Shown here piece by piece: positions 1 through 41,149 of a DNA stretch of 41,149 nucleotides. The translations under genes were made by a program, and so were the position numbers. The notes under the pieces are model-generated. The model worked only from the letters and a program-made list of their open reading frames with translations. It did no database searches and had not been told where the DNA came from. The DNA lies in assembly GCA_020346185.1 (NCBI GenBank), contig CP070775.1, positions 3,146,335 to 3,187,483 on the forward strand. Direction: 5' to 3'. Position 1 is the stretch's first letter, and the number at the start of each line of letters is the position of its first letter. This DNA comes from Betaproteobacteria bacterium (lineage in GTDB: Bacteria; Pseudomonadota; Gammaproteobacteria; Burkholderiales; Eutrophovitaceae).

Positions 1-142
1 GTTCGACGCAACAGGCGAAAGCCCCGGATTTCGATGATGAAGAAAAGACAGGGGTTGGCCCCCTTTAGTTCATTGATCTCATCACGCCATGGAAAGTGTT
101 CTGGTTCGCTGATGTGGCGAGAAATGCGTAAGGGCGAAGAAC

Positions 143-784
143 ATGATTGTCATTCACCATTTGAACAACTCGCGCTCACATCGCATTCTGTGGCTGTTGG
201 AGGAGTTAGGTATCGAGTATCGGCTCGAGAAATATAGCCGCGATCCGAAAACAAATCTCGCTCCACCTGAGTTGCGCGCGATCCACCCACTGGGTAAGTC
301 GCCGGTGATGCAAGATGGTGAGCTGATCCTGCCGGAGTCCGGTGCGATCATCGAGTACCTTCTCGAGCGATACGGGGAGGGCCGATTGGCGCCCCAGCCT
401 GGTACGCCCGAACGCGTGCGCTACTTGTATTGGATGCACTTTTCCGAGGGAACCCTGATGCTGCACCTGGTGTCGCGGCTGTACCTCACGCGAGTCGGTG
501 AGGCGGCCAAGGCCATGCAAGGCCGTGTTGAAGTCATGATTGGCAATGAACTCGACTTGATTGAGCATGAGCTGGGCCGCAGTTCACATATTGCAGGCGA
601 GGAGTTCAGCGCCGCCGATATACAAATGGGGTTTGCCCTTGAGTTCGCCGTGTTTGCGGGATTCGCAAGTGATAAACATACCAAGCTCCGCGAATATCTT
701 GGGCGTATGCAGGCGCGACCCGCGTATAGACGCGCGATCGAAACGGGCGGAACTTACGCGTTCAACAGTACAGTCACGACTTGA
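143..784 (+). CDS. glutathione S-transferase (GST 1)
   Basis: This 213-residue protein has the usual length of a soluble cytosolic GST, which conjugates glutathione to electrophiles or acts in glutathione-dependent reductions. The N-terminal thioredoxin-like domain (about residues 1-80) opens with HHLNNSRSHRILWLLEELG, where NNSRS holds the likely glutathione-activating serine. The cis-proline region HPLGKSPVM and the glutathione-binding PESGAIIEYL follow. The all-helical C-terminal domain (about 90-205) contains the N-capping motif FSAADI. The start is the ATG at 143, behind the weak purine-rich GGCGAAGAA. It is followed 12 nt later by a second GST, so the two are probably co-transcribed. The substrate cannot be told from sequence. 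Confidence 0.9.
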   Translation: MIVIHHLNNSRSHRILWLLEELGIEYRLEKYSRDPKTNLAPPELRAIHPLGKSPVMQDGELILPESGAIIEYLLERYGEGRLAPQPGTPERVRYLYWMHFSEGTLMLHLVSRLYLTRVGEAAKAMQGRVEVMIGNELDLIEHELGRSSHIAGEEFSAADIQMGFALEFAVFAGFASDKHTKLREYLGRMQARPAYRRAIETGGTYAFNSTVTT

Positions 785-796
785 TAGGAAAACCCC

Positions 797-1429
797 ATGA
801 AACTCTACGATTTCGAACTTGCTCCGAATCCGCGCCGTGTCCGCATGTTTATGGCGGAGAAGGGCGTGACGATTCCGACCGTGCAGGTCAACACCCGGGA
901 GCGGGAGCAATTCGCACCCGACTTTGCCAAGATCAATCCGTTTCGTGTGATACCCGTGCTGGAACTTGACGACGGTACGTGCATCGGCGAGTCTGTCGCA
1001 ATCTGCCGCTACATCGAGGTCCTGCACCCGGAGCCGCCGCTGATGGGGCGGGATGCCAAAGAGCAGGCCGTCATCGAGATGTGGGACCGGCGCGCCGAGT
1101 TGGAAGGGATGAGTGCGGCCGGAGAGGTCGTGCGCAACGCGGCCCCGATGTTCGAGGACCGGGGCGTTGCCGGTGTGGCCGACGGCTTTCCGCAAATACC
1201 CGCACTGGCTGAGCGGGGCGGAAAGCGGATGGCGCGCTTTTTTGACTTCTGGGACCGGCAGCTTGCTGACAACGCCTATGTTGCTGGCCCGAATTTCTCC
1301 ATTGCCGACATTACCTCGTTCATTGCGATCGAATTCGTCAAGAGGGCCGAGATCACCATTCCAGATCAGTGCAAACACGTTGCACGTTGGTATGAGTCAG
1401 TATCGCAACGGCCCAGCGCGAAGGCCTAG
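797..1429 (+). CDS. glutathione S-transferase family protein (GST 2)
   Basis: A 210-residue GST-fold protein. The N-terminal domain begins MKLYDFELAPNPRRVRMFM, followed by the cis-Pro segment FRVIPVLEL and the glutathione-binding GESVAICRYIE. The helical C-terminal domain carries NFSIADITSF. APNPRR replaces the Ser/Tyr-containing start of classical classes, which resembles omega/nu-like bacterial GSTs, so the catalytic residue is uncertain. It lies 12 nt behind GST 1 with an AGGA ribosome-binding site, implying one transcript. The two GSTs are clearly different in sequence, so they are not a recent tandem copy. Its cytosolic substrate is unknown. Confidence 0.87.
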   Translation: MKLYDFELAPNPRRVRMFMAEKGVTIPTVQVNTREREQFAPDFAKINPFRVIPVLELDDGTCIGESVAICRYIEVLHPEPPLMGRDAKEQAVIEMWDRRAELEGMSAAGEVVRNAAPMFEDRGVAGVADGFPQIPALAERGGKRMARFFDFWDRQLADNAYVAGPNFSIADITSFIAIEFVKRAEITIPDQCKHVARWYESVSQRPSAKA

Positions 1430-1540
1430 GAAATAAGAAGCAGAGATAAAGACCTCAGAGGCCTTCAATGCAATGCCATGAGCGCCTTGACGGGCCATCG
1501 CTCGACGCTAATTCCATCTTCGCGCGACATGTCTGTTCAT

Positions 1541-2917
1541 TCACTTCTTGGACACCCATGCCCAGGTCGCATCAAGTGCCTTTGAGAAACGCTGCATGAT
1601 CTCGTCGATCTGTGTCTCGTTGACTATGAGCGCTGGGCAAAAGGCGCCGACATCGCCACCAAGGAAACGGAGGATCAAACCCTGCTCGCGGGCGCGAGCG
1701 GTTACGTAGAGGCCTACCTTTTGTGCCGGGTCAAACGAGGTTTTGGTTTTTTTGTCTGCCACCAGTTCCACCGCGCCGATCAAACCGACGCCTCTCGCTT
1801 CGCCAACGAGGGGATGATCTGAAAATTCCCGCAGCCTTGTTTGAAAACGAGGTGCAACCGATCGAACGTGTTCCACGAGGTTGCGCTCTTGCATCAGCTC
1901 TATGGTGCGCAACGCAACTGCCGCGCAGGTTGGATTGCCCGACTGGGTGAAGCCATGACCGAACACGCCGATCTTGCGGCTCTCGTCGACCAGACCCTGA
2001 TAGATCGTTTCATTGATCAAAACGGCGGAGATCGGCAGGTAACCTGATGAAATCGCTTTGGAGCAAACGAGGATGTCGGGCTGGATGCCGAAGGTTTGGC
2101 TGCCCCAGAAGTTCGCGGTGCGCCCGAAGCCGCAGATGACTTCGTCGGCAATCATCAGCACATCGTGCTTCTTCAGCACCGACTGGATTTTCTCGAAGTA
2201 GGTGGCAGGAGGGACGATCACCCCGCCGGCGCCCATCACAGGTTCCGCGATGAACGCCGCCACCGTGTCGGGCCCTTCCGCAACGATCATTTTGTCCAGG
2301 TTATCGGCCAACCGAGTGGCAAAGTCTTCTTCACTTTCGCCCGGCTCGGCGAAGCGGTAATGGTTCGGGCAGTCGGTGTGCAGGATGTTGGCGATAGGCA
2401 GGTCGAAATCCCTGTGGTTGATCGCAATGCCGGTGAGGCTGGCGCTGGCCACAGTCACTCCGTGATAACCCTTGATGCGGCTGATGATCTTCTTTTTCTT
2501 CGGGCGGCCCGCGGCATTGTTGTAGTACCAGATCATCTTGACCACGGTGTCGTTGGCCTCCGATCCGGAATTGGTGAAATAGACCTTGGACATGGGCGCG
2601 GGTGCGAGCGCTTTGAGGCGCTCGGCAAGCTTGACCGGGGGCTCGGTGCCGTGGGACGCGAACGTGTGGTAGTAGGGCAGCTTGCGCATCTGCTCCACGG
2701 CCGCTTGCACCAGGGCTTCTTCGCCGAAGCCCAACGACGTGTTCCACAATCCACTCAGCCCCTCGATGTATTCCCGTCCATGTTCGTCGTAGACGTAGAT
2801 GCCCTTACCGTGGCTCAACACGAGTGGACCGGTTTGTTCGAACTCGGACAGGTTGGTGTACGAGTGCAGATGGTGGGCAATGTCGTTTCGCGCTGCGGTA
2901 GTCAGTTCATTGGGCAT
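1541..2917 (-). CDS. class III PLP-dependent aminotransferase
   Basis: This 458-residue protein has the normal size of fold-type I class III aminotransferases (omega-amino acid:pyruvate or polyamine type). The PLP-phosphate segment TNSGSEAND lies at about residues 115-123. D258 in IADEVICGFGRT should contact the pyridine nitrogen, and K287 in CSKAISSGYLP is the Schiff-base lysine. The start chosen is the ATG reading MPNELTT; a 17-residue extension upstream has no typical character. It transfers an amino group from an amine or omega-amino acid, probably to pyruvate. It is transcribed away from the secreted-protein gene at 3302, across a long intergenic region. Exact donor specificity cannot be read from sequence. 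Confidence 0.9.
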   Translation of the reverse strand: MPNELTTAARNDIAHHLHSYTNLSEFEQTGPLVLSHGKGIYVYDEHGREYIEGLSGLWNTSLGFGEEALVQAAVEQMRKLPYYHTFASHGTEPPVKLAERLKALAPAPMSKVYFTNSGSEANDTVVKMIWYYNNAAGRPKKKKIISRIKGYHGVTVASASLTGIAINHRDFDLPIANILHTDCPNHYRFAEPGESEEDFATRLADNLDKMIVAEGPDTVAAFIAEPVMGAGGVIVPPATYFEKIQSVLKKHDVLMIADEVICGFGRTANFWGSQTFGIQPDILVCSKAISSGYLPISAVLINETIYQGLVDESRKIGVFGHGFTQSGNPTCAAVALRTIELMQERNLVEHVRSVAPRFQTRLREFSDHPLVGEARGVGLIGAVELVADKKTKTSFDPAQKVGLYVTARAREQGLILRFLGGDVGAFCPALIVNETQIDEIMQRFSKALDATWAWVSKK

Positions 2918-3301
2918 CAGATGTCCTTTCCGCTGCAATGCAGGATCATTTCCAAGTAGTACTTGCAATGTAGTGGTCCGGGTCGGGCGCCGTCAATGCA
3001 AAGAGCAGATTAAGGAGGCGCAGTCCTTTTTCTCAACTCGACGATTCGGCGCACACGGAGTGCCAGGAGCAAGAAGGAAGGGCAGGTCGCACCGTGCCAC
3101 CCGGCCTTCTCGCGCTCTGCCAGTTCAGTCACCGCATCGTTGTTCAATTTGTATCTTTGTTGAATTTGTCCATCCAGACTGTGCGTTTTTTTACAGTCAC
3201 TGCCTGGTCGGACATTTAGAGTCGTTGTCGTACGTGACGACGGCTGGATGCCGCCTGTGGCGACGCACATCCGAGACACTGACCTTTTACATGGAGCAAC
3301 C
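2918..3301. other. 384-bp divergent intergenic region
   Basis: This stretch separates the minus-strand aminotransferase from the plus-strand secreted-protein gene and should hold both promoters. It is AT-rich around 3140-3200 relative to its flanks and contains a direct repeat (listed separately). I see no convincing small gene. Short open frames on both strands lack ribosome-binding sites. Confidence 0.5.
3142..3169. repeat. direct repeat GTTNAATTTGT, 17-bp period
   Basis: GTTCAATTTGT (3142-3152) and GTTGAATTTGT (3159-3169) match at 10 of 11 positions and are offset by 17 bp. The spacing is not an exact helical multiple. The repeat sits in the divergent intergenic region and could be a regulatory site, but it is AT-rich and may be chance. 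Confidence 0.3.
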
Positions 3302-3730
3302 ATGCGTACTTGGGGAGCTATGAATCTGTTTCTGGCGGCTGCCGCTCAGATGGTTTGTCTGGCTGTTTTGACGGACAGCGTTTACGCAAAGCCAAGGTCC
3401 GGGGCGACTTCTATGACGATGTTCGACTCGATTACCGCTTGCGAAGAGGAACGGTACAGCAGCGAAAACCCGGTCAACTGCGTTGTCACCTATGTACAGG
3501 GGCACCCCACGCTGGCCGTGGAGTTTGCCAACGAATCGAGCATGAACGCCAATTTGGGCGAGTTCTCAGAACGCGTTGCAGTGCCATTCTGTGAAGCGGC
3601 GACCAACGATGAGCAAAGCGCGTTCTTCGTCGTGGCGTTGAAGAACCCGCGGATGGGATCGGTCTCATCGTGCGAGACGAATGAATCAAGCGGATGGGTG
3701 TCCCTGGATAGTTTGGGTCAGTCCAAGTAG
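3302..3730 (+). CDS. secreted protein of unknown function, four mature cysteines
   Basis: A 142-residue protein with a Sec signal peptide (about residues 1-29: MRTW, a hydrophobic core, then VYA before KPRSG). The ATG at 3302 is chosen because GGAGCAACC precedes it and the signal peptide then starts correctly. The mature part has cysteines in TACEE, VNCVV, FCEAA and SSCET, enough for two disulfides after export. I do not recognise a family. It stands alone between the aminotransferase and a repeat-like element, and ends with TAG. Confidence 0.65.
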   Translation: MRTWGAMNLFLAAAAQMVCLAVLTDSVYAKPRSGATSMTMFDSITACEEERYSSENPVNCVVTYVQGHPTLAVEFANESSMNANLGEFSERVAVPFCEAATNDEQSAFFVVALKNPRMGSVSSCETNESSGWVSLDSLGQSK

Positions 3731-3768
3731 GCTAAATGGGTCGCCAGTTAGTCGCTCCTAAGTCAAGA

Positions 3769-3850
3769 ACAATGGGACCAGGTCTGTATATTTGAGTAAA
3801 GAACTGCAAATGAAGAGGTGAGTCAGACTGAGCTGACCCTGATCCCCTGT
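3769..3850. repeat. possible 82-bp MITE/REP-like element with imperfect inverted ends
   Basis: The left end ACAATGGGACCAGGTCTG and the reverse complement of the right end CTGACCCTGATCCCCTGT are similar: GGGACCAGG-TCTG against GGGATCAGGGTCAG with one 1-bp gap. The interior is AT-rich, unlike the flanks. Such ends resemble small non-autonomous elements of proteobacteria. No second full copy is visible in the window, so the call is tentative. It contains the GTG start and first residues of the following GST. Confidence 0.35.
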
Positions 3851-4564
3851 ACCTCAGATGCGAACTCTGGTAGCGTCGTCCCCGTGACCCCGAAGATAAC
3901 TCTCTACACAGCCGCTCCTTCCCAGAACGCGGTGCGTCCAGAACTCGCGCTGCTCGAGAAGGGTATTTCATTCGATAAGATCCAGGTGGATCTGTTTGGC
4001 GGCGAGCACAAGCAGCCGGCCTACGGCGAGATAACGCCACGACGCCAGGTACCCACGTTGGTCTACGGCGAGGGTGACGAGGCCATTACCCTCTACGAGA
4101 GCGTGGCCATCATCCAGTTCATCGACGACATGTGCCCGGAGCCGCCCCTGATGCCGCCGGTCAGTGAGCCCGCCAAGCGTGCAAAAGCGTTGATGCGTCT
4201 TGCGGAGTTCCAACAGAAACTCGATCCGAAGAACATCTTTGGTTCAGTCGTTTTCCGCAAGCAGACCCGCGAGCAACTCGGCGAGCGTGTCGACGCCTTG
4301 CTCGAGGAGTTGCCCCGCTGGGACGCCTACGTCGGTAACGGCCCGTTTCTGTGCGGCGAGCAGTTCACACTTGCGGATATCGCTGTCTTTCCGCTGCTGA
4401 TGCACTTCGAAGCGATTGGCTACGATTATTCGAAGCACACGCCTTCGCTGTTTGCATACATGAACCAATGCAAGATGCGTCCTTCAGTGGTGCAATCGGG
4501 CTGGATCGAGAACTTTCTTGCGTTTGCTCGCGAACGCGAGCCCGGCCAGGTGCTGGCTGGCTAG
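3818..4564 (+). CDS. glutathione S-transferase (GST 3)
   Basis: The conserved GST domain starts at about residue 27 with ITLYTAAPSQNAVRPELAL. The cis-Pro segment RRQVPTLVY, the glutathione-binding YESVAIIQFID and the C-terminal FTLADIAVFPLL follow. From the GTG at 3818 (after GAAGAG) the protein is 248 residues, about 25 longer than usual, and the extra N-terminus lies inside a repeat-like element. A second GTG at 3884 would give a normal-length enzyme but has no visible ribosome-binding site. It ends 25 nt before the dioxygenase gene, suggesting an operon of GST, dioxygenase, NTF2-like and DUF1330 genes. Function as a GST is well supported; the start is not. Confidence 0.85.
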   Translation: MSQTELTLIPCTSDANSGSVVPVTPKITLYTAAPSQNAVRPELALLEKGISFDKIQVDLFGGEHKQPAYGEITPRRQVPTLVYGEGDEAITLYESVAIIQFIDDMCPEPPLMPPVSEPAKRAKALMRLAEFQQKLDPKNIFGSVVFRKQTREQLGERVDALLEELPRWDAYVGNGPFLCGEQFTLADIAVFPLLMHFEAIGYDYSKHTPSLFAYMNQCKMRPSVVQSGWIENFLAFAREREPGQVLAG

Positions 4565-4589
4565 CTGCGACTCGCCTCGCGGCGTGGAC

Positions 4590-5351
4590 ATGCTAAGCGA
4601 GAGTCAAGTCGACGCGTACCGCGAGCACGGTTATGTCATAGCGGACTTCCGCCTGTCGGAGTCGGTACTCGAGGATCTGCGCGCGGATCAAAAGCGCCTG
4701 GTTGAGCGCGAGCCGCGCTTCCGTGATCTCTGCCCGAACCTTCTCGCCTACGACCTGCGATTCCTCGAGATCGCTCGCACGCCCGAGATTCTTGACATGG
4801 TCGAGCAGCTCATCGGCCCTGACTTCGCTCTGTGGAACTCGAGCCTGTTTTCCAAGCCGGAGCGCGACGGGCAGCGCACGCCCTGGCACCAGGACGGCCA
4901 GTACTGGCCGATCCGACCCCTCGCGACGTGCACCGTCTGGATCGCACTCGATGACTCGACGCCGGAGACCGGTTGCCTGCAAGTCATTCCCGGGTCGCGT
5001 CACGAACGGCGTCTGCGTGCGCATCGCAGCCTCGCGGCGACCGGCGTAACGCTCACCCAGGAGCTCGATCCGAGCGAGTACGATCCGTCACACGCCAAGG
5101 ACATCGTCCTCGAGGCGGGGCAGATGTCATTGCACGACGTGTACCTTCTGCATGGTTCTCAGGCGAACTACTCGCCGCGACCTCGTCGCGGCATCACGTT
5201 ACGCTTCATGCCGACAACATCGTACTTTGACCGCGAGCTTGCCAGCCGGCAGGCTGCAGAGCTGGGCGTGCTCGATCATGCGGAGCGCACACTGTACCTC
5301 GTACGCGGTGTAGACCGGTGCGGGCGCAATGACTTCAGGTTCCGACAGTAA
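4590..5351 (+). CDS. phytanoyl-CoA dioxygenase family protein
   Basis: A 253-residue Fe(II)/2-oxoglutarate-dependent oxygenase of the PhyH superfamily. H100 and D102 in TPWHQDGQYW and H188 in YLLHGSQAN form the metal triad. R200 in PRRGITLRF is placed to bind 2-oxoglutarate. The N-terminal MLSESQVDAYREHGYVI is typical of the family, which supports the ATG at 4590. An in-frame GTG two codons earlier is possible. These enzymes hydroxylate or halogenate varied small molecules. It follows GST 3 by 25 nt and precedes an NTF2-like gene by 36 nt, so it likely belongs to a small catabolic or detoxifying operon. The substrate is unknown. Confidence 0.88.
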   Translation: MLSESQVDAYREHGYVIADFRLSESVLEDLRADQKRLVEREPRFRDLCPNLLAYDLRFLEIARTPEILDMVEQLIGPDFALWNSSLFSKPERDGQRTPWHQDGQYWPIRPLATCTVWIALDDSTPETGCLQVIPGSRHERRLRAHRSLAATGVTLTQELDPSEYDPSHAKDIVLEAGQMSLHDVYLLHGSQANYSPRPRRGITLRFMPTTSYFDRELASRQAAELGVLDHAERTLYLVRGVDRCGRNDFRFRQ

Positions 5352-5387
5352 GAGGATTGAGGTCTCCATTTATTCGGATAGAGAAGT

Positions 5388-5774
5388 ATGAGCATCGAAG
5401 TCCTGGAGAAATGGCATAGCCTAGTCAAGAGCAAGAATGTGGAGGGTCTTGGATCGATCCTCGCCGAGGACCCAGTCTTCCATTCTTCCGTTGTTCATAC
5501 GTCGCAAGTCGGCAAGGCTGTCACTGAAAAATATCTTGCTGCCGCCTTCATGACACTGTTCAATGACTCGTTCAACTACGTGCGCGAAATTGTTGGGGAG
5601 CAAGAGGCAAAGCTGGAAACTGTTGTGGAACTAGATGGTAATCACGTGAATGGGGTCGAGATCATAAAGTGGAATGAAAATAATAAGATTGCTGATTTCA
5701 AGGTGAGGGTTTGGCCGTTGAAAGCGATCAACGCGATACGCGAACGCATGGTTCAAGGGCTAAAGTCGGTTTAA
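5388..5774 (+). CDS. NTF2-like / SnoaL-like domain protein
   Basis: This 128-residue protein has the pattern of the NTF2-like cone fold: an N-terminal helix (MSIEVLEKWHSLVKSKNVEG), then LGSILAEDPVFHSS, a long helix and C-terminal beta strands ending in FKVRVWP. Members include small isomerases, hydrolases and ligand-binding proteins, and this one has no motif that fixes a reaction. It is downstream of the dioxygenase with a short gap and weak AGAGAAG ribosome-binding site. The usual length of the family is about 120-140 residues. Confidence 0.7.
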   Translation: MSIEVLEKWHSLVKSKNVEGLGSILAEDPVFHSSVVHTSQVGKAVTEKYLAAAFMTLFNDSFNYVREIVGEQEAKLETVVELDGNHVNGVEIIKWNENNKIADFKVRVWPLKAINAIRERMVQGLKSV

Positions 5775-5862
5775 ATTTGGCCGGCAGGTAACCGGGGGCG
5801 AACAATGTTTGTCAAAGCCTGAGTGTTGAACATCAAAAGTCATAAACAACTTTGGAGGAAGA

Positions 5863-6165
5863 ATGTCGATCTACCTGGTATTTGAGAATGAAATCCACGA
5901 CGAAGCAGCCTACGAGCGCTACAAGGCGGCGGTGAAACCAATGGTCGAGGCCGCTGGGGGTGAATACTTGACCAGGGACGGCAAAATCGACGTGCTCGTT
6001 GGAGATTGGCACCCAAAGCGCGTAGTGATTTTCAGGTGGCCGAGTCAGGAGGCACTCGATGCCTTTTTGTCATCTGAAGAGTACCAACCGTGGAAACAAC
6101 TTCGCGAATCTGTGACGACGACGAAAACACTCATTCGAGTTGAGGGTATCGAGCACGGGGGGTAG
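5863..6165 (+). CDS. DUF1330 family protein
   Basis: A 100-residue protein of the dimeric alpha/beta-barrel type. It has the DUF1330 signature: FENEIHDEAAYERYK near the start, GGEYLTRDGKIDVLVGDW in the middle and RVVIFRWPSQEALDAFLSS before the C-terminus. A strong GGAGGAAG precedes the ATG at 5863. The biochemical role of the family is unknown. It is the last gene before the eutBC pair and lies on the same strand, 88 nt after the NTF2-like gene. Confidence 0.85.
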   Translation: MSIYLVFENEIHDEAAYERYKAAVKPMVEAAGGEYLTRDGKIDVLVGDWHPKRVVIFRWPSQEALDAFLSSEEYQPWKQLRESVTTTKTLIRVEGIEHGG

Positions 6166-6292
6166 TGCGCGACCTTATCTTTACACGTCGAAGAGAAAAA
6201 GAAGAGAGAAAAAGGGTCTTACCTGGATGGCAGGGCCCCGGTCTGCGTTGTTGAATTAGCGTGCATTGCAAAGCCGGACTTGGCAGGGCGGG

Positions 6293-6301
6293 TGCTATGA
6301 T
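6293..6301 (+). promoter_or_regulatory. possible extended -10 element upstream of eutB
   Basis: TGCTATGAT matches an extended -10 (TG, one base, TATGAT) about 37 bp before the eutB start codon. No good -35 lies upstream. No conserved cobalamin-riboswitch box is evident between 6166 and 6337. Confidence 0.3.
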
Positions 6302-6337
6302 TGTTCTGTCGTCCGCAATCCTCGTAAACGTACTGCC

Positions 6338-7723
6338 ATGGCGGGCTATGCAATCACGGTTGGTGCACAGCGCTATCGCTTTTGCGACCTGAAAACCCTG
6401 TTGGCGAGAGCCTCTCCGGCTCGCTCGGGCGACCGGTTGGCGGGCCTTGCCGCGGACAGTGAAGAAGAGCGTGTCGCTGCGCAGATGACGCTGGCCGACA
6501 CGCCGTTGCAATGCTTTCTTGATGAAGCCGTAGTGCCCTATGAGAGTGACGAAGTCACGCGGCTCATTGTCGATTCGCATGATGTGACGGCGTTCGCGCC
6601 GGTGGCGCGACTGACGGTTGGCGAGTTTCGCGACTGGTTGCTCGACTATGCAACCGATTCAGAAATCCTTTCGGCGCTCGCGCCCGGTATTACGCCGGAG
6701 ATGGCGGCGGCGGTGTCAAAGGTCATGCGCATCCAGGACATGGTGCTGGTTGCGGGCAAGTGCCGCGTTGTTACGCGTTTTCGCAACACCATCGGCCTTG
6801 AGGGGCGGCTGTCGAGCAGGCTGCAACCGAATCATCCCACCGATGATGCCAAAGGCATCGCGGCCAGCATCCTGGACGGCTTGATGTACGGTTGCGGCGA
6901 TGCGGTAATCGGTATTAACCCGGCCACCGATAACGTCGACAAAGCTGTTAGGTTGGCGAACATGCTCGACGAGATCATCCAGACCTACAGAATCCCGGCC
7001 CAGTCCTGCGTGCTCACACACGTCACGAATGCGATGCAAGCCATGCAACGCGGCGCCCCCGTGGATCTGGTGTTCCAGTCGATTGCCGGCACCGAAGCCG
7101 CCAACAAGAGTTTTGGTGTCGACCTGGCGGTGCTCGCTGAAGCCAATCACGCGGCGCTAGGCCTCGAGCGCGGAACGGTCGGCAGCAATGTGATGTACTT
7201 CGAGACCGGGCAGGGGAGTGCGCTGTCGGCAAACAGCCATCACGGACTCGACCAGCAGACCTGCGAAGCGCGTGCTTACGGTGTGGCGCGGGCATTTTCA
7301 CCGCTGCTAGTGAACAGCGTGGTCGGATTCATTGGTCCGGAATATCTCGACGGTCGCGAGATAATCCGCGCCGGCGTCGAAGACCACTTCTGCGGCAAAT
7401 TGCTCGGCTTGCCGATGGGTATGGATGTTTGCTACACCAACCATGCGGACGCCAACCAGGACGACATGGATACGCTACTCACTCTGCTTGGTGCCTCCGG
7501 TTGCAATTTCTTTATGGGCGTCCCCGGCGCGGACGATATCATGCTCAACTATCAAAGCACCTCTTTTCACGATGCGCTTTACCTGCGCCAGCTCCTGGGG
7601 CTGAAGCCCGCGCCGGAATTTGAGGCGTGGCTGGCTAAAGCGGGCATCGTTGAGAACGGGACGCGCCTGAGTAAGGTGGCCTCCGGGCATCCGCTTCTTG
7701 GATTGGTAGAACTTGAACCGTGA
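6338..7723 (+). CDS. eutB: ethanolamine ammonia-lyase, heavy chain
   Basis: This 461-residue large subunit has the length of known EutB proteins. With EutC and adenosylcobalamin it converts ethanolamine to acetaldehyde and ammonia. Family segments seen are LADTPLQCFLDEAVVPYE, RIQDMVLVAGKCRVVTRFR, TIGLEGRLSSRLQPNHPTD, GTEAANKSFGVDL, FETGQGSALSANSHHG, the substrate-pocket region GLPMGMDVCYTNHA and FFMGVPGADDIMLNYQ. The ATG at 6338 (MAGYAITVG) matches the family N-terminus; the 24-residue upstream extension does not. No strong ribosome-binding site is seen. eutC follows after 11 nt. Acetaldehyde dehydrogenase, the reactivase EutA and microcompartment shell genes are absent from the window. Confidence 0.96.
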   Translation: MAGYAITVGAQRYRFCDLKTLLARASPARSGDRLAGLAADSEEERVAAQMTLADTPLQCFLDEAVVPYESDEVTRLIVDSHDVTAFAPVARLTVGEFRDWLLDYATDSEILSALAPGITPEMAAAVSKVMRIQDMVLVAGKCRVVTRFRNTIGLEGRLSSRLQPNHPTDDAKGIAASILDGLMYGCGDAVIGINPATDNVDKAVRLANMLDEIIQTYRIPAQSCVLTHVTNAMQAMQRGAPVDLVFQSIAGTEAANKSFGVDLAVLAEANHAALGLERGTVGSNVMYFETGQGSALSANSHHGLDQQTCEARAYGVARAFSPLLVNSVVGFIGPEYLDGREIIRAGVEDHFCGKLLGLPMGMDVCYTNHADANQDDMDTLLTLLGASGCNFFMGVPGADDIMLNYQSTSFHDALYLRQLLGLKPAPEFEAWLAKAGIVENGTRLSKVASGHPLLGLVELEP

Positions 7724-7734
7724 AAGATTGAATC

Positions 7735-8547
7735 ATGGCGAAGCCGCCTGCGAAATCGGAAAGTGGGATACGCACGCAGCGTGATTCGTGGAGTGCCTTG
7801 CGCCGTTTCACATCGGCGCGTATCGGTCTTGGCCGGGCCGGCGGCAGCATTCCAACGCGAGAGCTACTCGATTTTCAACTGGCGCACGCGCGGGCGCGCG
7901 ATGCGGTGAAGCACGCCTTCGACATTCCTGCGTTCGGTGAAGAACTGCGCCTACGGCAGATCGATTCGCTGGCACTCGGCAGTGCTGCCGGCGACCGTCA
8001 CACGTTTATCCAGCGGCCCGACCTGGGACGCATCCTTGACGAAGAGTCGAAAAGCCTGCTGCAATCCCGGGCCAGCAATCAGGCATGGGACATCGTGTTC
8101 GTCGTTGCCGACGGCCTGTCGGCGCTTGCGGTCGAGCGCCACGCGCTGCCGGTGATCGAAATGACGCGCGTTCATCTTTTGCGCGAAGGCTGGCGCATTG
8201 CACCTTATTGCCTGGTCAGCCAGGGACGCGTCGCAATCGGCGATGAGATCGGTGCAATGCTTGCGGCGCAACTGAGTGTGGTACTGATCGGCGAGCGACC
8301 CGGGTTGAGTTCGCCCGATAGCCTGGGTGCATATCTTACGTTTGATCCTCTACCGGGCCGCAGCAATGCTGAGCGCAACTGCGTTTCCAACGTCCGCCCG
8401 GAAGGTCTGAATTACGCCGCGGCGGCATTCAAACTACTGCACTTGATGCGACAGGCACACGCGCGGCAACTTTCCGGCATTGCGCTCAAAGAAGACGCCC
8501 CACTGCCCGCGCCGGCGGAATTACAGAAGTTGTTTCCAGAACGATAA
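7735..8547 (+). CDS. eutC: ethanolamine ammonia-lyase, light chain
   Basis: A 270-residue small subunit that helps bind adenosylcobalamin. Diagnostic segments include the N-terminal LRRFTSARIGLGRAG, DIVFVVADGLSALAVE, ALPVIEMTRV, the highly conserved VLIGERPGLSSPDSLGAYL, and RNCVSNVRPEGL before a C-terminal helix. It begins 11 nt after eutB, so translation is likely coupled, with only a weak ribosome-binding site. The pair is complete and appears intact. The following gene encodes an unrelated secreted protein, so the operon probably ends here. Confidence 0.95.
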   Translation: MAKPPAKSESGIRTQRDSWSALRRFTSARIGLGRAGGSIPTRELLDFQLAHARARDAVKHAFDIPAFGEELRLRQIDSLALGSAAGDRHTFIQRPDLGRILDEESKSLLQSRASNQAWDIVFVVADGLSALAVERHALPVIEMTRVHLLREGWRIAPYCLVSQGRVAIGDEIGAMLAAQLSVVLIGERPGLSSPDSLGAYLTFDPLPGRSNAERNCVSNVRPEGLNYAAAAFKLLHLMRQAHARQLSGIALKEDAPLPAPAELQKLFPER

Positions 8548-8591
8548 AGCAAATCAAAATAGATGGGGACGGCTCAGACGCTTCTTTGCTT

Positions 8592-8614
8592 TTGAGGGCG
8601 CGTGTCGCCTTCAA
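8592..8614. repeat. 9-bp stem hairpin between eutC and the Rap1a-like gene
   Basis: TTGAGGGCG pairs with CGCCTTCAA (one G-U) around the loop CGTGT. There is no T-tract, so a Rho-independent terminator is not supported. It could be a REP-like palindrome or an mRNA-end stabiliser for eutBC. The upstream ATGGGGACGGCTCAGACG also looks like an end of a small repeat element. Confidence 0.35.
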
Positions 8615-8659
8615 GCAGTGGCATCATGAAGAAAACTGAAGGCAGGAACGGGGGGAGAA

Positions 8660-9022
8660 ATGAAAACGATATTGGCAGTTTTGTTGGCCTCGGCGGCGAT
8701 GCTGGCCACGCCTGCACAGGCAGTAGACGGTAATGAACTGTACCAGTGGGGAAGGGAATGGAAGCGAAGCGATACACAAAACGCGCGCGATGCCGGGTCC
8801 TTCACGGGGTACATACAAGGATTTATCGATCTGCACACTGATCTGTCAGATCCTGAGATTGGAATCATAAAAGCGAAGTTCTTTTGCGTCCCGGCCAGAA
8901 CGCAGCGGGGTCAAGCATTCGATGCTGTGATGCGATATCTTGAGGCTCACCCTGAAAAACATCGCTTCACGGCTAGTAGTCTGGTGGCTTCCGGACTATG
9001 GGAGGCTTTTCCCTGCGACTAA
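8660..9022 (+). CDS. Rap1a/Tai-like secreted protein
   Basis: A 120-residue exported protein with a clear Sec signal peptide (MKTILAVLLASAAMLATPAQA). The mature pattern is that of the Rap1a/Tai family: GNELYQWGREW near the start, a glycine-containing helix FTGYIQGFID, KFFCVP, an amphipathic helix ending LEAHPEKH, then LVASGLWEAFPC at the C-terminus. Known members are periplasmic immunity proteins against type VI amidase effectors, but many chromosomal homologues have no partner toxin. None is adjacent here, so an immunity role is unproven. GGGGGGAG precedes the ATG. Confidence 0.65.
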   Translation: MKTILAVLLASAAMLATPAQAVDGNELYQWGREWKRSDTQNARDAGSFTGYIQGFIDLHTDLSDPEIGIIKAKFFCVPARTQRGQAFDAVMRYLEAHPEKHRFTASSLVASGLWEAFPCD

Positions 9023-9038
9023 TGATTGGGGTGAACCT

Positions 9039-10252
9039 CTGAGGTTCCCTGGCATTTCGCTGTGGTTCAAGAGCGGGTTGAGCGTTGTTGTTTGGTGAAA
9101 ACTGCCCATGCATGGCATTGCTGCGCGCAACCAGCGCGTTGGTTCAAGGCGCACTGGTGCGCCTGTCAGGTCTCGCGCTTTGCTTGAGTGGCGCCACTAC
9201 TCTTAAGCACCAGATCAAGAGTGTGGATCGGCTGCTTGGCAACGCGGGGCTGTAAGGTGCGCGCCGGGACATCTACCATGTACTGGCGCATCGCTGGCTT
9301 AACGGCGTTGAGCACATTCTGGTCTTGGTCAATTGGTCTGATCTGAGCAAAATCAGCACGTGCAACTGTTGCGTGCCAGTGTGGCCGTTGATGGTCGTAG
9401 TCTGACGTTGTACGAAGAAGCGCACGCGCAAGAATATTTGGGTAATCCGAAGCTGCCTTGCGCTCGGTGCAATCGCTGCTGCCTGCTTCGTGCAAAGTTG
9501 TTGCCATGACCGATGCGGGCTTTCACGCGCCTTGGTTCAAGGCCGTGAGCAAGCTGGGCTGGTGTTACATTGGCCGCCTGCGTGGGCGAAATCGTGTGTT
9601 GTTGCAATTCGACCCATTCTGGCGTCCGGCACGCGCGTCGTACCGGCGTGCCACAAGCAAAGCGCTTGTCCCGGGAGCAGGCAGATACGCGTACAGCAAC
9701 CCGGTAAATGTGCGTGTGGTGCTGGCCAAGCGCCAGGATAAACAACGCTGGCAATTGACCATATTTGGCGCCAGAGCGGCTTCGCGAAAGAGCGAGAAGA
9801 ACGCGAGGCGGGCACGCGAGCCGTGGTTACTTGCCACAAGTCCTGCGCTGTCACATCTGGCGGTCAAGAGCATTGTTGCGCGCTATCGCCAGAGGATGGG
9901 CATCGAGCAATCGTTTCGCAATAACAAGCACCTGCGGGTGGGTATGGGCTTTGAGCTCACGCGCTCAAGAAGTGCACAGCATTTGAACATCTTGCTGCTC
10001 ATCTTGCATCTGGCCGCGTTCAAGCAACGACTAATCGGAGACAGTGCCAAAGAAAGCCAGCTCGAACTGCAGTTTAGTGCAACACGGCGCAAGGACCGGC
10101 GGGAAGTATCTGTACTGACCCTGGTTCGGCGCATCCTCGACGAACCGCCTCATTTGCTAAAGCAGTTGCGGCCTATACAAGCCATCGCGGCACTCGGAGA
10201 ACAGGCTATCGATGCCTATGCGATTGCCATATAAAATACGGGGAAGCCTCAG
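9039..10252 (+). mobile_element. decayed IS10-group (IS4 family) insertion sequence
   Basis: The element is about 1214 bp long. The left end CTGAGGTTCCCTGGCATTT (9039) and the reverse complement of the right end, CTGAGGCTTCCCCGTATTT (ending 10252), form imperfect inverted repeats that begin CTGAG like IS10. The encoded transposase is IS4-family but broken. Flanking 9-mers GGTGAACCT and GGTCAGGCC match at 5 of 9 positions, so a target duplication is at best degraded. The right end stops 2 bp before the cheR-type stop codon. Confidence 0.8.
9112..10234 (+). pseudogene. IS4-family (IS10-like) transposase, broken
   Basis: The N-terminal part reads ALVQGALVRLSG and KHQIKSVDRLLGNAGL, then a TAA at 9253-9255. 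The same frame continues with IYHVLAHRW and VLVNWSDL. The frame shifts near 9350-9360 to LLRASVAVDGRSLTLYE, and again near 9450 to the open C-terminal part (9458-10234). The first catalytic Asp (normally DWSD) is Asn. The second (MTDAGF) and the Y-R-E-K motif (YRQRMGIEQ) are intact. It cannot make an active enzyme. The C-terminal 258 residues could be translated alone but lack the first catalytic residue. Confidence 0.85.
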
Positions 10253-10254
10253 GG

Positions 10255-11097
10255 TCAGGCCCCTTGCGGATCAACGACATCGTTGTTTTTCCGATAAATG
10301 CGTTGTTCATCGAACCACACGGAAAGCCCTTCTGCTCCTTCCGGCAAGTTCTCGTGGATGCCGATCACGAGTGACGCGCCGTCATGCATGGCGTTAACGA
10401 TGCGCTTTAAGTGCTCGAGCTGAAGTGCTTCGTCGAAGTAAGTGAATACGAGATTACGGCAGAGCACGAGATCAAAACGCCTGCCGGGTCGCTCCTGGCG
10501 AATATCCTGCTCCAGGAGTTGGACACAGCGCTTGTATTCCGGTTTGAGACAATAGTTATCGCGTTCGAGCTCGAAGGCCCGGTTAAGCCAGCTTTCTGGC
10601 ATGTTTTTCAAAGAGCCAAATTTGTAGCAGGCGTCGCCGGCACGCCGCATCATATTGGGATCGGCATCGGTGGCGACAATATCGATGCTTAGCCTGGGAA
10701 ATTTTGACTGCAATTCCGTGGCCCACAGGACCGCAAGCGTATAAGGCTCTTCACCGGATCCGCAGCCAGCACTCCAAACACGCAACCTCGTGTCGCCACG
10801 CTCGAGCGCTTGTTGAGCCAGTGCCGGCAGTACCCGCTGCTGCAAGGTTACGAAAACGCCTTGATCACGATAAAAGCGTGAGATTGTGATTCGGCAAAGG
10901 GCATCGAGCTCTACCCATTCATCGGCATGATCTTGCAGATAGGCTTCGTATTCGTCGATACCTGCCAGGCGGAGGTTTCGCATACGAGCGTCGACGCGCT
11001 TGCATACTTGTTTTCGCACCTTGCAAAACCCCGGCCAGCGCATGTGCAATTGCGGCAAGGCCCATTGCAGAAACCGCACGCACTGCTCGTCTTTCAT
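10255..11097 (-). CDS. CheR-type protein-glutamate methyltransferase
   Basis: This 280-residue protein has the CheR layout: a small helical N-terminal domain (1-75) and a SAM-binding Rossmann domain with WSAGCGSGEEPYTLA, IVATDADPN and FDLVLCRNLVFTYFD. CheR proteins methylate glutamates of chemoreceptors. No receptor, CheA, CheB or flagellar gene is nearby, and no C-terminal TPR region is present, so it may act in an orphan or non-motility signalling pathway. AGGAGG lies 4 nt before the ATG at 11097 and decides the start over an ATG seven codons upstream. The IS element ends 2 bp from its stop codon. Confidence 0.85.
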   Translation of the reverse strand: MKDEQCVRFLQWALPQLHMRWPGFCKVRKQVCKRVDARMRNLRLAGIDEYEAYLQDHADEWVELDALCRITISRFYRDQGVFVTLQQRVLPALAQQALERGDTRLRVWSAGCGSGEEPYTLAVLWATELQSKFPRLSIDIVATDADPNMMRRAGDACYKFGSLKNMPESWLNRAFELERDNYCLKPEYKRCVQLLEQDIRQERPGRRFDLVLCRNLVFTYFDEALQLEHLKRIVNAMHDGASLVIGIHENLPEGAEGLSVWFDEQRIYRKNNDVVDPQGA

Positions 11098-11143
11098 GAA
11101 ACCTCCTGGATACGACACGATGATGCCAAGCTGAATAGATGTC

Positions 11144-11160
11144 CTAGTGATTTACACTAG
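11144..11160. promoter_or_regulatory. perfect inverted repeat between divergent genes, candidate operator
   Basis: CTAGTG, five bases (ATTTA), CACTAG lies 47 bp before the cheR-type start and 67 bp before the NAD-kinase-like start. Position and symmetry suit an operator, but the bound regulator is unknown. Confidence 0.35.
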
Positions 11161-11227
11161 CTTAACTCCAATGCTGCGAGGGCACGCGACACATGAATCC
11201 CATTAGACGCGCGAGAGTATCTTCAGA

Positions 11228-12328
11228 ATGCGAACGATTGGTCTGATCGTGAACCCCGTCGCCGGGATGGGTGGCAGCGTGGGATTAAAAGGCACCGATG
11301 GTGAGATGTATGCGAAGGCGCTCGCGATGGGCGCCGAGCCGGTCAGCCCGGCGAGAGCGCGGGAATTTCTGTCTCATATCTCTTGCCGCAACAAGCTCCG
11401 GCTGCTGGTGGCGCCCGGCCCGATGGGGGCAGATCACGCACAGGCAGTCGGATTGAGTTATGAGACCGTCGGCACGCTTACGAATGAGCCGGCGCGTGAA
11501 GATACCAAGTCCATTGCCGGGAAGATGCTGGAGGCCGGTGCCGAACTAATTGTTTTTGCGGGCGGCGATGGTACTGCGCGAGACATGGCGGATGCCATCG
11601 ACCTTCGGATCCCGGTCATCGCCATACCGTCAGGTGTAAAGGTCTACAGTTCAGTGTTCGCCTACAACCCGAGGGCAGCAGCAGGGCTGCTCGACGCTTT
11701 TGTCGAAAGCGCAGATGTAGCCGAGGAGGAGGTTCTGGATATCGACGAGGACGCTTTCCGTGCCGGCGTAGTCGATTCCCGCCATTATGGTTTCCTGCTC
11801 GTGCCCGAAGTCGGAAGGCTGCTCCAGGCAGGCAAGGAACTCTCCGGCACGACCGGCTCCACGGCAGAAGTGAAGCGGGAAATCGCTGAAGCTGTAATTG
11901 AACAAATGGTGCCGCAAGCACTTTATCTGCTCGGCCCCGGGACCACGGTGCGTGCGATTGCCGAAGAACTTGCGATCGAAAAGACGCTGTTGGGCGTCGA
12001 TGCGATAGTCGACGGTGAACTGGTTGGCAGCGACCTGAATGAGCACTCGATTCTCGAGCTGCTGGACCGCTATGCGAGAGCCGTGATCGTCGTGACGCCG
12101 CTCGGGGGCAACGGGTTCATCTTCGGTCGCGGCAACAAACAGTTCACCCCCAAAGTGCTTCGGCGTGTTGGTCGCGAAAACATCGTAGTCATCGGCGACA
12201 GAGACAAGCTTCTGAAGCTTGCAAGCTTGCACGTCGACACCGGTGATCCGGAACTGGATGAATCGCTGTCAGGCTATATCGATGTGATAGTCGGGCGGAA
12301 CCATAGCAAGTTAATGCGTGTGGGATAA
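11228..12328 (+). CDS. ATP-NAD kinase-like family protein
   Basis: A 366-residue protein of the NAD-kinase-like family found beside catabolic genes (COG3199 type). IGLIVNPVAGMGG at the N-terminus and the kinase signature FAGGDGTARDM at about residue 115 show the ATP-NAD/diacylglycerol-kinase fold. VIAIPSGVKVYSSVFA follows, and the C-terminal domain contains LLGPGTTVRAIAEEL and VTPLGGNGFIFGRGN. It may phosphorylate NAD or a related nucleotide, but it is not the housekeeping NAD kinase. The start ATG lacks a strong ribosome-binding site. It is divergent from the cheR-type gene and followed by a region without clear genes. Confidence 0.82.
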   Translation: MRTIGLIVNPVAGMGGSVGLKGTDGEMYAKALAMGAEPVSPARAREFLSHISCRNKLRLLVAPGPMGADHAQAVGLSYETVGTLTNEPAREDTKSIAGKMLEAGAELIVFAGGDGTARDMADAIDLRIPVIAIPSGVKVYSSVFAYNPRAAAGLLDAFVESADVAEEEVLDIDEDAFRAGVVDSRHYGFLLVPEVGRLLQAGKELSGTTGSTAEVKREIAEAVIEQMVPQALYLLGPGTTVRAIAEELAIEKTLLGVDAIVDGELVGSDLNEHSILELLDRYARAVIVVTPLGGNGFIFGRGNKQFTPKVLRRVGRENIVVIGDRDKLLKLASLHVDTGDPELDESLSGYIDVIVGRNHSKLMRVG

Positions 12329-12680
12329 CCGAGGCAGACTCTAAGTTTCCGCTGCGCCAGGCGATCAACCACGCGTGATAATTCCGAGGCGGTCGTGGAA
12401 GCAGACAAACAGGCGATGGCATTCGAAGAAACCAGGCCTTGTTTGGAGCTAAACGGTGAGGGACGGCTGCTTCTGAAGGCTCAGGAAGTGGTGCTCCTTC
12501 CGCGTCATGTCTTGGCTGCCTCCTTTGTGAGGTGAATAGCCGTGCCAGGATAGGGGTCTTTGAAGACACTTTCTATAAGGTCTATAAGGCGGGCTTCGGC
12601 GGGGCGTTCACGTTCTGCTCGCGATATCGGGAGTTCACAAGTGTTCACCTCAAAAGGCTGCGGCGGGCTATCTTGCTGAG
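12329..12680. other. 352-bp region without a clear gene
   Basis: It holds a short plus-strand frame (12416-12535, about 39 residues, ending LPRHVLAASFVR) that reads like coding sequence but is too short to identify. It also holds a 9-bp tandem repeat at 12572-12589. It may be a gene remnant. Confidence 0.4.
12572..12589. repeat. tandem 9-bp repeat TCTATAAGG x2
   Basis: Two perfect adjacent copies of TCTATAAGG lie in the non-coding region. A recent slippage duplication is the simplest reading. Confidence 0.6.
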
Positions 12681-12929
12681 ATGAGCGTACGAGGTTGGGG
12701 CGCTTTTGATGTCGAATCGTTCGACCCTGACGATGGCATTTTGCACGTCGCGCTCAGGGGTTCTGCGTTGATACCCGATGGTGATCTGCCATCCGGGCGC
12801 CTTATCTGGAAAGGAGCCATGGTGGGGGCTGTTGTCTGCTCGCTGCCAAACACACCAGAGGGCACAGCACTTAAGGCGACCATGGAAGAGACCACGGATA
12901 GGTGCAAGATTAGCGTTCGGCTAGGTTAG
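12681..12929 (+). CDS. small hypothetical protein
   Basis: An 82-residue frame, MSVRGWGAFDVESFDPDDGI and onward, with balanced amino-acid composition and two cysteines. No ribosome-binding site is evident before the ATG and I recognise no family. It lies 98 bp before the promoter of the heme-binding-type gene. It could be a real small gene or chance. Confidence 0.25.
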   Translation: MSVRGWGAFDVESFDPDDGILHVALRGSALIPDGDLPSGRLIWKGAMVGAVVCSLPNTPEGTALKATMEETTDRCKISVRLG

Positions 12930-13026
12930 GAAACTACGGTGGACGACACATTCCTCGCTCTTCACGAACGTAGTCGCGGGCCAGTTCAGATAACGTTCTT
13001 GTAACAATCGAAAGGATAAGAAATCG

Positions 13027-13054
13027 TTGTCTTTCGACAAATTTTCGCTATAGT
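13027..13054 (+). promoter_or_regulatory. sigma-70-type promoter with overlapping inverted repeat
   Basis: TTGTCT (13027-13032), a 16-bp spacer and TATAGT (13049-13054) make a good sigma-70 promoter about 100 bp before the GlcG/HbpS-like gene. The -35 is one arm of TTGTC-TTTC-GACAA (13027-13040), a perfect short inverted repeat that could be a repressor site. Confidence 0.55.
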
Positions 13055-13153
13055 CGTCTTGCAGTTCCAAAAGTGGACTGGAGATCAACTTGTCGTCGTC
13101 GTGGGAGCCAAAAATTTGGTTCCAAGACGAATAACTTTAACTGGAGGATGAAA

Positions 13154-13675
13154 ATGTCACTGAAGTTTTTTCTCTCTGCAACCGCGGCAGCGGTTATTGG
13201 CTTAGCCATAGCGACTGGCGCGCAAGCCGATGGTCATGTAAAGAGTAAACGGGTATTGACTCTCGATCTCGCCAAGAAAATTGCGGACGGCTGTGAGGCA
13301 CATTTTGCCAAGCAGGCCGATTGGCGCCCCCTGAATATCGCGATCGTCGATGATGGCGGGAACCTCAAAGTATTTCGGCGCATGGATAATTCCTTTCTCC
13401 TGAGCATCGATATCGCCTTGTTGAAGGCGAACACATCGGCGGGCTTACCGTTCCCGAGTCGTGCGGTTGGTGAACTCGCTTTCGGCAAAGATGGACAGCC
13501 TGGCCGGGTTCCGGGAATCGCTGATATTCCGGGTGTTGCGGCGTTTCCCGGCGGATTGCCGATCATGACCAAAGATGGCCAGCTTCTCGGCGCTATTGGT
13601 GTAAGCGGCGCCACCGGCGATCAAGACGAAGAATGCGCGGCGGCGGGCCTGGAAGCAGTCAAGGATATGCTCTGA
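13154..13675 (+). CDS. exported GlcG/HbpS-family (DUF336) protein
   Basis: A 173-residue protein with a Sec signal peptide (MSLKFFLSATAAAVIGLAIA, cleavage probably after AQA). The mature part is a heme-binding GlcG/HbpS-type domain: LTLDLAKKIADGCEAHF, then NIAIVDDGGNLKVFRRMD, a middle segment with FPSRAVGELAFGKD, and the glycine-rich GGLPIMTKDGQLLGAIGVSG with GDQDEECAAAGLEAV at the end. GGAGG sits 6 nt before the ATG at 13154; an ATG two codons earlier is too close to it. Homologues bind heme or small ligands, and some sit beside redox enzymes. A strong terminator follows, so it is probably monocistronic. Confidence 0.85.
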   Translation: MSLKFFLSATAAAVIGLAIATGAQADGHVKSKRVLTLDLAKKIADGCEAHFAKQADWRPLNIAIVDDGGNLKVFRRMDNSFLLSIDIALLKANTSAGLPFPSRAVGELAFGKDGQPGRVPGIADIPGVAAFPGGLPIMTKDGQLLGAIGVSGATGDQDEECAAAGLEAVKDML

Positions 13676-13705
13676 GACGAACGGTTGAACTTGTAATTCG
13701 GTCGC

Positions 13706-13740
13706 TCGAGGCGGTGACTATGGTCGCCGCCTCGATTTTG
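13706..13740 (+). terminator. Rho-independent terminator
   Basis: A 13-bp stem, TCGAGGCGGTGAC pairing with GTCGCCGCCTCGA (one G-U), has the loop TATG and is followed by TTTTG. It ends the GlcG/HbpS-like gene transcript. Confidence 0.85.
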
Positions 13741-13849
13741 TTGTGCGAACGGGGTCGGTTCAGGCCTGTGTATTCGTGTGCGGAAGGGGAGTTCGACCCA
13801 AGTTAACGTTCGACTTATGGAACATAGATTGTCGTCACTGGAGAACTTG

Positions 13850-14707
13850 ATGAAATCAACAATCAAACTCATTGTGTCGCTTTTCATTTGCGGTCATGTG
13901 CTAGCCGATGATTTATCTGTGGTTTACCAATCCGCCAGTAACACGCCCCTCAGTAATCCGCATGATGTGAAGCTGTCTCCGGACGGCAAATATCTGTTTG
14001 TCTCCGACGTGGGTAACAACCGGGTGGTGCTGCTGGACCCAGAAACCTTGCTATTCGTTGGTGCGTTCGGTGACGATCACCAATCCGGTACTCACGATGT
14101 CGATTTCGATGCACAAGGGCGAGCCTATGTTGCTGACACGCATAACAACCGTGTGACCATCTATCGCATGGAAGGTACTCGTGCGACGCTAGTCGGTGAA
14201 CTCAACGAGGGCGTGCGAGGACCCGAAGGAGTGCTCATTCATTCCAATGGGCGTGTCTATGTCGCGGGTGCCTGGTCGGGTAACGTGGTGGCCTATGAAG
14301 GCGGTCGGGTTGTGAGTGAATTGGACGGCTTGTCGTCGCCGCATGATCTCGAAGAAGCCGCTGACGGCAATATCTGGTTATCTGACTCGAACAATCATCG
14401 CGTGTTGCTGGTTTCACCCGACCTCAAAATTCTGCGCGAGTTGAGCCGTGATGTCTACGGTTTCAACGGTGTGCGTTACATGGATTTACTCGACGATGGC
14501 ACCTTGGTCGCGGCCGACAAGAACAACCATCAAATCAAATTCATTGCGCCGGATGGCAGACTACTGCTTGTGATGGGCAGCGGCAGGCGAGAAGAAGGGC
14601 CGGACAAATTCGCCACGCCTGAAGGCGTCGAGATCAGGGGCAATACGATCTGGTTCTCTGATTCGGGTAATGACCGCGTTGTCAAATACACAATACAGAG
14701 GCCGTAA
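13850..14707 (+). CDS. exported NHL-repeat beta-propeller protein
   Basis: A 285-residue protein with a signal peptide (MKSTIKLIVSLFICGHVLA). NHL-type blades recur through it: PHDVKLSPDGKYLFVSDVGNNRVV, HDVDFDAQGRAYVADTHNNRV, GPEGVLIHSNGRVYVAGAW, PHDLEEAADGNIWLSDSNNH and TPEGVEIRGNTIWFSDSGND. This gives about six blades of a propeller. The role could be ligand binding or a lactonase-like activity. GGAG about 7 nt before ATG 13850 decides the start over an ATG 24 codons upstream. It lies after the terminator and 83 bp before the Tat-type aldo/keto-reductase-like gene. Confidence 0.85.
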   Translation: MKSTIKLIVSLFICGHVLADDLSVVYQSASNTPLSNPHDVKLSPDGKYLFVSDVGNNRVVLLDPETLLFVGAFGDDHQSGTHDVDFDAQGRAYVADTHNNRVTIYRMEGTRATLVGELNEGVRGPEGVLIHSNGRVYVAGAWSGNVVAYEGGRVVSELDGLSSPHDLEEAADGNIWLSDSNNHRVLLVSPDLKILRELSRDVYGFNGVRYMDLLDDGTLVAADKNNHQIKFIAPDGRLLLVMGSGRREEGPDKFATPEGVEIRGNTIWFSDSGNDRVVKYTIQRP

Positions 14708-14790
14708 GTGATTCGCTTAGTCAAATTAGTGGATAAACTCAATTTGTTTGCCGACGGGCGAATCAATCAGGCAACGCTGGAGACAAATGC

Positions 14791-15711
14791 ATGACGACAG
14801 AAATTATCAACCGCCGCAAATTCCTCGCATTGATATCCGCTGCGGGCCTTGCCGGACTCGCGCCGGGAATCTCGCTCGCGCGAGAGCAGATGCCGAAGCG
14901 GCGGATCCCCGGTACCAATGAGTATTTGCCGATTATCGGCCTTGGATCGACCAAGCCGGTAGGGCAGATTGCAGACAGAGGCACTGCGCCGATCGCCAGC
15001 GTGTTGCGTACGCTTGTCGAGAATGGCGGCAGTGTTGTCGATACCTGGCCCAGGAACCAGCCGAACGACGAAGGATTCGGGCGCGTGATCAATGAGCCGG
15101 ACCTGCGCGATGCCCTGTTTGTCACCAGCAAAATAGACCGGACCGGCAAGCAAGCGGGGATTGACCAGTTCCGGCAAACACAGCGCCTCTATCAGCGCAA
15201 CACCCTGGATTTGTTGCAGGTGTTCAACCTCACCGACGTCGAAACACAGTGGTCCACTCTCATGGACTTAAAAGCAGCGGGTGAAGCGCGCTACATAGGC
15301 GTCACAGTATCGAGCCAGGGCCTCTACGATCAGCTCGCAACTTTTGTCAGACGTGAGCAACCGGACTTCGTGCAGGTCAACTACTCGATCACCGAACGCG
15401 GTGCCGAGCAACGCATGTTGCCGATGCTGCAGGACAAGGGGATCGGCGTCATCATCAATCGGCCGTTCATGAACGGTGATTACTTCCGCAAGATCGGCGA
15501 TCGTCCTCTACCGGAATGGGCAGCCGAGTTCGACTGCGAGAGCTGGGCACAGTTTTCATTGAAGTACATCCTGCCGCACCCAGCGATCACGTGCGTGCTG
15601 ACCGAGACCACCAAGCCGAAGCACATGGCCGAGAACGCGCGTGCAGCATTCGGGCGTATGCCGGATCAAGCTCAGCGTGCGCGGATGCGCGATGTGATCA
15701 GTTCAGTCTGA
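14791..15711 (+). CDS. Tat-exported aldo/keto-reductase-like protein lacking catalytic Tyr and His
   Basis: The 306-residue protein starts with a twin-arginine-type leader (INRRKFLALISAAGLAG) followed by an AKR TIM barrel. D84 and K114 (FVTSKI) of the usual Asp-Tyr-Lys-His tetrad are present. The Tyr segment, normally MYG or VYG plus an acidic residue, reads PRNQPNDEG, and the His normally found in LLQVHN is F145 (LLQVFNL). The C-terminal part keeps the family pattern, with FVQVNYSITERGAEQRMLP, GVIINRPFMNGDYF and PEWAAEFDCESWAQF. It is either a pseudoenzyme that may bind a ligand or cofactor, or one with altered chemistry. It follows the NHL-repeat gene and may share its envelope role. Confidence 0.85.
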   Translation: MTTEIINRRKFLALISAAGLAGLAPGISLAREQMPKRRIPGTNEYLPIIGLGSTKPVGQIADRGTAPIASVLRTLVENGGSVVDTWPRNQPNDEGFGRVINEPDLRDALFVTSKIDRTGKQAGIDQFRQTQRLYQRNTLDLLQVFNLTDVETQWSTLMDLKAAGEARYIGVTVSSQGLYDQLATFVRREQPDFVQVNYSITERGAEQRMLPMLQDKGIGVIINRPFMNGDYFRKIGDRPLPEWAAEFDCESWAQFSLKYILPHPAITCVLTETTKPKHMAENARAAFGRMPDQAQRARMRDVISSV

Positions 15712-15752
15712 CCACGATTTCCCCTCGCGAGTGGCCCGTACCTAAGTTGGCG

Positions 15753-16835
15753 CTAAGGTTTAGGCAGCCAACTTGGTATGCCTTGTTCGCCGCAGATCTT
15801 GGCGAACCATTCCAGTACTTCGGGATGATAGGGGATACCGTTCTTGCGCCGGTCCTGTTCGACTTCATGTGCGTTCAGGCCCGGGTACATCACTCGGTCA
15901 TGCCCTGGCGCGGGGGTCGCGTTTCGAAGCGCCGCCAGATAGGTGTCCATGTCTGACTTAAAGAGCTTCAGGTCTGTGAATGCATCGATGTCATAGGCGA
16001 TCATTTGCTGCGACTGAAAGACGCGCCGGTCTGGACCTGCCGCGGCACCAGACAAAACGCTGCCTAGCACCTCGATCATCATTGCCAGGCCGTAGCCTTT
16101 GTGCGAACCGATTTCGCGCGTGCCGCCCAAGGGCAAATGCATAAAGCCCTCAGGAATAGGTGCTTCATCCATGATGGGTGTGCCATCGGCCTCGGAGATC
16201 CACGCGGGCAACGTACCGCGCCCGAGTCGATTGGCAATGCGGATTTTGTTGCCGGCAACGCCGCTCATCGAAGCATCGAATACAAATGGCGCTTCCTTGT
16301 TGGCCGGTGCGGCAATGGCGATGGGATTGAGGCCGACCAGTTTGCCGGCGCCGAAGGTCGGTGTCATCTCCAGTCCACCAACCGTCATGGAGACACCGAT
16401 CATGTCGTGTTCCAGGGCCATCGCGGCGGTATAAGCGGCGGCACCGTAGTGCCCACCGTTGTAGATGTTGACAACACCGACACCACAATCGCGCGCCTTA
16501 GCTATTGCCAGGCGCATCCCCTCAGGCCCAATTACGCCGCCGTGTGCCGTGTCCGAATCGATGGTGGCGGTGGCTTTGCGTTCCCGTGTTACTTTCCATG
16601 CCGGTGTCGGGTTGATTTTGCCTTTCTCGAAAAAATCGACATACACGCGCAGCATGTTTGACACCCCGTGCGTATCGTAACCGCGCAAGTCAGCGTAAAG
16701 CAGGACATCGGCTGACTGCCTTGCGTGTTCGGCGGGCATACCGCATTGCTTGAACACGGCCTCGACCGTGGCACGCATGTCACCTTCGGGAACGCGGACT
16801 GCGATGTCCTCTGGAATTTGAAATTGCTCGAGCAT
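15753..16835 (-). CDS. Ldh-family (malate/L-lactate type) NAD(P)-dependent dehydrogenase
   Basis: A 360-residue oxidoreductase of the MDH2/YlbC-type Ldh family, which oxidises 2-hydroxy acids such as lactate, malate, ureidoglycolate or sugar-derived acids. Visible family blocks are VLLYADLRGYDTHGV (with the catalytic His), HGGVIGPEGMRLAI, NIYNGGHYGAAAYTA, GLNPIAIAAP and GSHKGYGLAMMIEVL, and the C-terminal MYPGLNAHEVEQDRR. The start is ATG 16835 (MLEQFQIPEDI); a 10-residue extension has no support. It is the third gene of a minus-strand run after the epimerase and SDR genes, separated by 94 bp from the SDR. That context suggests oxidation of a sugar-derived hydroxy acid. Confidence 0.9.
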   Translation of the reverse strand: MLEQFQIPEDIAVRVPEGDMRATVEAVFKQCGMPAEHARQSADVLLYADLRGYDTHGVSNMLRVYVDFFEKGKINPTPAWKVTRERKATATIDSDTAHGGVIGPEGMRLAIAKARDCGVGVVNIYNGGHYGAAAYTAAMALEHDMIGVSMTVGGLEMTPTFGAGKLVGLNPIAIAAPANKEAPFVFDASMSGVAGNKIRIANRLGRGTLPAWISEADGTPIMDEAPIPEGFMHLPLGGTREIGSHKGYGLAMMIEVLGSVLSGAAAGPDRRVFQSQQMIAYDIDAFTDLKLFKSDMDTYLAALRNATPAPGHDRVMYPGLNAHEVEQDRRKNGIPYHPEVLEWFAKICGEQGIPSWLPKP

Positions 16836-16929
16836 GGAAGGAGTCCCCGGAAAATTTGAAAACAAGAAGTATAAACAGACTCATCCAACTAAATCGGCGG
16901 CAGGTCACGGTTTCTCCCGCCGCCGAGCG

Positions 16930-17685
16930 TCACGGAAGTGTGACGCGTCCGCCATCGGCAACGAACGTCTGGCCTGTCGTGAAGCTCGAACGCTCCGAGA
17001 GCAGGAACAGCACGGTCTGTGCAATCTCCTCGGGTTGCCCGTTGCGTTTAAGAGGCGCTTCGTCGGCAATGCGCTGCATCGCTTCCGGCCCCAATTGCGC
17101 GCCCATCTCGGTTTCGATCAAACCCGGTGCCACGCAATTGACGCGAATCGCCGGACCGAAGGCTTCCGCACAGCTCCTTGCGAAGCCGATCACGGCGGCC
17201 TTCGATGTGCTGTAGGTGACCATCCTGCCTCGCGGCCGCAATCCGGCAATTGAAGAGATGCACACGATGCGCCCGTAACCTCTGTCGAGCATGCCGTCCT
17301 TGACTGCCATCACGGGCAGATAGGTGCCATCGACGTTGACGGACAGCATGTGTCGCCAGCTATCGAACGTCATTTCCGAATGGTGTGCCGCCTTGGCGAT
17401 TCCGGCGCTCGTCACCAGCAGATCAACCGGTCCGAGCCCGCTTTCCACTTCGGTCACCATTTTGGTAACGCTCTCCGGATCGGAAACATCGGCGCCTACC
17501 ATCATGGCTTCGCTACCAAGGCGCTCGATTTCCGCGACAACCTCGCGTGCAGCCTTTTCATTGCTCGCGTAGTTCACTGCCACGCGCGCACCTTCGCGGG
17601 CCAGGGCCAGGCAGGTTGCCCGGCCGATACCACGCGAGCCTCCGGTGACGAGCGCTGTTTTGCTTTGCAGTTCTTTTTTATCCAT
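16930..17685 (-). CDS. SDR-family 3-oxoacyl-ACP-reductase-like oxidoreductase
   Basis: A 251-residue classical short-chain dehydrogenase. TGGSRGIGRA binds NAD(P), VTSAGIA is the NNAG-type motif, and CISSIAG with YSTSKAA supplies the catalytic Ser, Tyr and Lys. APGLIETEM and FVADGG close the fold. It resembles FabG in length and motifs but sits in a catabolic cluster, so a sugar-acid or hydroxyacyl substrate is more likely than fatty acid synthesis. The upstream epimerase stop overlaps GTG 17691 (GTGA); ATG 17685 lies behind GGGGG, so either start is possible and translation is coupled. Confidence 0.9.
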   Translation of the reverse strand: MDKKELQSKTALVTGGSRGIGRATCLALAREGARVAVNYASNEKAAREVVAEIERLGSEAMMVGADVSDPESVTKMVTEVESGLGPVDLLVTSAGIAKAAHHSEMTFDSWRHMLSVNVDGTYLPVMAVKDGMLDRGYGRIVCISSIAGLRPRGRMVTYSTSKAAVIGFARSCAEAFGPAIRVNCVAPGLIETEMGAQLGPEAMQRIADEAPLKRNGQPEEIAQTVLFLLSERSSFTTGQTFVADGGRVTLP

Positions 17686-17687
17686 GT

Positions 17688-18545
17688 TCACCCCCGTGCG
17701 ATTTCGGCGATTCGGTCTGCGAAGTTCACCTGGCTGTTGTCCTCTGGTGCATAGCCGATGACACTGCGTGCATTGGCGATACTCCAGAAATTGTGCGTAT
17801 TGCCGCTCACGCCGTAGAAAATCTGGAAAGGTATGCCGTACTCGTCCTCGATATCCGGCGCCTCGATACTTTTGACGAACAGCTGGATCTGGTCGCGCTT
17901 GCTGAGATAGGCGCCAAGGCCGCGATGCATGGCCTTGATGTCACCCGCAGCGATGTCGTCCAGATCGGCATTATCCCTCGGCCCGCCGATACGCAACTGC
18001 ACCACTTCGAGCTTGCGCCCGCCGACTTGACCGGTGGCGAATACAAAGCCGAGCGATTCGTAGGCGATCTTGGCCCAGCCGTAGAAGTTGTCAGACTTCG
18101 GTGGCATGTCGGGTGTGACGCAGTCCCATTGGTCTTTCCAGATCAATCGCTCGTAGTAATCGGCCGCGTGGTTGGAACTCGCGACAACGACTCTTTTCAC
18201 ATCTTCCTCAATGGCGGTCTGATAGACGTTGTAGGCCATGGCGACGTTAGCGTGCTCGGCCTCAAACTTTGGTTGGCTGTTGTTGGACCAGGTTGTTGCG
18301 TCCAGGCCTTTGGCGCTCACAAAAGCGCTGTGAATGATGGCGTCGGCGCCCTTGAAGTGTTTGCGGTACAAATCCCTGTCTGATTGTGTCAGATCGCAAA
18401 CGCGAATGCCGGGTACTTTCTCTGCGTTCGCATTGGTTTCGCGATTGTCGAGCGCAACGATCTCGTAGCGCTCGGCGAGTTCGGTCCACATGCGCTGAAT
18501 GATGTACCCGCTGGCACCGGTTACTACCACCCGTTTTTTCGTCAT
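17688..18545 (-). CDS. NAD-dependent epimerase/dehydratase family protein
   Basis: A 285-residue extended SDR. VVVTGASGYIIQRM is the nucleotide loop, but the third glycine of GxxGxxG is Ile. ALDNR then gives an acidic residue suited to NAD. VVVASSNHAADYY and YGWAK provide the catalytic Ser, Tyr and Lys, and the pattern resembles uronate-dehydrogenase-like members. GGGAGAGCG precedes ATG 18545 and fixes the start. It is the first gene of the minus-strand run, overlapping the SDR at its stop codon, and it is divergent from the crotonase gene. It likely oxidises or epimerises a sugar or sugar acid. Confidence 0.85.
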   Translation of the reverse strand: MTKKRVVVTGASGYIIQRMWTELAERYEIVALDNRETNANAEKVPGIRVCDLTQSDRDLYRKHFKGADAIIHSAFVSAKGLDATTWSNNSQPKFEAEHANVAMAYNVYQTAIEEDVKRVVVASSNHAADYYERLIWKDQWDCVTPDMPPKSDNFYGWAKIAYESLGFVFATGQVGGRKLEVVQLRIGGPRDNADLDDIAAGDIKAMHRGLGAYLSKRDQIQLFVKSIEAPDIEDEYGIPFQIFYGVSGNTHNFWSIANARSVIGYAPEDNSQVNFADRIAEIARG

Positions 18546-18740
18546 TTTTCGCTCTCCCGAATTCAACAAACAACAAATTTCTCAGAACGTCGAGTATAGA
18601 AGACGCCTGAGATTTGATACACCGCACTTGATAAACCGTGGGACAAAGCGACGTCGGTTCGCCATCACGGCGTGCGTGCGGATAAGTGTGGACACCAGTT
18701 TGCTATCCTGTCGGCCTTCGAATGCCTGGATCCACGCTGC

Positions 18741-19403
18741 ATGCTCACCATCGAAACGTACGGCCGTGTGGCCGTCCTGAACATCGACGACGGCAAAGCC
18801 AACGTCGTTAGCGAGGCTTTCTCGAAAGCACTTAACGAAGGCCTCGACGCCGCCGAACGCGACGCGGACGTGGTGCTCATCGTTGGCCGCCCGGGGCGCT
18901 TCTCCGCCGGCTTCGACCTGAGCGTGATACGTGACGGCACGCTGGAGAAGGCGGCGGCCATGCGCAGCGCCGGCGCATGGACCATGCATCGTCTGTTCAT
19001 GCATCCGCAACCGGTGGTGATGGCGTGTACTGGTCACGCACTGGCGGCCGGCGCACTGATCTTGTTGACTGGCGACACCCGCATTGGCGTGCGAGGAGAC
19101 TTCAAGATCGGTCTGAATGAAACCTCGATCGGGCTGGCCCTGCCCACCTACGGACTGGAACTTGCCAAGGCGCGCATGGCGGCCACACATGTCACTGCCA
19201 ACGTCATCCAGGCCAGAATCCACGATCCGGACGGCGCGGTGACGGCCGGCTATTTGGACGAAGTGGTGGAGGGCGACCAGCTGATGGAAACGGCACTGGC
19301 GCGTGCCACCGCGCTCGCCGAGATTAGTGGCGAAGCTTATGCCACCGTCAAGCAGCGACTACGCGGTGAGACGGCGAAGATCATGGCCGACAGTCTCGCC
19401 TGA
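18741..19403 (+). CDS. short enoyl-CoA hydratase/isomerase (crotonase) family protein
   Basis: A 220-residue crotonase, shorter than the common 255-265. The first oxyanion-hole region is GRPGRFSAGFDLS, and the second is ACTGHALAAGALILLTGD. FKIGLNETSIGLALP covers the catalytic loop and KARMAATHVTANVIQA the following helix. The long C-terminal helical bundle is trimmed, as in a known subgroup of small crotonases. The ATG at 18741 gives the typical N-terminus MLTIETYGRVAVLNID. It is divergent from the epimerase operon and 87 bp before the hydroxypyruvate isomerase gene. Confidence 0.85.
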   Translation: MLTIETYGRVAVLNIDDGKANVVSEAFSKALNEGLDAAERDADVVLIVGRPGRFSAGFDLSVIRDGTLEKAAAMRSAGAWTMHRLFMHPQPVVMACTGHALAAGALILLTGDTRIGVRGDFKIGLNETSIGLALPTYGLELAKARMAATHVTANVIQARIHDPDGAVTAGYLDEVVEGDQLMETALARATALAEISGEAYATVKQRLRGETAKIMADSLA

Positions 19404-19490
19404 CTCTCACGTTACTGCCCAGAGGAAAATTGGGTAGACCCCTTTCGGATTAGGACGAGCGGACTCAACAACGCGCGAAGGAATAAAGAG

Positions 19491-20321
19491 ATGCCACAGT
19501 TTGCCGCGAACCTTCACTATCTGTTTACCGAAGTGCCATTCATGGACCGTTTCGAAGCGGCCGCATCGGCAGGGTTCAAGGCGGTCGAGTTCCAGGTGCC
19601 TTACGACTATCCAGCGGCCGAGCTAGGCGCACGACTGATGGCGAATGGATTGAAGATGGTGCTGTTCGACGCTCCGATGGGTGATTGGGAGCGCGGAGAT
19701 CGCGGCCTTGCGGCTGTCCCGGGGCGCACTCAGCGATTTCGAGATAGCCTGCCGCGCGTGCTTGAATATGCCGCAGCGCTTGATTGTACGACGGTGCACG
19801 TAATGGCTGGTGTTGTCGGGAGCGGTGATGCCTACGAACGGGCGGAACGCGTGTATATCGAGAATCTTGACCATGCCGCCGGTTTTCTCGGCGAGCACGG
19901 CATCGCAGCGGTAATCGAACCGATTAACAACAAAATGGGGGTGGTCGCTGGTGGTCCGGATTACACCACCCAGGGCATGCACGGCTACTTCCTTAATCAC
20001 ACCGCGCAGGCGCGCCGCATCATCGAAGCGGTCGGCTCGGATAATCTGTTCCTGCATCTTGATTGCTATCACATGCAGATGCTAGAAGGAAACCTGGCAC
20101 AGTCAATCCGCGACAACATCGCCATTACGCGACACTTCCAGATCGCGGGGGTACCGGGTCGTCATGAGCCCAATGTCGGCGAGATTAACTATCCCTTCCT
20201 TTTCGATCTGATCGACGACTTGGGTTATGCGGGGTGGATCGGTTGTGAGTACCGGCCCAAAGGCACGACGCTCGACGGCCTTGGTTGGGCGCAACGTTAC
20301 GGTATCGGAGTTGACTTATAG
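19491..20321 (+). CDS. hyi: hydroxypyruvate isomerase-like TIM-barrel protein
   Basis: A 276-residue protein matching Hyi (hydroxypyruvate to tartronate semialdehyde) and the related 2-oxo-tetronate isomerases. N-terminal FAANLHYLFTEVPFMDRF and GFKAVEFQVPYDYP are characteristic. E143 (VIEPINNK) and E253 (GCEYRP) align with the paired acidic residues of the barrel, with D191, H194, and HEPNVGEINY also conserved. AAGGAATAAAG precedes ATG 19491. With the hydroxyacid dehydrogenases nearby it may form a glyoxylate or tetronate/erythronate route. Specificity between hydroxypyruvate and 2-oxo-tetronate cannot be decided here. Confidence 0.88.
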   Translation: MPQFAANLHYLFTEVPFMDRFEAAASAGFKAVEFQVPYDYPAAELGARLMANGLKMVLFDAPMGDWERGDRGLAAVPGRTQRFRDSLPRVLEYAAALDCTTVHVMAGVVGSGDAYERAERVYIENLDHAAGFLGEHGIAAVIEPINNKMGVVAGGPDYTTQGMHGYFLNHTAQARRIIEAVGSDNLFLHLDCYHMQMLEGNLAQSIRDNIAITRHFQIAGVPGRHEPNVGEINYPFLFDLIDDLGYAGWIGCEYRPKGTTLDGLGWAQRYGIGVDL

Positions 20322-20454
20322 CAAGTAATGAACGATGTGAGCAAGGTAACGGCGTTAGGCGTGACCAGTTATATAGATAAATTCGGAGTTATATTTCCTA
20401 GCGCCCATCGGTTTTTCCAGCCGATTTCTTCCATCAGAGTGTAAGGATGAAAGC

Positions 20455-20856
20455 ATGCCCAAGAAATTTGTCAATCCGCCCGGCATGAAAGCGCTGGGTA
20501 TGTACACGCAGGTCACCGTTGCGCAAGGTGGCAGCATCGCCTTTATCAGCGGTCAGGTTTCAGCTGATGTTAACGGTAAGATTGTCGGAGCTGGCGACAT
20601 TGAGGTGCAAGCCGTTCAGGTATTCGAGAATCTGAAACTTGCTCTAGGTGGGATCGGTGCCACGTTTGACGATGTCATCAAGCTCACGGTTTTCATCGTC
20701 GGTTTCACGCAAGAGCGGCGCAAGGCGGTGATGGATGTGCGCAGCCGTTACATCTCGACGGAGAATCCGCCGGCGGCAACCATGGTCGGCGTCGATCAGC
20801 TCGTCGAGCCGGAATTGCTGGTTGAGGTCGAGGCCGTTGTGGCGATTGACGGATAG
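20455..20856 (+). CDS. Rid/YjgF/UK114 family protein lacking the RidA arginine
   Basis: A 133-residue small trimer-forming protein. AFISGQVSADVNGKIVG, VFENLKLALGGIGATFDDVIKLTVF and the C-terminal PELLVEVEAVVAI are family hallmarks. Canonical RidA, the enamine/imine deaminase, has an arginine in the NPPAR motif. Here the segment reads ENPPAATMVGV, so this belongs to a non-RidA subgroup and may not deaminate 2-aminoacrylate. It ends the plus-strand arm of the catabolic cluster, 133 bp after the isomerase. Confidence 0.88.
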   Translation: MPKKFVNPPGMKALGMYTQVTVAQGGSIAFISGQVSADVNGKIVGAGDIEVQAVQVFENLKLALGGIGATFDDVIKLTVFIVGFTQERRKAVMDVRSRYISTENPPAATMVGVDQLVEPELLVEVEAVVAIDG

Positions 20857-20960
20857 TGTGTACCCGCTTTTAGCGACTGGCTTGTCCTGCCACGCAAGCG
20901 CAGTGTCGCCCTTGCATACAAAGTGTGAGCGCTCACTGTTAAAATGGATGGTTTCACTAA

Positions 20961-21233
20961 TCAAGCTGCCAGCTTGTCTTCAGCGCCGGTTTCGTTTGCC
21001 GGCCGGGCGCGGTTGTCCTTGTCCGGCTGCTGCATCGCGGCCGGGAGCACGGGCGCGCGCCAGGGCCAAGCCTTAGGGCCCTGGTCGAGCAATTCCCGTG
21101 AAAATCCCATGTCCTCAAGATGCCGATCGCTCAGGCCACGCAGATGCTGGCGGATATCCACTCGTGCCTTGCGTTCTCGTGCCTCAATCAGGCAATTCAT
21201 GACACGCTCCAGAAAACTTGCTTTTTTAGTCAT
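20961..21233 (-). CDS. DUF1127 family protein
   Basis: A 90-residue protein. The DUF1127 core is clear: IEARERKARVDIRQHLRGLSDRHLEDMGFSRELL. It is followed by an uncommon charged and Pro/Ala-rich tail (WPWRAPVLPAAMQQPDKDN and beyond). Small DUF1127 proteins with Arg-rich helices can bind RNA and affect stress physiology, but this longer form has no assigned role. ATG 21233 is chosen because the family domain begins directly after MTKKASF. A minus-strand promoter lies upstream. Confidence 0.8.
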   Translation of the reverse strand: MTKKASFLERVMNCLIEARERKARVDIRQHLRGLSDRHLEDMGFSRELLDQGPKAWPWRAPVLPAAMQQPDKDNRARPANETGAEDKLAA

Positions 21234-21272
21234 GTAGATACATATCTCCGATAGTCTTTGGTTTACAGTCCT

Positions 21273-21300
21273 AATATATATGGGTGATATTGCGATGCAA
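21273..21300 (-). promoter_or_regulatory. sigma-70-type promoter for the DUF1127 gene
   Basis: On the minus strand TTGCAT, 16 bp, TATATT lies 40 bp before the ATG at 21233. The region is AT-rich compared with its surroundings. Confidence 0.45.
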
Positions 21301-21335
21301 CAAGTATATCTTGAGCGCGTAGCGTAAAGCAAATT

Positions 21336-22286
21336 ATGGTCCTGTTAATCAGTAAGTTGTAACTCAATGCTTTACGTGATTTGGATGCTGTATCGCGCCA
21401 TTAATGGTCTCTTCGGACTGCCGGGGAAGGGCATGTCAAGGCAGTGGAGGTCAGTCAGCAGATCAAGGTGCTGGAGGAGCAATTCGGCCAGCCGTTGTTT
21501 CATCGCCTGCCGACTGGTTTGGCACTGACCCGGGCCGCCCAAGCCGGGCTTCCGTTGGTACGTGAAGCCCTGGCCTCACTCGAAAGCGCTGCTCAATTGA
21601 TGGCTGCGCGGCGTGGTGCCGATACCCTCACCGTCTGGACGGCACCATCGTTCGCTGCCAAGTGGTTATTGCCGCGGCTGCACCGCTTTATTGATTTACA
21701 CCCCGGCATCGACATTCGGCTCAGTGCGTCAGCGTTGTTGATCGAGGGCGCGCGCACCAGCGGCATGATCAGCAGTGACGATCTGCGTCGTCACGGCGTC
21801 GATGTTGCGATCCGTTTCGGCCAGGGTCAGTACCCGGGTTGCCAGGTGGACAAGTTGCTGTCCGCCTCCGTCGTCCCACTGTGCAGTCCGAAGCTCATGG
21901 GCGGCACACCCCCGCTGCGCGAACCGGCCGATTTACGCAACTTCACTTTGTTGCACGACGACACGGCCTATGAAGGCCGGCCCGACTGGGCGAGCTGGCT
22001 GGCGCAGGCCGGCGTGACCGACGTGGACCCCAGTCACGGTTTGCGTTTCAATCACGCATCATTGGCCCTCGACGCAGCGGCCGATGGGCAGGGTGTTGCG
22101 TTGACTTTGCACTCGCTGGCGGCATTGGACCTGGCAAGTGGACGGCTGGTGGTGCCATTCACACAGAGTGTCGAACTGGACGCCGCCTATTACATGATAA
22201 GCCTGCGAACGGCGCAGGAAATTGAAGCACCGGAGATCGCGGCGTTTCGCGAATGGCTTCTGGCCGAGGCGCAAAACGAGGAATAG
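21336..22286 (+). pseudogene. LysR-family (GcvA-like) regulator with two in-frame stops
   Basis: Read from ATG 21336, one continuous frame gives a GcvA-like winged-helix domain interrupted twice: TAA at 21360-21362, then LNALRDLDAVSRH, TAA at 21402-21404, then WSLRTAGEGHVKAVEVSQQIKVLEE. Aligned to the usual LNALRAFEAAARHLSFTRAAEELHVT pattern without gaps, the stops fall at ordinary residue positions, so these are nonsense mutations and not a frameshift. The effector-binding domain stays open from GTG 21444 to 22286 (280 residues). A product from there would lack most of the DNA-binding domain. It lies just upstream of the peptide-transport operon and may be its former regulator. Confidence 0.85.
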
Positions 22287-22352
22287 ATGTCGCGGCCGGT
22301 GTGTATCCGTAGCAGCTGATGAACGTGCCGACGAGCTGTCACAGGCAAGGAG

Positions 22353-22544
22353 TGCTACATTGCAAGCTTCGACGCAAAACCGTGCAACCTGTGAAAAGAA
22401 AACATCGGCAACGCAGGAGGAAGAGACGATGCGTGTAGCCCCACGCCTGCGACTGGGGCTTGGCATAGAGAGCGGCTCGATATTCACCTTGATTCTGGTC
22501 CTTGCTCTTGTCGGCTGCGGATCCAGCGAAGATACGGATCAAGC
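22353..22544 (+). repeat. leader/signal-peptide module, copy 1
   Basis: This 192-bp segment runs from TGCTACATTGCA, whose TGCTACATT fits an extended -10, through a 76-nt leader and the first 38 codons of the binding-protein gene to GATACGGATCAAGC. It aligns without any gap to 28203-28394. Before the ATG about 51 of 76 bases match by eye. No similarity continues beyond the signal-peptide region. Confidence 0.85.
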
Positions 22545-24087
22545 GACGAACACGACTTCAGAAATCGCAGAGGTCAGGACTTTCCGTTATTCGACTTCGG
22601 GCGACATTCTGGGCCTGGACCCGTACACCCATAATGAGGGTCCTAACAACGCGATGAAAGACAACCTTTATGAGGGGTTGGTTCACCGTGCCTACGATTT
22701 GTCTTTGCACCCGGCACTGGCGACCGATTGGGAACAAACCGACCCGCTTACCTGGCGCTTTAACTTGCGCAAAGGCGTGAAATTCCACAACGGTAATGCC
22801 TTCACCGCGGATGACGTTCTGACGTCACTGGAACGCATCCGCATGCCCAACTCGAGTATGACGTTTGCTGTTGCCGCTATCGAAAAGATCGTCAAGATCG
22901 ACGACCACACCATCGACATCATTACCAGGTATCCGGACCCGACCCTGCTGCTGAATTTGCCGCTGTTCTGGATCATGGACAAAGAATGGTTGGAGGAAAA
23001 CGATGGCATGGACATTCAGGAAGGCGCGGTCGTCAGTACCTTCGCCAACCTCAACGTCAACGGAACCGGACCCTTCATATTGCAGGAGTGGGTTCCGGAC
23101 ACGCGCACGGTCCTGGTGCCAAATCCAGACTGGTGGAACACGCCGCGGCACAACCTGAACAAGGCGATCTTTCAGCCTATCGCTAACAATTCGACGCGCG
23201 TGGCGGCATTGCTCTCGGGTGACATCGATCTGATGTATCCAGTGCCGCTTCAAGATATTGCGCGGTTGGAAAGCTCGCCGGGCGTGAGCGTCCTGCAGGG
23301 ACCGGAGCTGCGGGTTATTTTCCTCGGTTTCGATCAACATCGTGACGAACTCCTGGATATGCCGGGCAGCGGCAAGAATCCATTCAAAGACGTTCGCGTG
23401 CGCAAGGCTTTTTATCAAGCCATCGACATCGAGGCCATTCATCGGGTTGTCATGCGCAAGGCATCGAAGCCGACGGGTCTGATGATTGCCGAAGGGAACA
23501 ACGGCTTTCAACCGGACATGAACGAGCGTTTCCCCTACGATTCCGGGGCAGCGAAGAAACTCCTGGCCGATGCCGGTTACCCGAATGGATTTTCAGTGAC
23601 GTTCGATTGCCCGAATGATCGCTATGTCAACGACGAGGCAATTTGTTTGTCGATCATTCCGATGCTCAAGCGCATCGGTATCGATGTAAAACTGAATGCA
23701 CAAACAAAGTCATTGCACTTCGAGAAGATCAGCCGGACGCAGGGCTACAATACGAGCTTCTACATGCTGGGCTGGACTCCCGGCAGTTATGATGCCCACA
23801 ATCCGTTGGTGCAGCTCATGTCGTTGGACGGGGAGGGGCAAGGCACCTGGAATTCCGGCCGCTACACCCATCCCCGGATCGAAGAACTCACGGATTTGAT
23901 CGGAGGCGAGATTGATGTCGACAAGCGCAATTCGATGATCAGGGAAGCCTTCCGGATTCACCAGCAGGACGTTGGTCACATTCCGCTTCACCAACAGGCG
24001 CTTGCATGGGGCGTCGGCAATCGGGTTGAAGAAGTCAAACAACGACCGCAGAACGATGTCGATCTGCGCTACGTCATAATGAAGTAG
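22429..24087 (+). CDS. oligopeptide ABC transporter, substrate-binding lipoprotein (family 5)
   Basis: A 552-residue SBP_bac_5 protein. The signal peptide ends with lipobox ALVGC, Cys at residue 30, followed by an acidic linker (GSSEDTDQA). Family blocks are YEGLVHRAYDLSLHPALATDW, TWRFNLRKGVKFHNGNAFTADDV, NVNGTGPFILQEWVPD, DVRVRKAFYQAIDIEAI and the C-terminal RIEELTDLIGGE. GGAGG precedes ATG 22429. It captures peptides (or similar cationic ligands) in the periplasm and delivers them to the permeases encoded directly downstream. Its leader and signal peptide are shared with the transglycosylase gene at 28279. It ends with TAG. Confidence 0.93.
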   Translation: MRVAPRLRLGLGIESGSIFTLILVLALVGCGSSEDTDQATNTTSEIAEVRTFRYSTSGDILGLDPYTHNEGPNNAMKDNLYEGLVHRAYDLSLHPALATDWEQTDPLTWRFNLRKGVKFHNGNAFTADDVLTSLERIRMPNSSMTFAVAAIEKIVKIDDHTIDIITRYPDPTLLLNLPLFWIMDKEWLEENDGMDIQEGAVVSTFANLNVNGTGPFILQEWVPDTRTVLVPNPDWWNTPRHNLNKAIFQPIANNSTRVAALLSGDIDLMYPVPLQDIARLESSPGVSVLQGPELRVIFLGFDQHRDELLDMPGSGKNPFKDVRVRKAFYQAIDIEAIHRVVMRKASKPTGLMIAEGNNGFQPDMNERFPYDSGAAKKLLADAGYPNGFSVTFDCPNDRYVNDEAICLSIIPMLKRIGIDVKLNAQTKSLHFEKISRTQGYNTSFYMLGWTPGSYDAHNPLVQLMSLDGEGQGTWNSGRYTHPRIEELTDLIGGEIDVDKRNSMIREAFRIHQQDVGHIPLHQQALAWGVGNRVEEVKQRPQNDVDLRYVIMK

Positions 24088-24154
24088 TTGAAGTCAATGT
24101 CATTGCGGCCTGGGTTCTTCGGAGGCCGGTTCGCGCCGTTATCGAGTTTCATCG

Positions 24155-25138
24155 ATGCTTGCTTACATTGTTCGCCGGCTATTGCAATCCATACTCGTGT
24201 TGATTGCCGTAGGCTTCATCGCATTCTCGTTGTTCAATTTTGTCGGCGATCCGATCAACAACATGGTCGGTGTTGAGGCCACGGACGCCGAGCGTGACGC
24301 GGCCCGCAAGAGGCTGGGCCTGGATGACCCGTTCCCGGTTCAGTTCGCGCGTTTCGCCGCAAACGCTGTGCAAGGAAACTTCGGCCAGTCCTATCGCCTG
24401 TCCATTCCGGTTGAGACCGCCATCGCGGAACGGCTGCCGGCGACGCTGGAGTTGGTGTTCGTTGCCGCCGTGATGGCGCTCGCCATCGGCGTGCCGCTCG
24501 GCGTCTATACCGGCTTACACAGGGACGGCGCGATTTCCCGAATGCTCCTTACTGCTTCGCTCATTGGTATTTCCCTGCCGACCTTCTTGATCGGCATCCT
24601 GCTGATACTTGTTTTCTCCGTGTGGCTAGGTTGGTTGCCATCGTTCGGACGCGGCGCGACGGTCGATTTGTGGGGATGGGAAACCAATCTGGCTTCATGG
24701 GAAGGTTTCAAGTCGATTATTCTTCCTGCAGTTACGCTGTGCCTTTTCCAGTTGACGCTGCTCATGCGCCTGGTGCGCGCGGAAATGCTGGAAGTGCTGC
24801 GCGCCGACTATATCAAGTTCGCACGCGCGCGCGGCTTGACCAATCGGGCTATTCATTTCGGACACGCATTGAAGAATACCCTCGTGCCAGTGATCACCAT
24901 CACCGGGTTGCAAATCGGTTCGCTCATCGCCTTTGCCATTATCACCGAAACCGTCTTTCAGTGGCCGGGCATGGGGCTGCTTTTCCTGCAGGCGATCCAG
25001 TTTGTCGACATTCCCGTAATGGCCGCTTATCTGTGTCTGGTGGCGTTCATCTTCGTGGTCATAAATTTAGTGGTGGATCTTCTCTACTACGTCATTGATC
25101 CGCGGCTGCGTCTCGACCGCCCGGGCCAGGTGTTCTGA
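24155..25138 (+). CDS. oligopeptide ABC transporter permease, DppB/OppB type
   Basis: A 327-residue inner-membrane permease with about six membrane segments. N-terminal MLAYIVRRLLQSILVLIAVG, the NxxGDP-like FNFVGDPINNM and the LGLDDPFPVQF stretch are typical of DppB. The EAA coupling loop reads ADYIKFARARGLTNRAIHFG, and FAIITETVFQWPGMG follows. It is 67 nt behind the binding-protein gene. It pairs with the DppC-type permease whose gene starts 10 nt later. Confidence 0.94.
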   Translation: MLAYIVRRLLQSILVLIAVGFIAFSLFNFVGDPINNMVGVEATDAERDAARKRLGLDDPFPVQFARFAANAVQGNFGQSYRLSIPVETAIAERLPATLELVFVAAVMALAIGVPLGVYTGLHRDGAISRMLLTASLIGISLPTFLIGILLILVFSVWLGWLPSFGRGATVDLWGWETNLASWEGFKSIILPAVTLCLFQLTLLMRLVRAEMLEVLRADYIKFARARGLTNRAIHFGHALKNTLVPVITITGLQIGSLIAFAIITETVFQWPGMGLLFLQAIQFVDIPVMAAYLCLVAFIFVVINLVVDLLYYVIDPRLRLDRPGQVF

Positions 25139-25148
25139 GGAAGCGGTG

Positions 25149-26114
25149 GTGGCAACGGTTACCGGCGCAGAGCAAACGACCAGTACCTGGCTATGGCGTT
25201 TTCGTGATAGTGTGCGGCGTTTTTTTGACAGCGACGTCTTTTACAGCTTTCGTCGTTCACCGGTGACCGTTCTTGCCTTCGTGACAGCGGTGATCATTTT
25301 CGTGGCGGCGTTTGGCGCGCCAGTTCTGGCGCCGTTCAATACCAACGACGTCGCCACACTTGACCTGACCGACGCATTCCGCCCGCCGGTCTGGATGGAA
25401 GGTGGCACCAGCGAGCACCTGCTTGGGACTGATGATCAGGGGCGTGACGTGCTTTCCGCCATCATGTTTGGCACCCAGGTTTCGCTTGTCGTCGGTTTCC
25501 TCAGCGTGATCTTCTCCATGGTTCTTGGTGTTTCTCTAGGCTTGATCAGTGGTTATGTGGGCGGGCGCATAGATCACGTGATCATGCGTATCGCCGATGT
25601 GCAGCTCAGTTTTCCTGCCGTGCTGGTGGCACTGCTGTTGTTCGGGTTCGCCAAAGCGGTGTTGCCGCGCGGTGTTCAGGACGCGGTTGCGATATACGTG
25701 CTCATTGTTGCCATCGGCCTGTCGAACTGGGTGCAGTTCGCTCGCACGGTGCGCGGCTCGACCATGGTCGAAAAGAACAAGGAATATGTGCAGGCGGCGC
25801 GCGTCATCGGCCGCACGCCGATCGCCATTATGGTTCGGCACGTGTTACCCAATGTGATGGGACCGGTGCTGGTCATCGCCACCATCAGTCTGGCGATAGC
25901 GATCATCACCGAAGCGACCTTGTCATTTTTAGGCGTGGGGGTAGCGCCGACACAACCTTCTCTGGGTACGCTGATTCGCTTCGGCAATAATTTCCTGTTC
26001 TCTGGCGAATGGTGGATGACGATCTTCCCCGGCATTGCGCTTGTCATTCTGGCGCTCGCGGTGAATTTGCTGGGTGACTGGATGCGCGACGCGCTCAATC
26101 CGAAGCTACGCTGA
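25149..26114 (+). CDS. oligopeptide ABC transporter permease, DppC/OppC type
   Basis: A 321-residue permease beginning at GTG 25149, 8 nt after GAGG; GTG 25146 directly before it is an alternative. The DppC-type N-terminal domain (RRSPVTVLAFVTAVIIFVAAF), LLGTDDQGRDVLSAIMFGTQ, and the EAA loop EYVQAARVIGRTPIAIMVRH are visible. The C-terminus ends with LGDWMRDALNPKLR. Its stop overlaps the ATG of the ATPase gene (ATGA), showing coupled translation. Confidence 0.93.
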   Translation: MATVTGAEQTTSTWLWRFRDSVRRFFDSDVFYSFRRSPVTVLAFVTAVIIFVAAFGAPVLAPFNTNDVATLDLTDAFRPPVWMEGGTSEHLLGTDDQGRDVLSAIMFGTQVSLVVGFLSVIFSMVLGVSLGLISGYVGGRIDHVIMRIADVQLSFPAVLVALLLFGFAKAVLPRGVQDAVAIYVLIVAIGLSNWVQFARTVRGSTMVEKNKEYVQAARVIGRTPIAIMVRHVLPNVMGPVLVIATISLAIAIITEATLSFLGVGVAPTQPSLGTLIRFGNNFLFSGEWWMTIFPGIALVILALAVNLLGDWMRDALNPKLR

Positions 26115-27124
26115 TGAGTGAGGCGAGGAGCAATCAACATCTACTGAGTGTGGAGAACTTGCGCGTGGAGTTTCCAACGCGGCGCGGCACTCTGGTAGCC
26201 GTCGATCGAATATCCTTTCACATCGATGAAGGCGAAGTGCTGGGCGTTGTTGGCGAGTCGGGGGCCGGAAAATCACTGACGGGCGCTGCCATCATCGGCT
26301 TGCTAGAGCCGCCCGGTCGAGTGGCCGAGGGCAATATCGTTTTTGACGGAGAGCGCATCGACGATATCGGCTACGAGAAGATGCGCCGTCTGCGCGGCAA
26401 TCAAATCGCGATGATTTTCCAGGATCCGTTGACTTCCCTCAATCCGCTTTTCACCGTCGGCCGGCAGTTGACCGAAACGATTCGCACGCACGTCAGCATT
26501 GACGAGCGCAAGGCTCGGGTGCGTGCCATCGAACTGCTCAATGAAGTTGGCATTCCGGCAGCCGATCGCCGGGTCGACCAGTATCCTCATGAGTTCTCCG
26601 GCGGCATGCGACAACGCGTCGTCATCGCGCTTGCGCTCGCGGTGAACCCGCGCCTCATTATCGCCGACGAACCGACGACAGCGTTGGATGTATCGATCCA
26701 GGCGCAGATCATCACGTTGCTAAAGCGGCTGTGCCGGGAGCACGGCACCTCGGTGATGCTGATCACGCACGACATGGGGGTCATCGCCGAGACCGCGGAT
26801 CGGGTCGCGGTGATGTATGCCGGGCGCATTGTTGAAATCGGTCCTGTAGGCGACGTCATAAAGCGGGCCAGCCACCCCTATACACGCGGCCTGATGAACT
26901 CGATCCCCGTTATTCGCCAAGACATAGAGCAACTGGTGCAGATCGACGGCTCAATGCCGCGATTGACCGATATTCCTCCTGGTTGTGCATTCAATCCGCG
27001 TTGCCCGAAAGTTTTCGAGACTTGTCGTACCGAACGTCCCGAGCTCGTTGACGTGGGCGCTACCAAAGCCGCCTGCTGGTTGTACGACTACGCGCGGCGA
27101 CCAGGCGCCGGCAGTACGACGTGA
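26114..27124 (+). CDS. oligopeptide ABC transporter ATPase, DppD/OppD type
   Basis: A 336-residue ATPase. Walker A is GESGAGKS, the Q-loop is MIFQDPLTSLNP, the ABC signature is SGGMRQR and Walker B is LIIADEPTTALD, with the switch His in LITHDM. The C-terminal oligopeptide-transporter extension carries HPYTRGLMNSIP and CAFNPRCPKVFETC, a four-cysteine region that in this family can bind an Fe-S cluster. Coupled by ATGA overlap to the DppC-type gene, it is followed 10 nt later by the second ATPase. Confidence 0.95.
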   Translation: MSEARSNQHLLSVENLRVEFPTRRGTLVAVDRISFHIDEGEVLGVVGESGAGKSLTGAAIIGLLEPPGRVAEGNIVFDGERIDDIGYEKMRRLRGNQIAMIFQDPLTSLNPLFTVGRQLTETIRTHVSIDERKARVRAIELLNEVGIPAADRRVDQYPHEFSGGMRQRVVIALALAVNPRLIIADEPTTALDVSIQAQIITLLKRLCREHGTSVMLITHDMGVIAETADRVAVMYAGRIVEIGPVGDVIKRASHPYTRGLMNSIPVIRQDIEQLVQIDGSMPRLTDIPPGCAFNPRCPKVFETCRTERPELVDVGATKAACWLYDYARRPGAGSTT

Positions 27125-27134
27125 GTAAAGCGGC

Positions 27135-28184
27135 ATGAGTGCGAGCGACGTGCTTGTTAGACTGAGCAGCCTCGGAAAAGATTTCGACGTTTCGCCGCCG
27201 TTTCTGAACCGGTTGTTGGAACGTGAGGATCGGGTTTTACTCAAGGCCGTCGACAGCCTCAGTATCGATATTCCCAAGGGCAAAACCTTCAGCCTGGTGG
27301 GTGAGTCCGGATGCGGAAAATCCACCGTTGCTAAGCTGGTGGTCGGTCTGTACCGGCCGAGCCGTGGAAGCATTGTATACGATGGCATCGACATGCCGAC
27401 GCTCAAGACTCAGGCGGATGTCGAGCCGTTTCGAAAACGCATGCAGATGATCTTTCAGGATCCTTACGCGAGTCTCAACCCGCGATGGAGGGTCAGCGAC
27501 ATCATCGCCGAGCCAATCCGTGCGCACAGACAAATCACTGGCAAAAGGGCGATCGACCAGCGCGTGGCAGAACTGCTGGTTCAGGTCGGGCTGGCGTCTG
27601 CCGACGGAGTCAAATTTCCCCACGAGTTCTCGGGTGGACAGCGCCAGCGAATCTCCATAGCAAGAGCGCTTGCAGGCCAGCCCGAATTCCTCGTATGCGA
27701 CGAACCCACCTCGGCACTGGATGTGTCGATACAGGCGCAGATTCTCAATCTCATGACACGCTTACAACGTCAGTTCGCGCTGACTTACTTGTTTATCAGC
27801 CACGATCTCGCCGTTGTTTACCATATCTCCGACTTTGTCGGTGTCATGTACCTTGGACGACTGGTGGAATGGGCTGACAAGCGCACGCTGTTTCAACGCC
27901 CCTGGCACCCTTACACGCGCATGTTGCTGGATGCGATTCCTGATCTGGAATTGAGTGGCCGGCAACGCTCCCCGGTGGCGGGGGAAGTACCGAACCCCAT
28001 CCACCCGCCGTCGGGCTGCCACTTCCACCCTCGCTGCCCTCACGCTAACGAACGCTGTCGCAACGAGGTGCCAAATTTGGTTCGGAAGGATACGAGCGAA
28101 GTTGCTTGCCATGCGTTGCTCGAAAACCGCTTACCGGAAGTGACTGTGACGGGTGAACCGGCCGACGTTGGCAGTGGCGGGTGA
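27135..28184 (+). CDS. oligopeptide ABC transporter ATPase, DppF/OppF type
   Basis: A 349-residue second ATPase of the transporter. It shows Walker A GESGCGKS, Q-loop MIFQDPYASLNP, signature SGGQRQR, Walker B LVCDEPTSALD and switch His in FISHDL. The C-terminal extension has HPYTRMLLDAIPD and GCHFHPRCPHANERC. Together with the DppD-type protein it forms the heterodimeric motor. The stop codon lies 18 bp before the second leader module, so the transglycosylase gene may be read both by read-through and from its own promoter. Confidence 0.95.
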   Translation: MSASDVLVRLSSLGKDFDVSPPFLNRLLEREDRVLLKAVDSLSIDIPKGKTFSLVGESGCGKSTVAKLVVGLYRPSRGSIVYDGIDMPTLKTQADVEPFRKRMQMIFQDPYASLNPRWRVSDIIAEPIRAHRQITGKRAIDQRVAELLVQVGLASADGVKFPHEFSGGQRQRISIARALAGQPEFLVCDEPTSALDVSIQAQILNLMTRLQRQFALTYLFISHDLAVVYHISDFVGVMYLGRLVEWADKRTLFQRPWHPYTRMLLDAIPDLELSGRQRSPVAGEVPNPIHPPSGCHFHPRCPHANERCRNEVPNLVRKDTSEVACHALLENRLPEVTVTGEPADVGSGG

Positions 28185-28202
28185 GATGAATGAGCGTGCG
28201 AA

Positions 28203-28394
28203 TGCTACATTGCAGGAAGAAATGCGAACCTTTGTAAGCTGTGACAGGATAGGATCGGCAAAGTCGAATGGAGAGGCGATGCGTGTAGTTATGCGCCGAT
28301 GGCGTGAACGGGGCACAACGCTCTGCTCGGTTATCAACTTGATTCTGGTGCTCTCGATTTCGGGTTGCGGGCCGAGCGAGGATACGGATCAAGC
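28203..28394 (+). repeat. leader/signal-peptide module, copy 2
   Basis: This is the second copy of the 192-bp module at 22353. TGCTACATTGCA is again exactly 76 nt before an ATGCGTGTAG start, and ATCGGCA and GATACGGATCAAGC occur at the same offsets. The encoded lipobox cysteine is again residue 30. Confidence 0.85.
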
Positions 28395-29856
28395 TGATAG
28401 CGAGACCGCACAAACCGCGGAGGTCAAAGCCATTGCGGCTGGCAGTGGCGCTCATAAACTCCTCGACCCGGAAACAGACGAGGCGGCCATGCTGCAGACC
28501 TTGCAGCAGGCGCGTTCGTGGACCGGCGACCTCGACGGCATGGTAGATAGGCGCCTGATACGCGTTCTGCTCGTCCCCAACCGCACCAACTACTTTCTTG
28601 ACGGCGCGGTGCAGCGTGGCGTGACCTACGATGCGATGGTCGAGTTCGAGAAGTTTGTCAACAAGCGCCTCGGACGGACCAAACGGAACAAGGTTTACCT
28701 GGTTATTCTGCCGGTGACGCGAGATTTGCTGATGCCGGCACTTCTCAGCGGTCTCGGGGATATCGTCGCGGCCAATCTGACTATTACTGACGAGCGGCGC
28801 AGGGTGGTGGATTTTTCAAAGCCGTTTCTTTCCGACGTCCGGGAACTGGTGGTGAGCGGCCCCGCCACGCCTGCCATCTCGAGTCTCGATGACTTGTCGG
28901 GGCGGGAGATTTGGGTTCGCCCTACCAGCAGTTTCCGCGATAGTCTGGTTCGTCTCAACATGAGGCTTGGTTCCGAAGGCAAGAATCCGATCGTGATTCG
29001 TGCTGCCGACGAGCATCTCGAGACCGAAGACCTGCTCGAAATGGTCAACGCCGGCATCCTCGGCATTACCATCGCGGACAGCCACATCGCTGAGTTCTGG
29101 GCACAAGTGTTTGGCGGCATCACGGTGCATGACGATCTGGCCGTTCGTAATGGGGGCAAGATTGCCTGGATGTTTCGCAAGGACAGCCCGAAGCTCGCGC
29201 AAGAGGTCAATGCCTTCGCTGCCGAATTCAAGAAGGGAACGTTTATGGGCAACGTCCTCTTCACGCGGTACTTGCAGAATACGAAATGGGTGCGCAATGC
29301 TGCGTCCAAGAAGGACCTCAAGCGTTTCGACGAGACGGTGAATTTCTTCAAGGAGTACTCGGAACAGTACGACTTCGACTACCTGATGATGGTCGCCCAG
29401 GGGTTTCAGGAGTCGCGCCTGGACCAGCGTGTTCGTAGCCCTGCTGGAGCGGTCGGCATCATGCAGCTATTGCCTTCCACGGCAGCCGAACCGGCGGTCG
29501 GTATCAAGAACATCGAAAAAGCCGAGCCCAATGTTCATGCCGGCATCAAGTACATGCGGTGGATTGTCGACACCTATTTCGCCGATGAAGATCTGGACGA
29601 GCTGCAGCAAACTCTCTTTGCCTTCGCCTCCTATAACGCCGGGCCCAACCGCATTCGACGTCTGCGCCGTCAGGCAAAGGCGCGGGGCCTCAACCCGGAC
29701 ATTTGGTTCGATAACGTCGAGGTGATCGCGGCCGAGCAGATCGGGCGGGAGACGCTGCAGTACGTGAGCAACATCTACAAGTACTACCTTGCCTACACAC
29801 TTGTCGCTGAGCAGCGCGCACGGCGCGAGCAGGCAATCGAAAGGGCAAAGCGATAG
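28279..29856 (+). CDS. MltF-like membrane-bound lytic transglycosylase lipoprotein
   Basis: A 525-residue lipoprotein (lipobox SISGC, Cys30, linker GPSEDTDQAD). After an N-terminal region, a family-3 solute-binding domain (about residues 90-320) includes LIRVLLVPNRTNYFLDG and DIVAANLTITDERRRVVDFS. The C-terminal SLT domain has the catalytic Glu in GFQESRLDQ, then PAGAVGIMQLLPSTA, HAGIKYMRWI and FASYNAGPNRIRRLR. MltF cleaves glycan strands of peptidoglycan to anhydromuropeptides at the outer membrane. ATG 28279 follows GGAGAGGCG. It lies directly after the peptide transporter, which hints at recycling of cell-wall peptides. Confidence 0.92.
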   Translation: MRVVMRRWRERGTTLCSVINLILVLSISGCGPSEDTDQADSETAQTAEVKAIAAGSGAHKLLDPETDEAAMLQTLQQARSWTGDLDGMVDRRLIRVLLVPNRTNYFLDGAVQRGVTYDAMVEFEKFVNKRLGRTKRNKVYLVILPVTRDLLMPALLSGLGDIVAANLTITDERRRVVDFSKPFLSDVRELVVSGPATPAISSLDDLSGREIWVRPTSSFRDSLVRLNMRLGSEGKNPIVIRAADEHLETEDLLEMVNAGILGITIADSHIAEFWAQVFGGITVHDDLAVRNGGKIAWMFRKDSPKLAQEVNAFAAEFKKGTFMGNVLFTRYLQNTKWVRNAASKKDLKRFDETVNFFKEYSEQYDFDYLMMVAQGFQESRLDQRVRSPAGAVGIMQLLPSTAAEPAVGIKNIEKAEPNVHAGIKYMRWIVDTYFADEDLDELQQTLFAFASYNAGPNRIRRLRRQAKARGLNPDIWFDNVEVIAAEQIGRETLQYVSNIYKYYLAYTLVAEQRARREQAIERAKR

Positions 29857-30126
29857 AAATAACGCCTTCGTCAGACCCGCAAGGCGCGGCGAAGGTGATG
29901 ACTCACCAACTGACGCGTGTCGCATCGTGGTCGAGTTCGTTCAGTACGGACAGCATGAAGAAGATAAAGTCTATTTGTCAAGGTGGACTCAGATTGCTCT
30001 GCATGGCGCGTGTTTGTAGTAATTGAGCTCTGGTTTGTGAAGTTGATATTAAGTCTGCCAAGGCCCAGAGTTTCCTTGTCAGGTTGAAGGCGGAATGGTT
30101 TTTGATATTTTGGGGAGAGGACAGAA

Positions 30127-31044
30127 ATGAGCGATAAGCCTGCCGTCGGTTTCATAGGTGTCGGTCTGATGGGTAAAGGCATGGCGAAGAACGCCGTGGA
30201 GAAGGGTTTTCCGGTAACGGTAGTCGCGCATCGCAAGCGCGAAGCCGTGGAAGACCTGATTAATCGCGGTGCGACCGAAGCCTCAAGTGCAAGGGAGCTG
30301 GCAGAAAAGGTCGACGTGATTGTGCTGTGCGTGACGGGTGCACCCCAGGTTGAAGAGACGCTGCGCAAACGCGACGGCATCCTTGCCGGTGCGAGGAAAG
30401 GTTTGACCATCATCGACTGCTCGACGTCAGAACCGCAAGTGACGGAACGTCTGCATCAAGAACTTGCCGGACGCGGCATCTCCTTTATTGATGCACCGCT
30501 ATCGCGCACGCCTGCGCATGCGTGGGAAGGTGAATTGACCACCTTCGTTGGCGGTCCAGCCGAATTGGTGGAAACGTGGCGCCCGCTATTGTCGACATGG
30601 GCGAGCGCAATCCTCCCCACTGGCGGCCCGGTTGGTTCGGCGCACGCACTAAAGCTGGTAAATAATCTGATCAGCATTGGCTATGCTGCCCTTTGGTCAG
30701 AGTGCTATGCGATGATGGGCAAGATTGGTCTCAAACCGGAGGTACTTCGTGAGTTGATTGCCAATACCGGCATGAACTGCGGCAATTTCCAGAATTTCTC
30801 GAAATATATCTGTGACGGTGATCCGGATGCGCATCAATTTTCGCTTTCGAATTGCCTGAAGGACATGACCTATTACAATCGGTTGGCAACCAAATACAAC
30901 GTGGCGACATTGATGTCCAATGGTGCCCTGGAAACGCTCAAGCTCGGTATCAATATGGGGTTTGGCGAGCGCAACATTCCAGAAACAGTCGACATCCTGC
31001 ACCGGCTCAACGGTCAGAAAGAAGGTCCGGCAACGGGTGATTGA
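30127..31044 (+). CDS. 3-hydroxyisobutyrate dehydrogenase-family oxidoreductase
   Basis: A 305-residue beta-hydroxyacid dehydrogenase. GFIGVGLMGKGMAKNA binds the dinucleotide, and AHRKREA suggests NADP(H) preference. The substrate loop is DAPLSRTPAHAWEGEL; SRTP replaces the usual SGG, which marks a distinct subgroup. Catalytic K176 lies in HALKLVNNLI. GGGGAGAGG precedes the ATG. It could reduce tartronate semialdehyde or oxidise another 3-hydroxy acid, which would connect to the hydroxypyruvate isomerase, but it stands apart in the window. Confidence 0.88.
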   Translation: MSDKPAVGFIGVGLMGKGMAKNAVEKGFPVTVVAHRKREAVEDLINRGATEASSARELAEKVDVIVLCVTGAPQVEETLRKRDGILAGARKGLTIIDCSTSEPQVTERLHQELAGRGISFIDAPLSRTPAHAWEGELTTFVGGPAELVETWRPLLSTWASAILPTGGPVGSAHALKLVNNLISIGYAALWSECYAMMGKIGLKPEVLRELIANTGMNCGNFQNFSKYICDGDPDAHQFSLSNCLKDMTYYNRLATKYNVATLMSNGALETLKLGINMGFGERNIPETVDILHRLNGQKEGPATGD

Positions 31045-31134
31045 CTGGTCAACGGTACCCGCGATCACGCCGAGCAGGTGCGCACGACGTCGATGACTGC
31101 GAAACGGTCTTCGTCTAAGAAAACAAGGGCCGAG

Positions 31135-31653
31135 TCAGGTCCGCAGCGCCGGCAATGCCTCCCCTTGCGGAACGAAGAGCAATGCAAGGCCGTTGTTGCA
31201 CCAGCGCTCTCCGCGCGGCGCGGGGCCATCGTCGAAAACATGTCCTTGATGACCGCCGCAGCGCGCACAGTGATATTCGATGCGCGGCCAGACGAGCTTG
31301 TAATCTTTCTTGGTGCCGAGGCGGCCTTCGATCGGCTGAGTGAAACTCGGCCAGCCGGTTCCGCTTTCGTATTTGTATTTAGCGTCGAAAAGCGGCAGAT
31401 AGCAGGCGGCGCAGATGTATAGTCCCATTCGCTTTTCCCGATTCAGTGGGCTGGAGCCCGGGCGCTCGGTGTCCTCCTCGAACAAGATCTCGTAGCGAGC
31501 GGGCTCCAACAGCTTCTTCCACTCGGCTTTCGGCCTGTTGAGAACGGCAAACTGCTTGACAGTGGCGCCTGTCTCCGTTTCGCCCGCTGCAGCGACGCAC
31601 CAATGCAAGAACGGCAGAGCCGAGATTCCCGTTAATAATCTTCGACGATCCAT
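31135..31653 (-). CDS. msrB: exported peptide-methionine (R)-S-oxide reductase
   Basis: A 172-residue MsrB. A twin-arginine-like leader (MDRRRLLTGISALPFLHW) implies a periplasmic enzyme. CAAC and CARC are the zinc-binding pairs. SGTGWPSFTQPI and GHVFDDGPAPRGERWCNNGLAL contain the active site, with the catalytic Cys in RWC. It repairs oxidised methionine in exported proteins. The start at 31653 is chosen over an ATG four codons earlier because it begins the leader. No MsrA is nearby. Confidence 0.9.
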   Translation of the reverse strand: MDRRRLLTGISALPFLHWCVAAAGETETGATVKQFAVLNRPKAEWKKLLEPARYEILFEEDTERPGSSPLNREKRMGLYICAACYLPLFDAKYKYESGTGWPSFTQPIEGRLGTKKDYKLVWPRIEYHCARCGGHQGHVFDDGPAPRGERWCNNGLALLFVPQGEALPALRT

Positions 31654-31792
31654 GGCAATCTCCAATGTCCAGGGTCGTTATTGTTGACCGGCGTACCGGC
31701 CAAAAGTTGCCCATCGTTGAGGGCATGACCTGTATGCGTTGTATCGTAGTGGCCCTGGGTATTAATCGATGGCCCAAGAGCGGTCTGCCGCA

Positions 31793-32119
31793 TTAAAGAA
31801 TTACCAGGCGACCCTGATACGCGCGAATTCTGCGGCTAAACGACATTCTTCCTGAAGTCGTGCTGAAAATCTCCGGCTCGCTGGTGGCGCCCTTGTGCTG
31901 GATCGTCAATTTGCAGGAACTTGCGTCTGGAACGTCATTGATCCGATATTGCCTGCTTATGGCGGTTGTTGCGGTTTTGCTGAATTCACCACAAGATGCG
32001 GTAACTGCAGCGCCCTGCGCACCTCTGCCGGTATGTTCGTTAATCGTGCCAGTTATGTCTGCGCTATATGCGCAGCAGGACAAAGTACACATGAGCATGA
32101 ACGCGACTAACTGATTCAT
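31793..32119 (-). CDS. secreted carboxypeptidase-regulatory-like domain protein
   Basis: A 108-residue protein with signal peptide MNQLVAFMLMCTLSCCAYSA. The mature domain (ITGTINEHTGRGAQGAAVTASC, then QYRINDVPDASSCKLTIQHKG) has the beta-sandwich pattern of a carboxypeptidase regulatory-like/Ig-like domain, with two mature cysteines that could pair. GGGAGGATCGAG precedes ATG 32119. It is a single-domain exported protein, possibly ligand binding. It lies between msrB and the thioredoxin-like gene on the same strand. Confidence 0.7.
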   Translation of the reverse strand: MNQLVAFMLMCTLSCCAYSADITGTINEHTGRGAQGAAVTASCGEFSKTATTAISRQYRINDVPDASSCKLTIQHKGATSEPEIFSTTSGRMSFSRRIRAYQGRLVIL

Positions 32120-32255
32120 CTCGATCCTCCCGAAAACCCTGATAAGTCCATTGTCTGCGTCGCCTTGAATGCAATTGGGCAACATTGCTCCGCGAACGTG
32201 AGTCGAGCGCTGCTGTTTTCTTTGACGAAACGTGTTTCAGTAATCAACGTGCGGC

Positions 32256-32822
32256 TTACGCCTCGCGCCATTTGATCGAGCAACCCATGCTCGCGTGCTG
32301 TTCCGCTGGACCCTTGCCAGTGGTGGCAACCATACGCATCGCCTCTAGCAATTCGAGTTTGCGATTTGCTGCATCGCCCATGCGTGCATCGTCGAGGCGA
32401 CCCCGGTACTGCAGTTTCCCGTTGCGATCGAAACCGAAGAAATCTGGCGTGCAAACTGCATGGTAGGCGCGAGCGACCGATTGGTCTTCGTCGACGAGGT
32501 ACGGAAAGCTGAATTCATGCAGAGCAGCGAAAAGTTTCATATTCGCCGGACTGTCGTCAGGGTAATGTTGATAGTCGTTTGGCATGATCGCCACCACATT
32601 GATGCCTTCGCTTTGCAGTATCCGCGCGTCAGCCACGAAACGGTCGACAAGTGCTTTCACATATGGACAGTGATTGCAGATAAAAGCGATCAACAGTCCA
32701 TTTTCACCGAACAGGTCTTTCAGGTTGTGGGATCGGCCGTCAGGGTCGGGCAAGGTGAATGGCTGTGCCTGCCAGCCGGGCTCTACTGTTGGCGTGCTGA
32801 GTAGCATTTTCAAAATCCTCAT
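32256..32822 (-). CDS. thioredoxin-like AhpC/TSA-type protein with CxxC motif
   Basis: A 188-residue redoxin-fold protein. N-terminal FTLPDPDGRSHNLKDLFGENGLLIAFICNHCPYVKALV contains the CNHC redox pair. VVAIMPNDYQHYPDDSPANM, FPYLVDEDQSVARAYHAVCTPDFFGFD and LQYRGRLDDAR follow the family pattern of cytosolic CNHCPYV proteins. A second ATG at 32807 (MLLSTPT) is a plausible start. It probably acts as a thiol oxidoreductase or peroxidase helper. It is in the same orientation as msrB. Confidence 0.85.
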   Translation of the reverse strand: MRILKMLLSTPTVEPGWQAQPFTLPDPDGRSHNLKDLFGENGLLIAFICNHCPYVKALVDRFVADARILQSEGINVVAIMPNDYQHYPDDSPANMKLFAALHEFSFPYLVDEDQSVARAYHAVCTPDFFGFDRNGKLQYRGRLDDARMGDAANRKLELLEAMRMVATTGKGPAEQHASMGCSIKWREA

Positions 32823-33212
32823 CTAGAACTTGGCAGCGCAGAAGGGGGGGAACTCCTGCGGGGATAAGGGGTTAGCGTTGTGAGTCGGCTTAATCATCTG
32901 TGCTCGATAGTGCTAGTCCGAGTTTCGATGACGCCGAATGGAGATGCGACTACTTGTTTGACCCACACGATACCACCATGGACGACCGCGGAACCACCTT
33001 GCCAAACCGAACGCGTGTTATTTTGGAATTTGCAGTGCTTGTGGCGACCCAGTTTCAGCGGCGCCAGGCTATGGCAGCAGCGAGTGTTCCGGCGGAAATG
33101 GTAATTACCGGCCACATATCGCAGGACCGATCCCAGGTCGGACGCAGGTATTTGTCATCATTGCGATGGTGTTTGCAAGGCTGGTATCAGCTGGAAGTGG
33201 CGTATCCGGCAG
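32823..33212. other. 390-bp intergenic region
   Basis: Open frames on both strands are present but none has a ribosome-binding site or a recognisable domain. A plus-strand stretch at 33125-33215 reads like a hydrophobic segment (VFVIIAMVFARLVSAG) without a start codon. It may be a remnant. Confidence 0.4.
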
Positions 33213-33629
33213 CTATTCAGGCTCTTCCACAACGCGCGTTTTGAAATCGGCCGGGGATACGATCTCGAGTACCTCGAAGTCTTCGGAGCAGTCAATTTCG
33301 CGGTGTTTGATGCCGGGGACTTGATGGATGCAGTCTCCCTTGCGGATGGTTTTCACGCCCTGACCTTCGTACTCGAAGGTGGCCCAGCCGTTGAGTACCA
33401 ACACGAACTGAAAATTACAGTCGTGAACGTGCCATTTCTGCACTTCATCCCTTGCTTCCTTGTCGTTGCGGCGGATCAAGTGCGCAACGTAGTCACCCTT
33501 GGTGCCGTCCTTGATACCGAGGTCGCGATACTCGAAGATCTCCCGCAATCCCGGTGTCCAGCTGGCATCTTCCGCGCGGTTATGCACGAAGTCCCACGCT
33601 TTCTTGTGTTCTGTCTTGACTTCACTCAT
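33213..33629 (-). CDS. cupin-domain protein
   Basis: A 138-residue single-domain cupin. Motif 1 is WHVHDCNFQFVLVLNG: the two histidines are kept but the metal-binding Glu is Gln. Motif 2 is GDCIHQVPGIKHREI, with the third His. Metal binding may therefore be weaker or three-histidine. The N-terminal segment WDFVHNRAEDASWTPGLREIFEYRDLGI is typical of a small-cupin family of unknown role. It is divergent from the broken VOC gene, with 70 bp between starts. Confidence 0.85.
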   Translation of the reverse strand: MSEVKTEHKKAWDFVHNRAEDASWTPGLREIFEYRDLGIKDGTKGDYVAHLIRRNDKEARDEVQKWHVHDCNFQFVLVLNGWATFEYEGQGVKTIRKGDCIHQVPGIKHREIDCSEDFEVLEIVSPADFKTRVVEEPE

Positions 33630-33699
33630 GTTGGCCCCCTCTTGAACGTCCTGACTTTGGACTAGGATAGCACTTTGGCCTTAACGAATGGAGATGCCC

Positions 33700-34153
33700 A
33701 TGCGCGTTCAAGCACTTGGTCACGTAGTACTGAAGGTTCGAGACCTTGATCGCTCGCTGGCTTTCTACAATGGCGTGCTAGGTATGCCGGTGGTGGCGCG
33801 CGCAAAGATTCGGAAGACACCAATGGCGTTCTTTTCTGTAGCTGGTAATCACCACGATTTCGCTCTCATGGAATTGGGGGGCGATGCATCGTCCTCTCCG
33901 GAGCGCAGTCCCGGGCTGGCGCACGTGGCATTCAAAATTGGCAGCGGAGTGGATGAGTTACGGGCGGCACGCAGCCACCTGCAAGAATATGACGTCGCGA
34001 TCGATGCGACCGTCGATCACACGGTGTCCAAGTCCCTTTACCTTCGTTCGCGACCCAGACGGAAACTGGATCGAGTTGTATGTGGATGCCGATCCGAACA
34101 TATGGCGCGAGAATCCCAGCGCAGTGGCTCATAGCGAACCTCTGGAGCTGTAG
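33700..34153 (+). pseudogene. VOC-family (glyoxalase/dioxygenase-like) gene with a 4-bp frameshift
   Basis: The frame opens at ATG 33700 (GGAG six bases earlier) with LGHVVLKVRDLDRSLAFYNGVLG and ALAHVAFKI-type segments (GLAHVAFKIG). At 34043-34050 the sequence TTCGTTCG is a tandem duplication. Removing one TTCG restores YLRDPDGNWIELYVDADP and a natural end at 34153 (149 residues). As it stands the frame runs to 34134 with an unrelated tail and loses the third metal ligand, the Glu of IELY. The intact protein would be a dioxygenase or glyoxalase-like enzyme. A sequencing error is possible. Confidence 0.85.
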
Positions 34154-34194
34154 GGGCTGTGTGCGCAACGGCCGCGACGCGCGATCGCTCTGAA

Positions 34195-35187
34195 TTATCT
34201 ATTGCTAATCTCGGTGACGAACCCTCCGATGGTGTCGAGTACGAGGCGTGTCGTTGACGGCGAGAGAATGTCTCCGGCGAGCACATGCCGCGCTGGATCG
34301 TCGGGTTCTTCGATCGACACGGTCGTCGTGTTGTTTGGACTGCACGTAGCAACCGTGTCCATCACTTTCGTGGCATCGACCACGCGATCCTGCGGTAACT
34401 ACATCACGAGGACCGGCACGCGGATGGGCGAGACGTCCAGCTCGCCAACAAGGTTAACCAGAGACATCACGGTGACTGCCGCTTTGGTCGGGTAACGCGT
34501 GGTCCAGTAGCGCGCGTGGCGTTCGTTGGTGGGCTGCCAGGATCGGTACTCTCCTTGCACAAGCCTCGCGATTTGGGAACCCCGTGACCAGGTGAGCATG
34601 TCGGCCCGCCAGTCGGCAACCCCGAAATTGGGGGATAGCAGCACGATGGCTTCGAGACCGTCAGCGTGTTTCGTTGCTGCGAGCTAGGCGGCGAGTGTTC
34701 CTTCGGTGGACGTGCCCATCAACAGTACCCGATCTCCCAGCGCGCGACCGATCTGGCTTGCTTCGACCGCATCGGTTAGCCAGTCTTCGACAGTTACATA
34801 GCCGAGAGCATCGCCGGGGCTTCCGTGGCCGGAAAGGCGCGTCAGGAGCAGATTGGCGCCGAGTCGCTTTGCGAGTTGTTCCGGTACCGGGCTGAGCTCT
34901 TGTCGAGACGCCGAAAAGGCGTGCAGGTAGACGACGGCGAGCGGAGTCTTTCTGCCCTTGGCGGTTGGATGGCGGATAATCAGCTTTTCCGTACCTTCGC
35001 GAAGGTCCGCAAAACGCGACTCGGTTTCTGTGACGTAGGCATCGATGTCGCCCGGACGGGTTATCTCAACGAGTTTTTGGCCGACTACGGGGCGTGGTTC
35101 GGTAGCGAATCCGACAATCACGAACAACAGCAGAACCAGCGCTGCCTGCAATGGCCGGGAAACAGGCAGCCGATTTGTCGAAGGCAT
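34195..35187 (-). pseudogene. alpha/beta hydrolase with two in-frame TAG codons
   Basis: One uninterrupted frame of about 330 codons from ATG 35187 has an N-terminal membrane anchor (LQAALVLLLFVIVGFA). PLAVVYLHAFSASRQELSP, TRLSGHGS and the nucleophile elbow MGTSTEGTLAA follow, then TAG at 34684-34686, where family members have Trp. The frame goes on through VLLSPNFGVAD, then TAG at 34399-34401, in the position of Tyr in VLVMYSPQD-type motifs. The Asp (QDRVVD) and His (ARHVLAGD) of the triad follow. Gly after the nucleophile region is also Glu. These are several independent lesions, so the gene is dead. Confidence 0.88.
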
Positions 35188-35395
35188 AGTCAACTCAGGG
35201 GGTGAGGCGTAGACTTGCCTTCTGCCGCGCCCGCCATCAGTGCTCGAGCCTCCATTAGATCAAATTCTGCGGCCGGTGACGTGAACCTTTGGTTACGTCG
35301 AGATGAAAGGTGCGATCACGATTTGCGAGAGAATTGAGTCTGTTGCCGGTTCTCAATGATTGATTGCACCAAGCTTGGCGAGTAAGGGAGGGATC

Positions 35396-35797
35396 ATGGC
35401 TGTCAGCGTTGTTCGTCTTGGCACAGACAGGGCACCGGATGAGGGGATGCGAATCGGTACTGTCAGGCGCCCTCCAAGAGGGGTGCCCAAGTCCGAGTTT
35501 GCTTCGCGGAACTGGTACGACGTCTGGTTCCCGAATCTCGCTCCCAGCGTTGAAACAATGAAGCTGGGGCAGGCCGCCGAGACGCCAACCCAGTGGGCGG
35601 TGTTCAAGAAGAAGTACCGCGCGGAAATGTCACGGCCGGATGCCAGCCATGCGATCGAACTCCTCGCGGCGCTGTCGCACGAGGTCAACTTTTCGGTCGG
35701 ATGTTACTGCGAGCAAGAGGAGCACTGCCATCGGTCCGTGTTGCGTGCGCTGTTGCAGGATAGGGGCGCAAGGTTCCGGGGCGCCGGATCAGGGTGA
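35396..35797 (+). CDS. DUF488 family protein
   Basis: A 133-residue protein. RIGTVRRPPRGVPKSEFAS near the N-terminus, NWYDVWFPNLAPS, FKKKYRAEM and the diagnostic cysteine/histidine motif CYCEQEEHCHRSVLRALL near the C-terminus identify DUF488. GGGAGG precedes ATG 35396 and decides the start. The family is cytosolic with unknown biochemistry; the Cys/His motif suggests metal binding or catalysis. It converges with the large unknown gene on the opposite strand over a shared hairpin. Confidence 0.85.
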   Translation: MAVSVVRLGTDRAPDEGMRIGTVRRPPRGVPKSEFASRNWYDVWFPNLAPSVETMKLGQAAETPTQWAVFKKKYRAEMSRPDASHAIELLAALSHEVNFSVGCYCEQEEHCHRSVLRALLQDRGARFRGAGSG

Positions 35798-35836
35798 GGA
35801 CCGTAGCTTCGCTATCGCAACTATCGATCGGGTTAG

Positions 35837-35865
35837 CCAAGCCCGCAGTCATGAGTCGGGCTTGG
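35837..35865. terminator. bidirectional hairpin between convergent genes
   Basis: CCAAGCCCG pairs with CGGGCTTGG around an 11-nt loop and extends outwards with a few more pairs. No T-tract follows in either direction. It overlaps the stop codon of the minus-strand gene. Probable transcript-end structure. Confidence 0.45.
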
Positions 35866-37330
35866 ATAGCCACTTGAACGTGGCGTGAACGAAGTCGTCG
35901 CTGCGTCGGATTGCTTTTAGGCCCCGCAGGTAGAGCGAATTATTGCCTTCTCGCAGTTCATAGATGCGGCCAACTTTCCAGTGCTCTGGCTTGACTATCA
36001 AACTCGATGGTTTCCCGCCATCCGGTCCGTCGACCAGAATCACGGCGTTTACTTCGCTCAGCCCGAACTCCCGCGAAGCGGCTTCGGTAAAGGCGCTGTC
36101 TTCGTCCTTTTCGAGCACTTCGCGCAGGGTGTGTGCTGTGGCGTCGCCGCTGAGAACTGCGATGTCGGCTTGCAGGCTATCGTTCGCTTCGAGGTGCATG
36201 CGACGAATCAGACCGATCCAGCGTTCGGATTCGTCTACCGTCATGCCGATAATTGCGCCGCATCTGGCCCACGCGCGACTCGCTCGAGGCACCTCAGCGA
36301 CGAGTTCGTCGTCGCTTTCACCGCGCAATTCCCAGACTTCCGGAGTCTGTGGCATCAGGGCCGAATCAGCCAGCAGAGATAGCTCGCCGTCGTAACTGAC
36401 TTCCGAGATGTGCTGCCATACGTGCGGGTAGTCGTGGACGACCAGAATTGTTCCGCTTGCCGGTGAGTGTACCGGTGCTGGTTGCGGGCCATTGGCGCGC
36501 CATACGATGAGCAGATGGTTTACGGTGTTGTACTGCCCGAGCGGAGACAAGTCCTTGCCGAAGGGCTTGAACTTGTCAGGCGTTTCGGCCTCAAGTTGCT
36601 TTGAGATGCGCTCCAGCGAGTGATAAGCGACGCCGGGACCGAAATAACGAGCGTTCGTCGGCACCTCGTCCCTGATTGCGCATCGTGGCGCGTTTCCGCT
36701 CGTGGGATTGAAATAGAACGAGTTGTCCGCGATGCCGGGTTGGCGAAGAGTAAATTCGGCGCCTAGCCGCTCGAGGGCACGGTCGACGACCTCAATCTGT
36801 TCGGGGTCCAGCATGTCGGGTGCGCTCACGCACAGCATCAGCACCCGCAGCAGTTCCTGCTCGACAGTGGTCATTGTTCGGTCGCTCGAGTGCGCGGGCA
36901 CGGGTGTGATCGCGAACCCGTTCTGCTCGGCGCTGGCGTGCAACGTGTAGGTGAGGTGCCAGAGCTGCTCTGGGATGCTTGCGTAGTGGATGAGATGGAG
37001 TTTCGCGAGCGAGCGAATCGCGCGAAGCGCGTTGGTAGCGCTTCGCGCCGTTAACGCGCCAGTTGCTACCGTGCAAAGAACTTGTGTTAAGCGCGTTTGG
37101 TAGTTGGCGAGCGATTTCCACACCGCCTCGTGCGTGGCATAGCTTCCCGCAGTGTTGTCCAGGTATTGTGACAGAAGCGCGCCAAAGTGCGGGGCACCTG
37201 CCTCCTGGATCTTGCAAGTGGCGTCGATGCGCTCGTTGGGATCCTCGGTGTCTGCCGCCGACTGCAGCTGCGCGACCAGATCGGTGAGCGCGGTAGTTGC
37301 GTCATAGAAGACCGAAACACCTTCTCTCAT
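35849..37330 (-). CDS. large cytosolic protein of unknown function
   Basis: A 493-residue protein with no signal peptide or membrane segment. The first 200 residues are predicted helical and repeat-like (VFYDATTALTDLVAQLQSA; ANYQTRLTQVLCTVATG; LRAIRSLAKLHLIHYASIP). The middle has TVEQELLRVLMLCVSAPDML and a segment with YFGPGVAYHSLERISK. The C-terminal half holds beta-rich stretches (WARCGAIIGMTVDESERWIGLIRRM; LIVKPEHWKVGRIYELREG), a layout reminiscent of signalling proteins that end in a small beta-barrel, but I cannot assign a family. ATG 37330 is preferred over one 16 codons upstream; neither has a strong ribosome-binding site. Confidence 0.7.
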   Translation of the reverse strand: MREGVSVFYDATTALTDLVAQLQSAADTEDPNERIDATCKIQEAGAPHFGALLSQYLDNTAGSYATHEAVWKSLANYQTRLTQVLCTVATGALTARSATNALRAIRSLAKLHLIHYASIPEQLWHLTYTLHASAEQNGFAITPVPAHSSDRTMTTVEQELLRVLMLCVSAPDMLDPEQIEVVDRALERLGAEFTLRQPGIADNSFYFNPTSGNAPRCAIRDEVPTNARYFGPGVAYHSLERISKQLEAETPDKFKPFGKDLSPLGQYNTVNHLLIVWRANGPQPAPVHSPASGTILVVHDYPHVWQHISEVSYDGELSLLADSALMPQTPEVWELRGESDDELVAEVPRASRAWARCGAIIGMTVDESERWIGLIRRMHLEANDSLQADIAVLSGDATAHTLREVLEKDEDSAFTEAASREFGLSEVNAVILVDGPDGGKPSSLIVKPEHWKVGRIYELREGNNSLYLRGLKAIRRSDDFVHATFKWLSKPDS

Positions 37331-37578
37331 CAAGTGTCGATGTATCCCTGTTCGGGTGGACTGTTGGTTGAAAATCAAGCAATTGTGATGCCGTAGTTCT
37401 GCTTTGCGCTACAGCGAAATAATACGAATAACTATATGAAGTGATGGACTATTTGTAGCCAAACTCGAATATCGGTCGCGTCATTTCATTGAGGCGCCGA
37501 CCGACTGCAGGCGTAGCAGGCACCTTCGCAGCGTCACAGCTCGATAGACCGAATCCAAAGAGAAAGGTGGATTACACG

Positions 37579-37660
37579 CTCGGCAGAGGCGATAGCGAGA
37601 CGCCCAAGGGCAAGCGGCGAGCTTGACCGTTTGGCCCGCGTCACGCAACGCTTTCATCGA
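37579..37660 (+). pseudogene. probable relic of ribosomal protein THX gene
   Basis: The plus strand reads LGRGDSETPKGKRRA, TGA (37624-37626), then PFGPRH. Bacterial THX proteins begin M-G-(K/R)-G-D, with basic residues and KGK(R), then about four residues and (Y/F)G near an RP motif. The spacing from KGKR to FG fits if the TGA replaces a Gly codon. AGGTGGA lies where a ribosome-binding site would be, but the start codon is CTC. This would be a decayed copy; a chance match is possible because it is short. Confidence 0.4.
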
Positions 37661-37716
37661 TAACTTTGACTGCCAACGATCGTGGTTGCCACCGATTCCT
37701 GCTGCTGTTGATCAGA

Positions 37717-37732
37717 GCCCGGCTAGCCGGGC
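37717..37732. terminator. palindromic hairpin after the binding-protein gene
   Basis: GCCCGGCTAGCCGGGC is a perfect 16-bp palindrome 3 bp past the TAA of the minus-strand binding-protein gene. No T-tract follows, so termination may be weak or Rho-dependent. Confidence 0.4.
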
Positions 37733-37735
37733 CCA

Positions 37736-38593
37736 TTACTCCGGCGTCGCGCCGAGTTGGAACAGCGCATCGAACAAGGGGGGTCGCTGTGATGCAAACT
37801 GGCCCATCCATTTCTCGAAAATTGTCATGATCTGTTCGTTGCGGTAGAGGTTAGCGATCGCGCGGTCCGCAACGAGGCGAAAATCTGCGTCGTTGCGTCT
37901 GACTGCGAGCGCGAAAGGCTCGTAAGAAAATACCCCGGAGGCAATTGCAAACCGGTTTGGATCGCCCGATGACAGGGCCAGCCCGATCAGTACGACCTGA
38001 TCGGCCGAGAACGCGTCGATAGAGCCTTCCAGTAGCTGGCCGACCCCGTCCCGAGCCGTGGCCACTTCGACTATTGTGGCATCGGTTTGAGTCCGTTCTA
38101 CGATTGCGCGTAGTGCCTCGACGGTCGTCGTACCCGACACGACGCCGACTTTCTTGCCATTCAGGCTCGGAAAATCGAGCAGGCTTGTATTTCTCATTGA
38201 CATCAGTGACGCGCCGGTAACAAAAGTAAGCTCGGTGAAGTCAACTGTCTTGCGCCGGGTCAGCGTCTTGGTGGTGGAGCCGCACAGAATGTCGATCTTG
38301 TTGTCGTTAAGAGAGCTGAAGCGATTTTCGGCGGTGACCGGCACGTACGTTACTTTCAGGTTTGTACCCAGCGTGTTCTTCAATTCGGTAACAATTGCAT
38401 TGCAGATATCGATCGAATAGCCCACCGGCGCACCGCTTTGCCCAAGGAACGACATCGGCGGCTCGACCTCACGAAATCCGATTCTGATCTCTCCGGAATC
38501 TCTGATCTGCTGCAACGTTCCTTGCATTTGCTGGGCCGCCAACGGCGAAACGAAAAACACTGCGAACAAAAATACAGCCAGTACGGCTCTCAT
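37736..38593 (-). CDS. amino-acid-type ABC substrate-binding protein (family 3)
   Basis: A 285-residue periplasmic protein. The signal peptide is MRAVLAVFLFAVFFVSPLAA. The SBP_bac_3 domain starts with LQQIRDSGEIRIGFREVEPPMSF, then GYSIDICNAIVTEL, NKIDILCGSTTKTLTRRKTVDFTELTF and DAFSADQVVLIGLAL. GGGAGG precedes ATG 38593. It should bind a polar amino acid such as glutamate/aspartate-type ligands. No permease or ATPase is adjacent, so it either borrows a transporter encoded elsewhere or is a sensor. It is the last gene of a minus-strand run. Confidence 0.88.
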   Translation of the reverse strand: MRAVLAVFLFAVFFVSPLAAQQMQGTLQQIRDSGEIRIGFREVEPPMSFLGQSGAPVGYSIDICNAIVTELKNTLGTNLKVTYVPVTAENRFSSLNDNKIDILCGSTTKTLTRRKTVDFTELTFVTGASLMSMRNTSLLDFPSLNGKKVGVVSGTTTVEALRAIVERTQTDATIVEVATARDGVGQLLEGSIDAFSADQVVLIGLALSSGDPNRFAIASGVFSYEPFALAVRRNDADFRLVADRAIANLYRNEQIMTIFEKWMGQFASQRPPLFDALFQLGATPE

Positions 38594-38675
38594 TATTGTT
38601 TCCTCCCTTGTTGGGTTCTTGACGTCGCGTAACACTTGCGAGCACACGCAATGTACCCTAGATTGCCAACGCAAG

Positions 38676-39491
38676 TCAGAAAATCAGGTTGGCGAGGGCT
38701 TCGATCGACCGAGCGATGTCACGATCCGCGTTCCGCGAGATGATTTCAAGCATCAGTGGCTGCTCGGGACTGAGTGTTTTGATCTTCGCAGTCACGGCCG
38801 CAAAATCGACGTCGCCCATACCTACCGGATCGTGCCGATAAAGGGTTTGTCCTGTGTCGGACAGGTGGACGAGTCTAAGGCGCGGGTGCACGAGATCAAA
38901 GCCGGCGCACGGATCCTCACAGATGAAATGGGCGTTCGCTACGTCGTAACAGACGCCGATGCCATCTGCACCATAGCGATCAAGACAGTTCATCAGACCT
39001 TTTGCATCCGGCAGAAAAGCGAATGGCATATTTTCGACCCAAAGTTGGATACCAACACGCTCAGCGATCGGTAACAGCGCGTCCAAGGCACGAAAGAAAT
39101 GTCCCTCCATGACATCCTGCGGTAGGGGAAAAAGCGGATTGGGCTTGCCAGGGCCGATAATCAAACCCTTGGCGTTGAGTTCAGATGCAAGTCGAAGGTA
39201 CTCGACGTTCAATCTGATACTGTAATCGCGCATTTCGCTGGTGGCCGCCGCGATATTGAGATCGACGTTCGGGCCGTTCACCGACATGACTTCTACGCCG
39301 CTTAGTCCGATCGCGCGGCGCAACTCGCGTATTGTCTCCTGACGGTCGGTGATCCAGAGATGGCCTGGAAAGAACATCAATTCGATGGCTCTGACGCCGC
39401 GTTCAGCGAGCATGCGCACGCAATCGGCAGCCGACATCGCCTGCGTGTACGAGTAGGTGTTGATTCCGAACTGATCGCCCCAGCGATTCAT
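38676..39491 (-). CDS. sugar phosphate isomerase/epimerase-type TIM-barrel protein
   Basis: A 271-residue AP-endonuclease-2-type barrel. FGINTYSYTQAMSAADCVRML opens it, then GVRAIELMFFPGHLW. The metal ligands are likely Glu in LWVENMPFAF, Asp/His in CYDVANAHF, His in LVHLSDTG and Glu in LMLEIIS. Such enzymes isomerise sugars or act on inositol and hydroxy-acid substrates. GAGAGC precedes the ATG. It lies 33 bp after the crotonase gene and 82 bp before the binding-protein gene, so the three form a likely operon. It is distinct in sequence from the hydroxypyruvate isomerase. Confidence 0.85.
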   Translation of the reverse strand: MNRWGDQFGINTYSYTQAMSAADCVRMLAERGVRAIELMFFPGHLWITDRQETIRELRRAIGLSGVEVMSVNGPNVDLNIAAATSEMRDYSIRLNVEYLRLASELNAKGLIIGPGKPNPLFPLPQDVMEGHFFRALDALLPIAERVGIQLWVENMPFAFLPDAKGLMNCLDRYGADGIGVCYDVANAHFICEDPCAGFDLVHPRLRLVHLSDTGQTLYRHDPVGMGDVDFAAVTAKIKTLSPEQPLMLEIISRNADRDIARSIEALANLIF

Positions 39492-39524
39492 AAGCTCTCG
39501 TCCATGATTAGTGACAGCGACCGG

Positions 39525-40349
39525 TTAACGTCCCTGAAACACAGGCTCGCGCTTTTCCACGAACGCTTTGGTTGCGTTACGGTGATCTTCGGTTTGCCCG
39601 CAATGAATGTGATGCGTCGCTTCCAAGTCCAGACAATCGTAGACATCGCCTGAAGAAATCGCGCGATTGAAGTTCTCTTTCATATAGCGATAGGCAACCG
39701 ATGGACCTTTCGCTAATTTTCCCGCGAGCTCCATTGTCTTGCCCGCCAGTTCTTCCGGCGCACAGACCCAATTGGTAAGCCCCAGGCGCAGCGCTTCTTC
39801 GGCACTCACCCTTTCCGAGAGGAAATACAGCTCACGTGCCTTTGCGGCGCCGACCAGTTGCGACATGAAGAAGGTGCCGCCGTAATCACCCGAGAATCCG
39901 ACCCGGCCAAACGCCGTGGTCATGATGGCAGTCGACGCCATGATGCGAAGATCGCATGCCAGTGCCAGCGAAAGCCCCGCGCCTGCCGCCGCGCCGGGTA
40001 GCGCAGCAATGCTTGGTTTGGGCATGCTGTAGAGCTTTCCGGCGGTGGCGCGCTGATTGATTCGCTGTCGATGAATCGCCGCATCGATGGTGTTTTCACC
40101 GACGGTGCCATCACCGCTCGCCGCCATGCCTTTGACATCGCCGCCTGCGCAAAATCCTTTGCCCGCGCCGGTGAGCACGATACAGCGGACGTGGGTATCG
40201 AGCTCGGCGTTGGCGAGTTGTTCGCCAAGCGCGACGTTCATTGCGGTGGACATCGCGTTGCGGACCTCGGGCCGGTTCAGGGTGAGCGTGAGTACACCGT
40301 CGTCGAGATCTGCTAAGAGGTCATCTGTACCGGTTTCGAGTTTTGCCAT
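39525..40349 (-). CDS. enoyl-CoA hydratase/isomerase (crotonase) family protein
   Basis: A 274-residue standard-length crotonase. LTLTLNRPEVRNAMS, the oxyanion-hole blocks KGFCAGGDVKGMA and ALPGAAAGAGLSLALACDLRI, and FGRVGFSGDYGGTFFMSQLVG (with the acidic residue of PaaG-type isomerases) are clear. LGLTNWVCAPEEL and FVEKREPVFQGR finish it. GGAGGAGATAGCC precedes ATG 40349. It acts on an acyl-CoA, by hydration or double-bond isomerisation. It heads the minus-strand run with the TIM-barrel and binding-protein genes. Confidence 0.9.
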   Translation of the reverse strand: MAKLETGTDDLLADLDDGVLTLTLNRPEVRNAMSTAMNVALGEQLANAELDTHVRCIVLTGAGKGFCAGGDVKGMAASGDGTVGENTIDAAIHRQRINQRATAGKLYSMPKPSIAALPGAAAGAGLSLALACDLRIMASTAIMTTAFGRVGFSGDYGGTFFMSQLVGAAKARELYFLSERVSAEEALRLGLTNWVCAPEELAGKTMELAGKLAKGPSVAYRYMKENFNRAISSGDVYDCLDLEATHHIHCGQTEDHRNATKAFVEKREPVFQGR

Positions 40350-40659
40350 GGCTATCTCCTCCAGTATTGCTGCCCGACGTGTTTATTGTGGGTCCGGAAG
40401 TCAGCCGTCTCGTCAGTTGCGACAGGAGGGCGTTGATCCGTTCGGGTGAGTCTAGTGTTTCATTTTGCGCGGCTTACGTAAATGGCGATGGAACACTGTG
40501 TGGCAGTGAGACTTTCATTCGAGCGGTTGCGCGGCTCCGCCAGGAGCTTTCGAACTCGACATAACTGTCCTTGTGATAAAAAACAGGGTAAGTTGTTTGA
40601 AACTCCGTTTGGTAAACGAATCCTATGCCTGCAAGTCACAAGTCATTCTGGAGAGCATA
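40350..40659. other. 310-bp divergent intergenic region
   Basis: It lies between the minus-strand crotonase and plus-strand transporter genes and should contain both promoters. An AT-rich stretch at 40570-40625 with CGTTTGGTAAACG, a short inverted repeat, is the likeliest control region. No gene is seen. Confidence 0.45.
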
Positions 40660-41149
40660 ATGGCTGAGCAACCTGCGCCGGGGCCCTTTGGCGGCCTGCT
40701 AAGAGCCGTATCCAAAGTCGAGCCGGATGAGCTCAAAGGAACGGCGGCTTCGTTCTTGTTGGTGCTGATTCTGATGGCCGCATACTACATTTTGCGGCCG
40801 GTGCGCGATGCAATGGCCAGCGACTGGACTGATGCCGACGTCAGTCTGTTGTGGACGATCAACTTTTTCTTCAGTTTCGCGGTGGTGGCCTTGTACGGCG
40901 CGTCGGCCTCGAGAATGTCTGTCAGGAAACTGGTGCCAACGGTATATGCCTTTTTCGCGACGACCTTTGTTGCCTTCTATCTTGGCTCCCTGTTCATCGA
41001 GGACGGCGTGCTTATCGACAAGGCGTTCTATGTCTGGGTCAGTGTTTTCAGCCTGTTTCCGATTTCGGTGTTCTGGAGTTTCATGTCTGACTTGCACACA
41101 CGCGAGCAGTCCAAGCGGTTATTTGGTGTGATTACGACCGGTGCCAGTG
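40660..41149 (+). CDS. NTP/NDP-exchange-type (Tlc/MFS-like) transporter, N-terminal part
   Basis: The frame opens at ATG 40660 after GGAGAG and stays open to the window end (163 residues seen). It reads KVEPDELKGTAASFLLVLIL, AAYYILRPVRDAMASDW, LLWTINFFFSFAVVALYGAS, KLVPTVYAFFATTFVAFYLG and WVSVFSLFPISVFWSFMSD. The first membrane segments with YYILRPVRDA and VFWSFMSD are characteristic of the Tlc nucleotide-carrier-like MFS family. Such proteins exchange nucleotides in intracellular bacteria, but free-living proteobacteria carry homologues of unknown substrate. The gene runs off the window. Confidence 0.82.
   Translation, partial: MAEQPAPGPFGGLLRAVSKVEPDELKGTAASFLLVLILMAAYYILRPVRDAMASDWTDADVSLLWTINFFFSFAVVALYGASASRMSVRKLVPTVYAFFATTFVAFYLGSLFIEDGVLIDKAFYVWVSVFSLFPISVFWSFMSDLHTREQSKRLFGVITTGAS

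Follow-up and report, generated by a model that had tools for sequence, protein, structure and literature searches.

What does a leader-bearing protein of the aldo/keto-reductase (AKR) fold do once the tyrosine and histidine of its catalytic site have been lost, and is such a gene still in use? The question is raised by a gene in a window of 41,149 nucleotides (the whole stretch of DNA analysed, from a Betaproteobacteria bacterium). To follow it through the family, we tabulated 252 non-redundant sequences, 19 of which are degenerate (both residues absent) and 233 others; counts of rows refer to this table. The features of the gene are as follows, all on the plus strand.

14779-14783, plus strand: GGAGA, probable ribosome-binding site, 7 nt upstream of the ATG (found by eye).
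14791-15711, plus strand: gene for the twin-arginine (Tat)-led AKR-fold protein without catalytic Tyr and His, an uninterrupted ORF of 306 aa.
14791-14880, plus strand: twin-arginine leader, residues 1-30, with NRRKFL as residues 7-12 (model TIGR01409).
15040-15042, plus strand: codon of Asp84, the retained catalytic-site Asp (D in 19/19 degenerate and 233/233 other rows).
15049-15075, plus strand: loop PRNQPNDEG, residues 87-95, in place of the Tyr loop, with Asn89 in the Tyr column.
15130-15132, plus strand: codon of Lys114, the retained catalytic-site Lys (degenerate rows: K 15/19, Y 4/19).
15223-15225, plus strand: codon of Phe145, in the catalytic His column (19 degenerate rows: F 11, R 3, E 2, M 2, V 1).
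15466-15486, plus strand: clade motif F226-M-N-G-D-Y-F232 in the loop after strand 7 (19/19 degenerate, 0/233 others).
15598-15609, plus strand: clade motif L270-T-E-T273 after strand 8, at the expected AKR 2'-phosphate/adenosine site (19/19 versus 0/233).

A previous sequence-only reading had described the gene as open over its full length, with a leader and a ribosome-binding site, and all three are in place. The leader (NRRKFLALISAAGLAG) scored 14.9 bits over residues 6-27 with the NCBIfam Tat leader model, a near miss of the cut-off of 16.7. The arginine pair was found in all 19 degenerate rows and in 185 of the 207 complete rows that could be assessed, 26 of the 233 being too short for judgement. 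Tat targeting is likely on these sequence features and the leader suggests export, with cleavage after Ala30 as a guess. Between this gene and the NHL propeller gene upstream, an inverted repeat was seen by eye (GATTCGC at 14710-14716, GCGAATC at 14758-14764).

The protein belongs to the AKR superfamily by fold and by descent. PF00248 (Aldo_ket_red) was the sole Pfam match of the ORF (74.6 bits, cut-off 24), and an AlphaFold model built from 17 clade sequences formed a complete barrel with a mean pLDDT of 89.8 and a pTM of 0.84, only residues 1-4 and 19-30 having a pLDDT below 50. The top solved matches of this model were AKRs by both Foldseek and VIA-align, and VIA-align superimposed 3erp_A on 270 residues (Z 29.6, rmsd 2.4). 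The barrel that had been judged intact from the letters is thus recovered in the model as an AKR-like (beta/alpha)8 barrel behind a leader. Asp84 lies at the end of strand 2, Lys114 within strand 3 and Phe145 at the end of strand 4, which we take to be the places expected for the AKR tetrad.

The catalytic columns were assigned in an alignment of 30 family sequences (from 32 matches in 25 of 100 genomes, 30 of them available as loci, with the window and three genus orthologs included). All 26 sequences outside the window's ortholog group had Tyr in the Asn89 column, and 25 of them had His in the Phe145 column, the other being Trp (L030). This alignment bore out the residue assignments made earlier, namely that Asp84 and Lys114 are kept, that PRNQPNDEG has taken the place of the Tyr loop and that Phe145 has taken that of the His. 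Two of the residues needed for a competent AKR, Asp and Lys, are present, and the other two are missing. In the larger table, the His column of the 233 other rows contained H in 227 and W in six (QAWNV in L030, L252, L254, L255, L257 and L260, which keep the Tyr and are otherwise complete Tat-type AKRs).

The gene was present in all four genomes examined of the genus, each time without Tyr and His, and the three orthologs were 92, 79 and 71% identical to the window protein. Among the four species the dN/dS ratios (NG86) were 0.065-0.18, at high dS values of 0.75-2.2 for the genus pairs. As all genus orthologs are without both residues, these ratios indicate that the gene is under purifying selection in the absence of Tyr and His, that is, the loss of catalytic residues is conserved as in a pseudoenzyme. 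Whether close relatives share both substitutions had been posed as a check, and they do, in 4/4 genus genomes and in 19/19 members of the wider group, so the double loss is not due to chance. A Tyr and His placed elsewhere by alignment, or stop codons in relatives, had been named as results that would speak against the idea; neither residue occurs in those columns in any degenerate member, and all 19 rows are free of internal stops. Four matches did carry stops (G145, G308, G176 and G447), and these are complete-tetrad relatives. In two degenerate rows, L088 and L089, the residue just ahead of the lost Tyr column is a Tyr (DTTPYPEEN and DTTPYSEEN), and the His is replaced by Met.

Across the table, loss of the two residues and changes in the expected cofactor region go together. 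All 19 degenerate rows are without Tyr and His and have both F-[MI]-N-G-x-Y-F and L-T-E-T; all 233 others have Tyr, Lys and Asp and neither motif string, three of them (L276, L220 and L230) being gapped at the LTET place. A scan of named genomes with a genus profile gave 17 loci, and since these were found via the patterns FMNG[DE]YF and DL[LM]QVFNL, their possession of the FMNG motif or of the Phe is in part a product of the search. LTET was not among the search patterns. Profile searches of the order (399 genomes), the class (369) and the phylum (398) contributed two further degenerate rows, both via the class search (L095 and L118), and the other matches listed by these searches were also retrieved for the table. 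By label, the 17 loci are from Gammaproteobacteria (5), Woeseiaceae (3), Rhodospirillaceae (3), Betaproteobacteria (2), and one each from Burkholderiales, Proteobacteria, Bacteroidetes and Pirellulaceae. The contigs with the Bacteroidetes (L080) and Pirellulaceae (L086) copies measure 6.2 and 4.3 kb, and mis-binning or transfer may account for these labels. Duplicates (L077, L078 and L083 among them) were left out of the 252, as were matches below 120 bits or spanning less than about 180 residues, including L093, a degenerate member of partial length in which FMNGEYF and VLTET were seen, and L158, with a complete tetrad and one stop. Also outside the 252 is L290 (G061:C6:87458-88381), with a complete tetrad and IPGT.

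The degenerate rows fall into two subclades. Subclade A has 15 rows, including the window, and keeps both Asp84 and Lys114. Subclade B (L091, L092, L095 and L118) has Tyr for Lys114 and a Tyr loop three residues shorter, and keeps both motifs; the model of L091 has alternating strands and helices in a barrel-like arrangement (pLDDT 87.3). In a tree of 73 complete and 19 degenerate rows built without the trait columns, the two states separated almost fully, with subclade B as one branch (SH-aLRT 100) and subclade A as another (87). The degenerate state required two changes on the full tree; without one long outgroup row it required one, with all 19 rows on one side of a branch with a support of only 44, and a single origin is no more than a possibility. 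The neighbours of the window gene on the tree were those of G003 and G002, followed by Woeseiaceae and other gammaproteobacterial MAGs. Among the matches listed for the order search, the degenerate form was found only in the four genus genomes of the 399, a restricted distribution from which horizontal transfer of the gene appears likely.

In AKRs, the loop face at the carboxy ends of the strands holds the cofactor and substrate. Compared with the 233 others, the sites of subclade A that are fixed or newly conserved in these strand-end loops, on the pocket face, are Ser53, Lys55, Val173, Met227, Asn228, Tyr231, Leu270 (the last before its loop), Thr271 and Glu272, and those away from the pocket face are Pro35, Gly64, Leu75, Trp154 and Phe185. 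Tyr231, Thr271 and Glu272 are found in 19/19 degenerate rows, and Lys55 in 15/15 of subclade A. The complete rows have Leu at position 231 in 213 of 233 cases where the clade has Tyr, and P-A/G-T where it has T-E-T. Gln195, Asn223, Thr273, His278 and Asn282 are kept in all 19 rows, with Glu or Asp at 281. The mean entropy in subclade A was 0.75 bits for the pocket face, 1.08 for the opposite face, 1.18 for the helices and 0.72 for the barrel strands; random sets of 15 complete members gave 1.14, 1.60, 1.59 and 0.96, respectively. The pocket is thus a kept and constrained face and not a special one, as complete members show a similarly low entropy relative to their helices.

The acid in the second motif lies at the side of the groove where NADP-type AKRs have a base. 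In an alignment with 3wbw, the Lys of IPKS is matched by Glu272, the Ser by Thr273, the Arg by His278 and the Asn by Asn282 (the 3wbw motif aligned with Glu272, Thr273 and Asn282 is IPKSVNPKRLAENL), and in an alignment with 4wgh, Glu272 again falls on a Lys. We take Lys262, Ser263, Arg268 and Asn272 of aldose reductase to be the holders of the NADP 2'-phosphate and adenine, and the clade columns 272-282 to correspond to them. The Lys and Arg of the NADP-type IPKS...R pattern are therefore replaced by Glu272 and His278 at the expected 2'-phosphate site. The complete exported relatives are likewise without the Lys (Ala or Gly), and mostly have His at the Arg place, so the absence of IPKS...R alone does not set the clade apart; what is new to the clade in the alignment is the acid at 272. 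Position 173, presumably the amide-binding Asn of AKRs, is Val, or Arg in four degenerate rows, and nicotinamide binding itself may have been lost.

We consider that the clade probably does not represent reductases in decay but a conserved binding protein or an altered enzyme. Few enzyme folds have been studied as thoroughly as that of the AKRs, in which removal of the proton donor should abolish the reaction; with the Tyr donor and the carbonyl-orienting His both missing, no AKR reaction would be expected here. In the reading that we prefer, the protein would be an ancient exported paralogue of the Tat-type AKRs that gave up carbonyl reduction while its cofactor cleft was re-tuned. It would fold in the cytoplasm and, given its leader, then be exported by Tat. 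The dinucleotide groove is well conserved, with most of the expected adenine- and amide-end residues kept and Glu272, Thr271, Tyr231 and the M-N-G turn gained, and it would bind a ligand, making the protein a periplasmic binding, carrier or sensor protein. The acid at the phosphate-binding place perhaps favours NAD over NADP, a weak argument as the complete members are without the 2'-phosphate Lys too. That the protein is not a carbonyl reductase and acts mainly by binding is, as judged from its sequence, a proposition with about equal weight for and against. The identity of the ligand is much less certain, and the most specific version, a periplasmic AKR-fold nucleotide-binding pseudoenzyme that keeps its groove, has Glu272 on the 2'-phosphate side, has dropped catalysis and, outside the cytoplasm, carries or senses NAD or some related extracellular nucleotide, is rather unlikely to be right in all of these respects. 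The earlier proposal of an envelope pseudoenzyme that binds a ligand or partner agrees with the conserved loss and the Tat-type leader and can be extended from one gene to a clade; the particular partner that it suggested, the NHL propeller, was not upheld (see below).

Further observations weaken the binding reading. Tyr231, Glu272 and the Lys55 of subclade A would suit a new active site equally well, 15 of the 19 members keep both Asp84 and Lys114, and none of the gene neighbours is constant enough to suggest a role.

The same residues thus lead to the alternative that survives best, a tentative one, in which a new active site has formed on the same face from Tyr231, Glu272, Thr271, Lys55 and the kept Asp84 and Lys114, for example that of a lyase, a hydrolase or a cofactor-bound redox shuttle. 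Several of the gains on the catalytic face are polar and invariant, and Tyr231 might be part of a chemistry. However, the residues common to all 19 sit in the two loops that follow strands 7 and 8, where the cofactor of AKRs is held, away from the substrate carbonyl, and both Lys55 and Lys114 are absent from the four members of subclade B. Nor is any reaction hinted at by the neighbours. ORF clustering around 18 degenerate genes gave no convincingly recurrent partner; apart from AKRs, only a loosely defined SDR-like set extended beyond four loci (6 loci), and the others covered 2 to 4 loci, mostly of close relatives. These included a GSDH-like cluster in L084, L085 and L087 (Pfam run on the L087 ORF) and a DUF6152-like cluster in L084, L089 and L093 (Pfam run on one L089 ORF); the neighbours of L095 and L118 were inspected by eye only.

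Alternatively, the protein could still be a weak or specialized reductase, in which a bound cofactor works with a proton from water or the substrate and makes Tyr and His dispensable. The presence of Asp84 and Lys114 in 15 of the 19 rows, and of several expected cofactor-contact columns in all 19, would fit this. It is nevertheless improbable, as the four relatives that have also lost the Lys and shortened the Tyr loop keep both motifs, and the expected amide site is occupied by Val173 or Arg173.

We give a similarly low probability to regulation of a complete exported AKR sibling, the kind of role that many pseudoenzymes have. A complete family member was also found in 5 of the 6 whole genomes with a degenerate copy, namely G001-G003, G403 (L151) and G568 (L153 and L289), and the order search gave a family match at E 1e-40 in 97 of 395 genomes outside the genus. 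The counts are few, however, four of the six genomes being of one genus, and a second family member was not found in the window's own genome (rated 90% complete) at E 1e-20. The family profile gave 389 bits for the window's gene and only 42-82 bits for the other five PF00248 genes of that genome. In G001, G002 and G003, the degenerate and complete genes were not within the same fetched region. The window's genome also encodes a second leader-bearing AKR of another type, L049 (G000:C1:2245943-2246506, minus strand), with a cysteine-rich ferredoxin-like tail (CQPGCNVCAASCP) and, by eye, an apparent Tyr, Lys and His.

The upstream NHL propeller, which the sequence-only reading had put forward as a possible partner, is a very improbable one. 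In the window, the AKR gene has an HbpS-like gene and the NHL gene on its upstream side and, on the other strand, an Ldh_2 gene downstream; the NHL and AKR genes are co-directional and 83 bp apart. This adjacency is confined to the window. In G002 their order is reversed and about 7 kb lie between them, the 19.9 kb examined from G001 yielded no NHL gene, and in G003 an insert separates the two, with a 44-aa piece of the NHL 3' end still upstream of the AKR gene. Outside the genus, clustering of the ORFs of the 18 degenerate loci placed no NHL ORF of this kind with the degenerate gene. The G003 locus (L031, G003:C1:2155000-2174900) has two inserts, each flanked by a duplicate of the 3' end of the adjoining gene. 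The NHL duplicate is 132 nt (10606-10737 and 15540-15671, 81% identical, 4.9 kb apart) and the AKR duplicate 115 nt (8173-8287 and 9128-9242, 98%, 1 kb apart) around a kinase-like ORF recognized by eye, which looks like insertion with restoration of the gene ends.

Decay or a sequencing error in one genome, suggested by the absence of two of the four catalytic residues, was rejected and has a negligible probability, as 19 different sequences share the losses in open frames and dN/dS is low in the genus, in line with the earlier view that this is not simple decay.

Among known systems, the closest are the complete Tat-led AKRs (233 rows, e.g., L005, L026 and L027), which we take to be the CDD group AKR_PA4992-like. 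They resemble the window protein in fold family, length, RR leader, Asp84 and Lys114, and those of the first 100-genome search are 34-47% identical to it. Unlike the clade, they have the Tyr throughout, His in all but the six Trp rows, P-A/G-T, and Leu231 in most rows. In this data set, F-[MI]-N-G-x-Y-F together with LTET separates the clade from these complete exported relatives, and annotation of its members as reductases could thereby be avoided.

The glucose-fructose oxidoreductase of Zymomonas is exported with its cofactor tightly bound, and this enzyme and the aldose-aldose oxidoreductases presumably belong to the Gfo/Idh/MocA family, which has another fold. They are like the window protein in being oxidoreductases with a Tat signal, the Zymomonas enzyme being periplasmic, as described in PMC4628093. 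In contrast to the proposed pseudoenzyme, they are active enzymes.

KidO of Caulobacter parallels our reading in another respect: it is an NADH-binding homologue of oxidoreductases with a regulatory role, and it binds FtsZ (PMC7083601). It differs in acting in the cytoplasm, as implied by its FtsZ binding, whereas the window protein has a Tat leader and is of another sequence family, with a weak match to the NCBIfam KidO model (17.8 bits, cut-off 244). The Kv-beta channel subunits are AKR barrels that act via a bound pyridine nucleotide, and the review PMC9317154 reports a catalytic Tyr and slow activity for them. Their solved chains match the window model structurally with Z about 27, while the Tyr that they have is lacking at that place in the clade.

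Searches of the open-access literature listed no paper on Tat-exported AKR pseudoenzymes. As we compare them, KidO, the Kv-beta subunits and the Tat-signal oxidoreductases are precedents that each cover a single part of the reading. The clade, which occurs in several proteobacterial lineages, has lost the Tyr, kept the gene and its leader and rebuilt the groove in the same way throughout; it offers a natural test case for the capabilities of an AKR barrel beyond reduction.
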